Assembly: GCF_001488575.1 (NCBI RefSeq) | Contig: NZ_LN831302.1 | Coordinates: 248,001 to 312,000, forward strand | Source of the DNA: Halobacterium hubeiense | Lineage (GTDB): Archaea > Halobacteriota > Halobacteria > Halobacteriales > Halobacteriaceae | Direction of reading: 5' to 3' | DNA length: 64,000 nucleotides | In this document: in pieces, positions 1-64,000 of the stretch | Layout: every line of letters starts with the position of its first letter | Numbering within the stretch: the first letter of the stretch is position 1 | Notes under the pieces: generated by a model | The model's input: only the letters and a program-made list of their open reading frames with translations | The model's database searches: none | Told to the model about the DNA's origin: nothing | Made by a program: the position numbers and the translations under genes

Positions 1-1
1 G

Positions 2-943
2 GTGCTGCTCGGGAAGACGAGCCCGCCGCGGTTCCTTGAGGAACCCGAGGACATGGGCGGGCTCAGCCCGCAGAAGCGCCGCGAGACGAGCGTCACGATG
101 CGCTCCGGCGAGGACGGCGTCGTGGACACGGTCACCCTCATGGAAGGCGAGGACGGCTCGAAGCTCGCGAAAGTCTCCGTGCGTGACGAACGCATCCCCG
201 AGCTCGGGGACAAGTTCGCGTCCCGCCACGGTCAGAAGGGCGTTGTTGGCCACCTCGCGCCCCACGAGGACATGCCGTTCACGCAGGAGGGCGTCGTGCC
301 CGACCTCGTGCTGAACCCGCACGCGCTGCCGTCCCGGATGACGGTCGGCCACGTGTTGGAGATGCTCGGCGGGAAAGCCGGCAGCCTCGACGGGCGCTCC
401 GTCGACGGCACGGCGTTCACCGGCGAGAACGAGGAGGAACTGCGCTCGACGCTGGAGGAGCGCGGCTTCAAGTCCTCCGGCAAGGAAGTGCTGTACTCCG
501 GCGTTTCCGGGGAGAAAATCGAGGCCGAGATCTTCGTCGGCACGATTTTCTACCACAAGCTCTACCACATGGTGTCGAACAAGCTCCACGCCCGCTCGAA
601 GGGGCCGGTCCAAGTCCTCACGCGGCAGCCGACGGAGGGGCGCGCCCGCGAGGGCGGCCTCCGCGTCGGGGAGATGGAGCGCGACACCGTCATCGGCCAC
701 GGCGCCGCGATGGTGCTCAAAGAGCGCCTGCTTGACTCCTCGGACCGCGAGGAGATTCACGTCTGCGGCAACTGTGGCATGACCGCCGTGGAGAACTACG
801 AGCAGCGCCGCGTCTACTGTCCGAACTGTGAGGAGGAGACGGACGTGCACAGCCTCGAGATGAGTTACGCGTTCAAGCTCCTGCTCGACGAGATGAAAGC
901 GCTCGGCATCGCGCCGCGACTCGAACTGGAGGACGCAGTATGA
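2..943 (+). CDS. rpoB1: DNA-directed RNA polymerase subunit B' (C-terminal part, cut by window edge)
   Basis: This is the C-terminal half of archaeal RNA polymerase subunit B', one of the two pieces into which the large B subunit is split in halophiles. The reading frame is already open at the left edge, so the true start lies outside; 313 residues are visible. [13 protein letters not shown] stretch near residue 70 belongs to the conserved active-site region of B subunits, and a zinc ribbon of two CxxC pairs lies at about residues 255-277. The stop overlaps the start of rpoA1 in an ATGA arrangement, so the two are probably translationally coupled. The assignment is very safe. Confidence 0.97.
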
Positions 944-3852
944 GCACAGGACAATCACCCATGGAAATCGGGGAAATCAGCTTCGGGCTGATGGACCCGG
1001 AGGAGTACCGGGACATGTCCGCGACGAAAGTCATCACCGCGGACACGTACGACGACGACGGCTTCCCTATCGACATGGGGCTGATGGACCCCCGCTTGGG
1101 CGTCATCGACCCCGGGCTGGAGTGCAAGACGTGCGGCCAGCGCTCCGGGAGCTGTAACGGCCACTTCGGCCACATCGAGCTCGCTGCGCCCGTCATCCAC
1201 GTCGGATTCGCGAAGCTCATCCGCCGGCTGCTGCGCGGGACGTGTCGGGACTGCGCGCGCCTCCTGCTCACCGAGGAGGAGAAAGAGGAGTACCGCGAGG
1301 ACCTCGACCGCACGCGCAGCCTCCGCGAGGACGTCTCCGACGTCACGAAGGCCGCCATCCGGGAGGCCCGCAAGAAGGACCACTGCCCGCACTGCGGGGA
1401 AGTCCAGTACGACGTCAAGCACGAGAAGCCGACGACGTACTACGAAGTCCAGCAGGTCCTCGCCAGCGACTACAGCGAGCGCATCGCGGCCGCGATGCAG
1501 CCCGACCCCGACGAGGACGACTCGGGCATCAGCCCGCAGGAGCTCGCCGAGCAGACGGACATCGAGATCAGCCGCATCAACGACATCCTCTCCGGGGAGT
1601 TCCGGCCGCGCCGCGAGGACCGCGAGGCCATCGAGGCCGCCATCGGCGCGGACCTCACTACCGAGGACATGAACAAGCTGATGCCCTCGGACATCCGCGA
1701 CTGGTTCGAGGACATCCCCGGAGAGGACCTCGCCGTGCTCGGCATCGACCCCGACAAGAGCCGGCCCGAGTGGATGATTCTCACAGTGCTGCCGGTCCCC
1801 CCGGTGACCGCTCGGCCGTCCATTACGCTGGACAACGGCCAGCGCAGCGAGGACGACCTCACGCACAAGCTGGTGGACATCATCCGCATCAACCAGCGGT
1901 TCATGGAGAACCGCGAGGCGGGCGCGCCCCAGCTCATCATCGAGGACCTCTGGGAGCTGCTGCAGTACCACGTCACGACGTTCATGGACAACGAGATTTC
2001 GGGAACGCCGCCCGCCCGCCACCGTTCGGGGCGCCCGCTGAAGACGCTCAGCCAGCGCCTCAAGGGCAAGGAGGGGCGGTTCCGCGGCTCGCTGTCCGGG
2101 AAGCGCGTGAACTTCTCCGCGCGGACCGTCATCAGTCCGGACCCGACGCTGTCGCTGAACGAGGTCGGCGTGCCCGACCGCGTGGCGACCGAGATGACCC
2201 AGACGATGGTCGTCAACGAGCAGAACGTCGAACGCGCCCGCACGTACGTCCGCAACGGCCCCGAGGGCCACCCGGGCGCGAACTACGTCACGCGACCCGA
2301 CGGCCGCCGCGTGCGCGTCACCGAGAAGGTCTGCGAGGAGCTCGCCGAGCGCGTCGAGCCCGGCTGGGAGGTCCAGCGCCACCTCATCGACGGCGACATC
2401 ATCATCTTCAACCGGCAGCCGTCGCTGCACCGGATGTCCATCATGGCCCACGAGGTCGTGGTGATGCCGTACAAGACGTTCCGCCTGAACACCGTCGTCT
2501 GTCCGCCGTACAACGCCGACTTCGACGGCGACGAGATGAATATGCACGCCCTCCAGAACGAGGAGGCGCGGGCGGAGGCGCGCGTGCTGATGCGCGTCCA
2601 GGAGCAGATTCTCTCGCCGCGCTTCGGTGAGAACATCATCGGCGCGATTCAGGACCACATCAGCGGGACGTACCTGCTCACGCACGACAACCCCCGCTTC
2701 AACGAGACGCAGGCCTCCGACCTGCTGCGCCAGACCAGCATCGACGAGCTCCCCGAGCCCGCCGGCACCGAGGACGGCGAGCCCTACTGGGAGGGCCGAC
2801 AGATCTTCAGCGAACTACTGCCCGACGACCTCAACCTCGACTTCACGGGGACGGTCGGCGAGCCGGTCGTCATCGAGAACGGCCAGCTCCTCGAAGGCAC
2901 CATCGCCGAGGACGAAATCGGTGGGTTCGGCGGCGAAATCGTCGACACCATCGCGAAGGTCCACGGGAAGACCCGCGCGCGCATCTTCATCAACGAAGTC
3001 GCGTCGCTGGCGATGCGCTCGATCATGCACTTCGGGTTCTCCATCGGCATCGACGACGAGACCGTCTCCACGGAGGCCCGCGAGCGCATCGACGAGGCCA
3101 TCGGGTCGGCGTACGACCGCGTGCAGGAACTCATCGAGACCTACGAGAACGGCGACCTCGAGTCCCTGCCCGGCCGCACCGTCGACGAGACCCTCGAGAT
3201 GAAGATCATGCAGACGCTCGGGAAGGCCCGCGACTCCGCCGGCGACGTCGCCGCGGAGAACTTCGACTCGGACAACCCCGCAGTCGTCATGGCCGACTCC
3301 GGCGCGCGTGGGTCGATGCTGAACCTCACGCAGATGGCCGGCTGCGTCGGCCAACAGGCAGTCCGCGGCGAGCGCATCAACCGCGGCTACGAGGACCGCA
3401 CGCTCAGCCACTTCGAGCCGAACGACCTCTCCAGTGAAGCCCACGGCTTCGTGGAGAACTCCTACACGAGCGGGCTCACGCCCAAGGAGTTCTTCTTCCA
3501 CGCGATGGGCGGCCGCGAGGGGCTGGTGGACACGGCAGTCCGCACCTCGAAGTCCGGCTACCTCCAGCGCCGCCTCATCAACGCGCTCTCCGAGCTGGAG
3601 ACCCAGTACGACGGCACGGTCCGCGACACCAGCGACACCATCGTCCAGTTCGAGTTCGGCGAGGACGGCACCTCGCCCGTCGAGGTGTCCTCCAACGAGG
3701 AGGTCGATGTCGACGTCGAACACATCGCCGACCGCATCATCGAATCCGAGTTCGACTCCACGGAGGAGAAAGAGGCCTTCCTCGGCGTGCAGGAGCCGCC
3801 GACGAACCTCTCCGAACACGGCGCGTCCTGGGAGGTGGAATCCGATGACTGA
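940..3852 (+). CDS. rpoA1: DNA-directed RNA polymerase subunit A'
   Basis: This subunit carries the catalytic magnesium site of archaeal RNA polymerase. At about residues 525-534 it has the invariant [10 protein letters not shown] motif, whose three aspartates hold the metal. The N-terminus has a zinc-binding cluster (CKTCG...CNGHFGH) followed by a second pair of Cys motifs (CRDC, CPHCGE). The 970-residue length is typical of halophile A' subunits. The ATG overlaps the rpoB1 stop by four bases, and the next gene begins eight bases before this one ends, so B', A' and A'' form one coupled operon. Confidence 0.98.
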
Positions 3853-5032
3853 CATCACTCCTGCCATCCGCGAGCACGTCGAGGGCACGGAACTCCCGCG
3901 ACGGCTCAAGGAGCGCGTCTACGACACCATCGAGGACCGCGACGACGTCACCATCCCGGAAGCCAAGGACATCGCGACCGCGGTCGAGTCCCAGTACATC
4001 GACACGCGCGTGGACCCACTGGAGCCGGTCGGGACCGTCTCCGCGCAGTCCATCGGGGAGCCGGGGACGCAGATGACGATGAACACGTTCCACTACGCGG
4101 GCGTCGCGGAGATGGACGTGACACAGGGCCTGCCGCGGCTCATCGAGCTCGTGGACGCCCGGAAGACCCCGGACACGCCCATCATGACGGTGTACCTCGA
4201 GGACGAGTACGCCGAGCAGCGCGAGCGCGCCCACGAGGTCGTCTGGAACATCGAGGCGACGAAGATTCTCGCGCTCGGTGACATCTCCACGAACGTCGCC
4301 GACATGGTCGTCCAGATCGACCTCAACGAGGACACCCTCCAGGAGCGGTGGCCGCTGATGGACTCCACCACCGAGATTGCGGGCGAAATCGCGGAAACCA
4401 TCGAGGGGAGCCTCGGCGTGCAGGTCACCCAGCAGGGGACCGTCCTGGAGTTCGGGCCGAGCGAGCCGTCGTACCGCGAGCTGCTCCAGCTCGTCGAACA
4501 GCTCCGCGACATCGTCTTCAAGGGCATCGAGGACGTCTCCCGCGTCGTCATTCGCCGCGAGGAGACCGACGAGGGCGAGGAGTTCGTCCTCTACACGGAG
4601 GGCTCGGCGTTCAAGAAAGCCCTCAGCATCGAGGGCGTCGACGCCTCCCGCACGTCGTGTAACAACATCCACGAGGTCCACAAGACGCTGGGCATCGAGG
4701 CCGCCCGCGAGGCCATCATTGAGGAGACGATGACCACGCTCGAAGAGCAGGGTCTCGACGACGTGAACATCCGCCACCTGATGCTGGTCGCGGACATCAT
4801 GACCAACGACGGCACCATCCAGTCCATCGGCCGGCACGGTATCTCCGGGAACAAGGACTCCGTGCTCGCGCGCGCCGCCTTCGAGGTCACCGTCAGCCAC
4901 CTGCTGGACGCCGCCATCTACGGCGAGTCCGACGACCTCGACGGCGTCATCGAGAATGTCATCGTCGGGAAGCCGGTCCAGCTCGGCACCGGCGACGTCG
5001 ACCTCCGGATGGGCGCCAGCAACTCCGACTGA
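3845..5032 (+). CDS. rpoA2: DNA-directed RNA polymerase subunit A''
   Basis: This is the C-terminal portion of the large A subunit, separate from A' as in archaea generally. It supplies the second half of the active centre. The hallmark segment reading [20 protein letters not shown] is near residues 60-80. The protein is 395 residues. The ATG lies inside the end of rpoA1, giving an eight-base overlap, and its TGA overlaps the ATG of the KH-domain gene downstream. No intein or insertion is apparent. The start is supported by overlap coupling and by the sequence beginning [14 protein letters not shown]. Confidence 0.97.
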
Positions 5033-5457
5033 TGACAGTCAGGCTCTCCGACGAGGCGCGCCGCCTCATCGCCGCGTTCGAGGACGAGACCGACGCCAGC
5101 GCTGTCGACTGCGTCGTCGACGACGAACAGGACCGCGTCATCTTCGTCGTCGCCGCCGGCGAGATGGGGTCGGCCATCGGCCCCGGCGGCAGCCGCGTCG
5201 AAGAGCTCGAAGAGAAGCTCGGCCGCGACGTGATGCTCGTCGAGGACGCGCCCACGCCGGAGGGGTTCGTCGCGAACGCGCTCTCCCCCGCGGCCGTCTA
5301 CAACGTCACCATCAGCGAGAACGACACCACGGTCGCGTACGCCGAAGTCGCCCACGAGGACAAGGGCGTCGCCATCGGCACCGGCGGGAAGAACATCGAA
5401 GCCGCCAAACAGCTCGCGAAACGGCACTTCGACATCGACGATATCCAGCTCACGTAG
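5032..5457 (+). CDS. nusA: NusA-like KH-domain transcription factor
   Basis: A 141-residue protein with two KH RNA-binding domains and nothing else, the short archaeal form of NusA. The GxxG loops are visible as IGPGGSRVEEL (near residue 45) and IGTGGKNIEAAKQL (near residue 115). Archaeal NusA-like proteins lack the N-terminal polymerase-binding and S1 domains of the bacterial protein; a role in elongation or termination is assumed from family and position rather than shown. The ATG overlaps the rpoA2 stop (ATGA), making it the last gene of the polymerase operon. A T-rich intergenic element begins immediately after its TAG. Confidence 0.9.
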   Translation: MTVRLSDEARRLIAAFEDETDASAVDCVVDDEQDRVIFVVAAGEMGSAIGPGGSRVEELEEKLGRDVMLVEDAPTPEGFVANALSPAAVYNVTISENDTTVAYAEVAHEDKGVAIGTGGKNIEAAKQLAKRHFDIDDIQLT

Positions 5458-5532
5458 TACTTTTTGCGCTGCGCTCGGCGGCTTCGCCCCCTCGCTCGGC
5501 AAAAGCTACGCTAAAAACACTCCTCCTTCGTG

Positions 5533-5586
5533 GTTCGAGAGAGCGGAGCTCTCTCGTCATCACGAAAGAGCGCTATGCGCTCTTTC
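5533..5586. repeat. tandem perfect inverted repeats in intergenic region
   Basis: Two hairpin-forming words follow each other: GAGAGCGGAGCTCTC near 5538-5552 and GAAAGAGCGCTATGCGCTCTTTC near 5563-5585. Each could form a stable stem in RNA or DNA. They lie between the polymerase operon and rps12 and fit no gene. They could be part of a repetitive intergenic element or serve as transcription roadblocks; function is unknown. Confidence 0.5.
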
Positions 5587-5930
5587 GAACGACTTCGTTT
5601 CACTCCGCTCAGTCGTCGGCCCGAGCGCTTACTGCTCACGGCTCGCTGCGCTCGCCGCTCGCGCCGTTCGCGCTCGGTGAATCGCGGCCCTTCCGGGTCC
5701 TCCGGACCGCTCGAGCCGCGAATGCAAAACAGTCAGCTGTCCCTCTGCTGCAAGCATCGGCGAGCGAACGGTTCGGAGTTCTCGTGAGCGAAGCCGCTCG
5801 CCACGCGACCGTCGGGAGTGCGGGCGCCGAGGGCCCCCGAAGCGGGGTTCGACGGCGCGTTTGGCCGAGGTTTTGCCGAGCGAGCGGCCAGCGGCGGCTC
5901 CCGTAGCGTAAAAGGTCGAAGCGAAAGGCC

Positions 5931-5940
5931 GAGTTTAAGT
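5931..5940 (+). promoter_or_regulatory. TATA-like box of rps12
   Basis: GAGTTTAAGT is centred about 27 bases upstream of the rps12 ATG, the spacing expected for a leaderless haloarchaeal transcript. It separates the ribosomal protein pair from the polymerase operon despite their shared direction. Confidence 0.6.
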
Positions 5941-5963
5941 GCCTCCGCTGGGTAAACGGCTGT

Positions 5964-6392
5964 ATGTCGAACGGCAAGTACGCCGCTCGGAAACTGAAGA
6001 AGGACCGCCAGCAGCACCGGTGGTCCGACTCGGAGTACGCGCGGCGAGAACGGGGGCTCGGCAAAGAGTCCGACCCCCTCGAGGGTGCACCGCAGGGTCG
6101 CGGGATCGTCCTCGAGAAGGTAGGTATCGAAGCGAAACAGCCGAACTCCGCGATTCGGAAGTGCGTGCGGGTGCAGCTCATCAAGAACGGGAAGCAGGTC
6201 ACCGCGTTCTGTCCCGGTGACGGCGCTATCTCGTTCATCGACGAGCACGACGAAGTCACCATCGCCGGCATCGGCGGTGCGAAGGGTCGTGCGATGGGCG
6301 ACCTCTCGGGCGTGAACTACAAGGTCGAGAAGGTCAACGGCGTGAGCCTCATCGAACTGGTCCGCGGGAACGCTGAGAAGCCGGTGCGATAA
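5964..6392 (+). CDS. rps12: 30S ribosomal protein S12 (uS12)
   Basis: Ribosomal protein uS12 of the small-subunit decoding centre, 142 residues, the normal archaeal length. The conserved [15 protein letters not shown] segment and the [15 protein letters not shown] segment are clear. The start is the first ATG after a TATA-like box and gives the expected [16 protein letters not shown]-terminus. rps7 follows two bases after the stop, so the two form an operon. This is the usual archaeal neighbourhood: polymerase genes, S12, S7, then EF-2, although here two unrelated genes sit between S7 and EF-2. Confidence 0.98.
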
Positions 6393-6394
6393 TC

Positions 6395-7009
6395 ATGAGC
6401 GAGGAAGAAGCCCCCGAACCCGAGGCGCCCGCTGGTACCGACGAGGACGACGTCAACGCGAAGCTCTTCGGCAAGTGGGAGGTCTCGGACATCCAGTACC
6501 GCGACCCGAGCACGCGGCGCTACCTCTCCGTGACGCCCATCGCGCACACGATGGGGCGCCACGCCCAGAAGCAGTTCAAGAAGAGCGAAATCAGCATCGT
6601 CGAGCGGCTCGCGAACCGCCTGATGAAGACCGGCGCGAACGCGGGCAAGAAGCAGCAGGCGCTCGGCATCGTCCGTGACGCCTTCGACATCGTCCACGAG
6701 CGCACCGAGGAGAACCCGATTCAGGTGCTCGTGCGCGCCGTCGAGAACTCCGCGCCCCGCGAGGAGACCGTCCGCCTGAAGTACGGTGGCATCTCCGTCC
6801 CGAAGGCCGTCGACGTCGCGCCCCAGCGCCGCGTCGACCAGGCGCTGAAGTTCATCGCCGACGGCGCTCACTCGTCGTCGTTCAAGACGCCCGTCGACGC
6901 CGCCGAAGCGCTGGCGAACCAGCTCATCGGCGCCGCCGACTACGACGTGCAGACGTACGCGGTCGGGCAGAAAGAAGAGAAGGAACGCGTCGCGGCCGCA
7001 GCCCGCTAA
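6395..7009 (+). CDS. rps7: 30S ribosomal protein S7 (uS7)
   Basis: Ribosomal protein uS7, which binds the 3' domain of 16S rRNA and nucleates assembly of the small-subunit head. It has 204 residues with a short acidic N-terminal tail (EEEAPEPEAPAGTDEDD), usual in halophiles. The conserved helices are recognisable in PVVDVAPQRRVDQAL-like form (here KAVDVAPQRRVDQAL) and in the AEALANQLIGAADYD segment. It follows rps12 by two bases and is certainly co-transcribed. A pyrimidine run (TCTTTCTCC) about 25 bases after the stop may mark termination. Confidence 0.98.
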   Translation: MSEEEAPEPEAPAGTDEDDVNAKLFGKWEVSDIQYRDPSTRRYLSVTPIAHTMGRHAQKQFKKSEISIVERLANRLMKTGANAGKKQQALGIVRDAFDIVHERTEENPIQVLVRAVENSAPREETVRLKYGGISVPKAVDVAPQRRVDQALKFIADGAHSSSFKTPVDAAEALANQLIGAADYDVQTYAVGQKEEKERVAAAAR

Positions 7010-7119
7010 CGCGGTCCCGTTCGGTTCTGCGAATCTTTCTCCAGTTTCCAGCGGCGGCGTTTCGCTGGCCTGCGGCGATACCTGAAAACAGTTAACCCTG
7101 CGTTCCACAAGCGTCAGGT

Positions 7120-8535
7120 ATGCGATGTAACCGCCGTTCGTTCCTCGCTGCTGCGGGCCTGGCCGGCGTCGCCGGGCTGGCCGGCTGCACGTCGCCCGAC
7201 GAACCGAGCGACACGCCGACCTCCACCGAATCGCCACCGGTCACGACCGTCGACGACCCCTCCTACGACCTCGGTGTGACCCACGACGTCGAGAACTGGA
7301 GCGAGTACGACCCCGACTGGTCGCATCCCACCGAAGCGCCGAACCTCGACGTCGAAGTCGAGACCGTCATCGAGGGGCTGGAGATTCCGTGGGACCTCTC
7401 CTTTGCGCCGAACGGCGACCTGTTCATCAGCGAGCGCGTCGGCCGGATATCGCGGTACACTGCCTCCGACCTGGAAACCGTCGCAACCCCGGACGTGATC
7501 GACCACGCCGCCTCGATCGCTCCCGGCGAGGAGGGCGGCTGGTGGGAGGCCGGCAGCGAGGGCGGCCTGATGGGGCTGGCAGTCCACCCGAACTATCCCG
7601 ACGTGCCCCTCGTGTACGCCATCTACACGTACGCGGGTGGGGCCGCAGTCTCCGGAGGCGACCGGTTCGTCAATCGGCTCTCGTACTTCGACGTTTCCGC
7701 GGACAACCCCGGGGAGACCGAGACGGTCGTCATTGACGACATCCCCGGCAACGAGATCATCCACAACGGCGCGCGGCTCACCTTCGGCCCGGAGAACTAC
7801 CTGTGGGTGACGACGGGTGACGCGGCGTCGGTCAACCCCGACCTCGGGACGACCCAGCCGCTCCCACAGGACCCCTCTTCGCTGGCAGGGAAGGTGCTCC
7901 GAATCGGCCCGGACGGGAGCGCGCCGGAAGCCAACCCCGACATCGACGGCGGCGACCCCCGGGTGTACACCTACGGCCACCGGAACCCGCAGGGAATCAC
8001 GTTCATGCCGGACGCGACGCCCGTGGAGACCGAACACGGGCCGGGCGCCCACGACGAGGTGAACGTGCTTGAAGCTGGGGGGAACTACGGCTGGGGGCCC
8101 GAGGGTGAGCGCGCACGTACGGCCGATGAGTACCGGGGCACCGACTACGCGCGCCCGGTTGTGAACACCGAGGAGACGTGGGCGCCGCCGGGCGCGGTGT
8201 TCTACACGGCGGACACGGTGCCGTCGTGGCAGAACCGCCTCCTCGTCGGCGGGCTCATCTCCCAGCGCATCAACCTTGTCACCGTCTACCCGACGGACGG
8301 CGAGCCGGCGTCCGCGGAGAACGGCGGCACACGCTTCGATGCGGACTGGATGAACTCCGAGTACAGCGCGGTCCACCACACGGTGCTGGAAGACGAGCTC
8401 GGGCGCATCCGGCACGTCGAACAAGGGCCGGACGGCACGCTGTACGCGGTGACGTCGAACCGCGACGGGCGCGCGCAGGGCGACCAGTTCCCCCGCGAGG
8501 GCGACGACCGCCTCGTGCGCATCACGCCCGCTTAG
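7120..8535 (+). CDS. Tat lipoprotein, PQQ-type soluble aldose sugar dehydrogenase family
   Basis: A 471-residue secreted protein anchored as a lipoprotein. The N-terminus has the twin-arginine signature NRRSFLAAAG, a hydrophobic stretch and a lipobox ending at the Cys in LAGCTSP, followed by a Ser/Thr/Pro-rich linker. The mature part matches the glucose/sorbosone dehydrogenase (YliI/GdhB) six-bladed propeller family: IPWDLSFAPNGDLFISERVGRI near the start of the domain, HPNYPDVPLVYAIYTY, and YTYGHRNPQGITF. Members oxidise aldoses using PQQ; whether this organism makes PQQ is not visible here. The stop overlaps the end of the convergent gene by four bases. Confidence 0.87.
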   Translation: MRCNRRSFLAAAGLAGVAGLAGCTSPDEPSDTPTSTESPPVTTVDDPSYDLGVTHDVENWSEYDPDWSHPTEAPNLDVEVETVIEGLEIPWDLSFAPNGDLFISERVGRISRYTASDLETVATPDVIDHAASIAPGEEGGWWEAGSEGGLMGLAVHPNYPDVPLVYAIYTYAGGAAVSGGDRFVNRLSYFDVSADNPGETETVVIDDIPGNEIIHNGARLTFGPENYLWVTTGDAASVNPDLGTTQPLPQDPSSLAGKVLRIGPDGSAPEANPDIDGGDPRVYTYGHRNPQGITFMPDATPVETEHGPGAHDEVNVLEAGGNYGWGPEGERARTADEYRGTDYARPVVNTEETWAPPGAVFYTADTVPSWQNRLLVGGLISQRINLVTVYPTDGEPASAENGGTRFDADWMNSEYSAVHHTVLEDELGRIRHVEQGPDGTLYAVTSNRDGRAQGDQFPREGDDRLVRITPA

Positions 8536-9296
8536 TCCGCTGCAGGTCCAGTTGTCGTCTCTTGGGCGTCGACGTACGTGCGGATTGCGTCGACGAGCCC
8601 GCGGCGACAGTCGCTCTCGTCGGGGTCGGCCGCGAGGTCGACGAACCGCTCGCGGAACGCCTCCACGTCGATTTCGGGAGCGTCCTCGGCGGCCGCGTGC
8701 GCGAGGTCGTAGATGCGGTGGTCGTCGGCGACGGCGTCGTGGCGTTCGAGCAGCGCGAGCGCGAACGCGGCGTTGACGGCGGTCATCGAGGGGTCAGCGC
8801 CCGCGGTGAGGCGCTGGCCGACCGTCGGGCCGGCGACCGGCTGGTCGGCGAGGGCGGCCGCGAGCTCGGATTCGAGGAACGCCACGAGCTTGTCCGTGGG
8901 GCCGACCGAGAGCGTGATGTCGTCGGCGTAGATGTCCTTGACGTGGTTGGCAATCTGGTAGCAGTGCGTGAGCACGCGGCGCTCGACGCTGCGCCCGGTC
9001 AACGCGAGGAACAGAACTTCGTCCATCGAGAGGACGTGGCTGGGGTGGTCGCGTTCGTGGCGGAGCATGTGGGAGAACTCGTGGAGCGCGAGCTCGCGTG
9101 CCATCGCGGACGTGGCGGCCTGCTGGGAGATGTTGAGGACGTGGTGGTCGTCGTAGTGGCCGGCCCACGTTCGCTCGTCGGGGTTCTCGCGGATGTGCAC
9201 CTCGACCGGCTGTTCGAGGTCGTGTTCGGTCTCGAAGACGTCGCGGGCGCCGAGAAACGGTTCGGCGGGGCCCCCGCTCGTCACGCGCAACTCCAT
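8532..9296 (-). CDS. DUF5781-like protein with an HExxH zinc-peptidase motif
   Basis: A 254-residue protein of a halophile-specific uncharacterised family (I recognise it as DUF5781, from memory). The sequence shows a zincin-type motif, HEFSHMLRHE, at residues 72-81, with a further His-containing segment (RDHPSHVLSMDE) right after it and mostly helical sequence beyond. No signal peptide or membrane segment is seen, so it is probably cytoplasmic. It is convergent with the sugar dehydrogenase (four-base overlap) and divergent from EF-2. Proteolytic activity is inferred only from the motif; the catalytic Glu and both His are present. Confidence 0.75.
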   Translation of the reverse strand: MELRVTSGGPAEPFLGARDVFETEHDLEQPVEVHIRENPDERTWAGHYDDHHVLNISQQAATSAMARELALHEFSHMLRHERDHPSHVLSMDEVLFLALTGRSVERRVLTHCYQIANHVKDIYADDITLSVGPTDKLVAFLESELAAALADQPVAGPTVGQRLTAGADPSMTAVNAAFALALLERHDAVADDHRIYDLAHAAAEDAPEIDVEAFRERFVDLAADPDESDCRRGLVDAIRTYVDAQETTTGPAAD

Positions 9297-9430
9297 GGTA
9301 GCTGTTCACAGGGTATTGGCGGCAAAGACTCTTTCGCCCCCAGAAGTGGTCGCGGGCGACGAGACGAACCGGACGCGCTAGGGGCTACGCGTCGTGTTCC
9401 GGCGTGCCGTGCTCCCGGCAAAACACTACC

Positions 9431-9440
9431 CTTTTGAACC
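9431..9440 (+). promoter_or_regulatory. TATA-like box of the EF-2 gene
   Basis: CCTTTTGAAC is centred roughly 27 bases before the EF-2 start codon, consistent with a leaderless transcript. Confidence 0.45.
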
Positions 9441-9461
9441 CGCTGGCAGTATGAATGCCCA

Positions 9462-11651
9462 ATGGGCCGACGAAAGAAGATTGTCGAAAAGTGCGAACGG
9501 CTGATGGACGAGCCGGAGCAGATCCGGAACATCGCCATCGCCGCGCACGTCGACCACGGGAAGACGACACTGACGGACAACCTGCTGGCCGGCGCCGGCA
9601 TGATCTCCGAGGACACCGCGGGCGAACAGCTCGCGATGGACACGGAGGAAGACGAGCAGGAGCGCGGCATCACCATCGACGCCGCGAACGTCTCCATGAC
9701 CCACGAGTACGAGGGCGAAGACCACCTCATCAACCTCATCGACACGCCCGGCCACGTCGACTTCGGCGGCGACGTGACCCGTGCGATGCGCGCCGTCGAC
9801 GGCGCGCTCGTCGTGGTGGACGCCGTCGAGGGCGCGATGCCCCAGACGGAGACGGTGCTCCGGCAGGCGCTGCGCGAGGGCGTCAAGCCGACGCTGTTCA
9901 TCAACAAGGTCGACCGCCTCATCTCGGAGCTCCAGGAGGGGCCCGAGGAGATGCAGGAGCGCCTCCTGAGCGTTATCCGCGAGGTCAACGAGCTCATCCG
10001 CGGGATGACCGAGGAGATGGACGACATCACCGAGGACTGGACGGTCTCCGTCGAGGGCGGCACCGTCGGCTTCGGCTCCGCACTCTACAAGTGGGGCGTC
10101 TCGATGCCGTCGATGCAGCGCACGGGCATGGACTTCGGCGACATCATGGAGCTCGAACGCGCCGACAAGCGCCAGGAGCTCCACGAGCGCACGCCGCTGT
10201 CGGACGTCGTCCTCGACATGGTCTGTGAGCACTTCCCGGACCCCATCGAGGCCCAGCCCCACCGCATCCCGCGCATCTGGCGGGGCGACGCGGACTCCGA
10301 AATCGCGGACACGATGCGGATGGTCAACGAGGACGGCGAAGTCGTCCTGATGGTCACCGACATCGGCATCGACCCCCACGCCGGCGAAATCGCCGCGGGC
10401 CGCGTCTTCTCCGGCACGCTGGAGAAGGGCCAGGAGCTGTACGTCTCCGGGACCGCGGGCAAGAACCGCATCCAGAGCGTCGGCATCTACATGGGTGGCG
10501 AGCGCGAGGAAGTGGACGAAGTTCCCGCCGGGAACATCGCCGCCGTCACCGGCCTCAAGGACGCCATCGCCGGCTCGACGGTGTCCAGCGTCGAGATGAC
10601 GCCGTTCGAGTCCATCGAACACATCTCGGAACCGGTCATCACGAAGTCCGTCGAGGCGCAGAACATGGACGACCTGCCGAAGCTCATCGAGACGCTCCAG
10701 CAGGTCGCCAAGGAAGACCCCACCATCCAGATCGAGATCAACGAGGACACCGGCGAACACCTCATCTCCGGGCAGGGTGAACTCCACCTCGAAGTCATCA
10801 CCCAGCGCATCGAGCGCAACCAGGGCATCCCCGTGAATACGGGCGAACCCATCGTCGTCTTCCGCGAGTCCCCGACCAGCGACTCCCGCGAGGTCGAGGG
10901 CGTCTCCCCGAACCGCCACAACAAGTTCTACATCACCATCGAGCAGCTCGACGACGACGTCCTCGAGCAGCTCCGCCTCGGCAACGTCACGATGGACATG
11001 CCCGAGCAGGAGCGCCGCGAGACGCTCCAGGACGCCGGCATGGAGAAGGATACCTCCCAGAACGTCGAGAACATCATCGGGAAGAACATCTTCATCGACG
11101 ACACGAAGGGTATCCAGCACCTCAACGAGACGATGGAACTCGTCGTCGAAGGCCTCGAAGAAGCCCTCGGTGACGGTCCGCTCGCCGCCGAGCCCGTCGA
11201 GGGCGCGCTCATCCGCCTCCACGACGCTCGCCTCCACGAGGACGCCATCCACCGCGGCCCCGCGCAGGTCATCCCGGCCGTCCGCGACGCCGTCCACCGC
11301 GGCCTCATGGACGCCGAGATCCGCCTGCTCGAGCCGATTCAGGACGTCCGCATCGACGTCCCCTCCGAACACATGGGCGCCGCGTCCGGCGAGATTCAGG
11401 GTCGCCGCGGCCGCGTCGACGACATGTACCAGGAAGGCGGCATGATGGTCGTCGAGGGCATCGCGCCCGTCGAAGAGATGATCGGCTTCTCCAGCGACAT
11501 CCGCTCGGCCACCGAAGGCCGCGCATCCTGGAACACGGAGAACGCCGGCTTCCGCGTCATGGCCGACAACCTCCAGCCCGAGATCATCAAGCAGATTCGA
11601 GAACGCAAGGGCATGAAGACCGAGCTGCCCGAGCAGATCGACTACTTCTAA
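9462..11651 (+). CDS. fusA: Translation elongation factor EF-2
   Basis: The archaeal translocase GTPase, 729 residues. G-motifs are visible: [10 protein letters not shown] (P-loop, near residue 27), the ERGITI switch I, DTPGHVDF and NKVD. Toward the C-terminus, [14 protein letters not shown] contains the His that is converted to diphthamide in archaea and eukaryotes, so a diphthamide pathway is expected elsewhere in the genome. The sequence ends at DYF, the usual halophile terminus. The gene has its own promoter and is followed by a strong hairpin terminator. Nothing looks truncated. Confidence 0.98.
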
Positions 11652-11656
11652 GTACC

Positions 11657-11691
11657 TTTTTACGCGGTTCGCGCGGTGAACCGCGTAAAAA
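11657..11691. terminator. strong bidirectional hairpin after EF-2
   Basis: Six bases after the EF-2 stop, TTTTTACGCGGTTC and GAACCGCGTAAAAA form a perfect 14-base-pair stem with a seven-base loop. The flanking T and A runs would act as a T-tract on either strand. The sequence continues into the TCTACGCTAAAAAA motif shared with other intergenic sites. Confidence 0.75.
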
Positions 11692-11800
11692 TCTACGCTA
11701 AAAAACCGCAACCGGCTGCGGAATCTCACGGTTCTCTCTGTGCGTTCACTCGGCGACCAGCGTGACCGCTATGCATCGGTAGGATTTGTGCGGGCCGAAG

Positions 11801-11810
11801 GCTTATAGCG
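11801..11810 (+). promoter_or_regulatory. TATA box of the ACT-homoserine dehydrogenase operon
   Basis: GCTTATAGCG is a good haloarchaeal TATA box. It predicts a transcription start at about 11830, roughly 107 bases before the ATG of the ACT gene but only about four bases before the ATG of a short leader frame at 11834. Confidence 0.6.
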
Positions 11811-11833
11811 CGAACGACCCCGAGTGAGAGTGT

Positions 11834-11944
11834 ATGCACGCAGGCAGACGCGCCCGGCGTGGTATCGGCACGGAGCGACAGCACTCGCGCTCGCAGCCGA
11901 CAACAACAGCCGGGGCGTCGCCAGCGGGGGGAGACGATGAGTGA
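11834..11944 (+). CDS. putative 36-residue leader peptide with three consecutive Thr codons
   Basis: An ATG lies almost exactly at the predicted start of transcription, so it could be translated as a leaderless message. It encodes 36 residues, basic at the N-terminus and with Pro-Thr-Thr-Thr-Ala at residues 22-26, the three threonines written ACA ACA ACA at 11900-11908, an uncommon choice here where ACC and ACG dominate. Its TGA overlaps the start of the ACT gene by eight bases, allowing coupled re-initiation. The sequence does not look like an ordinary conserved protein. It may be a regulatory leader for threonine-family amino acid synthesis; this is inference. Confidence 0.4.
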   Translation: MHAGRRARRGIGTERQHSRSQPTTTAGASPAGGDDE

Positions 11945-12458
11945 GGCCGACGACCGCGCGCACACGCTCCGCCTGGAGCTCGTCGACGAGCCCGGCGAGC
12001 TGTTGAGCGCGCTCTCCCCCATCGCGGAGAACGGCGGCAACCTCCTCTCGATCTTCCACGAGCGCGGGTCGCTGACGCCCCGCGGCTACATCCCCGTGGA
12101 GGTCGACCTGGAGTGTTCGCCCGAGCGCTTCGAGCACATCGTGGACGCGCTCCGGGACGCCGGCGTCACCATCATCCAGGCGGACTCCGAGCGGTACGGC
12201 GAGGCCGTCAGCGTCCTGCTGGTCGGGGACCTCGTGGACACTGACCTCTCCGATACGCTCGCGGCACTCGAGGAGTGTGGGAGCGCGACGGTCGCGGACT
12301 TCTCGCTGACCACCGAGAAGGGCACGGAGGGCGTCTCCAGCGCGCGCGTCCGGCTGGCCATCGAGTCCGGGAGCACGGAGCGCGCGCTCGAACAGGTCCG
12401 GGACGTCGCGGCGCAGAAAGACCTCTCCGTCGTGGAGCCGCTCGTGGGGGAACTATGA
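11937..12458 (+). CDS. ACT-domain amino-acid-binding regulator
   Basis: A 173-residue protein. The first half is a clear ACT domain (LRLELVDEPGELLSALSPIAENGGN), a fold that binds amino acids and controls biosynthetic enzymes; the second half resembles another regulatory module with the same secondary-structure pattern. It overlaps homoserine dehydrogenase by four bases (ATGA), a pairing usual in halophiles, and probably acts as the detached allosteric sensor of that enzyme, which lacks an ACT domain of its own. I chose the ATG at 11937 (MSEADDRAHT) rather than upstream GTG, because the upstream residues are low-complexity Arg/Gln. Confidence 0.85.
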   Translation: MSEADDRAHTLRLELVDEPGELLSALSPIAENGGNLLSIFHERGSLTPRGYIPVEVDLECSPERFEHIVDALRDAGVTIIQADSERYGEAVSVLLVGDLVDTDLSDTLAALEECGSATVADFSLTTEKGTEGVSSARVRLAIESGSTERALEQVRDVAAQKDLSVVEPLVGEL

Positions 12459-13396
12459 GACTGGCCGTGATGGGCGCCGGCGACGTCGGCCGGTCGGTCG
12501 CGGAGCTCGCCGGCGAGTACGGCCACACGGTGACGGCGTTCGCAGACTCCGCGAGCGCCGCCGTCAACCCCGACGGCATCGACGTCGACGCGGCGCTCGC
12601 CCACAAGGACGACGTCGGGCGCGTCGGCGAAGGCGACCCGGCGGACGCGCTCGGTGCGGAGTACGACGCGCTCGTGGAGGCGACGCCGACGACGCTCGGC
12701 GACGCCCACCCGGGCTTCGAGCACGTGCGCGCGGCGCTGGAGGCCGACCGCCACGCCGTCCTCGCGAACAAGGGCCCGGTCGCCGAGCGCTACGACGACC
12801 TCCGCGAACTGGAGGCCGACAGCGACGGGTCGATTCGCTTCGAGGCGACCGTCGCGGGCGCCATCCCCGCGCTGTCGACCATCGACGGCGTCGGCGCCGA
12901 GCGCGTCACCGCCGCGCGGGGCGTGCTCAACGGCACGGCGAACTTCATCCTGACGCGGATGGCCACGGACGGCCTCGACTACGAGCACGTGCTCGCGGAG
13001 GCCCAGGACCTCGGCGTCGCGGAAGCCGACCCGACGTTCGACGTGGAGGGGACCGACGCCGCGCTGAAGTGCGCGATTCTCGCGAACGTCATCCACGGCG
13101 GCGGCTACTCTCTGGAGGACGTGGACGTCGAGGGCATCACGGACGTGCCGCCGTCGGCGCTGGAGCTCGCCGCCGAGGACGGCCGGACGGTCCGGCTCAT
13201 CGGGGAAGTCACCGAGGACGGCGCCCGCGTGGGCCCGCGGCTCGTCCCCGAGAATCACACGCTGGCGGTGTCCGGGACGATGAACATCGTCCAGCTGGAG
13301 ACCGAGCACGCCGGCCGCCTGAACCTCTCCGGGCGGGGGGCGGGCGGCCCCGAGACGGCGACCGCGGTGTTGAGCGACGTCGACCGGCTCTCGTAG
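12455..13396 (+). CDS. hom: Homoserine dehydrogenase
   Basis: Reduces aspartate semialdehyde to homoserine with NAD(P)H, the branch point toward threonine and methionine. The protein has 313 residues. An N-terminal Rossmann motif reads VMGAGDVGRSVAEL. The catalytic region has ANKGPVAERYDDL and FEATVAGAIPALSTI, followed by the hallmark GVLNGTANFILTRM and the EADPTFDVEGTDAALK segment, which contains the Lys and Asp used in hydride transfer. The C-terminal ACT domain of many bacterial enzymes is absent; the adjacent ACT protein probably takes that role. The gene is coupled to it through a four-base overlap. Confidence 0.95.
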   Translation: MRLAVMGAGDVGRSVAELAGEYGHTVTAFADSASAAVNPDGIDVDAALAHKDDVGRVGEGDPADALGAEYDALVEATPTTLGDAHPGFEHVRAALEADRHAVLANKGPVAERYDDLRELEADSDGSIRFEATVAGAIPALSTIDGVGAERVTAARGVLNGTANFILTRMATDGLDYEHVLAEAQDLGVAEADPTFDVEGTDAALKCAILANVIHGGGYSLEDVDVEGITDVPPSALELAAEDGRTVRLIGEVTEDGARVGPRLVPENHTLAVSGTMNIVQLETEHAGRLNLSGRGAGGPETATAVLSDVDRLS

Positions 13397-13476
13397 CGCG
13401 AACCCGCCGGGGTCGTGTGGCGTGTTGCCACAAACCCCGAGACGGCGGGCGGGTGGTGCTGAGTGCGTACCGAAAT

Positions 13477-13486
13477 GGTTTTAGTG
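13477..13486 (+). promoter_or_regulatory. TATA-like box of the EF-1alpha/S10 operon
   Basis: GGTTTTAGTG lies about 55 bases upstream of the EF-1alpha ATG. It predicts a short leader of about 30 bases containing the inverted repeat GCGCGCC-TTT-CGCGCG near 13515, unusual in a genome where most genes look leaderless. Confidence 0.5.
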
Positions 13487-13537
13487 CGAACTGCCGAATG
13501 ATTCCCACAGAGCGCGCCTTTCGCGCGATACTAGACA

Positions 13538-14803
13538 ATGAGCGACGAACGACACCAGAACCTGGCCGTCATTGGCCACGTCGACCACGGCAAGAGCACG
13601 ATGGTCGGGCGCCTCCTCTACGAAACGGGGAGCGTTCCCGAGCACGTCATCGAACAGCACAAAGAAGAAGCCGAGGAGAAGGGCAAGGGCGGATTCGAGT
13701 TCGCCTACGTCATGGACAACCTCGCCGAAGAGCGTGAGCGCGGGGTCACCATCGACATCGCCCACCAGGAATTCAGCACCGACGAGTACGAGTTCACTAT
13801 CGTCGACTGTCCTGGTCACCGCGACTTCGTGAAGAACATGATTACGGGTGCGTCCCAGGCGGACAACGCCGTCCTCGTCGTCGCCGCCGACGACGGTGTC
13901 GCGCCCCAGACCCGCGAGCACGTGTTCCTCTCGCGGACGCTCGGCATCGACGAACTCATCGTCGCTGTCAACAAGATGGACATCGTCGACTACGACGAGT
14001 CCAAATACAACCAGGTCGTCTCCGACGTCAAGGACCTGTTCGGTCAGGTCGGCTTCGCGACCGAGGACGCCTCGTTCATCGCGACGTCCGCCTTCGAGGG
14101 CGACAACGTCGCCGACCACTCCGACAACACCCCCTGGTACGACGGCCCGACGCTGCTGGAGGCCCTCAACGACCTCCCCGAGCCGTCCCCGCCGACGGAC
14201 ACCGACCTCCGTCTGCCCATCCAGGACGTCTACACCATCTCCGGCATCGGTACCGTCCCCGTCGGACGTATCGAGACCGGTGTGATGAACACGGGCGACA
14301 ACGTCAGCTTCCAGCCGTCTGACGTCGGTGGCGAGGTCAAGACCATCGAGATGCACCACGAAGAGGTGCCCAAGGCCGAGCCCGGTGACAACGTCGGGTT
14401 CAACGTCCGCGGCATCGGCAAGGACGACATCCGTCGCGGTGACGTCTGTGGTCCCGCCGACGACCCGCCGAGCGTCGCCGAGACGTTCACGGCGCAGATC
14501 GTCGTGATGCAGCACCCCTCGGTCATCACGGCGGGCTACACGCCGGTCTTCCACGCCCACACGGCGCAGGTCGCGTGTACCATCGAGTCCATCGACAAGA
14601 AGATGGACCCCTCCTCGGGCGAGACCCAGGAGGAGAACCCGGACTTCATCCAGTCCGGCGACGCTGCGGTCGTCACCGTGCGCCCGCAGAAGCCCCTCAG
14701 CATCGAGCCGTCCTCCGAGATTCCGGAGCTGGGCTCGTTCGCCGTCCGCGACATGGGTCAGACCATCGCCGCCGGCAAGGTCCTGGACGTCAACGAAGCC
14801 TAA
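13538..14803 (+). CDS. tuf: Translation elongation factor EF-1alpha
   Basis: The GTPase that delivers aminoacyl-tRNA to the ribosome, 421 residues as expected for halophiles. Nucleotide-binding motifs are GHVDHGKST (near residue 11), [12 protein letters not shown] and NKMD. Domains 2 and 3 are recognisable from the [13 protein letters not shown] and [14 protein letters not shown] segments. It is followed three bases later by rps10, the normal archaeal operon. An insertion rich in Asp/Glu is in line with halophile adaptation. Confidence 0.98.
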
Positions 14804-14806
14804 TCC

Positions 14807-15115
14807 ATGCAGCAGGCACGCGTTCGTCTCGCCGGCGTCAATCCCGACGACCTCGACGACATCTGCGACGACGTCCGGGAAATCGCGGACAAGACCGGCG
14901 TGAAGCTCAGTGGGCCGGTCCCGCTCCCGACGAAGACCCTCGAAGTCCCCTCGCGGAAGTCCCCCGACGGCGAAGGGACGGCCACGTGGGAGCACTGGGA
15001 GATGCGCGTCCACAAGCGTCTCATCGACATCGATGCGGACGAACGCGCGCTCCGCCAGCTGATGCGGATTCAGGTGCCCAACGAAGTCAGCATCGAGATC
15101 GTTCTCGAAGACTGA
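14807..15115 (+). CDS. rps10: 30S ribosomal protein S10 (uS10)
   Basis: Ribosomal protein uS10, 102 residues. It has the conserved [22 protein letters not shown] loop segment and the [23 protein letters not shown] segment. It sits three bases after EF-1alpha, so it is in the same transcript. The sequence after its stop forms a small hairpin. Confidence 0.98.
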
Positions 15116-15137
15116 CGCGGGCGACACGCGTCCTTCT
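15114..15137 (+). terminator. possible terminator after rps10
   Basis: GACGCG and CGCGTC form a six-base-pair stem starting at the stop codon, followed by the pyrimidine-rich CTTCTC. It is a modest signal. Confidence 0.4.
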
Positions 15138-15252
15138 CACTTATTCACGGCGCGTAGCGCCCGCTGAACGAGCCGCGCGCCGTGCGTGAGTCGTTCACTG
15201 GTGGGCCGCGAAACAGAAGTCTGAAATACGTCCGTCGACTTCAATCGGGTGC

Positions 15253-15324
15253 GGGCTCGTAGATCAGGGGTAGATCGCTTCCTTCGCAAGGAAGAGGCCC
15301 TGGGTTCAAATCCCAGCGAGTCCA
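15253..15324 (+). tRNA. tRNA-Ala (anticodon CGC)
   Basis: A complete cloverleaf of 72 bases without an intron. Acceptor arms GGGCTCG and CGAGTCC pair over seven positions, with the G3-U70 wobble pair that is the identity element of tRNA-Ala. The D arm is GATC-AGGGGTA-GATC, the anticodon arm CTTCC-TTCGCAA-GGAAG gives anticodon CGC reading GCG codons, and the T arm has the GGTTCAAATCC loop. The CCA tail is not fully encoded. Confidence 0.96.
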
Positions 15325-15391
15325 CTTCTCCGAACTTCGACCGCGAAGCGACAGCCCTGTCGCTTCCGTCGAAACCAGCGACCGTTCGTCG

Positions 15392-15802
15392 TCAGTCGTC
15401 GACCGTGGCCGCTTGGTACGCCGTCAGTTCGCCGGTCTGGAGAATAGACATCGCTTCTGTGACGAAGCCGGTGAGCCGGTGGGCGACGTCACGGTCCAGC
15501 GAGATGATGGTGCCCTCGTCTGGTCCTTCCGGGAAGTGGAGGATAGCGCCGTCCTCGTGGACTTCTGTCGTCGCGCCGAGCTCCCCGAGCGGCGGGTAGT
15601 CGTCTTCGCGGAGCAACGGCTGGTTGGATCGCGCGCGCTCGACGAGGTCGGGGAGTTCGTGTCGGAGGCGGTTGGTCGCCACGTCGTCGCGAACGTACAA
15701 CGTCTCCCAGTCGTCGCCCTCGTAGTAGAACGCCGACCGGTACGAGTCGCTCGCGCGCTCTTCGACGAACCGGTGGAGCGCTCGGTGGCGTCGCTCGCTC
15801 AT
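15392..15802 (-). CDS. uncharacterised small halophile protein
   Basis: A 136-residue acidic soluble protein with no membrane segment or signal. The central segment YYEGDDWETLYVRDDV followed by an alternating helix/strand pattern is typical of a halophile-only family of unknown function. A similar layout (a short YY-D/E-D...YR segment) occurs in the frameshifted gene at 56.3 kb, so the two may be distantly related. A TATA-like CCAAAAAGAG and an inverted repeat lie just upstream of the ATG. Confidence 0.72.
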   Translation of the reverse strand: MSERRHRALHRFVEERASDSYRSAFYYEGDDWETLYVRDDVATNRLRHELPDLVERARSNQPLLREDDYPPLGELGATTEVHEDGAILHFPEGPDEGTIISLDRDVAHRLTGFVTEAMSILQTGELTAYQAATVDD

Positions 15803-15839
15803 GGATGGAGACTGGCCTCCGCACGGTTCCTCTTTTTGG

Positions 15840-15851
15840 CTAGTTGACTAG
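15840..15851. promoter_or_regulatory. inverted repeat CTAGT-TG-ACTAG, possible operator
   Basis: Two five-base arms separated by TG lie about 40 bases upstream of the start of the minus-strand gene ending at 15802, directly upstream of a TATA-like A-rich run. The position suits an activator or repressor site. It is short, so chance is possible. Confidence 0.35.
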
Positions 15852-16016
15852 TTTGCGTGGGGCGGGTGACGATGCCGGTCAGCCCGCTCCCGAGACGGCT
15901 GCAGGCCGAGAGTGCGCCGACGAGCTCACGACGAAGCGGTCACTCGCCCGTTTTCCGGCTGTACAGTGTGCACACGAACGGTACGTTAATGCGGGGAACG
16001 CGACAGTTTGGGGACG

Positions 16017-17048
16017 ATGGCGCGCGTCCTGTCGGTGGTCGCGGTGCTCGCGCTCGTCGTCACAGCGGGCTGTCTGACCGGCGAGCCGACGGCCGTCGGA
16101 CCGACGAGCACGGTGGAGTCGGCGCCGGACGCGCCGTTCACGGTGCCCGACCGGATCGCTGACCGGGAGTCGAGCCCGTGGGGGTCGGGGCCGATTACGG
16201 TCGTCGTGGACGACCACACGGGCGTCGTGTCGGACGTTCGCCCGGCCGTCGAGGAGGCGCTGGCGTTCTGGGAGCACGCCGTCTATCCGGGCGACCACTA
16301 TCGGCCGGCGTTCGAACTCGCGGCGGGGAACGCGTCGGCGGACGTTCGCGTGGAGGTCGTTCCGGCCGTCGAGCGGTGCCGCGTTCACGAGGACGACGTC
16401 GCGCTCGGGTGCGCGCCGGTCGTGCCGGCGAACGCGACGGTGACCGGCGAGGTGACCGTGCAGGTGCGGGCGGGACACGCGCCGGCGACGACGCGCGCGG
16501 TCCTGAAACACGAGCTCGGCCACGTGCTCGGCTTCCGCCACGGCGAGGGGCCGGGGGACGTGATGGCGCCGAACCTCTCCGCGCGCGTGGACAGCGACGT
16601 CGCGGACGCGGCCGCGCGGACGTACTCGTGGGGGTCGGAGACGCTGCAGGCTGCGGTCGTCTCGGAGACGACGGCGACGGCTGCGGCTCGCGAGCGCGTC
16701 CGGGCCGCGCTCGGGTACTACGAGCGCGGGGCCGACGGCACTGTCGCGTCCCCGCCGGCGTTCGAACTGGTCGACGACCCCGGGGACGCGGACGTCGTCG
16801 TGGCGTTACGGGAATCCGTGGACTGTGAGGCGGTCGGCGTCGATTCGTCCTGTGCGCACTGGGACGGTCCGGACGTCGACGACGACGGCGTGCCGGAGTA
16901 CTACACAGACGTCCGCATCGCCGTCGCGCCCGACGGCCACGACCGCGCCGGCTGGCACGCGGGCTACTGGCTGGGGAAGTCGCTGTGGACGAACGGCGTC
17001 CCCAGTCCGTTCCGGTCGAGCGAGCACCCGCCCGCGGACTCGTGGTGA
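16017..17048 (+). CDS. secreted lipoprotein metalloprotease (metzincin-like)
   Basis: A 343-residue protein with an N-terminal hydrophobic segment ending in a lipobox (VVTAGCLTG), so it is probably exported and lipid-anchored. The zinc site is the extended motif HELGHVLGFRHGEGP at residues 165-175 onward, matching HExxHxxGxxH of metzincins, and a following VMAPNLS resembles the Met-turn. The sequence then repeats the front-end pattern (residues about 215-330), suggesting a degenerate second copy of the domain without the zinc motif. I chose the ATG at 16017 because a TATA-like GTACGTTAAT is about 30 bases upstream. Confidence 0.82.
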   Translation: MARVLSVVAVLALVVTAGCLTGEPTAVGPTSTVESAPDAPFTVPDRIADRESSPWGSGPITVVVDDHTGVVSDVRPAVEEALAFWEHAVYPGDHYRPAFELAAGNASADVRVEVVPAVERCRVHEDDVALGCAPVVPANATVTGEVTVQVRAGHAPATTRAVLKHELGHVLGFRHGEGPGDVMAPNLSARVDSDVADAAARTYSWGSETLQAAVVSETTATAAARERVRAALGYYERGADGTVASPPAFELVDDPGDADVVVALRESVDCEAVGVDSSCAHWDGPDVDDDGVPEYYTDVRIAVAPDGHDRAGWHAGYWLGKSLWTNGVPSPFRSSEHPPADSW

Positions 17049-17057
17049 AAACGCGAG

Positions 17058-18350
17058 TTATTCGGCTGTTTCTTCTTCGTCAACAACCTCGACGCCGCGG
17101 TTGTTCACGGCGTCGGGGTCGAGGCCGACCTCTTCGAGGAAGTCGCGGTACTCGCGCTCGGCGGACTCGCCGGCTTGCTGCTGGTCGCTGGCGTGGTCAC
17201 AGAGCTCCACGAGGTTCTCGGGGACGTCGTTCTGGTAGACGATCCAGTGGTTGACGAGGTCGCTCATCCGGCGGATAGGGCTGGTGAAGTGACCGTAAAT
17301 CTCGAAGTTCAGGGCGTGGTGGCCGCCGAACGGGTCGTTCATGTAGCGGGCGCGGGGCATCACCTTCATCACCGCCCACTGAATCTTCCCGAGCTGGCGC
17401 TCCGGGGCCTGCTCTAAGGTGGCGTTGACGGCCTTCCGGGGGTCGTCCCAGGAGTCGCCGGGGATGGAGACGCCGTCCAGCTCCTGAATCTCGCGGAGCG
17501 CGTCGTCCCACTCGTCCGGGGACGGCTGGGGGTGGACGCGGTACATCGCCTCGACGCCGCGGTCCCACATGAGCTCGTGGGTGACCGCCTTGTTCGCCTT
17601 CAGCATGCACTCCTCGATGATGGTGTGCGCGCGGTCGCGGCGCGGATTCAACACGAGGCTGCCCTCCTCCTTGCGCTGTTCGTGCATCTGGTCGGCGAGC
17701 TCGAACACGAGCGAGATTTCGTCGTGCAGCGGCGCGTCCTCGTCGTCGAGGCGTTCCTCGGTCTCCTTGTACGTCAGGCGCTCGTCGCTGTGGATGACGG
17801 ACTTGTAAATCTCGATGTTGCGGTAGGAGAGGTCGTCCTTGTCGAGGTGCATCTCGACGGTGTGCGCGAGGCGGTCCTCGTTGGGGACCAGCGAGCAGAC
17901 CGTTTCGGCGAGCACCGGCGGGAGCATGTGGATGGTGTAGCCGGGGAGGTAGATGGTGTTCCCGCGCTCCATCGCGGCGTCCCACATCTCCGAGCCGGGA
18001 TGGACGTAGTGGGTGACGTCGGCGATGTGCACCCAGACGACGTACTCCTCGTCGCGTTCGAGGACGCTGATGGCGTCGTCGAAGTCTTGGGCGTCCACGG
18101 GGTCGGTCGTCCACGTCGGGAGCGGGCGCATGTCCGCGCGCTCGTCGACCTCGTCCTGAATCTCGGCCTGCACGTCCTCGACGCGCTCCTCCGCTTCCTC
18201 GATGACCTCGGGCGCGAAGCCGTCGTAGAGTTCGAACTTCTCCAGGAGGTCGTCGCGCTTGTTCTCTATCTGTCGGGCGAGCTCCGGGGAGATCTCCACG
18301 GGGCCCTGGTCCTCGATAGAGCCCGGAGCCGCCTCTGCGTCGTTTGACAT
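17058..18350 (-). CDS. rnr: RNase R family 3'-5' exoribonuclease
   Basis: A 430-residue RNB-domain enzyme that degrades RNA from the 3' end. The catalytic acid cluster is visible in DPVDAQDFDDAISV near residue 85, followed by WVHIADVTHYVHPGSEMWDAA and the LPPVLAETVCSLVPNEDRL segment; the C-terminal part has FTSPIRRMSDLVNHW. It lacks the cold-shock and S1 domains of bacterial RNase R. Halophiles lack the archaeal exosome and use this short enzyme instead (established for Haloferax volcanii). The gene ends ten bases from the protease gene, convergent with it. Confidence 0.92.
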   Translation of the reverse strand: MSNDAEAAPGSIEDQGPVEISPELARQIENKRDDLLEKFELYDGFAPEVIEEAEERVEDVQAEIQDEVDERADMRPLPTWTTDPVDAQDFDDAISVLERDEEYVVWVHIADVTHYVHPGSEMWDAAMERGNTIYLPGYTIHMLPPVLAETVCSLVPNEDRLAHTVEMHLDKDDLSYRNIEIYKSVIHSDERLTYKETEERLDDEDAPLHDEISLVFELADQMHEQRKEEGSLVLNPRRDRAHTIIEECMLKANKAVTHELMWDRGVEAMYRVHPQPSPDEWDDALREIQELDGVSIPGDSWDDPRKAVNATLEQAPERQLGKIQWAVMKVMPRARYMNDPFGGHHALNFEIYGHFTSPIRRMSDLVNHWIVYQNDVPENLVELCDHASDQQQAGESAEREYRDFLEEVGLDPDAVNNRGVEVVDEEETAE

Positions 18351-18393
18351 ACTACAGTGTAGCCGGCACCCGCAGTTAGGCGTGTCGCCACGG

Positions 18394-18672
18394 CTACTCT
18401 CGGCCCGGCTGTTCCTCGCTGGCGGCGTCGAGGAACCGGGCGACGAACTCGGCGTCGTCGACGCGGCCCGCGCCGGCGGCTTCGAGGCGGGCTTCGAGGC
18501 CGCGGCGGGGCTGCTTGGCGAGGCCGCGGAAGCACGGCTTGCAGAGGTACTCGAAGCGCTTGCCGTCGCGGTCCCAGCGGTCGCCGTGCTTGTCGTACTC
18601 GCGGGCGTCCTCGCGGGGCACCGACGCCCCGCAGGCGATACAGGAGACGGACTCGTCCCCGGAGCCCAGCAT
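18394..18672 (-). CDS. small zinc-finger-like protein
   Basis: A 92-residue protein with two CxxC pairs (CIACG near residue 11 and CKPC near residue 44), suitable for binding one zinc ion, followed by a helical C-terminus. It lies upstream of RNase R on the same strand with a 43-base gap. The family is halophile-specific and uncharacterised. A nucleic-acid or protein-interaction role is plausible but not shown. Confidence 0.7.
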   Translation of the reverse strand: MLGSGDESVSCIACGASVPREDAREYDKHGDRWDRDGKRFEYLCKPCFRGLAKQPRRGLEARLEAAGAGRVDDAEFVARFLDAASEEQPGRE

Positions 18673-18733
18673 ACGCGGTGGTTGCTCGGCCGCGCACTTA
18701 GCGGTTTGGCCGCGCGAGCCGCGACGGAGCGGC

Positions 18734-18744
18734 GGTTTTAAGCG
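18734..18744 (+). promoter_or_regulatory. TATA-like box of the PUA-domain gene
   Basis: GGTTTTAAGCG is centred 28 bases before the ATG at 18767 and supports that start and a leaderless transcript. Confidence 0.55.
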
Positions 18745-18766
18745 TGGAGCCGCCCGAACCCACGGT

Positions 18767-19246
18767 ATGGAAGTGTCCTCTCGTCACCACCTGCGGAGCG
18801 ACGCCGTGCGCGAAATCGCCGACGCGCTCCGGGAGGGACTGAGCGTCGAACTGGACGCCGAGTCGTTCGAACTCGTGGAGATCGCCGACGAGGACTTCGA
18901 CGTCGTCCTTGTTGACGGCGACCCGCTCGTCTGGTACCCGGAGGGCGAGCCGTTCGTCACCGTGCAGGGCGCCAACGAGTTCGACCCGTCCACCGGCGTC
19001 GTCACCGTCGACTCGGGCGCCATCTCGTTCGTCAGCGACGGCGCCGACATCATGCGCCCCGGCATCACCGAGGCCGAGGCGGGCATCGAGGAGGGCGACC
19101 TCGTCGTCGTCGAGGAGGAGAACCACGGGAAGGCGCTGGCGGTCGGCCGCGCGCTCACGAGCGGCGACGACATGGTCGGCGACTCCGGGAAGGTCGTCCA
19201 GAACCTCCACCACGTCGGCGACGAACTCTACGAGTTCACTGTCTAG
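18767..19246 (+). CDS. PUA-domain RNA-binding protein
   Basis: A 159-residue protein with an uncharacterised N-terminal half and a C-terminal PUA domain at about residues 78-155. The PUA signature is good: VTVDSGAISFVSDGADIMRPGITEAEAGIEEGDLVVV. PUA domains bind structured RNA in tRNA and rRNA modification enzymes. This two-domain architecture is conserved in archaea, and the human MCT-1/ligatin group resembles it, but the exact role is not known to me. Confidence 0.85.
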   Translation: MEVSSRHHLRSDAVREIADALREGLSVELDAESFELVEIADEDFDVVLVDGDPLVWYPEGEPFVTVQGANEFDPSTGVVTVDSGAISFVSDGADIMRPGITEAEAGIEEGDLVVVEEENHGKALAVGRALTSGDDMVGDSGKVVQNLHHVGDELYEFTV

Positions 19247-19272
19247 CGACGCGTCGCCCGCTTCGCTGCCGT

Positions 19273-19980
19273 CTATTCCTCGTCGTCCGCTCCGTCTTCG
19301 TCCTCGCTTTCCTCGTAGCGTTCGAGCGCGTCCTCGTAGCCCTGCTTGGCGAGCCGGTAGGTCTCGCGGAGGTCCACGATGGGGTCCTCGCTGGCGTCCA
19401 CGCGCAGGTTGTCGTAGTACGCGCGCTCGTCCTCGCCGGTGTCGACGACGTTGACGGCCGCGCTCTGAATCGTGAGGTCCTCGCGCTTGTCGCCGCCGGC
19501 GGCCTGCCCCGCGCCGAGCGCGTCGATGAGGCGTTTCGCGAGCGGTTCGTCGCCGAACGCGAGGTCCTCGTACTGCTCGGCGGTGCGCTCGACGACCGCC
19601 TCCCCGGTGAGGAGGTTGCCCGCGACGGTGTAGTTCTCGCCGCTGGTGTGACCGTACCAGCCGTTGCACTCGTCGCCGGAGAACGTGAACTCGCCGTCCC
19701 GGGAGACGCCGTGGAGTTGGCGGCTCGCGCTGCCGTCGTCGGCGTTCAGCAGGCCTTGCAGTGCGTCCTCGATGCCGAGGCCGTCCGCGAGGTACTCGAT
19801 GCCCTTCGACCCGAGGCGCTCGTTCGTGAGGCTCTGCGTGGCGACCGCGCCGTGCTCGTTGACGTGCGGGCACGGCACGCCGACCGCGGGCAGCCGCGTG
19901 GTGATGGCGACGCCGAACCGGTACTGCTGGTCGCCGTCGTCGTCCTCGTAGGGTTCGCGAACGCAGATGCTGAAGGTCAC
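19273..19980 (-). CDS. DUF1028 family protein (Ntn-hydrolase-like)
   Basis: A 235-residue protein. It matches the DUF1028 family: FGVAITTRLPAVGVPCPHVNEHGAVATQSLTN near the N-terminus, LLTGEAVVERTAEQYE in the middle and an acidic tail. The family fold is related to N-terminal nucleophile hydrolases, and members often sit with peptidase or amidohydrolase genes; the substrate is unknown. Here it stands alone, convergent with the PUA gene. Confidence 0.82.
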   Translation of the reverse strand: MTFSICVREPYEDDDGDQQYRFGVAITTRLPAVGVPCPHVNEHGAVATQSLTNERLGSKGIEYLADGLGIEDALQGLLNADDGSASRQLHGVSRDGEFTFSGDECNGWYGHTSGENYTVAGNLLTGEAVVERTAEQYEDLAFGDEPLAKRLIDALGAGQAAGGDKREDLTIQSAAVNVVDTGEDERAYYDNLRVDASEDPIVDLRETYRLAKQGYEDALERYEESEDEDGADDEE

Positions 19981-20220
19981 GCTCGAACCGTGTCTGCCCG
20001 GCGAAATAAGCCCCGGTACTCCGGCAGTCCGCCCGACGGCGACCCGAAAGCCGTGGTACTTGCCGGCGTCTCGGTCGCTCCCGTTCGAGTGGACCTCCAG
20101 TATCCGGGGGAACGGGGAGCTACAGCCGCTCTTTCGTCGTTTTCGGTGTGTCCCGCGCCCGGGCAGCGCTTCCCGATTCGGCGCCCGTTAACTTCGCCGA
20201 GGGCGTGGACGTGAGACACC

Positions 20221-21390
20221 GTGAACAATCTGGTCGTGGCAGCGGTCGTCGGACTCGGCCTCGGCGCGTTCCTCCAGAAGGGCCGGTTCTGCTTCGTGAA
20301 CGCCTTCCGGGACTTCTTCGCGTACAAGGACTCCCGGGTGACGAAGGGCGTGCTCGCGGCGACCCTCCTCACGATGGTGTTCTGGGGCATCGCCTACCAG
20401 CTAGGGTACTATCAGGGGTTCTGGACGCCGGCGTGGGGGCTCACCGGCCTCGTCGGCGGCTTCATCTTCGGCATCGGGATGACCTACGCCGGCGGCTGCG
20501 CCAGCGGCACGCTGTACCGCGCCGGCGAGGGGTACCTCCAGTTCTGGCTCACGCTCGCGTTCATGGGCGTCGGCTACGCGGTGTTCACCGTCGCGTTCCC
20601 GACGCTCCAGAGCACGTACTTCGGCCCCCTGCAGTTCGGCGAGGGCGTCAGCCTCTTCACTATCTCGCCGATTCCCGCGGGGCTGCTCGCGCTGCTGGTC
20701 GCCGCCGGCGTCACCGTCGTGTACGCGACGCTGGTCGGCCGCGGCGCGACGAAGGGCGACCCCGAGGAGCGCGCGACCGTCGCGTCCGCACAGCCGTCGG
20801 TGCTGCTCGCGCCCGCCGTCGGCGCTCGCCAGTTCGTCCGCGGCACCCGCCAGTACTTCGCCGGGCTGTTCGAAGCGTGGCGGACGCCGCTGGCGTCCAG
20901 CAAGCGCCCGTGGGACCCGCGGACCGCCGCGCTCGGCATCACCGCGGTCGCCGTCCTCTGGTTCACGCAGGTCTCCATCGTCGGCGTCACCGGGCCGGAA
21001 GCCCGCTGGACGGGCTACCTGCTCTCGCAGGTCGGCGTCGACGCCGGGAGCTTCGAGTACTGGGGTGCCGTCCTCTTCCGCGGCGCGGGCGTCGGCGTCA
21101 CCACCGACATGGTGATGATCGGGTTCGTCATCCTCGGCGCCGGCCTCGCGGCCGCGTGGAGCGGCGACTTCTCGATTCGCGTGCCGAAGCGCCGCCGCCT
21201 CCCGAACGCGGTCGTCGGCGGCTTCCTGATGGGCGCCGGCTCCCGGCTCGCCCCCGGCTGTAACATCGGGAACATCTACTCTGGCATCGCGGAGCTGTCG
21301 GTCCACTCCTTTATCGCGGCGGCGGGCATCGTGCTCGGCGTCTACGTGATGACCCACTGGATCTACCGCGAAGTCGGCTGCGCAATCTGA
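20221..21390 (+). CDS. YeeE/YedE family sulfur-compound transporter
   Basis: A 389-residue membrane protein with about ten hydrophobic segments, of the family that includes the thiosulfate importer TsuA. Three cysteines sit in the family's hallmark motifs: C24 in GRFCFVNAF, C93 in GGCASGTLYR and C347 in PGCNIGNIYSG; these relay thiosulfate in characterised members. The start is a GTG, with a TATA-like CCGTTAACTT about 30 bases upstream. A TusA-like protein and a rhodanese follow on the same strand, making a sulfur import and relay module. Confidence 0.88.
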   Translation: MNNLVVAAVVGLGLGAFLQKGRFCFVNAFRDFFAYKDSRVTKGVLAATLLTMVFWGIAYQLGYYQGFWTPAWGLTGLVGGFIFGIGMTYAGGCASGTLYRAGEGYLQFWLTLAFMGVGYAVFTVAFPTLQSTYFGPLQFGEGVSLFTISPIPAGLLALLVAAGVTVVYATLVGRGATKGDPEERATVASAQPSVLLAPAVGARQFVRGTRQYFAGLFEAWRTPLASSKRPWDPRTAALGITAVAVLWFTQVSIVGVTGPEARWTGYLLSQVGVDAGSFEYWGAVLFRGAGVGVTTDMVMIGFVILGAGLAAAWSGDFSIRVPKRRRLPNAVVGGFLMGAGSRLAPGCNIGNIYSGIAELSVHSFIAAAGIVLGVYVMTHWIYREVGCAI

Positions 21391-21424
21391 ACCGCCCGCC
21401 AACTGACCACCACACTACACACCA

Positions 21425-21718
21425 ATGCCATCCATCGACGACGTCACCGACGCACCCGATGAACTGTCCGACGAAGAAGCCGAATCGCTGTTCGAGCAGG
21501 CCGACGAAGTGCAGGATATGATGGGCGAAGTCTGTCCGTACCCGCAGGTCGAGGCGAAGAAAGGCCTCCAAAACCTCGACGAGGGCGACCTGCTCGTGCA
21601 GGAGACCGACCACGTGCCCTGCACGGAGAACGTCCCGCGCGCCGTCGGCGACGACGCCGACGCCCGCGTGTGGCGCAGCGGCGACGGCGTCTACCGCATC
21701 TACCTGGAGAAGCAATGA
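21425..21718 (+). CDS. TusA-like sulfur carrier protein
   Basis: A 97-residue protein. After an acidic N-terminal extension it has the TusA/SirA motif CPYPQVEAKKGL with the sulfur-carrying Cys at residue 37. A second Cys (C66, in HVPCTENVP) occupies the loop before the second helix. It would accept sulfur from the transporter substrate and pass it on as persulfide. It lies 34 bases after the transporter and overlaps the rhodanese gene by four bases, which ties the three into one operon. Confidence 0.87.
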   Translation: MPSIDDVTDAPDELSDEEAESLFEQADEVQDMMGEVCPYPQVEAKKGLQNLDEGDLLVQETDHVPCTENVPRAVGDDADARVWRSGDGVYRIYLEKQ

Positions 21719-22050
21719 GCGAGGACGTCGACACGATCGACCCCGAGACGGTCCGCGAGCGCCTCGCTACCGGCGACGACGACTTCGACCTCGTGGACAT
21801 CCGCGAGACCGACGCCTACGAGGACGGCCACCTCCCGGGCGCCGAACACCTCACCGTCGAAGAGCTCGAGGACGTGGTCGCCGAGCGCGACTGGAGCGAC
21901 GAGGTCGTCGTCTACTGCTACGTCGGCCAGACCTCGGTGCAGGCCGCGCGCCTCGTCGAGGAGTACGGGAACGCCGACGAGGTCGCGAGCATGGACGGCG
22001 GCTACGAGGCGTGGGAGGAGGCCGTCGAACCGCTGGCGAACGCCGACTAG
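21715..22050 (+). CDS. rhodanese-like sulfurtransferase
   Basis: A single-domain rhodanese of 111 residues. The catalytic Cys is residue 68 in VVYCYVGQTSVQAARLV, a six-residue active-site loop as in sulfur-specific rhodaneses. The DIRETDAYEDGHLPGAEHL segment is the usual N-terminal signature. It probably exchanges persulfide with the overlapping TusA-like protein. The ATG overlaps that gene's stop. Confidence 0.9.
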   Translation: MSEDVDTIDPETVRERLATGDDDFDLVDIRETDAYEDGHLPGAEHLTVEELEDVVAERDWSDEVVVYCYVGQTSVQAARLVEEYGNADEVASMDGGYEAWEEAVEPLANAD

Positions 22051-22101
22051 CCGGCGCGTCTGACGCAAGAACTATGCCCGCGGCGAACCCCTCTTTCCGC
22101 C

Positions 22102-22458
22102 ATGGGCTTCATGGACAAGATTCTCGGCGGGAGCGGGAGTTCCACCGAGGATTACGTCGAACTAGACGTCGACGACTTCGACACCGACGGCGGCGAAGCG
22201 AGCGTCACCGTCCACATCGCGGAAATCGACGGGCAGGAAGACGTCATCGCCATCAAGGACGCCGTCTACGACGGCGACGTCGTCATCGCGGACATCACGC
22301 GGCTCCGCACGGAGGACCGCACGGTCGAACACGTCGTCGACGAACTCCGGCAGGTCGCCCAGGAGGTCGGCGGCGACATCGTCCAGAAGGGCGACGACCA
22401 AATCATCGTCGTGCCGAACGGGCTCGCCATCAGCCGCACGAAACTCAACCGGCGCTGA
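22102..22458 (+). CDS. sepF: archaeal SepF cell-division protein
   Basis: A 118-residue protein. The N-terminal MGFMDKILGG is an amphipathic membrane-targeting stretch, followed by an acidic linker and the SepF fold (IKDAVYDGDVVIADITRLR ... QIIVVPNGLAISRTKL). In archaea SepF anchors FtsZ1 and FtsZ2 to the membrane at mid-cell. The gene has its own upstream region and is convergent with the next gene. Length and motifs are normal. Confidence 0.9.
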   Translation: MGFMDKILGGSGSSTEDYVELDVDDFDTDGGEASVTVHIAEIDGQEDVIAIKDAVYDGDVVIADITRLRTEDRTVEHVVDELRQVAQEVGGDIVQKGDDQIIVVPNGLAISRTKLNRR

Positions 22459-22515
22459 GACGGCGCTGGCGGCGAGAAAACGGAGGAGTGTCGCGAACGA
22501 ACGACGCTGACTGAC

Positions 22516-22911
22516 TTACGCGACGTCGTCGGGCGCGTCGGCGTCGTCCTCGACGGCGCGCTTCATCGAGTCGCGGCGGGACTTGGCGTCCCGGCCGGTC
22601 GCTTCCAGCAGGAAGTCGTTTTTCGCGTCCACGGCGTCGGCGGCGGCCTCGGCGTCGCCGTCCGCGATGACTTCCTCGGCGGGGCGCTCCTCGAAGTCGA
22701 CGGCGAGCTTGTCCTTCTTCCCGGAGTATTCGACGGCGCCGGCTGTGACGCGCTCGAAGACCGGGTTGTCGGGGTCCTCGACGACGTAGAGGTCGCTGCC
22801 CTTGAACTCCTCGGTGTCCGTGACCTCGCCGAAGTAGTCCTCGACCTCCGAGAGGAGGTCGGGCATCCGCTCTTCGAGGTACTCGCCGCGTCGCATCTTG
22901 TACTCCTTCAT
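22516..22911 (-). CDS. DUF5611-like uncharacterised protein
   Basis: A 131-residue soluble acidic protein starting MKEYKMRRGEYLEER. I recognise the N-terminal segment as a halophile family (DUF5611, from memory) of unknown function. A second domain-like stretch reads YSGKKDKLAVDFEERPAEEV, and the C-terminus is helical. The start was set at 22911 because residues upstream are Ala/Ser-rich noise. The gene begins 38 bases beyond the stop of the zinc-ribbon gene on the same strand. Confidence 0.78.
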   Translation of the reverse strand: MKEYKMRRGEYLEERMPDLLSEVEDYFGEVTDTEEFKGSDLYVVEDPDNPVFERVTAGAVEYSGKKDKLAVDFEERPAEEVIADGDAEAAADAVDAKNDFLLEATGRDAKSRRDSMKRAVEDDADAPDDVA

Positions 22912-22948
22912 GAACGCGAGAAGGACAGCGAGGGGTTTAACGGCTTCG

Positions 22949-23854
22949 TCACCGGTCTTCGGCCAGGTAGCCGCGCTGGCACTCCGGGCAGATGTCGCCG
23001 GCGCGCAGGCTGGAGCCGGCGGCGTAGCGCTCGAAGCCACACTCCGGACAGTACAGCGCGAAGTCCAGCTCGTCGGCGGCCTCGTTGGTCTCCACCGGTC
23101 CCGCGCTCGTGAACCCGGTGTCGGCCTCGACGGCGCCGTCCTCGGCGCCGAACTCGAACGTCGACTCGTCGGTCTCGGTGGCGCTCACTTCCGCGTCGGC
23201 GTCCGCGGTCTCGGTCGCGTCGAAGCCCTCGTCCTCGCCGTCGGTGTCCGGCCACTCGCCGCGGTCGCGGTCGAGCGTCGACGCCGACTCCGCCTCGGGC
23301 TGGGATTGGGACTGCTCGACGTACTCGGTCTGCGCGCCCGAGTCGGGGTCGCTGCTCGGGCCGGCGTCGACGACTTCCGCGTCGTCCTCGACGGGCTCGG
23401 GGTCGGGGTCGGCTTCCGGTTCGGCGGGCTCGTCCCACTGGTCGCTCCCCGGCTCGTCGCTGGCGTCGGCGTCGTCGTCGAGGATGACCGCGTCGTCCTC
23501 GTCTGGCTCGCCCGCCAGCGCGTCGTCGGTCTCCATCCCGACTTCGGCCTGCTCGATGGCGTCCGAGGCAGACGTGAACGCGCCCTCGGCGGCGCCGTCG
23601 TCGGCGGTGGCCGCGGGTTCGCCGGCCGGCTCCTCGGTCGGCTCCGGCTCCGCGGTCGCGTCGCCGTTGTCGCGGCGCTGTGGCTCCAGCGACCGGACTT
23701 CCGTGTTCTCCGTGGTGACCTTCTCGGAGCCGCATCGCGCGCACTCCTTGAGCTCGCGTTCGGTCACGACCACTTCGTCGCCGCGCTCCTCGCGGTCCCG
23801 CTCGACGAACGCCTCGCCGTAGTCGTGTCCGAGCAGGGAGCACCTGAGACCCAT
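22949..23854 (-). CDS. double zinc-ribbon protein with long acidic linker (DUF7093-like)
   Basis: A 301-residue protein. The N-terminus MGLRCSLLGHDYGE leads into half of a zinc ribbon (CARCGSEKV near residue 38); the C-terminus holds another ribbon (CPECGFERY and CPECQRGYL near residues 273-295). Between them are about 200 residues of Asp/Glu/Ala/Ser-rich sequence that looks disordered. Such proteins are widespread in halophiles; the function is unknown. It shares a strand and probably a transcript with the DUF5611-like gene. Confidence 0.8.
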   Translation of the reverse strand: MGLRCSLLGHDYGEAFVERDREERGDEVVVTERELKECARCGSEKVTTENTEVRSLEPQRRDNGDATAEPEPTEEPAGEPAATADDGAAEGAFTSASDAIEQAEVGMETDDALAGEPDEDDAVILDDDADASDEPGSDQWDEPAEPEADPDPEPVEDDAEVVDAGPSSDPDSGAQTEYVEQSQSQPEAESASTLDRDRGEWPDTDGEDEGFDATETADADAEVSATETDESTFEFGAEDGAVEADTGFTSAGPVETNEAADELDFALYCPECGFERYAAGSSLRAGDICPECQRGYLAEDR

Positions 23855-23935
23855 TAGGACGGCAGTATCCGAGCCAGCGGCAAAAGACTACCGCTCGGGG
23901 ATACTGCTAAGGCGCCGGCTGCCGTCGGTCCGCGT

Positions 23936-24229
23936 ATGCACGTCAAACCCGAGTACCGCGACCGTCCCGAGACGGAGGTGGCGGTGCTCGACGCGCTCGT
24001 CGACCGGCCGGGCGAGGGGATGACGCTGTTCGAGTTGCGCTCGCACGTCGACGCGAGCATCGACGACCTGGAGGACGCGCTCGGCGCGCTGAAGGCCGAC
24101 GGCCTCATCGACGCCGAGGAGACCGACGGCCGCACCGTCTTCCGGGCCGACGACCGCGTCTTCCCGGACGGCGACGAGACCGAGGAGGCCTCGATTCTGG
24201 ACGAACTCCGGCGCCGCATCGGGCTGTAG
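23936..24229 (+). CDS. small winged-helix protein (DUF6432-like)
   Basis: A 97-residue protein. Residues 12-75 form a winged-helix pattern (AVLDALVDRPGEGMTLFELRSHVDASIDDLEDALGALKADGLI, then a wing with a short strand pair), suggesting DNA binding or protein contacts. It lies 48 bases upstream of the YgfZ-like gene on the same strand and may share its transcript. The regulatory target is not known. Confidence 0.78.
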   Translation: MHVKPEYRDRPETEVAVLDALVDRPGEGMTLFELRSHVDASIDDLEDALGALKADGLIDAEETDGRTVFRADDRVFPDGDETEEASILDELRRRIGL

Positions 24230-24277
24230 CGGAGGAACCCGGTGGGTTTACCCGCGCGAGCGCCCGACCTACGGACA

Positions 24278-25360
24278 ATGACAGTCGTCAGGGACCTCCA
24301 CGAGGACCACGGCGCGTCGTTCCGTGACGTCGCGGGCCGCGCGCTCCCCGAGGAGTACGGCCGCCCGGAGCGCACGCACCGCGCGGTGCGCAACGTCGTC
24401 GGCGTCACCGAGCACGCCTTCGACGTGGTCGTCGTCACGGGCGAGGACCGCCACGAGTTCGTCGACGACACCGTCACCAACCACGTCCCGACCGAGGACG
24501 GCGAGGGCGTCTATGCGCTCCTGTTGGACCCGCAGGGCCGGATTCGCGTGGACTGCTACGCGTTCGCCACCGGCGACAGCCTGCTCGTGTTCTTCCCGGC
24601 CGGCGAGGGCGAGGCTATCGCCGAGGAGTGGAGCGAGCGGACGTTCGTGCAGGACGTGGACGTGGAGTACGCGACCGACGACTTCGGCGTGTTCGGCGCG
24701 CACGGCCCGAAGGCCACGGAGAAGATTGCGAGCGTGCTCGGCGGCGCGAGCCCGCCCGAGGAGCCGCTGACGTTCGTGCGCGGTGCGATGGAGGAGGGCG
24801 TCACGGTCATCCGCGACGACGACCTCGCGGGCGAGGAGGGCTACCTCGTCGTCTGCGCGGCCGCCGACGCTGACCCGGTCTTCGAGACGCTGGTCATCCG
24901 CGGACTGAACGCCACGCCGTTCGGCCGGCGGACGTGGGAGACGCTCACGCTGGAAGCCGGCACGCCGCTGTTCGAGACGGAACTGGAAGACCGAGTCCCG
25001 AACGTGCTCGGCCTCGACAACGCCGTCGACTACGAGAAGGGCTGTTTCGTCGGGCAGGAGGTCGTCTCGAAGGTGAAGAACCGCGGCCGACCCAGCAGTC
25101 GGCTGGTTGGCCTCACCGCCGAGGACCTCCCCGAGGCGGGCGCGACAGTCACGCAGGATGGCGACGACGTCGGCGAAGTCACGCGCGCGGTCGTCAGCCC
25201 GCTTCGCGACGAACCCATCGCGTTCGCCGAAGTGAACTACGACGTCGAGGGCGGCGACGTGACCGTCGCAACCGACGACGGCGACGCGTCTGGAGAGATT
25301 ACGGACCTGCCGTTCGTGGACTGTACCGGGCGCTCGGCGCGCATCCCGACCTACGAGTAG
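24278..25360 (+). CDS. ygfZ: YgfZ/GcvT-like folate-binding protein
   Basis: A 360-residue protein of the aminomethyltransferase fold. The YgfZ signature is present as KGCFVGQEVVSKVKNRG (near residue 260), with the conserved Cys used in iron-sulfur cluster repair in characterised members. The N-terminal part resembles the folate-binding domain of GcvT. The start is the ATG at 24278 (MTVVRDLHEDHG). The TAG abuts the stop of the convergent flavoprotein with no base between. A GcvT-like glycine cleavage role is less likely given the KGCxxGQE motif. Confidence 0.86.
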   Translation: MTVVRDLHEDHGASFRDVAGRALPEEYGRPERTHRAVRNVVGVTEHAFDVVVVTGEDRHEFVDDTVTNHVPTEDGEGVYALLLDPQGRIRVDCYAFATGDSLLVFFPAGEGEAIAEEWSERTFVQDVDVEYATDDFGVFGAHGPKATEKIASVLGGASPPEEPLTFVRGAMEEGVTVIRDDDLAGEEGYLVVCAAADADPVFETLVIRGLNATPFGRRTWETLTLEAGTPLFETELEDRVPNVLGLDNAVDYEKGCFVGQEVVSKVKNRGRPSSRLVGLTAEDLPEAGATVTQDGDDVGEVTRAVVSPLRDEPIAFAEVNYDVEGGDVTVATDDGDASGEITDLPFVDCTGRSARIPTYE

Positions 25361-26440
25361 TCAGCGGAGTAGCGCCCGCAACTGTTCTGCGGAGAAGAGG
25401 CTCGTCGGCTGGTCCATGTGGACGCCGATTTCCCCCTCGAACAGCCGCATCCCCGCGCGCTGCAGCGGCTGGGGCGCGGAGTACCCCTTGCGGACGAGGT
25501 GGCCGAGTTGGATGTCCCGGCCGAGTTCGTCGCGCCACGCGTTCTCGTAGGCGGTGAGCGTCGTCGGACGGTCGGGGTCGATTTCGCGCGCGGCGCAGTC
25601 CGCGGCCGTCATCCCGTAGAGGATGCCGCCGCCCGTGAACGGCTTCGTCTGACCGGCGGCGTCACCGAGCAGGAACCCGCGCGTGCTCGTCACGGTGTCC
25701 GGGGGGCCGATTGGGATGACGCCCGAGCAGCGGTGCTCGATTTCGACGCCGTAGTCTTCGACGAGCGCGTCGAACAGCGCGGGCACGTCCTCGCCGGGCG
25801 CGGCCGCCAGCCCGTACTCGACGCCGCCCTCGCCGCGGGGGATGCGCCACGCGAAGAACTCCGGGACGGTGAGGTGGACGTCCACGAAGTTCTCGTGGTC
25901 GGGTTCAGGGTCGAACGCGAGCGCGCCGTGCAGGAACTCGTCCGGTTCCGGGAGGGCGAGCGCGTCTCGCACGCGGGACCGCGGGCCGTCGCTCCCGGCG
26001 ACCATCTTCGCGGTCACGTCGAACGTCTCCTCGGGGCCGCGCACAGTGAGTTCCACGCGGTCGTTGAATTCCGCGACCTCCGTGACGGTGTGTTGCTCGC
26101 GGACGTCAGCGCCCGCGTCCCGGGCGGCGTCCGCCAGCACCTTGTCCAACTGCACGCGGTCGACGGCGTTCGAGATGGCCTCGTCCTTGTAGAAGGGGTA
26201 GGCTTCGGAGTCGGCGCCGCCGAGGTGGAAGCGTGCCCCCCGAATCTCGTTCTGGAACAGCTCCTCGCGGGCTTCATCTGGAACGTACTCCCAGACGTCG
26301 AGGCTGACGTGCCCCGAGCACGCCAGCGGCTTCCCGAGTTCGCCCTGCTCGAAGGCGACCACGTCGTAGCCGCGTTCGGCCGCGCGGCGCGCGAACCGCG
26401 CCCCAGCGGGGCCGATGCCGACGACCGCGAAGTCGTACAT
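25361..26440 (-). CDS. geranylgeranyl reductase family flavoprotein
   Basis: A 359-residue FAD-dependent protein. The N-terminus has the dinucleotide-binding motif VVGIGPAGARFARRAAERG, then CSGHVS, and a second FAD motif GFLLGDAAGQTKPFTGGGI near residue 270. The family includes enzymes that saturate the geranylgeranyl chains of archaeal ether lipids or menaquinone; which substrate this one uses cannot be told from sequence. It is convergent with ygfZ and follows the LUD gene on the same strand. Confidence 0.87.
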   Translation of the reverse strand: MYDFAVVGIGPAGARFARRAAERGYDVVAFEQGELGKPLACSGHVSLDVWEYVPDEAREELFQNEIRGARFHLGGADSEAYPFYKDEAISNAVDRVQLDKVLADAARDAGADVREQHTVTEVAEFNDRVELTVRGPEETFDVTAKMVAGSDGPRSRVRDALALPEPDEFLHGALAFDPEPDHENFVDVHLTVPEFFAWRIPRGEGGVEYGLAAAPGEDVPALFDALVEDYGVEIEHRCSGVIPIGPPDTVTSTRGFLLGDAAGQTKPFTGGGILYGMTAADCAAREIDPDRPTTLTAYENAWRDELGRDIQLGHLVRKGYSAPQPLQRAGMRLFEGEIGVHMDQPTSLFSAEQLRALLR

Positions 26441-26479
26441 TACCGTCGCGTACGTCGCGAGCGCGAAAAGAGGCTTCGC

Positions 26480-27139
26480 TTAGTATCCGAGCGTCTTCTC
26501 GACGAGCACGAGCGTCGTGCGGCCCTCGGTGCCCTCCTGGCGGTAGATGAGCTCCTTGGAGGGGTAACTCTCGACGCCGTAGGCGTCCTGGGCGCGCTGG
26601 TTCTCGAACTCGTAGGCGTACTCGTGGAGGCGCTCGCGGGCGGCCTCGACGTCCTCGACGACCTTGTTCACGCCGGCGACCAGCAGGAGGTTCTTCGCGG
26701 CGAAGGGGTACGCGCCGACGCGGCTGCCGGAGAGGTCGGCGGCGACGAGCGCGCCGTCCTCGCGGCCGATGCCGTTGACGCTGCCGAGGAAGTAGTCGGC
26801 GGTCTGGGCGTCGCGGCGCGCGGCGTCGCGCTCCTCGTCGTCGTCGATGCTCCAGATTTCCGCGGCGAGGTTCTCCCAGTCGTGGTCGCCGTCGTCGAGG
26901 TAGTCGTCGAACCCGACTTCTTCGAGCGTCGTCGAGTGGCCGTTCATCACGGACGCACCCGCCGGAATCTCGTCGACGAGCACGTCGAGCGCTTCGTCGG
27001 CGTCCGCGACGACTTCGACGTCGAAGCCGCTGGCTTCGAGGTTCTCGACGGCGGCGTCGAGTTCCTCGTCGGTCGGGTGGCTGTCCCAGTCGTCGTCCAC
27101 GTCGACGTCGTCGACGTAGTCGGATTTCTGCTGGCTCAC
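26480..27139 (-). CDS. LUD-domain protein (lactate utilisation-like)
   Basis: A 219-residue protein with an LUD (DUF162) domain: PAGASVMNGHSTTLEEVGF, then GSVNGIGREDGALVAADLSG and YPFAAKNLLLVAGVNKVV. Related LutC/LldG proteins take part in lactate oxidation, but here no lutA or lutB partner is present, so it is a stand-alone type. The start is a GTG at 27139, directly preceded by Asp codons; an ATG 78 bases farther upstream gives an Arg/Leu-rich extension and looks wrong. Confidence 0.8.
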   Translation of the reverse strand: MSQQKSDYVDDVDVDDDWDSHPTDEELDAAVENLEASGFDVEVVADADEALDVLVDEIPAGASVMNGHSTTLEEVGFDDYLDDGDHDWENLAAEIWSIDDDEERDAARRDAQTADYFLGSVNGIGREDGALVAADLSGSRVGAYPFAAKNLLLVAGVNKVVEDVEAARERLHEYAYEFENQRAQDAYGVESYPSKELIYRQEGTEGRTTLVLVEKTLGY

Positions 27140-27244
27140 GTCCAAACGATGTCGCTTGCCGGGAAAGAAGGTGCGGGCACCGGCGAGTCGCGCCCAAACG
27201 AGTAACCCGCGTGTCACCGGGTTCGCGCCGGGCTACCGCGCGGT

Positions 27245-30214
27245 CTAGTCGTCCTGTGCCGGCGCGGCCTGCTCGTCGGCGGCGGGCTTCTCGCGGTCGC
27301 TGCGCGGCCCCTCCAAGTCCACGCGCGGGAGCTTGTCGCGGAGGTACCGTCCCGTGTGGCTGTCGTCGTTGCGCGCGACCTCCTCCGGGGTGCCGGCGGC
27401 CACGAGGTCGCCGCCGTGCTCGCCGCCCTCGGGGCCGAGGTCGACGACGTGGTCGGCGTTCTTCACGAGGTCCAGTTCGTGTTCGATGACGACGACGGTG
27501 TTGCCGCGGTCGGTGAGCCGCTGGAGCACCTCGATGAGCTTGCGCTCGTCGGCGCTGTGCAGGCCCGTGGTGGGCTCATCCAGCAGGTAGAGGGTGTCGC
27601 CGGAGTCTTTCTTGCCGAGCTCTTCGGCGAGCTTGACGCGCTGAGCTTCCCCGCCGGAGAGCGTCGTGGACGGCTGGCCGAGTTTCATGTAGTCGAGGCC
27701 GACGTCCATCAACAGTTTGAGGCGGCGGCCGAGCCGGCTGTCCGCCTCGAAGAAGTCGTAGGCCTCCTCGACGCTCATGTCGAGGACGTCCGCGATGGTC
27801 GCGTCCTTGAACGTGACGTCCAGCGTCTCGTCGTTGTAGCGGGCGCCCCCGCACTCCTCGCAGGGGACGTGGACGTCCGAGAGGAAGTTCATCTCGATCT
27901 TCTGGGTGCCCTGCCCGCCGCAGGCCTCACAGCGCCCGCCCTTCACGTTGAACGAGAAGCGCCCCTTCTCGTAGCCGCGCTGTTTCGCGAGCTTGGTCTC
28001 GGCGAACTTCTCGCGGATGTAGTCGAAGATGCCCGTGTACGTCGCGGGGTTCGAGCGGGGCGTGCGGCCGATAGGTGACTGGTCGATGAGCCGCACCGTC
28101 TCGACGTTGTCGATACCCTCGATGGCGTCGTGCTCGCCGGGGTCCACGGAGGTGTTGTCGTTCATCTCGCGGGCCAGCCCCTTGTAGAGGATGTCGTGCA
28201 TCAGCGTGGACTTCCCGGAGCCCGAGACGCCGGTGATGGCGGTGAACGCGCCGATGGGGAGGTCGACGTCGAGGTCGCGGAGGTTGTGCTGGCGCGCGCC
28301 CTCGATGGTGAGCGTGTCCTCCCAGTCGCGGCGCTCCTCGGGCACCGGAATCTGCTCGCGGCCCGCGAGGTAGTCCCCGGTGACGGAGTCTTCGGCGGCC
28401 ATCAGGTCCTCGACGTCGCCGTTCGCGACGACCTCGCCGCCGTGGCGGCCCGGCCCGGGACCCATGTCCACGACGTTGTCCGCGCGCCGCATCGTCTCCT
28501 CGTCGTGCTCGACGACGACCAGCGTGTTCCCGAGGTCGCGGAGTTCTTCGAGGGTGTTCAGCAGGCGGTCGTTGTCGCGCTGGTGGAGGCCGATGGACGG
28601 CTCGTCGAGGACGTACAGGACGCCCACGAGCCCGGAGCCAATCTGGGTGGCGAGGCGGATGCGCTGGCTCTCCCCGCCCGAGAGGGTGGAGGCTTCGCGG
28701 TCGAGCGTGAGGTAGTCGAGGCCGACCTCGGTCATGAAGCCGAGGCGCGCGCGAATCTCCTTGAGAATCTCCTCGGCGATGGTGCGGTCGCGCTCGTCGA
28801 GGTGGTCCTCCATCCCCTCGAAGTGGTCGAGGGCGTCCCCGATGCTCATCCGGTTGACTTCGGTGATGGGCGTGCCGTCCACGAGCACCGCGCGGGACTC
28901 GGGCTTGAGGCGCGTGCCGTCACACGCCGGGCACGTCGTGACGGACATGTACTCCTCGATGTGGTCGCGGGTGCTCTCGGAGTCTGTCTCGACGTAGCGG
29001 CGTTCGAGGTTCGGGATGACGCCCTCGAAGGGCTTCTCCTTGCGGCGGGTGCCGTTCTTCGTCTGCCGCTTGAACACGACGTCCTCGTCGGTGCCGTAGA
29101 GGAACGCCTGCTGGACGTCCTCGTCCAACTCCTCGAACGGCGTATCGAGGCTAATCCCGAAGTGCTCGGCGACCGAGTCGAGGCGCGTCTGGTAGTACGA
29201 GCGGTTGTAGCTCCACGCCTCGAAGACGTGCTTGACGGGCTTGCTCTCGTCGACGACGACGAGGTCTTCGCTGACCTCCTTCGTGTTCCCGATGCCCTCA
29301 CACTCCGGGCACGCGCCGTGCGGGCTGTTGAAGGAGAACGAGCGGGTCTCGATTTCGCTGATGTCGATGCCGCAGTGCGTACAGGCGAGGTCCTCGCTGA
29401 ACTCCACGACGAAGCGGTCCTCGTCGTCCTCGTCGGCGAGGTCGCCCGTCGAGCGCGCGGTCGCGCCGCCGAGTTCGAGGTCCTCGTCGGCGTCCGGGAC
29501 GATGACCTTCAGGACGCCGTCCGCCTCGTCGAGGGCGGTCTCGACGCTGTCGTTGATGCGCGAGCGGGCGTCCTCGCTGACCGCGACGCGGTCCACGACG
29601 ACGTCGATGGTGTGGTCGTAGTTCTCGTCGAGGTCCGGGTCGTCGTACGCGAGGTCGTAGGCTTCGCCGTCGACCTCCACCCGGGAGTACCCCTCGCTGA
29701 CGAGCTCCTCGAAGAGCTCCTCGAAGGCGCCCTTCTGGTCGCGCACGACGGGCGCCGCGATTTTCGCCTTCGTGCCCTCGGGGAGTTCGAGGATGCGCCG
29801 CACCATCTGCTGGGCGGACTGCTCGCCGACCTCGCGGCCGCACTCCGGGCAGTGCGGGACGCCGACGCGCGCATAGAGGAGGCGCAGGTAGTCGTGGAGT
29901 TCCGTGACCGTCCCCACGGTCGAGCGGGGGTTGTTCGCGGCGTTCTTCTGGTCGATGCTGATGGCCGGCGACAGCCCCTCGACGGACTCGACCTGCGGCT
30001 TGTCCATCTGCCCGAGGAAGTTCCGGGCGTACGCCGACAGGCTCTCGATGTAGCGGCGCTGGCCCTCCGCGTAGATGGTCTGGAAGGCCAGCGACGACTT
30101 CCCCGACCCGGAGAGGCCGGTCACCACGTTCAGCGCTTCGCGTGGAATCGTCACGTCGAGGTCGTCGAGGTTGTTCTCCTCGGCCCCGCGGACCTCGATG
30201 TAGTCGTCACTCAT
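27245..30214 (-). CDS. uvrA: excinuclease ABC subunit A
   Basis: The damage-recognition ATPase of nucleotide excision repair, 989 residues. It has two ABC modules: Walker [13 protein letters not shown] near residue 34 and [11 protein letters not shown] near residue 655, with signatures [12 protein letters not shown] and [12 protein letters not shown]. Zinc-finger pairs are visible (CTHCG with [14 protein letters not shown] with CEECGG). Halophiles use the bacterial UvrABC system beside archaeal repair. UvrB and UvrC are not in the window. The gene is complete. Confidence 0.98.
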
Positions 30215-30273
30215 TGAGCGTCTAGTACCGCGCGAACCGCTGAAGGTCTGTCGGTCACGGTTGGTTTACACGG

Positions 30274-31008
30274 TTACATAGATAGTTCGACGAACGTTTC
30301 GCGGCGCTGGGCAGAGTCTGGGTGGCAATCAAGGAAGTGAGTGGACTTCGGTTCGCCAGTTCGATCCACCGAAGTCTCATAAACTACCTGAAAGAACTCG
30401 CACTCCTGCTGAATCAAGAATTCTAGGGCGTCTCGACGCCGCAGCAGTTGTGTTCCGGCCCACGTTCCCTCACCGAAGCCACCAGCGACGTTGATAACGA
30501 CGTATTCGTCGTCGTAGGGATTTGGCATTCGCGTCACAAGCCCGTAATCGAATTCGACTCGCCGCTCGTCCGATACCGGGTCATAGACCGTCTCGGGGTC
30601 GAGCCGGAGTGATGGGTCTCCGATTCCCGTCGAGGTCAGCGTACCCGTCACGGTGTCTGTTTTCGTTCTCTCGAAGTTGTAGTGAACTCCGGGCCGGTAG
30701 AGGAGTTCGTAAGTGACATCGTTCGGTGCCGGCCCCGCAATCGAGATGATGTGATTTGAGTGGTACGACGGGCCGAAGTTGCCCGACGAAACGAATGAGA
30801 ACTCAACGTCGTCGAACTCACTATCGATTTCTGTGAGCAACTCGTGGGCTCCTTGGTGGTCTAACTCCTTCTTGTCGTCTCTCAGATATTCGATCTCGTG
30901 GTGGGGGAGAACGACCACGAACTCCCCGTCGGAAACTATCGGCTCCCAGAACTCTTGGAAGGGATCGGTGGCCGAATCATTGGGGACGACGTAGAGAGAC
31001 GACTGCAT
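30274..31008 (-). CDS. orphan hypothetical protein in less GC-rich island
   Basis: A 244-residue protein that does not resemble its neighbours. Codons use many A/T third bases, and the protein is less acidic than usual here. It has no membrane segment or signal. Visible features are an early NxxIxxIAGPAPNDVT stretch near residue 85 and a later DYGLVTRMPNP...VAGGFGEGTWAG stretch near residues 160-190; I have an unverified recollection of similar paired motifs in a sensor-like domain of scattered prokaryotic proteins. I cannot name a function. It lies alone between uvrA and an esterase and is probably horizontally acquired. Confidence 0.68.
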   Translation of the reverse strand: MQSSLYVVPNDSATDPFQEFWEPIVSDGEFVVVLPHHEIEYLRDDKKELDHQGAHELLTEIDSEFDDVEFSFVSSGNFGPSYHSNHIISIAGPAPNDVTYELLYRPGVHYNFERTKTDTVTGTLTSTGIGDPSLRLDPETVYDPVSDERRVEFDYGLVTRMPNPYDDEYVVINVAGGFGEGTWAGTQLLRRRDALEFLIQQECEFFQVVYETSVDRTGEPKSTHFLDCHPDSAQRRETFVELSM

Positions 31009-31338
31009 AGCCGAGACTGTGCCCCGGTCAAATCGGTAGTGTAGTCGCTCTCAAGGAGCGTCACAATGCCGGCGATCAAGCTGAGTGGCGAGGGCTGCGA
31101 GAGCGCTACCGACTGTCGGGGCGCTCATCGGCAGATGTATTCGAGACCACCCAGTTATCGTTTGCCCGTTCATCGTACGGTGCGTATAAAACGGTCCTCG
31201 GACCGACGGATTGCGGCATTGCTCACGGAGCGTTCTCGGCTTGAGTAGGTCAGTCAGCACGCTACTTGATGAGGGTTGTATTCGGTGAAATCGGCTGGGA
31301 GAGGCGGTAAAGCCTTCGATGAAGGTTAGCAGTACGAG
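31009..31338. other. 330-base less GC-rich gap
   Basis: No confident gene. It is as A/T-rich as the orphan gene beside it. A clear TATA-like GCGTATAAAACGG lies at 31183-31195, but neither strand has a convincing gene at the right distance. A short minus-strand frame (31051-31260) is open but lacks conserved character. It may be degenerate remains of the acquired segment. Confidence 0.5.
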
Positions 31339-32277
31339 TTAGTCACCAAACGCCTCGCGGAGGTCGCCGGCGACGTCCGCGACCGCGTCGTGCGCGCGGT
31401 CGAGGTCCGGGTTCGAGAGCATCGTCGCGAACCCGTGAATCATCCCCTCGTACTCGACGTGGCGCGTCGGCACGCCGTCCGCGACGAGCTGGTCGGCGTA
31501 CCGCCGGCCGCCGTCCCGGAGCGGGTCGAAGCCCGCCGTGAGCACGGTCGCGGGCGCGACCCCCGAGAGGTCGCAGGCGTTCGTCGGGTCGCCGTAGGGG
31601 TTGCGCTCGTGAATCTCGGAGCCGTAGTAGCACTCCCGGAACCACCAGAGGTCGTCCTCGCTGAGGACCTTCCCGGCGTGCTCGCGGACGGAGTCCTGGT
31701 CTTCCTCGATGCCGACGCCCGGGTACAGCAGGTACTGGTAGTCGACCTCGGGGCCGTCGCGCTCGGCGGCCATCAGCGAGACGACGGCCGCGAGGTTCCC
31801 GCCCGCGGAGTCACCGACGACCGCGAGGTCACCCGTGCCGGCGAGCGCGTCGCGGTTGTCGGCGGCCCACTCCAGCGCCGCGTACGCGTCCTCGACGGCC
31901 GCCGGGAACGGGTGTTCGGGCGCGAGCCGGTAGTCTACCGACATCACGACGCAGTCGCTCTCGCGCGTGAGGTGCCGGCAGAACAGGTCGTGGGACTCGA
32001 CGCTCCCGAGCACGAACCCGCCGCCGTGGTAGAACACGATCGTCGGGAACGGCCCGTCGCCCTTGGGCCGGTAGAGCCGTACCGGGAGGTCGCCCGCGGG
32101 CCCGGGAATCGCGCGGTCGACGACGCGCCCGACCTCCGGAGGATTGCGGTTCTGCCACCAACTCGACGCGCGCTCCAGCAGCCGGAGCGGCCGCGCCCCG
32201 AGCGTGCGCAGCGACACCGGGAGCTTCTCGCGGCGTTCGAGCACCGCCCGCGCCTGCGGATGCAGTTGCTCGTCCAT
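31339..32277 (-). CDS. alpha/beta hydrolase, hormone-sensitive lipase family
   Basis: A 312-residue esterase. The oxyanion-hole motif HGGG is at residues 84-87 and the nucleophile elbow GDSAGG at 155-160 (Ser157); the acid and base are probably the Asp in GFDPLRDG and the His in MIHGF toward the C-terminus. HSL-family members hydrolyse short-chain esters. No signal peptide is seen, so it is cytoplasmic. It is followed upstream by a YbaK-type gene on the same strand. Confidence 0.9.
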   Translation of the reverse strand: MDEQLHPQARAVLERREKLPVSLRTLGARPLRLLERASSWWQNRNPPEVGRVVDRAIPGPAGDLPVRLYRPKGDGPFPTIVFYHGGGFVLGSVESHDLFCRHLTRESDCVVMSVDYRLAPEHPFPAAVEDAYAALEWAADNRDALAGTGDLAVVGDSAGGNLAAVVSLMAAERDGPEVDYQYLLYPGVGIEEDQDSVREHAGKVLSEDDLWWFRECYYGSEIHERNPYGDPTNACDLSGVAPATVLTAGFDPLRDGGRRYADQLVADGVPTRHVEYEGMIHGFATMLSNPDLDRAHDAVADVAGDLREAFGD

Positions 32278-32326
32278 ACGTGACAGTCGCGTGACTGCAG
32301 CAAAAAAGCCGGGCTGCCGGCAGCCC

Positions 32327-32797
32327 TCACTCCGCGATGTCGACGGCCTCCGCGCCCGCGAGGTCTCGCAGGCGCTCGGGCTCGATTGGCCAGACCGCGG
32401 TCGGCGTGCCGGCCGCCGCCCACACCTTGTCGTAGTCGAGCAGCGTCTCGTCCAGCAGGACCGGCACGTCCGTCGCGTGGCAGATGGGCGGCACGCCGCC
32501 GATGCTCCAGCCCGTCGCCTTCTTCACCTCGTCGGCTTCGGCCATGCGCGCGTCGCTGGCGTCCCGGTAGACCGCGACCGTCGCGAGGTCCACGCGGTTC
32601 GCGCCGCTCGTGACGACGACCACCGGCTCGTCGTCGGCGACCACGACGATGCTGGACGCGATTTGTGCGACGTCGCAGCCGACCGCGTCGGCCGCGTCGG
32701 CAGCCGTCTTCGTCCCCTCGTCGAACTCGTGGACGTCCACGTCGACGTCGTACTCCTCGCGCGCCCGCTCGACGAACTCCGCGGCTCGCTCGTGCAT
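32327..32797 (-). CDS. YbaK/EbsC-type aminoacyl-tRNA deacylase
   Basis: A 156-residue single-domain protein of the YbaK/ProX editing family, which clears mischarged aminoacyl-tRNA in trans. The pattern FDEGTKTAADAADAVGCDVAQIASSIVV and the GWSIGGVPPICH segment are characteristic. Specificity (Cys, Ala or another residue on tRNA-Pro or others) cannot be assigned. It lies 49 bases upstream of the esterase gene. Confidence 0.87.
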   Translation of the reverse strand: MHERAAEFVERAREEYDVDVDVHEFDEGTKTAADAADAVGCDVAQIASSIVVVADDEPVVVVTSGANRVDLATVAVYRDASDARMAEADEVKKATGWSIGGVPPICHATDVPVLLDETLLDYDKVWAAAGTPTAVWPIEPERLRDLAGAEAVDIAE

Positions 32798-32885
32798 ACG
32801 ACAGTCGGTGACTGAGTGGGCGAGTAAAGGTGTATCGCTCCGCGCAACCGGGTGGGTTCTTCCGTGCGAGCGCGGTAGTCATCGT

Positions 32886-33083
32886 ATGGCCCCGCAGTCG
32901 AACTCCGTGCTCGCCCGCCTGCTCCCGGTCGCCGGGACGGCCTATCTGGCGTACCTCGCGACGCGACCGCCGCCCGCCCGCTGGGTCGGACTCGGGTGTC
33001 TGGCCGTCGTCACGCCGTTCCTCGTCGGCTGGGTGCTCGGGAACGTCTTCGGCGTCGGCCCGTGGAGCGGCGACGACGAGTGA
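32886..33083 (+). CDS. small two-helix membrane protein
   Basis: A 65-residue protein with two hydrophobic segments (about residues 8-26 and 33-52) joined by a Pro-rich turn, and an acidic C-terminus. The start is an ATG four bases after a possible TATG context; no good Shine-Dalgarno is seen. Similar small membrane proteins are common in halophiles and have no known function. It is divergent from the YbaK gene. Confidence 0.6.
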   Translation: MAPQSNSVLARLLPVAGTAYLAYLATRPPPARWVGLGCLAVVTPFLVGWVLGNVFGVGPWSGDDE

Positions 33084-33096
33084 CCGAGAAGGTGCC

Positions 33097-33124
33097 TACA
33101 CGTCCTCGGGCAGCCACCCGCCAT
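33097..33124. repeat. 28-base direct repeat, copy 1 (copy of SDR gene 3' end)
   Basis: Identical to 33343-33370, which is the 3' end of the SDR gene. Read on the minus strand it still encodes Gly-Gly-Trp-Leu-Pro-Glu-Asp-Val then a stop (TAG instead of TAA). Confidence 0.9.
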
Positions 33125-33342
33125 ACACGTACCTTTTTACTTCGTCGGGTGCGCTCGCTGCGCTCGCGCACCGCTCTCTGCTCACGGGCGCGAAGCGCCC
33201 GTTCGCACGGCCAGCGAGACCGCCGGTCTCGCTCGGCTCGCAAAAATCTACGCTAAAAACACCTGCCTCCGCGGGGCTCCGCCCCACTCCGGCAGCGAAC
33301 CGCTCGCTTCGCTCGCGGATGCTCGCGAACGCCGGACGCCGT
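33125..33342. repeat. intergenic GC-rich element of the CTACGCTAAAAA family
   Basis: This 218-base stretch between the two direct repeats begins ACACGTACCTTTTTAC, continues with hairpin words (GGGCGC-GAA-GCGCCC; GCGAGACC-GCC-GGTCTCGC) and contains GCAAAAATCTACGCTAAAAACACC at about 33239-33262. The same opening and motif occur after the polymerase operon and after EF-2. It encodes no plausible protein. It could be a mobile or recombinogenic repeat, or a terminator-rich spacer. Confidence 0.6.
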
Positions 33343-34082
33343 TACACGTCCTCGGGCAGCCACCCGCCATCGACTTCGACGTTCTCCCCGGAGATGTAGT
33401 CCGAATCCTCGTCGCAGAAGAACCGGACCGCCTGCGCGACGTCGTCGGTGGAGGCCCAGCGGCCGCGGGGGGCGTCCTCGGGGAACTCGTCGGAGGTCTC
33501 GACGACGTACGGGGAGACGGCGTTGACGGTGATGCTGTCGTCTTGGGTGTCGGCGGCGAGCATCCGCGTGAACATCAGTACGCCCTGCTTGGCGGCGAAG
33601 TACGGGAAGTTCTGCGGGGAGACCAGCCCCTTCTCCGAGGAGGCGTAGCCGATGTTGACGATGCGACCCCACTGCCGGGCGCGCATCCCGTCGAGCGCGC
33701 GCTTCGAGCAGAGGTACGTCCCCGTGAGGTTCGTGTGGAGGACGCGGTTCCACGTCTCGAAGTCGACGTCCTCCCAGTGGGCGGGCGCGAAGTCCCCGAC
33801 GTTGTTCACGAGCACGTCCACGGTCCCCAGTTCGGCTTCGGCGGCGTCGAAGATGGCGTCTACGCCCTCCGGGTTCGTCACGTCGCCCTGCACGGCTGTG
33901 GCGGCCGGCGCACCGTGTTCGCGGGCGTCGGCGGCGGTCTCGCGCGCGGCGGCGTCGCTGCTGTAGTAGTGGACGGCGACGCTGGCGCCGCAGTCAGCCA
34001 GCGACAGGCAGAGCGCGCGACCGAGCCCCTTCGCGCCGCCGGTGACCAGCGCGGTGCGGTCGGTCAGGTCGGGAGCGAGCAT
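33342..34082 (-). CDS. short-chain dehydrogenase/reductase (3-oxoacyl-ACP reductase type)
   Basis: A 246-residue classical SDR. The cofactor motif TGGAKGLG is near residue 15, NNVG near residue 90, the catalytic Ser region IGYASSEKG and Tyr-Lys pair PYFAAKQG follow, and the C-terminus GGWLPEDV is standard. The closest named activity is FabG-like 3-oxoacyl reduction, though halophile SDRs have many substrates. The ATG at 34082 is preferred over farther starts that run through the divergent UspA gene. The last eight codons plus stop are duplicated 246 bases downstream. Confidence 0.88.
   Translation of the reverse strand: MLAPDLTDRTALVTGGAKGLGRALCLSLADCGASVAVHYYSSDAAARETAADAREHGAPAATAVQGDVTNPEGVDAIFDAAEAELGTVDVLVNNVGDFAPAHWEDVDFETWNRVLHTNLTGTYLCSKRALDGMRARQWGRIVNIGYASSEKGLVSPQNFPYFAAKQGVLMFTRMLAADTQDDSITVNAVSPYVVETSDEFPEDAPRGRWASTDDVAQAVRFFCDEDSDYISGENVEVDGGWLPEDV
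33343..33370. repeat. 28-base direct repeat, copy 2 (within SDR gene end)
   Basis: Identical to 33097-33124. This copy is the functional 3' end of the SDR coding sequence. Confidence 0.9.
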
Positions 34083-34110
34083 GCCTCGTACTCGCCGACC
34101 GCACGGGATA

Positions 34111-34119
34111 TTCTTATGG
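34111..34119 (+). promoter_or_regulatory. TATA-like box of the UspA gene
   Basis: TTCTTATGG is centred about 28 bases before the ATG at 34143. Confidence 0.5.
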
Positions 34120-34142
34120 GGTTGCCCGAACACGCCGGAGAC

Positions 34143-34595
34143 ATGGCTATCCAGAACCTGCTGCTCGCGGTCGGTCCGAGCGACGACGAGCGAATCGAGC
34201 CGATGGCGCGCACCGCCACGGACATCGCCGGGCCGGCGGGCGCGACGGTGACGCTCGCGCACGTCTTCACGCGCGAGGAGTACGAGGACACAGCCGACCG
34301 CCTCGGCTTCGGGCCGGACGACGAGGTGACGCCGGACGTCGTGGCGCGCCGCCACGCGACCATTCGCGACCTCGGCGACCAGCTCGACGACGCCGGCGTC
34401 GACTACGACGTGCGCGGACACGTCGGCGGCCACGGCGAGAGCATCGTCGAACTCGCGGACGACGTGGACGCCGACATCGCGGTAGTCGGCGGGCGGAAGC
34501 GCTCGCCGACCGGAAAGGCCGTCTTCGGCAGCACCGCCCAGACCGTGCTGCTGTCGGCGCCCTGTCCCGTGACGTTCGTGCGCAGCGACCACTGA
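34143..34595 (+). CDS. universal stress protein UspA family
   Basis: A 150-residue single UspA domain. The ATP-binding loop appears as VVGGRKRSPTGKAVFGSTAQTVLLSAPCPVTFV, close to the Gx2Gx9GS/T consensus, so it may bind ATP. Halophiles carry many paralogues and their roles are mostly unknown. The start is set by a TATA-like box upstream. The AIM24-type gene begins one base after the stop. Confidence 0.92.
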   Translation: MAIQNLLLAVGPSDDERIEPMARTATDIAGPAGATVTLAHVFTREEYEDTADRLGFGPDDEVTPDVVARRHATIRDLGDQLDDAGVDYDVRGHVGGHGESIVELADDVDADIAVVGGRKRSPTGKAVFGSTAQTVLLSAPCPVTFVRSDH

Positions 34596-34596
34596 G

Positions 34597-35208
34597 ATGG
34601 ACGCGACCGTCGAGGACGGCGCGGGCGGGCTGCTCGTCGTGGAACTGGACGGCGGAGAATCCTTGCTCGCGGCGTCCGGGTCGCTGGTGGACTACGCCGG
34701 GCGGCTCCGCGTCGAGCGCGCTCGCGAGGGCGTGCTCCGGTCGGTCGCGAATGCGCGCCAGCGCCAGCGCACGCCCGTCCGCGTGACCGCCGACGAGGCG
34801 ACGACCGCGCGGTTCGGGCCGTCCCACCACGGCAGCGTCGTCGCCGCCGACCTCGACGGCGAGGGCGTGGCGGCGACGCGGGAGGCGTTCGTCGCGGCGA
34901 CCGGCGACGTCCGCGTGGGTGCCGACCGCGTGGGGGACGCGCCCGCCCGCGGCAGCGGGCTCTTTCTCACGACTGTCGCCGGGGACGGCACGGCGTATCT
35001 CGCGGGCCGCGGGCGCGTCGAGCGCGTGACCGTCCCCGACGGCGAGCAGCGCGTGGTCGCGGCCGCGAACGTCGTCGCGTTCGACGCGGACGCCGCGGTC
35101 TCCGTCGAGCGCGTCGGCGCCGTCGAGGACGCCGCGTCCGTCTGTCGGATTCGCGGGCCGGCGGCCGTCTGGACGGCGACGCGGCCCGCGCCGGGCGCGA
35201 CGAACTAA
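34597..35208 (+). CDS. AIM24 family protein
   Basis: A 203-residue beta-rich protein. The segment GSGLFLTTVAGDGTAYLAGRGRVERV followed by GEQRVVAAANVVAFD matches the AIM24 (DUF124) family, built from repeated beta units related to TRAP. Its function in prokaryotes is unknown; the yeast homologue acts in mitochondria. It is slightly short for the family (usually about 220 or more). It follows UspA immediately and likely shares its transcript. Confidence 0.78.
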   Translation: MDATVEDGAGGLLVVELDGGESLLAASGSLVDYAGRLRVERAREGVLRSVANARQRQRTPVRVTADEATTARFGPSHHGSVVAADLDGEGVAATREAFVAATGDVRVGADRVGDAPARGSGLFLTTVAGDGTAYLAGRGRVERVTVPDGEQRVVAAANVVAFDADAAVSVERVGAVEDAASVCRIRGPAAVWTATRPAPGATN

Positions 35209-35232
35209 CGCGGCCGCGAGTGAAAACTGTGC

Positions 35233-35241
35233 AGTTAAGTG
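35233..35241 (+). promoter_or_regulatory. TATA-like box of the ROK gene
   Basis: AGTTAAGTG is centred 29 bases before the ATG at 35266. Confidence 0.5.
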
Positions 35242-35265
35242 CCGGGGCGCCTCCATTCGAGGTAG

Positions 35266-36234
35266 ATGCCGTACTACGTCGGCGTTGACCTCGGCGCGAC
35301 GAACCTGCGCGCCGCCGTCGCGAACGACGACGCGACCGTCCTCGCCACCGACAAGCGGCCGACGCCCCGCGGGCCGACGGGGATTCAGGTCACGGAAGCC
35401 GTCCTCGACGCCGTGCGCGCGGCCTGCGAGGACGCCGGCGTCACCCCCGCCGAGGTGCGGGCCGCCGGCATCGGCAGCATCGGCCCGCTGGACCTCGCGG
35501 AGGGCACCATCGACGGTCCCGCGAACCTCCCGGACTCCGTGGGGACGGTCCCGCTCGTCGGCCCGATTTCGAACCTCATCGACTCCGAGCGCGTCCACCT
35601 CCACAACGACACCGTCGCGGGCGTCATCGGCGAGCGCTTCCACGCCGACAGCAACCCCGACGACATGGCGTACGTCACCATCTCCTCGGGCATCGGCGCG
35701 GGCGTCGCCGTCGACGGCGAAGTGCTAGAAGGCTGGGACGGCAACGCCGGCGAACTCGGCCACATGCTCGTCGACCCGCAGGGCCGCCGGACCTGCGGCT
35801 GTGGCCGCGACGGCCACTGGGAGGCGTACTGCTCGGGGAACAACATCCCCGAGTACGCCCGCATGCTCGCCGAGGAGGATCGCGGCGTCGAGACCGCACT
35901 CCCGCTGGACGACGCCGACTTCTCCGCGAAGCACGTTTTCGAGCACGCCGGCACCGACGAGTTCGCCAGCCACGTCGTCGACCAAGTGGGCTTCTGGAAC
36001 GCGATGGGGGTCACGAACCTCGTGCAGTCGTACGCGCCCCTTGTGGTCTACGTCGGCGGCGCCGTCGCGCTCAACAACCCCGACCAAGTGCTTGCCCCCA
36101 TCCGGGAGTACATCGACGAGAGCGTGTTCAACAACGTCCCCGAGATTCGGCTGACGTCGCTGGGCGACGACGTCGTGCTCCACGGCGCGGTCGCCTCTGC
36201 CATCACTGGTGGGACCGGCGAACGCACGCGATAA
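35266..36234 (+). CDS. ROK family sugar kinase (glucokinase-like)
   Basis: A 322-residue ROK protein. The phosphate motif VDLGATNLRAAV is at residues 7-18, and ISSGIGAGVAVDG and GNAGELGHMLVDPQG follow. The zinc motif reads CGCGRDGHWEAYCSG: the third Cys of the usual CxCGxxGCxE is a His, with another Cys four residues later. ROK members in archaea phosphorylate glucose; the organism's semi-phosphorylative pathway would not need this for glucose, so the substrate is open. Confidence 0.86.
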   Translation: MPYYVGVDLGATNLRAAVANDDATVLATDKRPTPRGPTGIQVTEAVLDAVRAACEDAGVTPAEVRAAGIGSIGPLDLAEGTIDGPANLPDSVGTVPLVGPISNLIDSERVHLHNDTVAGVIGERFHADSNPDDMAYVTISSGIGAGVAVDGEVLEGWDGNAGELGHMLVDPQGRRTCGCGRDGHWEAYCSGNNIPEYARMLAEEDRGVETALPLDDADFSAKHVFEHAGTDEFASHVVDQVGFWNAMGVTNLVQSYAPLVVYVGGAVALNNPDQVLAPIREYIDESVFNNVPEIRLTSLGDDVVLHGAVASAITGGTGERTR

Positions 36235-36280
36235 TCTTCTCTGACTTCCGCTCTCTCCCGAGAATCGTGTTCGGAGTGTC

Positions 36281-36940
36281 CTACTCGCCGCCCTGCATCC
36301 GCACGAACCGCACGGGGCCTTCGTCCGATTCCACGAGCCCGCCGTCCTCGTTCTTCTCCGCGCGGACGAGGCGCTGGCTGGCGTCGCCAATCGGCCCGAC
36401 CAACCGACCGCCGTTCCGCACTTGCTTGACGACTGCGTCCGGGAACTCGGGCGCCGCACACGTCAGGTACGCGGCGTCGTAGGGCGCGTGCTCGGGCCAG
36501 CCGTCGTGGCCGTCGCCGTGTCGGACCGACACGTCGCCGTAGCCCGCGCGGGCGAGGTTCTCGCGCGCTCGCTCGGCGAGCGCCTCGACGTACTCGATTG
36601 AGTAGACGTGCTCGGCGCCGACGAGCTCGGCGGTGACGGCGGCGTGGTAGCCACAGCCCGTCCCGACTTCGAGCACGCGGTCGTCCTCGCGGAGGTCCAG
36701 TTCGTCCGCCATGATGGCGACGACGTGTGGCGCGCTGACGGTCTGGCCCTCCCCGATTGGGAGCGGGCGGTCGTCGTACGCCGCGTCCCGCTGGTCTGCG
36801 GGCACGAACTCGTGGCGCGGCACCGCGCGAATCGCGTCCGCGACGCGCTCGCTGACGTTCGGCCGCTTGGCGAGTGCGTCCGCGAGGTCGTCGCGCTCGC
36901 TCGCGAACTCGTCGTCAGAATCAGGTTCCTCGTCGGTCAT
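36281..36940 (-). CDS. pcm: protein-L-isoaspartate O-methyltransferase
   Basis: Repairs isoaspartyl residues using S-adenosylmethionine. The protein has 219 residues. The substrate-binding segment GEGQTVSAPHVVAIM and the SAM motif VLEVGTGCGYHAAV are clear. A 30-residue acidic N-terminal extension is typical of halophile versions. It lies 18 bases downstream of the HVO_0476-type gene on the same strand. Confidence 0.94.
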   Translation of the reverse strand: MTDEEPDSDDEFASERDDLADALAKRPNVSERVADAIRAVPRHEFVPADQRDAAYDDRPLPIGEGQTVSAPHVVAIMADELDLREDDRVLEVGTGCGYHAAVTAELVGAEHVYSIEYVEALAERARENLARAGYGDVSVRHGDGHDGWPEHAPYDAAYLTCAAPEFPDAVVKQVRNGGRLVGPIGDASQRLVRAEKNEDGGLVESDEGPVRFVRMQGGE

Positions 36941-36958
36941 GGCTCCGTAGTCAGTCGG

Positions 36959-37618
36959 TTACCAGGGGGACCAGGCGCCGCTGGTCTCGTCGTCGCCGTA
37001 CACGCGCTTGACGTCCTTCGCGAACACCACGTCGCCCTCGTCGCCGAGCTTCGGGAACTTGTAGCTGTCAATCGCGTTCTCGCGGACGTGGATGCCCGTG
37101 ACGGTGAACGCCTCCTCGCCGAACTCCTCGGTCTCGCCGACCGCGAACTCGTAGTCGCCGGGGACGTGGACCTCGATGCTCCGGCTGCCCTCCTCGCTGT
37201 CCTCCTTCGGGTTGATGGTGACGTCCACGCTGACGTTGCCGACGTCGCGCGCCCACACCGTGTCGATGTCGGCGGCGTCCGCGCGCGTCGTGCGGTCCTC
37301 CGGGCCGACCTCGATGCTGGTCACGCGAACCTGCGCGATGACCGCCTCGGTCTCGACGACGAACTCGTCGCCCTCGTAGACGGTCTCCTCGGGGTCGAAC
37401 TCCGCGGTCCCCGTGAAGGACTCGCCGTCCTGCGAGACGACGACGTCGACGCTGACGGTGGTCTCCTCCTCGACGGGCTCCTTGTGGACGTGGCCGCAGT
37501 CGGTACACTTCACGGTCGCGTTCCCGCCACCAGTGGTGAGTACCTCGTGGACGGTTTCGAGGTCCGGCGAACACGACGGACACTCGAAGGGGACGTGCTC
37601 CCCGACGTTTTCGCTCAT
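36959..37618 (-). CDS. HVO_0476 family zinc-finger protein
   Basis: A 219-residue protein. Two Cys pairs near the N-terminus (CPSCSPDLE and CTDCGHVH) form a zinc ribbon, followed by about 150 residues of beta-rich sequence ending at DVKRVYGD. I recognise it as the family named after Haloferax HVO_0476, of unknown function. It sits directly upstream of pcm, so they probably share a transcript. Confidence 0.82.
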   Translation of the reverse strand: MSENVGEHVPFECPSCSPDLETVHEVLTTGGGNATVKCTDCGHVHKEPVEEETTVSVDVVVSQDGESFTGTAEFDPEETVYEGDEFVVETEAVIAQVRVTSIEVGPEDRTTRADAADIDTVWARDVGNVSVDVTINPKEDSEEGSRSIEVHVPGDYEFAVGETEEFGEEAFTVTGIHVRENAIDSYKFPKLGDEGDVVFAKDVKRVYGDDETSGAWSPW

Positions 37619-37925
37619 GGTGGCGTATAGCGGCCCCGTACGTAAAAGACCGCGGAGTTGGGGTTTTGAAAGTAGGGTCGTTTTTCTCTGCTCTTCGGTG
37701 TCGATGCTTTCTCGAAAGCCCCGGCGGGCTCGACGGCTGCGACTCGCTGCGCTCCTCGCTTCGCTGCGGTGCTTGCGTCGTCTCGCTCGTCGAGCCCGCC
37801 GCCCCTTTCAGTCCCGGAAGACTCACTGCGTTCGTCTTCCGACCCTCGCGAACGCGTCCCGTTCGCTCAGTCCACCCGCTACTGGGTGGTCGGTCGGCTG
37901 TAGCTGTCGGTCGTCCAGTCCGGAG
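37619..37925. other. 307-base intergenic region with palindromic repeats
   Basis: No gene is supported. It contains a T-rich run (GTCGTTTTTC), then GC-rich words that recur in both orientations (for example GCTCGACGG and CGTCGAGC; CGGAAGAC and GTCTTCCG). It lies between the divergent-facing end of the aminopeptidase gene and the start of the HVO_0476 gene, both on the minus strand, and must hold a promoter for the latter. Confidence 0.5.
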
Positions 37926-38870
37926 TTACGGACTCGGCAGTTCGACTTCTTCGCCGTCGGCGAAGACCGTGGGCTCCCGGATGATGCCGTCGAGGTGCAG
38001 CGGCGCGTCGGTGTCGCCGCCGATGCCGGCGTCGTCTCCGATGGCGATGTGGACCGTCCCCGCAGCCTTCTCGTCGAGGAGGACGCTCCCGACGAGTTCG
38101 GTGACGGCGACGTTCGTGCCGATGCCGAGTTCCGCGAGGTTGTAGGCGTCCTCGCCGACCTGCTCGCTGGCGGCTTCGACCTGCTCGCGGACTTGGTCGT
38201 CCGAAATCTCGGTCACGAAGCCGTCCGCGACCTCGAAGCGGAGCTGTTCGTCGTCGTCCAGTTTCCCGTGGGGCATCATCGTGCCGTCCACGACGTACGT
38301 CCCGTTCGCATCTTCGGGGGAGACGAACACCTCGCCAGCGGGGAGATTCGAGAAGTCGCCGTCCTCGTGGACGATGCCGGTGTCGTCGCGCCACTCGCGG
38401 GCGCCCGGCTCGAACGTGATGTCCGTGCCCGCGGGCGTCGTCACGTGGAGTTCGTCGGCGCCCTCGACCTGCGCGAGTACGTCTTCGCAGTGCTGGCGGA
38501 TGGTCTCGTAGTCGGCGTCCAGTCCTGTGGTGAACACGTCCTCCGTGATGCCGGGGAGGGTCGCGCCGCGGGCGCCGGCGTCGTTGGCGGCGCCGCGAGC
38601 GCGCGTGTGACTCAGGCTCTTCGTCGTCGGCGCGAGGAACACGTCCGCGTCTTCCATCGCAGCGGCGACGGGACTGGGCGGCTCCTCGCCGTGCTGGTCG
38701 CCCGGCGGATATCGGAGGAGCGTCGCGTCCGTAATCTCGCTCGCGACGTCGTACAGCGCCTCGCCGATTGGCTGGCGCTTGTCGTCCGTCACGATGACGC
38801 AGGACTCGTCGGCTTCGAGGCCGAGGCACTGTTCGACGGCGGTCTCGGCGGCCGCTCGCAGGTCGGTCAT
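37926..38870 (-). CDS. aminopeptidase (M29-like, leucyl aminopeptidase family)
   Basis: A 314-residue protein resembling thermophilic M29 aminopeptidases. Supporting segments are FLAPTTKSLSHTRAR, VTTPAGTDITFEPGAREWRDDTG, and a C-terminal metal-binding stretch LAELGIGTNVAV ... KAAGTVHIAIGDDAGIGG. Metal ligands in the family are Glu, His and Asp; the His in GTVHIAIGDD fits. It would trim N-terminal residues from peptides in the cytoplasm. The whole family is about 370 residues; this is shorter, as in other halophile versions. Confidence 0.8.
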   Translation of the reverse strand: MTDLRAAAETAVEQCLGLEADESCVIVTDDKRQPIGEALYDVASEITDATLLRYPPGDQHGEEPPSPVAAAMEDADVFLAPTTKSLSHTRARGAANDAGARGATLPGITEDVFTTGLDADYETIRQHCEDVLAQVEGADELHVTTPAGTDITFEPGAREWRDDTGIVHEDGDFSNLPAGEVFVSPEDANGTYVVDGTMMPHGKLDDDEQLRFEVADGFVTEISDDQVREQVEAASEQVGEDAYNLAELGIGTNVAVTELVGSVLLDEKAAGTVHIAIGDDAGIGGDTDAPLHLDGIIREPTVFADGEEVELPSP

Positions 38871-38957
38871 AGTGGGTCGTTGTCGCGGCGCCGCGTTAGG
38901 TCTTGTTGCTCGCGTCTCCGGGATTCACTCGCGTCGCGGTAAATCGGTCCTGCGAAA

Positions 38958-38967
38958 CGGTTAACCG
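38958..38967 (+). promoter_or_regulatory. TATA-like box of the GAPDH gene
   Basis: CGGTTAACCG, a perfect palindrome, is centred about 27 bases before the ATG at 38990. It supports that start over upstream in-frame codons. Confidence 0.55.
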
Positions 38968-38989
38968 CCGGGCCGTGGCACTCCCGGGT

Positions 38990-39997
38990 ATGATTCGCGT
39001 CGGCATCAACGGCTACGGCACCATCGGGAAGCGCGTCGCGGACGCGGTCCGCGACCAGCCGGACATGGACGTCGTCGGCGTCGCCAAGACCAGCCCGAAC
39101 TACGAGGCCGAACAGGCAGTCGAGCGCGGCTACGACCTCTACGCCGCCATCGAGGACCGCTCGCACAAGTTCGCGGAAGCCGGCATCGAGACCGCGGGCC
39201 TGGTCGACGACCTCGTCGCGCAGAGCGACGTCGTCGTGGACGCCACGCCCTCCGGCGTCGGCGCGCAGAACCGCGCGCTCTACGAGGAGTACGACACGCC
39301 CGCCATCTACCAGGGCGGCGAGGACGCCGACGTCGCGGACGTCTCGTTCAACGCGCGCTCGAACTACGACGACGCCGTCGGCGCCGAGCACGTGCGCGTC
39401 GTCTCCTGTAACACGACCGGGCTCTCCCGGCTGCTCGCGCCGCTCCGCGAGGCGTACGGCGTCGAGAAGGTGCGCGCGACGCTCGTGCGCCGCGGCGGCG
39501 ACCCCAGCCAGCCGTCTCGTGGCCCCATCAACGACGCGCTCCCGGACCCCATCTCGATTCCGAGCCACCACGGCCCCGACGTCAACACCATCTTCCCCGA
39601 CCTCGACATCGACACGCTCGGGCTGAAGGTGCCGACGACGCTGATGCACATGCACGCCATCAACGTCACGCTCGCCGCCGAACCCGACGCCGCCGAAGTG
39701 CGGGAACTGCTCGGCGAGCAGTCCCGCATCACGGTCGTCGACGAACACCTCGGCATCGAGGGCACCGGCCAGCTCAAGGAGTGGGCGCTCGACCGCGGCC
39801 GTCCCCGGGGCGACCTCTGGGAGAACTGCCTCTGGGGGGAGTCCGTCACGACGGAGGGCAGCGACTTCTACTGCTTCCAGGCCATCCACCAGGAGTCCGA
39901 CGTCGTCCCCGAGAACGTGGACGCGATTCGCGCGGTCACCGACAGCGCCGACGCCGCCGAGTCCGTCGCCACCACCAACGACAGCCTCGGAATCTGA
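38990..39997 (+). CDS. gap: type II glyceraldehyde-3-phosphate dehydrogenase
   Basis: The archaeal form of phosphorylating GAPDH, 335 residues. The N-terminal Rossmann motif is [17 protein letters not shown], and the catalytic Cys is residue 140 in [13 protein letters not shown]. The [16 protein letters not shown] segment is typical of class II. In halophiles this enzyme works in gluconeogenesis while another GAPDH serves glycolysis; the direction here is inference. The start is fixed by the TATA-like box. Confidence 0.95.
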
Positions 39998-40145
39998 CCG
40001 GCCGGCCGACTCCACTTCTCGAAACAATCTTCGACGGCGGCTGAACACTCACTCGTTAACCAAGTGGGCGTCCCGAACTTTCGGAACTGAAGGAAAACTG
40101 GGGTAAGTCGTCCGCGCGTATCTTCACGCACGGAGGTGTCCACGT

Positions 40146-40499
40146 ATGCTACGACAGTACTCGACTCGTCGTCTCGTCGCCGGCGCGCTCGCGGTGACTG
40201 CCACGGCCGTCGCAGTGCCCGCGCTCGCTGCGGGATTCGGGGGCGCTGCCGCGCCGATGCACCGAGCAGCTGGCGGACACGCGATGGGCGGGCACGCGAT
40301 GGGCGGCGGCTGGCTCGGTGGCCCGGTGTGGTGGCTGGTCCTCGTCGGCGTCGTCGCCGTCGGGCTCCTCGCCCTCACTCGCGGCGATTCCGGCGACGGC
40401 GACGACGCGCTGGCGGCCGCCCGCAGGGCGTACGCCCGCGGCGACCTCACGGACGAGGAGTACGAGCGGCGCCGTGAGGCCCTCCGCCGCGACGACTGA
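40146..40499 (+). CDS. SHOCT-domain membrane protein with His/Met-rich segment
   Basis: A 117-residue protein. It begins with an export-like segment (STRRLVAGALAVTATAVAVPALAAG), then a His/Met/Gly-rich stretch (GGHAMGGHAMGGG, residues 43-55), a transmembrane helix (about 61-79) and a C-terminal SHOCT motif (AAARRAYARGDLTDEEYERRREAL). SHOCT domains are short helical add-ons in many secreted or membrane proteins. The His/Met run could bind copper or another metal, but this is inference. Confidence 0.8.
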   Translation: MLRQYSTRRLVAGALAVTATAVAVPALAAGFGGAAAPMHRAAGGHAMGGHAMGGGWLGGPVWWLVLVGVVAVGLLALTRGDSGDGDDALAAARRAYARGDLTDEEYERRREALRRDD

Positions 40500-40577
40500 C
40501 CCCGTCCACAGCCGCCCGAGCGGCCCAAAACTCACACAGTCCGAACGCTTTTCCAGCACGCGGCCTAACCTCGGGGT

Positions 40578-40961
40578 ATGAGACGCGACGACCGGGACGA
40601 CCCATTCGACGACATCTTCCGCGAGATCGAGCGGATGATGGACGAGATGATGGACGGCACGAACGGGTTCGAGGGCGACCAGTCCGGCTTCTCGACGGAC
40701 ACCCACGTCGACGTCCACGAGACCGACGACGAGGTCCGCGTCATCGCCGACCTCCCCGGCGTCGAGAAGGAGGACATCTCCGTGCAGTGCGACGGCGAGC
40801 AGGTCACTATCAGCGCGAGCAGCGACCTCCGCGAGTACGACGAGCGCATCGGCCTCCCCGGCCCCGTGGACCCGCGCTCGGGGGCCGCGAGCTACAACAA
40901 CGGCATCCTCGAAGTCACGTTCGAGCGCACCGGCGAGTCGACGAACATCGACGTCGAGTAG
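40578..40961 (+). CDS. Hsp20-family small heat-shock protein
   Basis: A 127-residue protein with a Met/Asp-rich N-terminal arm (FDDIFREIERMMDEMMDG) and an alpha-crystallin domain (VDVHETDDEVRVIADLPGVEKEDISVQCDGEQVTISA ... YNNGILEVTFER). It prevents aggregation of unfolded proteins. The C-terminal IxI motif of oligomeric members appears weakly as NIDVE. Its stop codon abuts the stop of the convergent RimK-type gene as TAGCTA. Confidence 0.88.
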   Translation: MRRDDRDDPFDDIFREIERMMDEMMDGTNGFEGDQSGFSTDTHVDVHETDDEVRVIADLPGVEKEDISVQCDGEQVTISASSDLREYDERIGLPGPVDPRSGAASYNNGILEVTFERTGESTNIDVE

Positions 40962-41813
40962 CTACTGTTCTGCCGTCCGTTCGACGAGCGCCGCGAGCCT
41001 GTCGTAGAATCCCTTCTCGTATTTTTGTTCGTCGTCGATGGTCGGGCGCGCGTTCGTCTCGTTGACGACCGCGCGCTCGTCGGTCACGAGCACGTCCACG
41101 CCGAGGAAGTCCACGTCCAGCGCATCGGCCGCGTCCACCGCGAGTTCTCGGAGTTCGTCGGGCAACGCGACGCCCGCGGCGTCCGCGCCGCGGTGGACGT
41201 TGTGCTTCCAGCCGTCGGGCGCCGCGCGCCGGACGGCGCCGACGACCTCACCATCTAAGACCATCACGCGGTAGTCCGCGGCTTCGGGCAGGAATTCCTG
41301 AATCAGGTAGGACTTGTCGCCGGTCGCACGGTAGTCGTGGACCAGTTCGAGGTAGTCGGTGACGCCGTCCAGCGAGTCCGCGTCGTGGACTTTCGTGACG
41401 CCGACGCCGCGCGTCGTGGAGTTCGGCTTCACGACGACGGGCGCGTCGAAGGCCTCGAACGCCGCCCGAACCTCGTTCTCGTCGGCGGGGTTCGAGACGT
41501 ACACCGTCTCGGGGACGGGCACGCCGGCGTCCGCGAGCGTCGCCAGCGCGCCGGCCTTGTTCCGGGAGCGCAGCACGGCCGCGCGGTTGTTCACCCACGG
41601 CACGTCGAGGAACGCGTCCACGACGCCGCCCTCCATCAGCCGCCCCGGGAACACGAACCCCGCGTCGAAGCGCGCGGGGTCGAACGGCGGGTCGGCGAGG
41701 CGGGTGACGTGCTCGCGGACGGAGACGTGCTCTGCGCGAATCCCGCGCTCGGCGAGCGGCTCGCGCATCCGCTGGAACGTCTCCGCGTCGTTGGCGACCG
41801 CCAGCCCGAGCAT
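40962..41813 (-). CDS. RimK-type ATP-grasp ligase
   Basis: A 283-residue ATP-grasp enzyme. It has PVVVKPNSTTRGVGVTKV (ATP-binding lysine and glycine loop, near residue 130), YLIQEFLPEAADYRVMVLDGEVVGAVRR, and the metal site VVNETNARPTIDD near the C-terminus. RimK-type enzymes add glutamate to proteins or cofactors (S6, tetrahydromethanopterin, F420). It lies 98 bases downstream of rpl10e on the same strand. Specificity is not evident. Confidence 0.87.
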   Translation of the reverse strand: MLGLAVANDAETFQRMREPLAERGIRAEHVSVREHVTRLADPPFDPARFDAGFVFPGRLMEGGVVDAFLDVPWVNNRAAVLRSRNKAGALATLADAGVPVPETVYVSNPADENEVRAAFEAFDAPVVVKPNSTTRGVGVTKVHDADSLDGVTDYLELVHDYRATGDKSYLIQEFLPEAADYRVMVLDGEVVGAVRRAAPDGWKHNVHRGADAAGVALPDELRELAVDAADALDVDFLGVDVLVTDERAVVNETNARPTIDDEQKYEKGFYDRLAALVERTAEQ

Positions 41814-41911
41814 ACGCTGGCGTCGTCGCTTGAGGACTAAAAGACGCCGGTCGGCGCCGAGAAGCCGGTGCCGCGGCTACGCGACGGGAAAGCCGGAGAG
41901 AAGCGGCCGGA

Positions 41912-42442
41912 TTACCGGACCAGCAGTTCTTCGCCGCGCTCGACGTTAATCTTGCACGGCGGCGTGATCTTGTTGTAGGCGCGGCGGAACGCCTCCTTGA
42001 CTTCCTCCGCCTGGTCGACGTCGCAGTACGCGGTGAACAGCTGCTCGCCGGGGTAGATGCGGGCCGCGGTGCCGACCGGGACGCCGAACGCCTGGCGCAT
42101 CCCGTCGGAGACGCGGTCCGCACCCGCGCCGGTCGCCTGCTTGTTCTCCCGGATGATCTGGTGGGGGAACTTGCGGAGCTGCATCTTGTAGTTGCCCTCG
42201 CCGAGTTCCTTGATGAGGTGGCGGTTCGCGGAGAGGCGCGCGGCCTCAAGCGAGCCGTGGCGGAGCTGACACTCCTCCTCGGGGACGAGGCTGATCTGGA
42301 CGGGGTAGTCGTCTGCGTCCGCCTGCAGGTCGCCCATCTGGTGCTGTGCAATCTTCGAGCCCGGAATGCCCGTGACGTAGTCGCGACGGGTGTACGACGG
42401 CTTGTCGATTTTCCGGTACATGGAGGCCGGCTTCTCGGACAT
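41912..42442 (-). CDS. rpl10e: 50S ribosomal protein L10e (uL16)
   Basis: Ribosomal protein uL16 in its archaeal L10e form, 176 residues. The N-terminal [31 protein letters not shown] and the [29 protein letters not shown] segment are diagnostic. A TATA-like GCCTTTATTCGCG (minus strand, 42471-42483) lies about 35 bases upstream of the ATG. It is the only ribosomal gene in this part of the window. Confidence 0.98.
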
Positions 42443-42619
42443 AGTTACTACTGGGGTCTGACGGCCAGCGCGCGAATAAAGGCTTCGAACCCGTTCCGTC
42501 GCCGTGCCCGCCGTTGCGCCTCTGACGACGCCGCGGATGCAGCTCCGCTTCCCTCCCGGATACCGGCGGACGAGGACGGGAATCCGGCCGCTTTAGCCGC
42601 CCCGCCCACAAGCCAGCCC

Positions 42620-43843
42620 ATGACCTTCCACGAGTTCGAGGACCTCCGCGACGCGCTCGCGGACGCGGACTTCGACCGACCGCCAGCGTTCGTCGCGAAC
42701 GCGCACGTCACGGGCGTCTCCGTCGCCCGCGCGCTCGACGCCCACGGCGTCCCCGTCGTCGCGCTCGACCGCTCCGGGGACGGCGCCGCGCCGCCGTCGA
42801 ACGCCGTCGACTACGCGGGCCGCGTCACGTACCCCTTGGACGACGAGGACGGCTTCCGCGAAGACGTCGAAGAGCTCGCCGCACAACTGGACCACGAGCC
42901 GGTCGCGTTCGGCTGCATGGACGAGTGGGCGCTCGCGTTCGCCGAGACCGAACCGGAGGGCGTCCGCCTGCCGTTCGCCGACAGCGAGACGATGGACGCC
43001 GTCCTCGACAAGAGCTCGCTCTACGAGACCTGTGAGGAACTCGGCGTCCCCTACCCCGAGACGTACCGGCTCTCCGAGGTCGACCCCGACGAGGCCGCCG
43101 ACGAACTCGGCTTCCCGCTCGTAATCAAGCCCGCGCGCAAGCGCGAGTTCGAGGAGGCCGTCGGCACGAACGTCATCGAGGTCGCGGACCGCGGGGAGTA
43201 CCGTGACGTCGTCGAGATGGCCCAGGAGACCGGCATCGAAATCATGGCTCAGGAGAAGGTACCGGTCGCGCGCGGCGAGGACCACTCGCTGGCGTCCTAC
43301 GTCCCCGAGGACGGCGACCCGCTCGCGGTCGTCGGGAACGCCCGCGTCCGCGCGCCGCTGGGCTACGGCACGTCCTGCGTCGTCGAGCGCGTGGACGAGC
43401 CCGAAATCGAGGAGCGCGCGCTCGCGGTCATCGAGGAGGCGGGCTACCACGGCATCAGCGAGGCCGAGTTCGTCTACGACCGCGACCGCGACGAGTTCGT
43501 CCTCCTCGACGTCAACACGCGCCCGTGGAAGTGGATTAGCATGCCCGTGCAGGCCGGCGCGAACCTCCCGATGGCCGCCTACGCCGACGCCACCGGCGCC
43601 GACTACGAGCCCGACCCCACGAACGACGCGCGCTGGCTCTCGCTGGAGGACTACCTCCCGCTGCTCGCCGGCGGCGACCTCGCTGACGTGCTCTCCACGG
43701 CCGACTGGGAAGCGCTCGTCTCCGGCGACTTCGAGACGAGTGGCGACCTCACGACCGCCGTCTACCGGCCCAGCGACCCCGCGCCAATCGCGCACCGCCT
43801 CGACGTCGAGTTCGGCGGCCGCGACTACTACTGCTCCTGCTGA
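42620..43843 (+). CDS. carboxylate-amine ligase (ATP-grasp family)
   Basis: A 407-residue ATP-grasp protein. The N-terminal Rossmann-like part reads FVANAHVTGVSVARALDAHGVPVVALDR; LDKSSLYETCEELGVPYPETY and FPLVIKPAR mark the ATP-binding lobe, and EAEFVYDRDRDEFVLLDVNTRPWKW gives the metal-binding Glu/Asn. The C-terminal SC tail (CSC) is notable. The family includes D-Asp and biotin-carboxylase-like ligases; the substrate is unknown. It is divergent from rpl10e. Confidence 0.83.
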   Translation: MTFHEFEDLRDALADADFDRPPAFVANAHVTGVSVARALDAHGVPVVALDRSGDGAAPPSNAVDYAGRVTYPLDDEDGFREDVEELAAQLDHEPVAFGCMDEWALAFAETEPEGVRLPFADSETMDAVLDKSSLYETCEELGVPYPETYRLSEVDPDEAADELGFPLVIKPARKREFEEAVGTNVIEVADRGEYRDVVEMAQETGIEIMAQEKVPVARGEDHSLASYVPEDGDPLAVVGNARVRAPLGYGTSCVVERVDEPEIEERALAVIEEAGYHGISEAEFVYDRDRDEFVLLDVNTRPWKWISMPVQAGANLPMAAYADATGADYEPDPTNDARWLSLEDYLPLLAGGDLADVLSTADWEALVSGDFETSGDLTTAVYRPSDPAPIAHRLDVEFGGRDYYCSC

Positions 43844-44011
43844 GATTCAAGTGCGAAGCCGGGACCACTCCGGCGCGTGACCTGACTGCTGCCCGGCGCG
43901 GTTCCGCGGGAGTGCGACGACCCGCGTCGGCTGTCCCCGTCGCCTGTCAGCCCCGACTCGGCGAGGCTTGCCGCTCTCCCGGACAACACCACGCCAGCGT
44001 CGTGACCGGCC

Positions 44012-44021
44012 GGCTTAAACG
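44012..44021 (+). promoter_or_regulatory. TATA-like box of the LLM monooxygenase gene
   Basis: GGCTTAAACG is centred 29 bases before the ATG at 44045. Confidence 0.5.
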
Positions 44022-44044
44022 CCTCATTCCCCTACCAGCGCGCA

Positions 44045-45391
44045 ATGACCGACCGGATGCGGCTGAACCTCTTCACGATGAACTCCGTGGAGCACGTCTC
44101 CGTGGGGTCGTGGCGACTCCCCGGCGACCAGTCCCACCGCTACAGCGACCGCGAGTACTGGACCGACGTCGCGCGCACCGCCGAGCGCGGCGGCTTCGAC
44201 GCCGTCTTCTTCGCGGACGTCCGCGGCATCTACGACGTCTACAGCGACGACCGTGAGACGGCCGTCGAGAAGGCCGTCCAGACGCCGTCGAACGACCCAG
44301 CGTACCTGATTCCCGCGATGGCCGAGGTCACCGACGACCTCGGGTTCGCCGTCACGAAGTCGACGTCGTACAACCACCCCTACCAGCTCGCCCGCGAGTT
44401 CTCCACGCTCGACCACCTCACGGACGGCCGCGTCGCGTTCAACATCGTCACCTCCTACCTCGAATCTGCGGCGGCCAACCTCGGCTACGACGACCGCATG
44501 GACCACGACGAGCGCTACGACCGCGCCGACGAGTTCATGGACGTCCTCTACAAGCTCTTCGAGGACTCGTGGGACGACGACGCCGTCGTCCGCGACCGCG
44601 AGTCGGGCGTCTTCACCGACCCCGAGAAGGTCTCGGCCATCGACCACGAGGGCGAGCACTTCGAAATTCCGGGGCCGCACGGCGCCGAGCCGTCCCCCCA
44701 GCGCACGCCCGTCCTCTACCAGGCGGGCTCGTCGGACCGCGGCCGCGAGTTCGCCGCCGAGCACGCCGAGGCCGTCTTCGTCAGCCAGCCCTCCGTCGAG
44801 GCCGTCGAGGACTACGTCGCGGACCTCCGCGAGCGCGCCGCCGACCACGGCCGCGACCCCGACAGCCTCGCGTTCTTCCCCGGAATCGTCCCCATCGTCG
44901 GCGAGACCGAGGAAGTCGCGGAAGCCAAGTACGACGCGTACACGGATGCCATCGACACGGAGGGCGTGCTCGCGCTGCTCTCCGGGTTCGTGGACATGGA
45001 CCTCTCCGATCTCGACCCGGACCAGAAACTGGAGCACATCGAGACCGAGGCGATTCAGGGCGTCGTGAACGCGTTCACGGCCAACGACGACCGCGACTGG
45101 ACAGTCCGCGAGGTCGCGGAGTTCGCGGGACTGGGCACCACCTCGCCCGTCGTCGTCGGGACGCCCGAGCAGGTCGCCGACGAGTTCCAGTACTGGTTCG
45201 AGGACGTCGGCGTGGACGGCTTCAACGTCAAGGAGGTCGCCCGGCCCGACAGCCTCCGTGACTTCGTGGACCTCGTCGTTCCCGAACTCCGCGAGCGCGG
45301 GCTGCTCCGCGACGAATACGACGGCGAGACCCTCCGGGAGACGACGTTCGGCCGCCGCGGGCTCCCCGACGGCCACCCCGGCAGCCGGTAA
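44045..45391 (+). CDS. NtaA/SnaA/DszA-type flavin monooxygenase
   Basis: A 448-residue luciferase-like enzyme of the FMN-dependent NtaA group. Diagnostic parts are RLNLFTMNSVEHVSVGSWRLP at the start, the YWTDVARTAERGGFDAVFFADV and EFSTLDHLTDGRVAFNIVTSYLESAAANLGYD segments and TPVLYQAGSSDRGREFAAEHAEAVF. Members attack aminopolycarboxylates, dimethyl sulfide, dibenzothiophene sulfone or other compounds with FMNH2 or F420H2. The substrate here is not known, and no partner flavin reductase is adjacent. Confidence 0.87.
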   Translation: MTDRMRLNLFTMNSVEHVSVGSWRLPGDQSHRYSDREYWTDVARTAERGGFDAVFFADVRGIYDVYSDDRETAVEKAVQTPSNDPAYLIPAMAEVTDDLGFAVTKSTSYNHPYQLAREFSTLDHLTDGRVAFNIVTSYLESAAANLGYDDRMDHDERYDRADEFMDVLYKLFEDSWDDDAVVRDRESGVFTDPEKVSAIDHEGEHFEIPGPHGAEPSPQRTPVLYQAGSSDRGREFAAEHAEAVFVSQPSVEAVEDYVADLRERAADHGRDPDSLAFFPGIVPIVGETEEVAEAKYDAYTDAIDTEGVLALLSGFVDMDLSDLDPDQKLEHIETEAIQGVVNAFTANDDRDWTVREVAEFAGLGTTSPVVVGTPEQVADEFQYWFEDVGVDGFNVKEVARPDSLRDFVDLVVPELRERGLLRDEYDGETLRETTFGRRGLPDGHPGSR

Positions 45392-45434
45392 GCGAGGACA
45401 ACGGTTTTCTCCCCGGCTCGCGTGGCACCCAGCG

Positions 45435-47129
45435 ATGGCAGACACCGCAGCGGACGGCGACCAGCGGATTCACGTGGGGGAGACCGCGGACGGCGACCGG
45501 CTGGAGTTCCCCATCGTGGAGATGCTCACCGGCCGCGGGTTCGTCACCGGGAAGTCCGGGTCCGGGAAGTCCAACACCACGAGCGTCGTCGTGGAGGAGC
45601 TCCTCGAAGCCGGCTACCCCGTGCTCATCGTGGACACGGACGGCGAGTACTACGGCCTCAAGGAGGAGTACGAGCTCCTGCACGCGGGCGCCGACGAGGA
45701 GTGCGACATCCAGGTGAGCGTCGAGCACGCCGAGAAGCTCGCGCACCTCGCCTTGGAGGAGAACGTCCCAATCATCCTGGACGTCTCCGGCTACCTCGAC
45801 GACGAGGAGGCCGACGACCTGCTCCGGGAGACGGTGCGGCACCTCTTCGCGAAGGAGAAGAAGCTCAAGAAGCCGTTCCTGCTCGTCGTCGAGGAGTGCC
45901 ACGAGTACATCCCGGAGGGCGGCGGCGTCGGCGAGACGGGGAACCTCCTCATCAAGGTCGGGAAGCGCGGCCGCAAGCACGGCCTCGGCGTCGTCGGCAT
46001 CAGCCAGCGCCCCGCGGACGTGAAGAAGGACTTCATCACGCAGGCGAACTGGTTGGTGTGGCACCGGCTCACGTGGGAGAACGACACCAAAGTCGTCGGT
46101 CGCATCGTCGGCAGCGACTACGCCGACGACGTGATGGACTTGGGGGACGGCGAGGCGTTCATCCAGACGGACTGGAGCGACGACATGGTCAAGCGGGTGC
46201 AGTTCAAGCGCAAGCGCACGTTCGACGCGGGCGCCACCCCCGGCCTCGACGACTTCGAGCGCCCCGACCTGAAGTCCGTCAGCGGCTCGCTGATGGAGGA
46301 CCTCGGCGAGATTACCGACCGGAAGGAACAGGAGCAGAACCGCATCGAGGAGTTAGAGTCGAAGCTCGAGAACCGCGAGGAGCGCATCGCGGAGTTGGAG
46401 TCCGAGCTGGAGACCGCTCGCGACGTCTCCGCGGCCGCCCGGAAGATGGCGAACGCGCTCGCGCACGGCGACGGCTCCCCGCCCGAGAGTTATCAGGCGA
46501 CCCTCCAGACGAAGAACGAACACATCGACCGACTGGAGGAGCGCATCGACGAACTCGAAGCGAAAGTCGAGAGCGGCGTCGCCGCTGACGAGTCCGCGAG
46601 CGAGGACGACGGGGACGCGCCCGAGGAGCGCTCCGACGCCGACGCCGACACGGAGCCCGCTGTCGGGAGCGGCGACGAGCCCCGGGACGCGCTCGTGGAC
46701 GCCGTTCAGGACCGGCTGCGGCGCCGCGGCGAGCGCAGCAAACTCCAAGACGCGAGCGACGACGCGGACGCGACGCCGGACGACCCCGCGGGGCCGGCGG
46801 CCGAGACGGTCGTCGACCTCCTGCAGGCGCCGCCGGTCGTGACGCGCGTGAACGCGGCGCGCCGCGACTCGAAGTGCAACGACGACGCCGCGTGGCGCGT
46901 TGTCTCCGAGCTCGCGACGAATCCGGGCGCAAGCGCGCACGACCTCGCGGCCGCAGCGGGCATCGACGTCGAACCCGTCCACACACTCCTGCGGGAACTC
47001 CGCACCCGCGACCTCGTCGCGCGCGACGACCGCACGTACGCGTTCAACGCCGACCGGATGCGCACGCTCGTCGAACACGACGACCCCTCGAAGCCGCGGA
47101 CGGAACTGCGCGACCAGTGGGAGCCCTGA
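45435..47129 (+). CDS. HerA-like ATPase with coiled coil and C-terminal winged helix
   Basis: A 564-residue protein. The P-loop is GKSGSGKS at residues 39-46, and the Walker B region LLVVEECHEYIP at about 149-160 fits the HerA/FtsK-like motor family. After GISQRPADVKKDF (an arginine-finger region) comes a long coiled coil (about residues 295-385), an acidic linker, and a C-terminal winged-helix domain (about residues 480-555). It may move DNA or remodel proteins. No NurA nuclease is adjacent, so it is not the classic HerA pair. Confidence 0.82.
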   Translation: MADTAADGDQRIHVGETADGDRLEFPIVEMLTGRGFVTGKSGSGKSNTTSVVVEELLEAGYPVLIVDTDGEYYGLKEEYELLHAGADEECDIQVSVEHAEKLAHLALEENVPIILDVSGYLDDEEADDLLRETVRHLFAKEKKLKKPFLLVVEECHEYIPEGGGVGETGNLLIKVGKRGRKHGLGVVGISQRPADVKKDFITQANWLVWHRLTWENDTKVVGRIVGSDYADDVMDLGDGEAFIQTDWSDDMVKRVQFKRKRTFDAGATPGLDDFERPDLKSVSGSLMEDLGEITDRKEQEQNRIEELESKLENREERIAELESELETARDVSAAARKMANALAHGDGSPPESYQATLQTKNEHIDRLEERIDELEAKVESGVAADESASEDDGDAPEERSDADADTEPAVGSGDEPRDALVDAVQDRLRRRGERSKLQDASDDADATPDDPAGPAAETVVDLLQAPPVVTRVNAARRDSKCNDDAAWRVVSELATNPGASAHDLAAAAGIDVEPVHTLLRELRTRDLVARDDRTYAFNADRMRTLVEHDDPSKPRTELRDQWEP

Positions 47130-47189
47130 CTGCCGGCGGACGAGTCCGTTTCACCAACATCTTTGCGACCGGCTGTTGACGGCTCGCGT

Positions 47190-48029
47190 ATGGCAACGGA
47201 GAACGACAGCGACACGTTCGACATCGGCGGCGAACTGACAGTCCACCGGCTCGGGTTCGGCGCGATGCGCGTCACCGGCCCGGACGTCATCGGGTCGCCC
47301 GACGACGAGGAAAACGCCCGCGAGGTCCTCCAGCACGCCGTGGACCTCGGCGTCGACTTCGTGGACACGGCGGACTCCTACGGTCCCGGCGTCAGCGAGC
47401 GCCTCATCCGCGAATCCGGCATCGCCGAGGACGCCGTCGTCGCCACCAAGGCGGGCCTCCTGCGGAACGCGACCGGCGACTGGATTCCCCACGGCGACCC
47501 CGACTACATCAAGAACCAGGCGCTGGCCTCGCTCGACCGGCTCGGCGTCGACTCCATCGACCTCTACCAGTACCACCGCCCCGACCCCGACACGGACTTC
47601 GAGGACGCCGTCCACGCGTTCGCGGAGCTCAAAGACGACGGCCTCGTCGACCACGTCGGCCTCAGCAACGTCTCCGTCGAGCAGCTGGAGACCGCCCGCG
47701 ACATCGTCGACATCGCCACCGTCCAGAACGCGTACAACGTCGTCGACCGCGAGTACGAGGACGTCCTCGAAGCCTGCGAGGACTACGACATCGGGTTCAT
47801 CCCGTACTTCCCGATGGGCGGCGGCGACCTCGGCGAACAACAGGACGACCTCGAAGCCGTCGCCGCCGACCACGACGCCACCGTCCGGCAGGTCGCGCTC
47901 GCGTGGCTGCTCGACCACTCGCCCGTGACGCTCCCGATTCCCGGGACGTCGAGCATCGACCACCTCGAAACGAACGTCGCCGCGAGCCACCTCGACCTCA
48001 CGGCCGAGGACCGCGCGCGACTAGAGTAG
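47190..48029 (+). CDS. aldo/keto reductase
   Basis: A 279-residue NADPH-dependent oxidoreductase of the AKR fold. Catalytic residues are visible: Asp-Tyr in VDTADSYGPG, Lys in VVATKAGLLR and the Tyr/His segment YQYHRPDP. The C-terminus LPIPGTSSIDHLETNV contacts the cofactor. The ATG at 47190 is preferred; a GTG 27 bases earlier is possible. It stands alone, 60 bases after the HerA-like gene. Confidence 0.9.
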   Translation: MATENDSDTFDIGGELTVHRLGFGAMRVTGPDVIGSPDDEENAREVLQHAVDLGVDFVDTADSYGPGVSERLIRESGIAEDAVVATKAGLLRNATGDWIPHGDPDYIKNQALASLDRLGVDSIDLYQYHRPDPDTDFEDAVHAFAELKDDGLVDHVGLSNVSVEQLETARDIVDIATVQNAYNVVDREYEDVLEACEDYDIGFIPYFPMGGGDLGEQQDDLEAVAADHDATVRQVALAWLLDHSPVTLPIPGTSSIDHLETNVAASHLDLTAEDRARLE

Positions 48030-48039
48030 CCGTCGGCGC

Positions 48040-48159
48040 TCAGCGGTACCGCGCGACCGCTGCGACGACTACCAGGAGTGCGCCGGTCACGAACGTGCCG
48101 GGAATCGGCAGGACGAACAGGAACGCGCCGACGGCCAATCCGAGTGTAGATGTCCGCAC
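48040..48159 (-). CDS. small single-helix membrane protein
   Basis: A 39-residue frame starting with GTG and reading VRTSTLGLAVGAFLFVLP then IPGTFVTGALLVVVAAVARYR. It is almost entirely one hydrophobic helix pair broken by Pro-Ile-Pro-Gly. An in-frame TAG lies three codons upstream of the GTG, so the start is forced. It is convergent with the aldo/keto reductase. Very short hydrophobic proteins of this kind are common in halophiles, but the function is unknown. Confidence 0.55.
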   Translation of the reverse strand: MRTSTLGLAVGAFLFVLPIPGTFVTGALLVVVAAVARYR

Positions 48160-48218
48160 GCGTCGCTAGTCGGGCGTCACACTGGTACGCCTTGGGGCGG
48201 CAGAACGCAGTCGCTACG

Positions 48219-48273
48219 TCGTTTTTGGAATAGTCGAAAAACGATTCGTCCTGTCCAGCGTCAGCGACGCTGG
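48219..48273 (-). terminator. two tandem hairpins after cspA
   Basis: Downstream of the cold-shock gene, CCAGCGTC-AGC-GACGCTGG (48255-48273) is a perfect eight-base-pair hairpin. It is followed on the minus strand by a second hairpin with eight-base arms TCGTTTTT and AAAAACGA (48219-48244). Together they form a strong terminator with a T-run. Confidence 0.7.
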
Positions 48274-48285
48274 CCTATCACCGAA

Positions 48286-48480
48286 TTACAGCCGAGTGAG
48301 GTTCGTCGCGCGGGGGCCCTTGTCGGCCTCCTCGATGTCGAACTCGACTTCCTGACCTTCCTCCAGGTCCGGGCCGCCGATGTCTTCCATGTGGAAGAAC
48401 ACGTCCTCGTCCGCGTCGTCAGTCTCGATGAATCCGTAACCGCCAGTGTCGTTGAAGAAGTCAACCGTACCGGTTGCCAT
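48286..48480 (-). CDS. cspA: cold-shock protein (CspA family)
   Basis: A 64-residue single cold-shock domain that binds single-stranded RNA or DNA. The RNP1-like GGYGFIE and RNP2-like DVFFHMED motifs are present, with the C-terminal GPRATNLTRL. It is strongly acidic. A TATA-like GGTTATCAA (minus strand) lies about 30 bases upstream, and two hairpins follow the stop. Confidence 0.96.
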   Translation of the reverse strand: MATGTVDFFNDTGGYGFIETDDADEDVFFHMEDIGGPDLEEGQEVEFDIEEADKGPRATNLTRL

Positions 48481-48635
48481 TGCAACCACAGAGAAGCGCC
48501 GCTCGTTGATAACCTTTGTGGCACGCGACGACCCCTCCCGAGGCGGACGGTCCGCCCGCGAGAGCCGCGGAGAGTCCCTCTCGATGCGTCGCTATCGCTG
48601 GTCGAGACGGGCGTAGCCGTCTCGGTCGCGGCCGG

Positions 48636-49292
48636 TCAGTCGATGATGTCGTGGAGGTCGCTCAGGCCGTCGATCTCCCACGTCGGCCAGACGTTCAGCT
48701 CCCAGTCGCGGCGGTGGGGGCGCCGGATGAACGCCGAGTCGATGCCCGCGTTCTCCGCGGCGCGCACGTCGGACTCGTTGTCGCCGACGAACAGCGCCGA
48801 GTCCGCGTCGAGGTCGGCGAGCGCGCGGTCGATGTAGTGGGAGTTCGGCTTCCGGCGCTCCAGGCTCTCTATCGTCGGCTCGCGCCCGTAGGCCGCGCCG
48901 AACAGGTCGTCGACGCCGAAGTGCTCTAACACGAAGTCGACGGTCGCCTGCTGGTTCGAACTCACGATGCCCATCGAGACGTCCAGGTCGTGGAGCGTGT
49001 CGAGGTCGTCGTAGAGGGTCTTGCGGCCCTCGCGGACTTCCTCGTACTGGGCTTCCGCGGCGGTCTGGTCGCGCGTCGGCCAGAACTCGCCGGGTTTGAG
49101 CCCGTAGCGGCTACAGACGTCGCTGACGGTCTTCGGCGTCGCGCCGATGGTCATCTCCTCGATGTCGTCGGGGTCGGGGTCGGTGACGCCGAACTGCTCG
49201 AACGTGTCCTCGGTCGCCGCCTGCAGCACGTCGTACCGCGTGCGGCCGACGAGGACGCCGTCGTTGTCGAACACGACGGTGTCGTAGGTCAT
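48636..49292 (-). CDS. HAD-family hydrolase
   Basis: A 218-residue phosphatase-like protein of the haloacid dehalogenase superfamily. Motif I is FDNDGVLVG with the nucleophile Asp9 and acid Asp11, motif II is IVSSN, motif III Lys falls in RRKPNS, and motif IV is LFVGDNESDVRAAENAG. Cap helices suggest subclass I. The substrate is unknown; phosphoglycolate-type phosphatases are the closest in look. Confidence 0.88.
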   Translation of the reverse strand: MTYDTVVFDNDGVLVGRTRYDVLQAATEDTFEQFGVTDPDPDDIEEMTIGATPKTVSDVCSRYGLKPGEFWPTRDQTAAEAQYEEVREGRKTLYDDLDTLHDLDVSMGIVSSNQQATVDFVLEHFGVDDLFGAAYGREPTIESLERRKPNSHYIDRALADLDADSALFVGDNESDVRAAENAGIDSAFIRRPHRRDWELNVWPTWEIDGLSDLHDIID

Positions 49293-49428
49293 ACCTCCTC
49301 TTGGGGCGACGCACTGATAAACGTTTCAGCGCCGAGACTGCCCGTTCGTCCGGCTGACCGTCGGCGTACGCGTCCGTTCCCGGACAACTGTCCGCGTTCT
49401 ACCACTCGTCTCCTCGCCGGCACGGGGT

Positions 49429-49881
49429 TCACGTCTCCGGCTCGGCGTCGGGCCGCGCGTGCCACCACGCCCACAGCACGAGCACGCCCTGGAACGGGAG
49501 CCGCGCCCACGCTATCGCGCGCGCCACGCCCTCCATCCCGTCGGGAGCCAGCTCGCCCGCCACGTCGTCGGTCACCGTGTAGACGTTCGCGGGGAACACC
49601 GCCACCAGCAGCGCCACGATGCCCCACGCCGACAGCCGCCGCGTCCGCTCGAACAACACGCCAACGCCGAGGACGACCTCCGCGACGCCCGAGACGTAGA
49701 CGAGCGCCCGCGGCCGCGGCAGCGACGACGGCACCACTCGCTCGAAGGACGCCGGCGCGAGGAAGTGCAACGCGCCCGTGACCACGTACACCGCCCCCAT
49801 CGCGTACCGCAGCGGCCGCTCGAACCGAGTCAGCGTGTCTCGGAGACTGGTCACGGGTCCAGCGACGGCTACCAGCCACAT
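49429..49881 (-). CDS. DoxX-family membrane protein
   Basis: A 150-residue protein with four hydrophobic segments typical of DoxX (YAMGAVYVVTGALHFLAP, ALVYVSGVAEVVLGVGVLF, AWGIVALLVAVFPANVYTV, and a final QGVLVLWAWW). The family has diverse roles, including thiosulfate:quinone oxidoreductase subunits; here it is a stand-alone member of unknown role. The ATG at 49881 was chosen because upstream residues are Gly/Arg-rich. Confidence 0.84.
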   Translation of the reverse strand: MWLVAVAGPVTSLRDTLTRFERPLRYAMGAVYVVTGALHFLAPASFERVVPSSLPRPRALVYVSGVAEVVLGVGVLFERTRRLSAWGIVALLVAVFPANVYTVTDDVAGELAPDGMEGVARAIAWARLPFQGVLVLWAWWHARPDAEPET

Positions 49882-49960
49882 AGTGTTCCGGCCGGTGCCC
49901 CCTCGAACGTGAACCACGGCGTCCGTCCTGTTTGGCTCGGAACGACACGTAGAATCGGGA

Positions 49961-50034
49961 TGCCGCCTCCCCGATTTGAACGGGGGACAGCTCGATCTTC
50001 AGTCGAGTGCTCTCCCAGTCTGAGCTAAGGCGGC
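49961..50034 (-). tRNA. tRNA-Phe (anticodon GAA)
   Basis: A 74-base cloverleaf without an intron. Acceptor arms GCCGCCT and AGGCGGC pair over seven positions. The D arm has AGCTCAGACTGGGAGAGCA, the anticodon arm CTCGA-CTGAAGA-TCGAG gives GAA, and the T arm has CCCCGTTCAAATCGGGG. No CCA is encoded. Confidence 0.96.
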
Positions 50035-50150
50035 GCGCATCTTGTTGGATGTAGACGAGGGGAAAAAGGATTTCGAATCGCGAGCGCCGGTCGGGTCGTT
50101 GTGCGGCGCGTCACGGGTCCGGATGCGGCAATTCCCGCCCAGGCATTGGA

Positions 50151-50156
50151 TATAAA
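50151..50156 (+). promoter_or_regulatory. TATA box of the peptide transporter operon
   Basis: TATAAA lies in GGATATAAACG, about 29 bases before the ATG of the substrate-binding gene. It is one of the best TATA boxes in the window. Confidence 0.65.
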
Positions 50157-50182
50157 CGTTCGGAACCGTGACCCTATTTGGT

Positions 50183-51820
50183 ATGTCAGGTAGTCGCAAT
50201 CAAACTGACTCGTCGCGGCGCGAATTCCTCGCCGCCACGGGAACGACCGCCGTCTCCGTGGCGTTCGCCGGCTGCTCGTCCGACCAGACCGGCGACGAGA
50301 CGGCGACCGAGGCGGCAACCGAGACTGACAGCGGCGCAACCGAGACCACCGAGGCCGACAGCCAGTCCGAGGAGTTCGAGGTGTCCATCACGCAGGGGAC
50401 GATGCCGACCACGCTGGACCCCCACGACCACCGGGACATCCCCACGGACATCACGATGCTACAGGCCTACGAGGGGCTGCTGAGCCGGACACCCGAGGGC
50501 GAGATTACGGCTATGCTCGCGACCGACTGGGAGCGCGTCGAACCCGGCCACGTCCGCTTCCAGATCCGGGACGGCCCGACGTTCCACAAGACGGGCAACG
50601 ACCTCACCCCCGAGGACGTTGCGTACACCATCAACCGCATCGTCGACGACGAAGTCGGGTTTACCAGCCCGCAGGCCGGCCAGCTCGACGGCGTCACCGG
50701 CGCGGAGGTCGCCGACGGCGAGCGCGCAGTCGATGTCTACTCCGACGGCTTCAACCCCATCGTCTTCTCCGAGTTCGCCATCTACTGCGACATCGTCGAG
50801 AAGGCGTGGGTGCAGGACAACGAGAAGTCCTACGTCGCCCAGAACATGAACGGCACCGGGCCGTTCGAGATGACCGACTTCCAGCAGAACCAGTACGTCG
50901 AGTTCGAGCGTTACGACGACTACTGGCAGGAGCCCGCCGATGTCACCCGGCTCACCATCGACAGCGCCTCCGACTCGGGCGTCCGCGTCAACCAGCTCGT
51001 CGCGGGTGAAACCGATCTCGTCGTCAACGTCCCGCCGCAGTCGTTCTCCCGCGTCGAGGACGCCGATGCCTCCGTCGAAGCTGTCGGGAGTACGCGCGTG
51101 CTCTACAACGCCATGAAGGCGACCGTCGAACCCTTCTCGTCGCCGCAGTTCCGGCGCGCGATGAACTACGCCATCGACCTCGAGACCATCATCCAGAACG
51201 CCCTGCAGGGCGCCGGCGGCCAGACCGGCCAGCCGACGCTGGAACCGTTCTTCGGCTACAACGACAGCATCGACCCCTACCCCTACGACCCCGACGAGGC
51301 CGAGCGGCTCGTCGAGGAGAGCGGGCACGCCGGCGTCTCCATCGAACTCCACACGCCCGCCGGCCGCTACCTCAAGGACCTCCAGATTGCGCGCTCGGTT
51401 GCGGGCATGATCGACGAGCTGCCGAACGTCTCCTGTGAAGTCAATCAGCGGACATTCTCCACGCTCGCCGGCGAACTCACGGACTCGGACATCACCACCG
51501 GGCCAGATTTCTACCTCATCGGCTGGGGGAACGCAACGTTCGACGCAAGTCAGACCATCAGCCCGACGCTGACCAGCGACGGCTCGCTCACCTCTTGGAA
51601 GAACGAGGACCTCGACCAGATCATGTCGGACGCCGACAGCACGACCGACCCCGACGAGCGCGAACAGTTCCTCCAGGAAGCCAACCAGCTGTGTCACGAC
51701 GAAGCGCCGTGGATCTTCCTGAACCGCCAGTACAGCGTCTACGGAGTCTCGGACCACATCGAGTGGACCGCGCGCAACGACGAACGAATCGACGCCTACG
51801 CCATCAGTCCCGCGCAGTGA
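50183..51820 (+). CDS. dppA: Tat lipoprotein, peptide/nickel ABC transporter substrate-binding protein
   Basis: A 545-residue exported solute-binding protein of family 5. The N-terminus has the twin-arginine motif SRREFLAATG and lipobox FAGCSSD, so it is exported folded and lipid-anchored, the rule in halophiles. A Thr/Glu-rich linker follows. The mature part begins with ITQGTMPTTLDPHD and contains NGTGPFEMTDFQQNQYVEFERYDDYW, typical of dipeptide/oligopeptide binders. It heads an operon of two permeases and two ATPases. Ligand specificity (dipeptide, oligopeptide, nickel or sugar) is unknown. Confidence 0.93.
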   Translation: MSGSRNQTDSSRREFLAATGTTAVSVAFAGCSSDQTGDETATEAATETDSGATETTEADSQSEEFEVSITQGTMPTTLDPHDHRDIPTDITMLQAYEGLLSRTPEGEITAMLATDWERVEPGHVRFQIRDGPTFHKTGNDLTPEDVAYTINRIVDDEVGFTSPQAGQLDGVTGAEVADGERAVDVYSDGFNPIVFSEFAIYCDIVEKAWVQDNEKSYVAQNMNGTGPFEMTDFQQNQYVEFERYDDYWQEPADVTRLTIDSASDSGVRVNQLVAGETDLVVNVPPQSFSRVEDADASVEAVGSTRVLYNAMKATVEPFSSPQFRRAMNYAIDLETIIQNALQGAGGQTGQPTLEPFFGYNDSIDPYPYDPDEAERLVEESGHAGVSIELHTPAGRYLKDLQIARSVAGMIDELPNVSCEVNQRTFSTLAGELTDSDITTGPDFYLIGWGNATFDASQTISPTLTSDGSLTSWKNEDLDQIMSDADSTTDPDEREQFLQEANQLCHDEAPWIFLNRQYSVYGVSDHIEWTARNDERIDAYAISPAQ

Positions 51821-51826
51821 CGACCA

Positions 51827-52831
51827 ATGGGGTATCTCCGCTTCCTGGCGAAGCGCGCGGTCCAGGGCGTGTTCGTCGTTTGGGCGGTCGTCACGGTGGT
51901 GTTCGCGCTCCGCTACATCACGCCCGGCAGCCCCGTCGACTTCATCGCGCCACTGGATGCCGGCCCCGATCTCCGCGAGTCCATCGCGGAGTCGTACGGG
52001 CTCGACGAGCCGCTGTACGTCCAGTACGGCGACTACCTATGGGATCTCGCACACCTCGACATGGGGCAGTCGTACGCCCGCGGTACCAGCGTCGGCGCCG
52101 AAGTCGTCGGCGCGCTCCCCGTGAGCCTCGAGCTCGCGCTCGCAGCGACGGTCGTCGCCATCGTCATCTCCATCCCGCTGGGCGTCGTCAGCGCAGTGAA
52201 CCATCACCAGCCCTCCGACTACGTCGCGACGACGCTGTCGCTGGTCGGCATCTCGACGCCGAACTTCTGGCTGGGCGTGATGCTCGTGCTGTTGCTCGCC
52301 GTGCAGTTCAACGTCTTCCCGACCAGCGGCCTCGGCGAAATGAACGGCGAGACCGTGTTGTTCGCAGATGCCGTCCGACACCTCCTGCAGGGCGAGACCG
52401 CGTGGATGGTCGAGTGGCTCGCCCACATCACCCTTCCTGCAGTCACGCTCGGCACGTACTTCACAGCGCTCGTGACACGGCTTACGCGCTCCGGCATGCT
52501 GGAAGAACTCGGGGAGAGCTACGTAACCGCGCTGCGCGCGAAGGGACTCCCGGAGTCGCTAGTGCGCTACCGGCACGTGCTGAAGAACACGCTCATCCCC
52601 ATCATCACGGTGCTCGGCCTCCAGCTCGGGACGCTCATCGGGGGCGCCGTCATCACCGAGCGCGTCTTCGACCTCCCTGGGCTCGGCAGCCTGCTTATCG
52701 AGGCTATCAACCAGCAGCAGTGGATGATTCTGCAGGGCTGTCTCATCGTCATCAGCGCGGGGTTCGTCGTCGTGAACACGGTCGTCGACGCCCTCTACGC
52801 GTACGTCAGCCCGGAGGTGGCCGTGGAATGA
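51827..52831 (+). CDS. dppB: peptide/nickel ABC transporter permease 1
   Basis: A 334-residue membrane protein with six hydrophobic segments of the DppB type. It opens FLAKRAVQGVFVVWAVVTVVFAL, has TPGSPVDFI, and the EAA loop region appears as YVTALRAKGLPESLVRYRHVLKNTLIPIITVLG. It starts six bases after the binding-protein stop. Its stop overlaps a 16-codon minigene (ATGA) that leads exactly to the second permease. Confidence 0.95.
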   Translation: MGYLRFLAKRAVQGVFVVWAVVTVVFALRYITPGSPVDFIAPLDAGPDLRESIAESYGLDEPLYVQYGDYLWDLAHLDMGQSYARGTSVGAEVVGALPVSLELALAATVVAIVISIPLGVVSAVNHHQPSDYVATTLSLVGISTPNFWLGVMLVLLLAVQFNVFPTSGLGEMNGETVLFADAVRHLLQGETAWMVEWLAHITLPAVTLGTYFTALVTRLTRSGMLEELGESYVTALRAKGLPESLVRYRHVLKNTLIPIITVLGLQLGTLIGGAVITERVFDLPGLGSLLIEAINQQQWMILQGCLIVISAGFVVVNTVVDALYAYVSPEVAVE

Positions 52832-52878
52832 CCGCCGGCGTACGGCCGGCCATCCGCGCCGTGGGGTGGTCGCCATGA
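52828..52878 (+). CDS. 16-codon bridging minigene between two permeases
   Basis: An ATG overlaps the stop of the first permease (ATGA), runs for 16 codons (MTAGVRPAIRAVGWSP), and ends in a TGA that overlaps the ATG of the second permease (again ATGA). It has no sign of being a conserved protein. It could carry ribosomes across a 43-base gap so that the two permeases are translated in equal amounts. The second permease has no Shine-Dalgarno that I can see. Confidence 0.4.
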   Translation: MTAGVRPAIRAVGWSP

Positions 52879-53888
52879 TCTCCCCGCGCACGTGGCGGAA
52901 CCTCAAGAAAGAGTTCCGTCGGAGCGCGCTCGCGAAAGCCGGTGTCGGGCTGTTCGGCGTCATCGTCGTTGTGGCGGTGTTCGCGCCGCTGCTCGCGCCA
53001 CACAACCCGACCGTCCAGCACCTCGACCAGAAGTTCCTGCCACCGCTGGGATTCAGCGCGATGCGCACGACGTCGTCCACGCAGATGGTCAACGGCTCCG
53101 TCGAGGTCGTCCAGAACACCACCTACGTTAGCGCGACGCCGACATACCCGCTCGGCACGAACGAGCTCGGGCAGGACGTCCTCTCGCGGGTCATCTACGG
53201 CGCGCGGACGTCGCTACTCGTCGGCATTCTCGGTGTGCTCGTCGCCGCCATCATCGGCGTGCCCGTCGGCCTCGTCGCGGGCTTCTACGGCGGCTCGGTC
53301 GACGACGCGCTGATGCGGCTCGCCGACGTCATGCTGGCGTTCCCGTCGCTGGTGCTGGCGGTCTCGTTGGTCGGGCTGTTCGGCACTGTCACCGTCCAAG
53401 TCCCCGACCCGTGGGTGGCGCTCGGCATCGCGCCGAACATGCCGGCGACGTTTACGATACCGGGGACGGTCGTCATCGTCGTCGGGCTCGTGAACTGGGT
53501 GTGGCTCGCGCGCATCGCGCGCGGCGAAGCGCTAACTGTCTCCGAGGAGGAGTACGTCAAGGCCGCGCGCAGCATCGGCGCCAGCGACGCCCACGTCCTC
53601 CGCAAGCACGTGTTCCCGAACGCGCTCACGCCGATTCTCGTGCTCGCGACGACGCAGGTCGCAGCTATCATCCTCCTGGAGAGCTCGCTGTCCTACCTCG
53701 GGTTCTCCGGCACCACGCTCTCGTGGGGCTTCAACATCCAGAACGGACAGGGCTTCCTCGCGGAAGCGTGGTGGATTGCGACGTTCTCCGGTATCGGCAT
53801 CGTGCTCGCGGTGATGAGCGTGAACTTCCTCGGCGACTGGTTCCGCGACGCCCTCGACCCCGGCGTCGAGGGGGAGGGCGGCGTATGA
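52875..53888 (+). CDS. dppC: peptide/nickel ABC transporter permease 2
   Basis: A 337-residue DppC-type permease. It has one hydrophobic N-terminal segment, an extracellular loop of about 60 residues (QHLDQKFLPPLGFSAMR ... TYPLGTNELGQDVLSR), then five more helices. The EAA loop is YVKAARSIGASDAHVLRKHVFPNALTPILVLA. The preferred start is the ATG at 52875; an in-frame GTG nine bases earlier is less likely given the minigene overlap. Its stop overlaps the ATPase gene by four bases. Confidence 0.94.
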   Translation: MISPRTWRNLKKEFRRSALAKAGVGLFGVIVVVAVFAPLLAPHNPTVQHLDQKFLPPLGFSAMRTTSSTQMVNGSVEVVQNTTYVSATPTYPLGTNELGQDVLSRVIYGARTSLLVGILGVLVAAIIGVPVGLVAGFYGGSVDDALMRLADVMLAFPSLVLAVSLVGLFGTVTVQVPDPWVALGIAPNMPATFTIPGTVVIVVGLVNWVWLARIARGEALTVSEEEYVKAARSIGASDAHVLRKHVFPNALTPILVLATTQVAAIILLESSLSYLGFSGTTLSWGFNIQNGQGFLAEAWWIATFSGIGIVLAVMSVNFLGDWFRDALDPGVEGEGGV

Positions 53889-55057
53889 GCGACGACCTGC
53901 TCCGCGTCCGGAACCTCTCGACACGCTTCTTCACCGAGGACGGCCAGGTGAACGCCGTCGAGGACGTCTCCTTCACCGTCCGTGAGGGTGAAGTGTTCGG
54001 CATCGTCGGCGAGTCCGGCTCCGGGAAGAGCGTCACCGCGCTCTCCCTGCTGGACCTCGTGGAGTCGCCGGGCCGCATCACGGACGGCGAAATTTGGTAC
54101 CGGAACCCCGAGGTCGCGGACACCTACTCCGGGGAGTTCGTCGACGGCGACTTCGTCGACGTCGTTCGTCTCCCCGAGTCGGTGCGGCGCTCGCTGCGCG
54201 GGCCGTCGTTCTCGATGATATTCCAGGACCCGATGACGAGCATGGACCCGTCGGTGACCGTCGGCGAGCAGATTGCGGAAGCCGTCGAGGTTCAGCGCCG
54301 CGCGAGCGCGAACCCGCGGTCGACGCGCTCGCGCACGCAGGGGTACGCCCTCGGGTCGCTGCTAGCGGACACGCTCGTCCCGACCCGCGGGTACGTCTCC
54401 GACGAGGCTTGGGATCGCGCGGTCTCGCTGCTGGAGGACGTCGGCATCCCCGACGCCGCCGACCGTGCCCACGAGTACCCCCACGAGTTCTCCGGGGGGA
54501 TGCTCCAGCGCGCGATGGTTGCGCAGGCGCTCGCGGGCGAACCGGATCTGCTGGTCGCCGACGAGCCGACGACCGCACTGGACGTCACGATTCAGGCCCA
54601 GATTCTGGACCTGCTTGAGGATGTCCAGGCCGAGCGCGACACGAGCATCGTGCTCATCACACACAACCTCGGCGTCATCGCCCGGATGGCCGACCGCGTC
54701 GGCGTGATGTACGCCGGCGAAATCGTCGAACGCGGCACGCTCGCGGACGTCTTCGACGATCACGTCCATCCGTACACGCGCGGGCTCGTTGAGAGCGTCC
54801 CGGACATCGACGACCCGGATCCCCGCCTCGACCCCATCGAGGGCAACGTTCCGAGCCTCCTTGACGAGGAGATGGGCCAGCGGTGCTACTTCGCGGACCG
54901 CTGCCCGAAAGCCATGGAGGAGTGTCTGGAGAAGCCCGCCGAGTTCGACGTGGGCGGCGACGAGCACGCGGCGAAGTGCTACCTCGCCGACCACGAGTAC
55001 GCCGAGTCGCGGGCGCTCTCCGCGGACCACTTCGAGGAGGTGGCCGCCGATGAGTGA
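53885..55057 (+). CDS. dppD: peptide/nickel ABC transporter ATPase DppD type
   Basis: A 390-residue ATPase. Walker A is GESGSGKS near residue 40, the Q-loop [11 protein letters not shown], the signature [15 protein letters not shown], and Walker [11 protein letters not shown] stretch of about 45 residues ([12 protein letters not shown]...[10 protein letters not shown]) expands the helical domain. The C-terminal Cys motif of DppD/OppD is compact and intact: C334, C340, C347 and C365. It overlaps both neighbours, so expression is coupled. Confidence 0.95.
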
Positions 55058-56261
55058 CCCACTGTTGTCGGTTGAGGACCTCCAGAAGTACTACTACGAG
55101 CGCGACTCGCTGCTGGACACCCTGTTTCGCCGCGAGCCGACCGCGGTACGGGCCGTCGACGGCGTAAGCTTCGACGTTTACGAGGGCGAGACGCTCGGCC
55201 TCGTCGGTGAGTCCGGCTGCGGGAAGTCCACGACCGGTGAGACCATCCTGCGCCTCCGGGACCCTACCGGGGGGACCGTCAAGTTCGACGGCGCCGACGT
55301 CGCCGCGCTCTCCGGGGACGCGCTCACGGAGTTCCGGCGCCGCGCGGGCATCGTCTTCCAGGACCCCTACGGGAGTCTCGACCCGCGGATGACCGTTGGC
55401 GAAATTGTCCGCGAGCCGCTCGACGTCCACGACATCGGCACGCCCACGGACCGCGAGGACCGCGTCCTTGAGCTCCTCGAGCGTGTCGGCCTCTCGGCCG
55501 ACCAGTTCGACCGCTACCCCCACGAGTTCTCCGGCGGCCAGCAGCAGCGCGTCGGCATCGCGCGGGCGCTGGCGCTGGAGCCGGACTTCCTCGTGCTCGA
55601 CGAACCAGTGAGTGCGCTCGACGTGAGCGTGCAAGCCCAGATTCTGAACCTGCTGGACGACCTCCAGGAGGAGTTCGGGCTGACGTACTTGTTTATCGCT
55701 CACGACCTCTCCGTGGTGCGCCACATCTGCGACCGCGTGGCGGTGATGTATCTCGGGGAAATTGTGGAGACGGGTGCCGTCGAGGACATCTTCGAGCGCC
55801 CTCAGCACCCGTACACGCGGGCGCTGCTGGAGAGCGTGCCGCGCCCGGAGACAGCGGAAGCCGACCGCGAAATCGCGACGCTCTCCGGGGACGTCCCCTC
55901 GCCCCGCGACCCGCCGTCCGGGTGTCGGTTCCGCACGCGGTGTCCGGCCGTGATTCCGCCCGACGACCTCGACGTCGAACAGGCCGCGTTCCGCGCGATT
56001 ATGGACGTCCGCGACCGCCTCGACCGCGGCGAACTCGACGCCGCCGACATCGCGGCCGCGGACGACTGGCACGACCACGTTCCCCACGACGTGCCCGACG
56101 CGCTCGCCGACGCGCTCGCCGACGCGTTCGGTTCGCTCGCCGACGGCGACGAGGCCGCCGCCCGCGACCGCCTCCGCGAGACGTTCGAGACGGTCTGCGA
56201 GCGCGACAACCCCGCACTCCCCGACGAGGGCGCAGGCGCCGCCTGCCATCTCGTCGACTGA
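55050..56261 (+). CDS. dppF: peptide/nickel ABC transporter ATPase DppF type with expanded C-terminus
   Basis: A 403-residue ATPase, long for the family (about 330). Walker A is GESGCGKST near residue 50, signature [15 protein letters not shown], and Walker [13 protein letters not shown]. The four Cys of the C-terminal motif are present (C292, C298, C383, C399), but about 77 extra Asp/Ala-rich residues separate the second and third. The insert is helical and acidic. It overlaps dppD by eight bases and ends the operon. Confidence 0.94.
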
Positions 56262-56320
56262 CGCGGCGGCCGCCCTGCCCGGCCACAAGTGTAAACTTGG
56301 GGACGTTAGATGCGCTGGGC

Positions 56321-56715
56321 ATGGAGGAACTGGCCGCGCAGGTCCGCGACGCGCCCACGACGAGCTCTCGGGTGGCCTCGTCGGCGTCAGCTACTACGAC
56401 GAGGACGGCGTCGGCCACGTCTACCGCAGCGAGTTGGCGAACGAGAAGTACGACCCCGAGCAGGTCGACGACATCGTCCGGGGCATCCAGCTCGGCGCGC
56501 TCGGCTACGGCTCGCTGGAAGCCCGGCAGGACCAGTCCGTGCACGCGACTGTCCACGTCTACGACGACATGCTCGGCGTCGCGCTCCCCATCTCGCAGGC
56601 GAGCGGCGTCGCGTTCGCCCCCGACCGCGAAGCCGACTACGACCTCTACGACGCCGTCCGCATCGCCGAGGACGTTGTCGAAGCGTCCCCGGTCGAACGG
56701 CCGGAAGTAACGTAG
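56321..56715 (+). pseudogene. small halophile gene interrupted by a single-base frameshift
   Basis: An ATG at 56321 starts MEELAAQVRDA and then goes out of frame at about 56351-56356. One base later the reading frame resumes as HDELSGGLVGVSYYDEDGVG and continues to a stop at 56715. Restoring one base (for example GCGGCCCACGAC) gives an uninterrupted protein of about 131 residues. The joined sequence looks like a halophile family of unknown function. It is either a real pseudogene or a sequencing error in a GC-rich run. Without the shift only a fragment from a TTG at 56434 could be made. Confidence 0.65.
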
Positions 56716-56791
56716 CCCGAGCACTGCCGGCGGCGAGCCGGACCTGCTGTCGTGTCGTCGTTCGAGGTCCTCCTATCGGAGCGCCCGTACG

Positions 56792-57844
56792 CTACGACGC
56801 TACAGGAGCGCTCCAGCGGCCGGTGGTCGCCCTCGCCGCGGGCCGCGATTCGTTCTCGATGGTTCCGACGTACGTGTGGAGTTTCGCGGGGCCGCTGTCG
56901 TTCGCGTACCCGTTGGCGAGCAACAGGTACCGGCCGTCCTCCAGTCGGACGAGCGAGGGGTCGCCGATGCCGTAGTCGTCGCTGGCGCCCGCTGTAGCGG
57001 AGTGTGGGGCGACGGCGGGCTCGTCGAGCTGCACGAAATCCGAGTAGGGATCGTCGTTGACCCACACGGAGACGTTGTAGCGCGGGTGGTGCGGGTCGTA
57101 GTCGCCGAGCACGTACAGGCGGTCGTCGTGCTCGACGATGTCGAAGTCGCCGACGCCGTAGCCGTCGGGCGCCGTCCACACGGGCGGGTAGACCGTCCAG
57201 TTGGTGACGCCGTTCGGGCTGACGGCGTGCCCGATTTTCTTCCCCGAGTAGCCGGCAGCGTTGCCGTACTCGTAGTAGACGTGGACCAGCCCCGTCTCCT
57301 CGTCGTAGTACGCGCCGAGGTCGCGGAACCCGGTGTTGTCGTTGCGCACGGTCCAGTCGTCGGCCGGCAACGAGTCCGCCGTGTAGACGTTGCTGTTCCC
57401 GTAGACGAGGTACCGGCCGTTGACCGAGATCAGCGAGTCGAACTCGAAGCGGTCCGCGAGGTAGTTGTCGTCGACCAGCTGCCAGCTGTCGGGCTTTGTT
57501 GGCGTCTCGGAGCGATAGAGGTTCGGGTCCGTGTCGGTGCCGACGACGAGGTAGTGTGTCCCGTTCGCCTCTGCCAGCATCGGGTCGTGGCTCTCGAACT
57601 CGAACACCTGATTGTCGGGCTCCGGCCGGTCGAAGTCCACGTGGAACCCCGCTGTCTCCGGCGGCGGCCCCTCGGCGCCCATGGGAACGTCCTTCTGGGG
57701 ATGGTCGGCCGTATTGAACAGTTGTTGCCCGTACTCGACGACCGGTCGAGTGGCGGCGAGCTGCCCCCCGCCCGAAGCTAACACCACGAGCACGGTCACG
57801 GCGAGCAGCGTTCCGCTCCGCAGCTTCGACGTCGAGAGCGGCAT
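56792..57844 (-). CDS. secreted five-bladed beta-propeller protein (glycoside hydrolase 43-like)
   Basis: A 350-residue exported protein with an N-terminal signal segment (TLLAVTVLVVLASGGG). The mature part has repeated propeller signatures: HDPMLAEANGTHYLVVGTD, DSLISVNGRYLVYGNS, GDFDIVEHDDRLYVLGDY, and GDPSLVRLEDGRYLLLANGY. The pattern D-x-S/M and short beta blades fit the GH43/GH32 clan used on arabinan, xylan or fructan. Acidic catalytic residues cannot be assigned from sequence alone. It stands apart from the transporter but could supply sugars. Confidence 0.8.
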   Translation of the reverse strand: MPLSTSKLRSGTLLAVTVLVVLASGGGQLAATRPVVEYGQQLFNTADHPQKDVPMGAEGPPPETAGFHVDFDRPEPDNQVFEFESHDPMLAEANGTHYLVVGTDTDPNLYRSETPTKPDSWQLVDDNYLADRFEFDSLISVNGRYLVYGNSNVYTADSLPADDWTVRNDNTGFRDLGAYYDEETGLVHVYYEYGNAAGYSGKKIGHAVSPNGVTNWTVYPPVWTAPDGYGVGDFDIVEHDDRLYVLGDYDPHHPRYNVSVWVNDDPYSDFVQLDEPAVAPHSATAGASDDYGIGDPSLVRLEDGRYLLLANGYANDSGPAKLHTYVGTIENESRPAARATTGRWSAPVAS

Positions 57845-58034
57845 GAACGTGCCCGGATCGTATCTGCGACAGTCGGAAATGCGTTGTGCCGGTGACCGCG
57901 AGCCGTTCGTGGCTCGGGTGGATTCTCACTGTTGGAAGGCGGTTGTCTCGCTTCGCTCGGTGTTGCGTCTTCCAAAGTTCGACCTGCCCTCACACTTACT
58001 TCGCTCCTCGCATCCGCTCGTCGCAGAAGATGAG

Positions 58035-58108
58035 TGGGTTCGGGCGGATTCGAACCACCGACCTCGGCCTTGTAAAGGCCGCGTCATAACCAACTAGACC
58101 ACGAACCC
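58035..58108 (-). tRNA. tRNA-Val (anticodon TAC)
   Basis: A 74-base cloverleaf without an intron. Acceptor arms GGGTTCG and CGAACCC pair over seven positions. The anticodon arm CGGCC-TTTACAA-GGCCG gives TAC, and the T arm GGTGG-TTCGAAT-CCGCC is intact. No CCA is encoded. Confidence 0.96.
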
Positions 58109-58190
58109 GCGTTTCGAGAGAGTCGCGCCGCGGCCTAAACGGTTTCCTTTCGGCGGAACGCCCAAACCGCGGGCGGTCGTAGCCGCGGGT

Positions 58191-58673
58191 ATGTACGGGC
58201 GTACGCTCGCGGTCGTCTGTCTACTCGTCATCGCCGGCTGCGCGGGGTTTCCCACCGGTGGCACGTCGACGTCGGGCGCCACTACCGATACGGGAAACGG
58301 GACACAAGTGTTCGTCGACGACGAGAGCGGCACCGAACTCGGAAACGTTACTGTCGAGGTCGCAGACAACTGGTCGGACCGCCGCACGGGCTTGAGTGAG
58401 CACGAGTCCCTCGGCCCGAACGAGGGGATGCTGTTCGTCTACGATAGCGAGGGCAGCCACACGTACGTGATGCGCTCGATGTCGTTCCCCATCGACATCG
58501 TTTACATCGGGGCCAACGGCCGCATCACATCGATTCACCACGCGCCCGTCGAAGAGGACAACGAGGACCTCACGGGCTACGACGGCGTCGGGAAGTGGGT
58601 ACTCGAGGTACCGTACAACTGGACGACCGAGCATGGCGTCGAGGTCGGCGACCGCGTCCGCATCGAGGACTGA
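58191..58673 (+). CDS. DUF192 lipoprotein
   Basis: A 160-residue exported protein. A signal segment ends in the lipobox IAGCAG, followed by a Thr/Ser/Gly linker. The DUF192 domain reads VEVADNWSDRRTGLSEHESLGPNEGMLFVYDSEGSHTYVMRSMSFPIDIVYIG. DUF192 proteins (PDB-type ProQ-like fold) have no settled function. It is upstream of the ABC exporter, 84 bases away and with a TATA-like box between them. Confidence 0.88.
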   Translation: MYGRTLAVVCLLVIAGCAGFPTGGTSTSGATTDTGNGTQVFVDDESGTELGNVTVEVADNWSDRRTGLSEHESLGPNEGMLFVYDSEGSHTYVMRSMSFPIDIVYIGANGRITSIHHAPVEEDNEDLTGYDGVGKWVLEVPYNWTTEHGVEVGDRVRIED

Positions 58674-58722
58674 GCGGACCGCGGTCGTGCGACCGCAAGC
58701 GGATGTTTCGATTCGTAGGGAA

Positions 58723-58733
58723 GTGCTTTTGAC
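58723..58733 (+). promoter_or_regulatory. TATA-like box of the ABC exporter gene
   Basis: GTGCTTTTGAC is centred 30 bases before the ATG at 58758. Confidence 0.5.
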
Positions 58734-58757
58734 GGGCCGACACTTCTCCCAACGAGA

Positions 58758-60674
58758 ATGAGTACAGCGACAGAAGACGACGACCCCTTCGAGGAGCAAC
58801 GCGAAGAGGTCGACAACGCGATGTACCGCCTGTTCGACGTGTACGGGCGGGACAACTGGGTGGCGGCGCTGGTCGGCGTCGTCGCCAGCATCTTCGCGCG
58901 CGTGCTCGACCTCATCCCCGCCATCATGCTGGGGTACGCCGTCGACGCGCTCACCGGCGACGCGGCCTTCCTGCCGTTCCTCCCGGCGTCGATGCGGCCC
59001 AGCACCGAGACTGGCGGCCTGTACGTCGCCGTGGCCGTCATCGCGGGCGCGTTCCTCGTCGGCGCGGCGTTCCACTGGCTTCGCAACTGGGGGTGGAACT
59101 CCTTCTCCCAGCACATCCAGCACGCGGTCCGCACGGACACCTACGACAAGATGCAGCGCCTGAACATGGACTTCTTCGCCACGAAGCAGACCGGCGAGAT
59201 GATGTCCATCCTGTCGAACGACGTCAACCGCTTGGAGCGGTTCCTCAACGACGGGATGAACTCCGTGTTCCGGCTCTCCGTGATGGTCGTCGCCATCGGC
59301 GTCGTCCTGTTCACGTACAACTGGCAGCTCGCGGTCATCACGATGCTGCCGGTGCCCATCATCGCGTGGTTCACCTACCGCTTCGTCAAAGCGATTCAGC
59401 CGAAGTACAGCGACGTCCGCTCCTCCGTCGGCCACCTGAACTCCCGGCTGGAGAACAACCTCGGCGGCATCCAGGTCATTAAGACCTCGAACACCGAATC
59501 CTACGAGTCCGAGCGCGTCGAGGGCGTCTCCCAGGAGTACTTCGACGCGAACTGGGGCGCCATCACCATCCGCATCAAGTTCTTCCCGGCGCTGCGCATC
59601 ATCTCCGGCGCCGGCTTCGTGCTGACGTTCCTTGCGGGCGGTTACTGGGTGCTCGTCGGCCCGCCGCCGCTGATGTCGGGCTCCCTCTCAGCGGGGGAGT
59701 TCGTCGTGTTCATCCAGCTCAGCCAGCAGTTCGTCTGGCCGATGGCCCAGTTCGGCCAAATCATCAACATGTACCAGCGCGCGAAGGCGTCCAGCGAGCG
59801 CATCTTCGGGCTGATGGACGAGCCCTCGCGCATCGAAGAGAATCCCGACGCCGCCGAACTCGACGTTGACGACGGCGAGGTCGTCTACGACGACGTCACC
59901 TTCGGCTACGACGACGACCCCATCGTCCAGCACATCGACTTCGAGGTCGAGGGCGGGAACACGCTCGCGCTCGTCGGGCCGACCGGCGCCGGCAAGTCCA
60001 CGGTCCTCAAGCTCCTGTTGCGGATGTACGACGTCGACGAGGGCGAAATCCGGGTGGACGGCCAGGACATCTCCAAGGTGACGCTGCCGAGCCTGCGACG
60101 CCACGTCGGCTACGTCAGTCAGGACACGTTCCTGTTCTACGGCACCGTCATGGAGAACATTGAGTACGGCACCTTCGACGCCGACCGCGAGGACGTCGTC
60201 GAGGCCGCGAAGGCCGCGGAAGCCCACGAGTTCATCACGAACCTCCCGGAGGGCTACGACACGAAAGTCGGCGAGCGCGGCGTGAAGCTCTCTGGTGGGC
60301 AGCGCCAGCGCATCGACATCGCGCGCGCCATCCTCAAAGACCCCGAGATTCTGATTCTCGACGAGGCGACCAGCGACGTGGACACGGAGACGGAGATGCT
60401 GATTCAGCGCAGTCTCGACCGCCTCACCGAGGACCGTACCACGTTCTCCATCGCCCACCGCCTCTCGACCATCAAGGACGCGGACAAGATTGTCGTCCTC
60501 GAGGACGGCGAAATCGTCGAGCGCGGCACCCACGCGGACCTCCTCGCCGAGGACGGCCTCTACGCGAACCTCTGGGGCGTGCAGGCCGGCGAAATCGACG
60601 AGCTCCCCGACGAGTTCGTCGAGCGCGCCGCCGAACGCACCGCCGACGTGGACGTCGACGAGTCCGAGGACTGA
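58758..60674 (+). CDS. ABC exporter (fused permease and ATPase)
   Basis: A 638-residue half-exporter of the MsbA/LmrA type. Six hydrophobic segments lie in the first 340 residues. The ATPase has Walker A LVGPTGAGKSTVLKLL (near residue 410), signature KLSGGQRQRIDIARAIL, and Walker B ILILDEATSDVD. The C-terminus is acidic. It would act as a homodimer to export a lipid, drug or peptide; the substrate is not known. No partner half-gene is adjacent. Confidence 0.94.
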   Translation: MSTATEDDDPFEEQREEVDNAMYRLFDVYGRDNWVAALVGVVASIFARVLDLIPAIMLGYAVDALTGDAAFLPFLPASMRPSTETGGLYVAVAVIAGAFLVGAAFHWLRNWGWNSFSQHIQHAVRTDTYDKMQRLNMDFFATKQTGEMMSILSNDVNRLERFLNDGMNSVFRLSVMVVAIGVVLFTYNWQLAVITMLPVPIIAWFTYRFVKAIQPKYSDVRSSVGHLNSRLENNLGGIQVIKTSNTESYESERVEGVSQEYFDANWGAITIRIKFFPALRIISGAGFVLTFLAGGYWVLVGPPPLMSGSLSAGEFVVFIQLSQQFVWPMAQFGQIINMYQRAKASSERIFGLMDEPSRIEENPDAAELDVDDGEVVYDDVTFGYDDDPIVQHIDFEVEGGNTLALVGPTGAGKSTVLKLLLRMYDVDEGEIRVDGQDISKVTLPSLRRHVGYVSQDTFLFYGTVMENIEYGTFDADREDVVEAAKAAEAHEFITNLPEGYDTKVGERGVKLSGGQRQRIDIARAILKDPEILILDEATSDVDTETEMLIQRSLDRLTEDRTTFSIAHRLSTIKDADKIVVLEDGEIVERGTHADLLAEDGLYANLWGVQAGEIDELPDEFVERAAERTADVDVDESED

Positions 60675-60687
60675 CGCTCCACTTTCT

Positions 60688-60975
60688 TCAGAAGCTCTCT
60701 TGGTTCCCTTCGCCGGCGGACGCGCCGCGGTCCGTGTAGTCGCGGCGACCGACGGCTTCGCCGCCGACGCCGTCCTCGATGGTTTCGACGAGGTCTACGT
60801 GGCTCTCGAAGCGGTCGTCGTCGACGCGCCCGAGCGCGGCTTCGACGGACTCCTCGCCGCCCGCGAGGTCGAGTTCGTAGTCGCCGTACGCCTCGACGAC
60901 GCGCTCCCGGTCCACCGGGTACGTTTCGTCCCGCAGTTCGGCTTCCAGTTCGTCCAGTCTGACCGTCTTTCCCAT
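60688..60975 (-). CDS. DUF5789-like small protein
   Basis: A 95-residue acidic protein. The opening KTVRLDELEAELRDETYPVDRERVVEAYGDYELDLAGGEE and the later DGVGGEAVGRRDYTDRG are typical of a halophile family I recognise as DUF5789. The sequence looks helical with a possible winged-helix start. Function is unknown. It is convergent with the exporter and divergent from the creatininase-type gene. Confidence 0.8.
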   Translation of the reverse strand: MGKTVRLDELEAELRDETYPVDRERVVEAYGDYELDLAGGEESVEAALGRVDDDRFESHVDLVETIEDGVGGEAVGRRDYTDRGASAGEGNQESF

Positions 60976-61073
60976 GCCTCTGCCGTGGGCGGCCCCCGTC
61001 AAGCGCGTTGTGGCAGTCTGGGGTCACTCGCCGGAGGGCTAGCCTACAAGTGAGGGCGCGCGTTTGGTCGCGT

Positions 61074-61811
61074 ATGCGACTCGCGGACGCGACCTGGACG
61101 GACGCCGACGAACTCGACACGGACCTCGCCGTGCTCCCCGTCGGCAGCACCGAACAGCACGGCCCGCACGCGCCGCTCGGCACCGACCACGTCACCGCCG
61201 AGACCGTCGCCGAGACCGCGGCGTCGAACTACGACCGCGAGGTCGTGGTCGCGCCACCGCTGACCGTCGGCGTCTCCGAGGAGCACCGCCAGTTCACGGG
61301 GACGCTGTGGGTCTCCCCGGAGACGTTCCGCGCGACCGTCCGCGACGTGACCGAGAGCCTCGCGAGCCACGGCTGGGACCGCGTCGTCGTCGTGAACGGC
61401 CACGGCGGCAACGTCTCCGCGCTCGGCGAGGTCTGCCAGCGCGTCACCCGGGACGGCGACGCGTACGCGGTGCCGTTCACGTGGTTCGATGCCGTCGGCG
61501 ACCACAGCGACGACATGGGCCACGCCGGCCCCCTCGAAACCGCGTTCCTCCGGCACGCCCATCCGAAGCTCGTTCGCGAGGACCGGGTGGACGACGCCCG
61601 CGAGGGCGCCAGCGACCACTGGGGGGAGTGGCAGTCGCACGCGAATCTCGCGGTGGACAGCGCCGAGTTCACGGAGAACGGCGTGGTCGGCGACCCCACT
61701 GAGGGCGACGCCGAGCGCGGCGAGGAACTGTTGTCGCTCGCCACGGACGCTCTCTGTGACCTACTAGACGCGGTGGCGGACCGCGACCCGAGCCGGCCGC
61801 CGCACAAGTAG
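61074..61811 (+). CDS. creatininase-family amidohydrolase
   Basis: A 245-residue metal-dependent enzyme. The metal site is GSTEQHGPHAPLGTDH (residues about 24-39), with VVVNGHGGN (near residue 110) and a later Glu. The family includes creatininase, MftE and ArfB; ArfB acts in F420 and riboflavin synthesis in archaea and is a reasonable candidate here, though sequence alone does not decide. Its TAG abuts the stop of the convergent gene. Confidence 0.88.
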   Translation: MRLADATWTDADELDTDLAVLPVGSTEQHGPHAPLGTDHVTAETVAETAASNYDREVVVAPPLTVGVSEEHRQFTGTLWVSPETFRATVRDVTESLASHGWDRVVVVNGHGGNVSALGEVCQRVTRDGDAYAVPFTWFDAVGDHSDDMGHAGPLETAFLRHAHPKLVREDRVDDAREGASDHWGEWQSHANLAVDSAEFTENGVVGDPTEGDAERGEELLSLATDALCDLLDAVADRDPSRPPHK

Positions 61812-62252
61812 CTACTCCTCGGCTTCCTCGTCGCTCTCGTCGTCTCCGTCGCCGTCGCTTCCTTCGTGGGCGTCTTCGAGCGCGGAGCGCAGCGCCGGCA
61901 CCGTGGACGCGAGTTCGCCGACCTGCTCGCGCGCGGTCTCGATGTCCCCGAGCACGTCCTCGACGGCGTCGATTTCGGCCTCCAGCTCGTCGGCGTCCTC
62001 GAAGGCGTCCGCGCGCTCGCCCACGACGAAAGCCTTCTTCGCGTCCCGGAGGTGGGCTTCGACGTCCTCGACGTCCAGCGCGGAGCGCAGCGCGTTCAAC
62101 ACGCCGAGCGTGTTGTCCGCCTCGACGTCCCACACGTCGTCGGCGTCCGGTAACTCCGCGCGAGCGGCGTCGAGCGCTTCCTCGACGTCCGCGCGCATCT
62201 CCTCGGCGGCCTCGCCGAACAGCTCGTCGTCGTCCAGGGATGACTGGCTCAT
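61812..62252 (-). CDS. DUF5790-like small acidic protein
   Basis: A 146-residue strongly acidic, helical protein with an Asp/Glu-rich C-terminal tail. I recognise it as a halophile family (DUF5790, from memory). No motif suggests enzyme activity. A TATA-like GGCTTTTAAGCC lies about 28 bases upstream of its ATG. Confidence 0.76.
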   Translation of the reverse strand: MSQSSLDDDELFGEAAEEMRADVEEALDAARAELPDADDVWDVEADNTLGVLNALRSALDVEDVEAHLRDAKKAFVVGERADAFEDADELEAEIDAVEDVLGDIETAREQVGELASTVPALRSALEDAHEGSDGDGDDESDEEAEE

Positions 62253-62274
62253 GTCCCGTGATTCGCCCGCGTCC

Positions 62275-62286
62275 GGCTTAAAAGCC
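62275..62286 (-). promoter_or_regulatory. TATA-like box of the DUF5790-like gene
   Basis: Read on the minus strand this is GGCTTTTAAGCC, centred about 28 bases upstream of the start at 62252. Confidence 0.5.
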
Positions 62287-62321
62287 CGCCCCGCAGTGGA
62301 CGTGAACGCGGCGCACTCGCC

Positions 62322-62648
62322 TCACTCCACGCTCGCCAGCTCCATCAGCGGGTAGCCGTCCTGCATCGCCATCTCCGCGACGACCTCGCGGCCCTCGTAG
62401 TCCACGACGACTTCGACCTCCATGTACTCGCCCGTGAGTTCGGTGTAGCCGTGGTCGGTGTCCAGTTTCTCCGTGAGGATGTCCACGGTCACTGACTCGC
62501 AGAACGGCTGGTTCTCGATGGACTTCTCGATTGCGGTCTCCAGACTCGCCGCGCTGTCGGGGCTCACTGGCGTCCCCGCGAACTGGTGGTAGAGCGCGCC
62601 GAACTTGATGCCCGCCTCGAAACACGCCTGCTGGGCGTCGGATGCCAT
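62322..62648 (-). CDS. mptD: archaeal dihydroneopterin aldolase
   Basis: A 108-residue enzyme of the archaeal MptD family, which cleaves dihydroneopterin in pterin (folate or methanopterin) synthesis. The signature EAGIKFGALYHQFAGTPVSP near the N-terminus and ENQPFCESVTVDI are diagnostic. It is unrelated in sequence to bacterial FolB. The ATG at 62648 follows a Pro/Arg-rich stretch that is not coding. It is divergent from the azf gene. Confidence 0.85.
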   Translation of the reverse strand: MASDAQQACFEAGIKFGALYHQFAGTPVSPDSAASLETAIEKSIENQPFCESVTVDILTEKLDTDHGYTELTGEYMEVEVVVDYEGREVVAEMAMQDGYPLMELASVE

Positions 62649-62755
62649 ACCGGACGCTCGGCCGGCCGCGGCTAATCGTTGTCGCCTCTCGGCCGGCCGC
62701 GGCCGCCGCCGGAACCGCACCTTTCATTGCGGCGCTCGTCCAGACTCTCAATCGA

Positions 62756-63514
62756 ATGGACGAGCCGGTTCTCCTCACGGGTGCCGCGGGGCGCGTCGGG
62801 CAGGCCATCCTCGACGGCATCGGCGACGACTACGACTGGCGGCTGTTCGACCGCGAACCCCCGACCGGGGACACCGACCACGAGGTCGTCGTCGGCGACG
62901 TCACCGACGAGGACGCCGTCCGCGAAGCCGTCGCCGGCGCCGGCGCCGTCATCCACCTCGCTGGCGACCCGCGCCCCGAAGCCCCGTGGGAGAGCGTGCT
63001 CCGGAACAACATCGACGGCGCGCAGACCATCCTCGACGTCGCCGTCGAGGAGGATGTCGAGAAGTTCGTGTTCGCGTCCTCGAATCACGCCGTCGGCCAC
63101 TACGAGCCCGAGCGCAAGCCCGACCTCTACCGCGAGCACGACGACTTCCACCTCGACGGCACGGAACTCCCGCGGCCCGGCAACCTCTACGGCGTCTCGA
63201 AGGCCGCCGGCGAGACGCTCGGCCGGTACTACCACGACGAACACGACCTCTCGTTCGTCGCCGTCCGCATTGGCAACCTCACCGTCGGCCACCCGCCCAT
63301 CGACTACGAGCGCGGGCAGGCGATGTGGCTCTCCCAGCACGACTGCGCGCACCTTTTCGACTGCTGTCTCTCCGCCGACTACGGCTACGAAATCGTCTTC
63401 GGAATCTCCGACAACGACCGGAAGTACTACAGTCTGGAGCGCGCCCGCGAGGTCTTGGGCTACGACCCGCAGGACAACTCCGCGGAGTGGGACGGAGACG
63501 AGAAGGTCGTCTGA
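62756..63514 (+). CDS. azf: NAD-dependent glucose-6-phosphate dehydrogenase, Azf type
   Basis: A 252-residue extended SDR. The cofactor motif TGAAGRVGQAIL is at residues 7-18, HLAGDPRPEAPWESV near residue 62 and ASSNHAVGHYEPERKPD near residue 105; the catalytic Tyr-Lys pair lies in NLYGVSKAAGE. The sequence strongly resembles my recollection of Haloferax Azf (archaeal Zwischenferment), an NAD-dependent glucose-6-phosphate dehydrogenase of the oxidative pentose phosphate pathway. The closely related uronate dehydrogenases are the alternative. Confidence 0.82.
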   Translation: MDEPVLLTGAAGRVGQAILDGIGDDYDWRLFDREPPTGDTDHEVVVGDVTDEDAVREAVAGAGAVIHLAGDPRPEAPWESVLRNNIDGAQTILDVAVEEDVEKFVFASSNHAVGHYEPERKPDLYREHDDFHLDGTELPRPGNLYGVSKAAGETLGRYYHDEHDLSFVAVRIGNLTVGHPPIDYERGQAMWLSQHDCAHLFDCCLSADYGYEIVFGISDNDRKYYSLERAREVLGYDPQDNSAEWDGDEKVV

Positions 63515-63595
63515 CCGCGCCGCCGCGGCGCGTCGCGGGATTGTCGCGTAATCGCCGGAAAGCAGTAGCTTCGCGGCGTGACACGTTGAGGTGGA

Positions 63596-63601
63596 TTTAT
63601 A
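63596..63601 (+). promoter_or_regulatory. TATA box of htpX
   Basis: TTTATA in GTGGATTTATACG is centred about 27 bases before the htpX ATG. Confidence 0.6.
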
Positions 63602-63625
63602 CGTGTGAGTGAACAAATCTCCCGT

Positions 63626-64000
63626 ATGCGACACATCGGCCTCAAAGTCCGGATGGCGATTGTTGGCGCCATCCTCTTCGCGTTCTACTCGGTGGCAGTG
63701 GCTGCCGCGTGGTTTTTCTTCGGTCAGAGCCAGAGCATCCTCGCGCTCGCAATCGTGGGCAGCGTCCTGCTCGTCGGCGTCCAGTACAAGATCGGGAAGT
63801 GGGCGGCCCTGCGGAGCGTGGGGGCCGAAGACATGGACGAGCGGGAGTACCAGCAGATTCACCAGTTCGTCGAGAAGGTCTGCCGCGACCGGAATCTGAA
63901 GAAGCCGAACCTGAAGATTGCGAGCATGGGCGTCCCGAACGCGTTCGCGGTCGGCCGCCGCGGCAACGGCACGGTCGTCGTCTCCCGCGAACTCATTCAG
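63626..64000 (+). CDS. htpX: HtpX-type membrane zinc protease (cut by window edge)
   Basis: The first 125 codons of an M48-family protease, running off the right edge. Two membrane helices are visible (about residues 8-32 and 37-54). The segment KIASMGVPNAFAVGRRGNGTVVVS contains the NAFAxGR signature of HtpX; the HExxH zinc motif lies beyond the window. HtpX degrades misfolded membrane proteins. The ATG is set by the TATA box upstream. Confidence 0.93.
   Translation, partial: MRHIGLKVRMAIVGAILFAFYSVAVAAAWFFFGQSQSILALAIVGSVLLVGVQYKIGKWAALRSVGAEDMDEREYQQIHQFVEKVCRDRNLKKPNLKIASMGVPNAFAVGRRGNGTVVVSRELIQ

Follow-up and report, generated by a model that had tools for sequence, protein, structure and literature searches.

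The ACT-hom locus

The stretch of DNA analysed here (64,000 nucleotides, referred to below as the window) comes from Halobacterium, with Halobacterium sp. KA-4 and CBA1126 among its close relatives. Within it, a threonine-pathway operon starts with an unannotated mini-gene, the leader ORF or uORF. The features of the locus are as follows.

9462-11651: fusA (EF-2), upstream of the leader promoter
11795-11807, + strand: promoter core, a BRE-like CCGAAGG and the TATA box TTATA (11803-11807), read from the sequence and recurring in relatives
11834-11944, + strand: leader ORF (uORF) of 36 codons, with its ATG at a leaderless position and its stop overlapping the ACT start
11865-11900, + strand: predicted hairpin in the uORF, arms 11865-11877 (5') and 11888-11900 (3'), from a predicted fold and a shuffle test
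11876-11879, + strand: loop motif C-N-A-C, in which codon positions 1 and 3 are under constraint and position 2 is free
11900-11908, + strand: putative control codons ACA ACA ACA (Thr 23-25), read from the sequence, with aligned ACA in relatives
11926-11933, + strand: SD-like sequence GGGGGGAG, upstream of the ACT start and still inside the uORF, near its end
11937-12458, + strand: ACT-domain protein, the operon's first main gene (Pfam ACT, 8e-6, slightly below the curated cut-off)
12455-13396, + strand: hom, homoserine dehydrogenase (Pfam Homoserine_dh, 1.7e-53; NCBIfam homoserine dehydrogenase)

The ACT gene and hom overlap by the ATGA at 12455-12458, and the pair is flanked by the genes for EF-2 and EF-1alpha (9462-14803). 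Domain identity from Pfam and NCBIfam is clear for hom and weak for ACT. The operon's product, as read from these assignments of hom, is homoserine, the precursor of both Thr and Ile. The ACT gene was found in all 292 of the 292 genomes of the class that were searched. Second copies of the ACT homologue occur at loci L075 and L076 (G016, G017) and further homologues on plasmid records at L051 and L056 (Haladaptatus), in each case preceded by a short uORF or itself leaderless. Several distant haloarchaea (e.g., L058, L180, and L200) likewise have sequence coding for the EF-2 C terminus 5' of their ACT gene. Directly past the fusA stop in the window is a perfect inverted repeat, TTTTTACGCGGTTC...GAACCGCGTAAAAA (11656-11691), which looks like a two-way terminator or some other element between fusA and the leader.

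The leader reading frame

A preliminary description of this DNA had reported a frame of 36 codons at 11834-11944, with ACA at codons 23-25 and an overlap of eight bases with the next gene, and all of these coordinates proved correct. The frame translates to MHAGRRARRGIGTERQHSRSQPTTTAGASPAGGDDE*, a basic peptide, and its stop TGA (11942-11944) lies past the ATG of the ACT gene (11937-11939), so that positions 11937-11944 are shared by the two frames. The same description had spoken of a long leader in front of the operon. An ORF does lie upstream of ACT, but its ATG is found 31 nt past the first T of TTATA, which places the uORF at a leaderless-start position. Judging from the position of the TATA box, the 5' end of the transcript would fall at about 11830, and the mRNA is probably effectively leaderless with respect to the small ORF. 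In relatives, CCGAAGG-CTTATA precedes the uORF ATG by 27-32 nt with a mode of exactly 30 nt, and the TATA-to-ATG spacing over the first 112 uORF loci is likewise 27-32 nt, most often exactly 30.

Small leaderless ORFs that overlap the following gene are rare, numbering about a dozen in a scan of 2.47 Mb of the same chromosome. Similar leaders in front of other biosynthetic operons were looked for among these candidates, and no product-matching codon run was evident in a scan of this design, which used a crude gene caller and judged the downstream genes by eye only. Small leaderless ORFs whose end runs into a gene start or almost reaches it lie, for example, near 987961, 2215352 (minus), and 738153 (minus) of G000 C1, and encode peptides such as MHDQPAGGSDE and MHCSPEVCDETPPANRGGPAW.

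Conservation across haloarchaea

Relatives of the ACT gene were gathered from the genus, the family, named genomes, and the class, and the DNA upstream of them was scanned. A uORF was called where an ATG situated 23-32 nt past a TATA-like box opened an ORF ending at the ACT start. On this definition, a uORF is present at the same place, with its stop overlapping or abutting the ACT start, in 134 of 164 haloarchaeal ACT-hom loci. Five further loci, beyond the 134, have a uORF that starts with GTG, several uncalled loci have, on visual inspection, the same layout behind a weak TATA box, and at some others the ACT gene itself is directly leaderless. The stop-to-start offset is -1, -5, -8, +3, or +4 in relatives, and the uORF ranges from 7 to 70 codons, while its start position and stop overlap stay constant.

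An overlapping stop is by itself cheap, since stops are scarce in GC-rich DNA and both of the other frames are closed by ATGAGTGA where ACT starts. The frame could then be fortuitous, or the ACT gene could truly start upstream, at GTG 11859, with the uORF an artefact. Against either version, start, frame, and codons are conserved across the class, and the remaining non-ACT frame seldom terminates at the ACT start. Shifting the uORF start by 1 or 2 nt gives a stop there in only 0 or 17 of 126 frames, a control to be read descriptively because the loci had been chosen for having the ORF. We regard an explanation of this kind as highly improbable; by comparison of the sequences, the leader frame is not chance. 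An ACT N-terminal extension from GTG 11859 was considered and rejected, as it is not conserved and the GTG is absent in the close relative L002.

A long form of the uORF, with recognizable shared sequence, is found in 24 genus-level groups (Halobacteriaceae, Haloferacaceae, and relatives). The uORFs of other families are short (7-18 codons) and have no Thr/Ile run, which suggests that the basic role of the uORF may be coupling alone. Short-form loci (e.g., L045, L053, L086, L136, and L149) have the same start position and stop overlap, and often end in GGAGGTG-type SD codons.

Probable coupling of the leader to the ACT gene

Of the 134 loci, 98.5% have a strong SD ahead of ACT; at a control site the figure is 22%. 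A stop/start overlap and an SD lying in the last part of the upstream frame are the marks of a termination-reinitiation pair, and together they point to coupling of this type between the uORF and ACT.

It is conceivable that coupling is all that the uORF provides: it would load ribosomes and feed ACT by termination-reinitiation, and its Thr/Ile codons would have no sensing role. The premise is that leaderless mRNAs are translated well and SD-leadered ones poorly. Short uORFs without a Thr/Ile run retain the leaderless start, the SD, and the overlap in many families, and a few genera have a leaderless ACT gene, so that a sensor is not essential. Overlapping genes of Haloferax volcanii fit as well, being strictly coupled by termination-reinitiation with an SD that has no role in de novo initiation; the dependence of downstream on upstream translation was shown there for nine pairs, the uORF-ACT pair not among them (PMC6728339). 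Left unexplained by such a role are the much longer ORF of 24 genus-level groups, with ACA at one place, and the identity of the variable codons next to it, which specify the pathway's own products. We consider an ORF devoted purely to coupling a serious possibility, albeit an unlikely one.

Putative control codons

In the long form, the codons in question are rare ones. ACA makes up 3.5% of 31,404 Thr codons in the 2.47 Mb of chromosome, and ATT 17% of Ile codons in the Halobacterium genome. ACA stands at the aligned position in 21 of the 24 genus-level groups and one codon off in the other three, and the codons beside it are often Thr or Ile. The site varies among ACA, ACG, ATT, and ATC, giving a peptide that reads PTTT in the window, PTTII in L011, STITGI in g7, PITII in the g45 and g37 groups (where ATT and ATC vary), PITIT in Halobonum, and STTTV in L192; Halarchaeum has ACG ACA. 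In Halorubrum and some other groups the Thr codons are down to one or two, scattered and at a greater distance from the ACT start. With one vote per genus-level group, Thr and Ile sum to 60.4 over a span of five codons vs. 22.5 +/- 3.6 when the same peptides are rotated, an excess that carries no clean probability because the groups are related and the counts are not independent.

Spacing tells of the reading frame as well. Measured without regard to frame, the uORF ATG and the motif immediately preceding the control codons are 60, 63, 66, 69, or 72 nt apart in 38 of the 38 cases in which the motif was found, and spacing in multiples of 3 is the signature of a coding frame. The distance from the motif to the ACT start follows no multiple-of-3 rule.

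Conservation of the frame and of its Thr codons in related halophiles had been proposed as a check on the preliminary description, and the comparison bears it out, with the frame kept across haloarchaea and Thr codons (Ile in several genera) at one position in 24 genus-level groups. What chiefly suggests sensing of tRNA charging is that these codons match the pathway in many lineages. We favor, at a probability of roughly 55%, a reading in which the leader-peptide ORF controls the ACT-hom operon and reads the supply of Thr (in some genera Ile) through its codons.

RNA structure in the leader

The predicted hairpin of the uORF is formed by the pairs UCGGC/GCCGA and GAGCG/CGCUC and ends at the first control codon. 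Over 22 genera, the pairing between the 18 nt leading up to the control codon and the segment 22-50 nt upstream is better than in shuffles (mean z -1.94, t = -6.0). Halogeometricum-like genera, g7, and Halarchaeum show the hairpin clearly; in Halobacterium its prediction scores are modest, and in Haloferax, g33, g39, and g77 it is weak. Covariation in the broad alignment is moderate, with 28 doubly changed cells vs. 16.4 after shuffling; two slid controls gave similar covariation scores with far fewer paired cells. RNAalifold found no consensus structure in the broad alignment, the hairpin showing in subsets and in region-wise tests, and a search of Rfam 15 returned no significant covariance-model match, only sub-threshold microRNA models outside the leader. 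The loop motif C-N-A-C lies 42 or 45 nt past the uORF ATG in 49 of 51 long-form leaders with the motif. The middle base of this codon is free and the rest is kept, which indicates constraint at the RNA level.

The selection on RNA seen in this loop codon, together with the support for the hairpin over 22 genera, could mean that hairpin and loop are themselves the sensor, an element recognized by a protein or a metabolite (through autoregulation by the ACT protein, for example), with the ORF acting mainly as a coupling frame. Such an element would have to be reconciled with the weakness of the hairpin in several genera and with the RNAalifold and Rfam results, and both the frame-keeping spacing and the product-matching codons point to translation instead. 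We find this reading rather improbable. A sensor at the level of the nascent chain would be still another arrangement, in which a Thr-responsive ribosome arrest would be caused by the peptide, with no sensing of tRNA charging by the codons. Some residues before the Thr codons do recur (RxxGTEP-like) and would sit in the exit tunnel, but they coincide with the 5' arm and loop of the hairpin, and they differ (RVDAKP, RDGCER, and RISIER) in leaders that retain the RNA motif, leaving this a very slim possibility.

Three models of an RNA switch were tested and none was supported. A competing downstream hairpin (CCGACA..UGUCGG), present in some Haloferax, is at shuffle level as a general switch (mean z -0.13 over 22 genera). 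Pairing of the C-N-A-C loop with the SD region, as an anti-SD, gives the best SD-region partner on average, with a mean z of only -0.17 vs. shuffled loops over the 22 genera. Release of the SD by a stalled ribosome is not seen either, as opening it costs 11.9 kcal/mol in the full leader and about 11.5 once a ribosome occupies the control codons, with no step between them.

Comparison with known leaders

In thrL and the other bacterial amino-acid attenuators, a short ORF lies between promoter and operon and contains a cluster of end-product codons and a hairpin-forming stretch. The haloarchaeal uORF resembles this type in several respects. It is a short ORF between the promoter and the first structural gene of a Thr-pathway operon (11834-11944 in the window; 134 of 164 loci), the genes 3' of it make the amino acid (hom, by Pfam and NCBIfam), and its end-product codons, Thr or in some genera Ile, are clustered after a hairpin-forming stretch (three ACA codons in the window; 24 genus-level groups; sparse in Halorubrum). 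It differs from this type in being archaeal, in its leaderless start, in a stop that overlaps the first gene, and in having fewer control codons. No U-tract terminator is present in 11834-11936 and no competing hairpin was found; of the mutually exclusive antiterminator and terminator structures, only the upstream hairpin is supported. The uORF is thus not filed as a thrL-type attenuator, because the terminator/antiterminator feature was tested for and is absent. The likeness to the threonine leader peptide drawn in the preliminary description survives in the ORF and in its conserved, product-matching Thr codons; it does not extend to a thrL-type RNA switch, which was looked for and not found.

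A second comparison is with ermC-type translational attenuators, in which a ribosome stalled on the leader frees a masked SD and the trigger is a drug. The uORF is similar in that a stalled ribosome on it could alter the translation or stability of the next gene, and dissimilar in that SD release is not seen in the folding and that the trigger would be codon supply rather than a drug.

Within the haloarchaea, the uORF-ACT junction resembles the overlapping gene pairs of H. volcanii (PMC6728339) in its stop/start overlap and in the SD in the end of the upstream frame, and the ACT/hom overlap does so too; in contrast to those pairs, what lies upstream is a mini-ORF, 7-70 codons long and placed at the mRNA 5' end, and its long form has product-matching rare codons. 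Small ORFs upstream of genes have also been reported in H. volcanii, where 16 acidic peptides of 15-31 residues are encoded in 5'-UTRs of 150-250 nt, with no codon run or coupling reported (PMC4983044). These are alike in being small ORFs upstream of haloarchaeal genes, whereas the ACT-hom uORF is basic and conserved across the class. An amino-acid-sensing leader peptide in archaea was not found in the open-access literature searched, which is no proof of novelty.

A possible mechanism

The chances seem to us evenly balanced that the uORF is an archaeal amino-acid-specific leader peptide of a particular kind, a leaderless uORF that would sense the charging of Thr- or Ile-tRNA via rare codons and govern a homoserine dehydrogenase operon through termination-reinitiation, unlike both bacterial transcription attenuation and translational attenuation by SD release. 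From the TATA spacing, ribosomes would enter at the 5'-terminal ATG of the uORF in leaderless style. Going by the anatomy and by the coupling published for Haloferax, they would terminate where the uORF runs into the ACT start codon, reinitiate at that codon aided by the SD, and be handed from ACT to hom in the same way. The rare Thr/Ile codons, about two thirds along the uORF and conserved in their match to the product, would tie transit to the availability of charged Thr- or Ile-tRNA. A ribosome paused on them would cover the 3' arm of the hairpin and keep it open, and the pause would in turn alter the output of the operon.

The sign of this effect is its least certain part. Output would most likely go up when Thr or Ile is short, as in other biosynthetic operons. 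Strict coupling alone would have a stall lower ACT-hom output in starvation, which is odd for a biosynthetic operon. Either stalling would then help in some other way (protection of the mRNA, better reinitiation by the ribosome ahead, or a hairpin-binding protein), or the sign would be unusual. Candidate physical links from pausing to output are reinitiation efficiency, mRNA stability, and a bound protein. We lean to derepression on starvation, the weakest link of the model.

Significance

The uORF is a candidate archaeal counterpart of the bacterial codon-sensing leader peptides, with the anatomy present and conserved across haloarchaea. The arrangement exists in Haloferax species close to the genetic model, and the predictions that it makes are sharp. 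Should Thr sensing fail, a class-wide leaderless uORF with a stop/start overlap would remain, a use of termination-reinitiation that is undescribed in the literature searched. If the proposal is true, organisms whose mRNAs are mostly leaderless can still make use of a leader, by means of a coupled mini-ORF placed in front of the operon.
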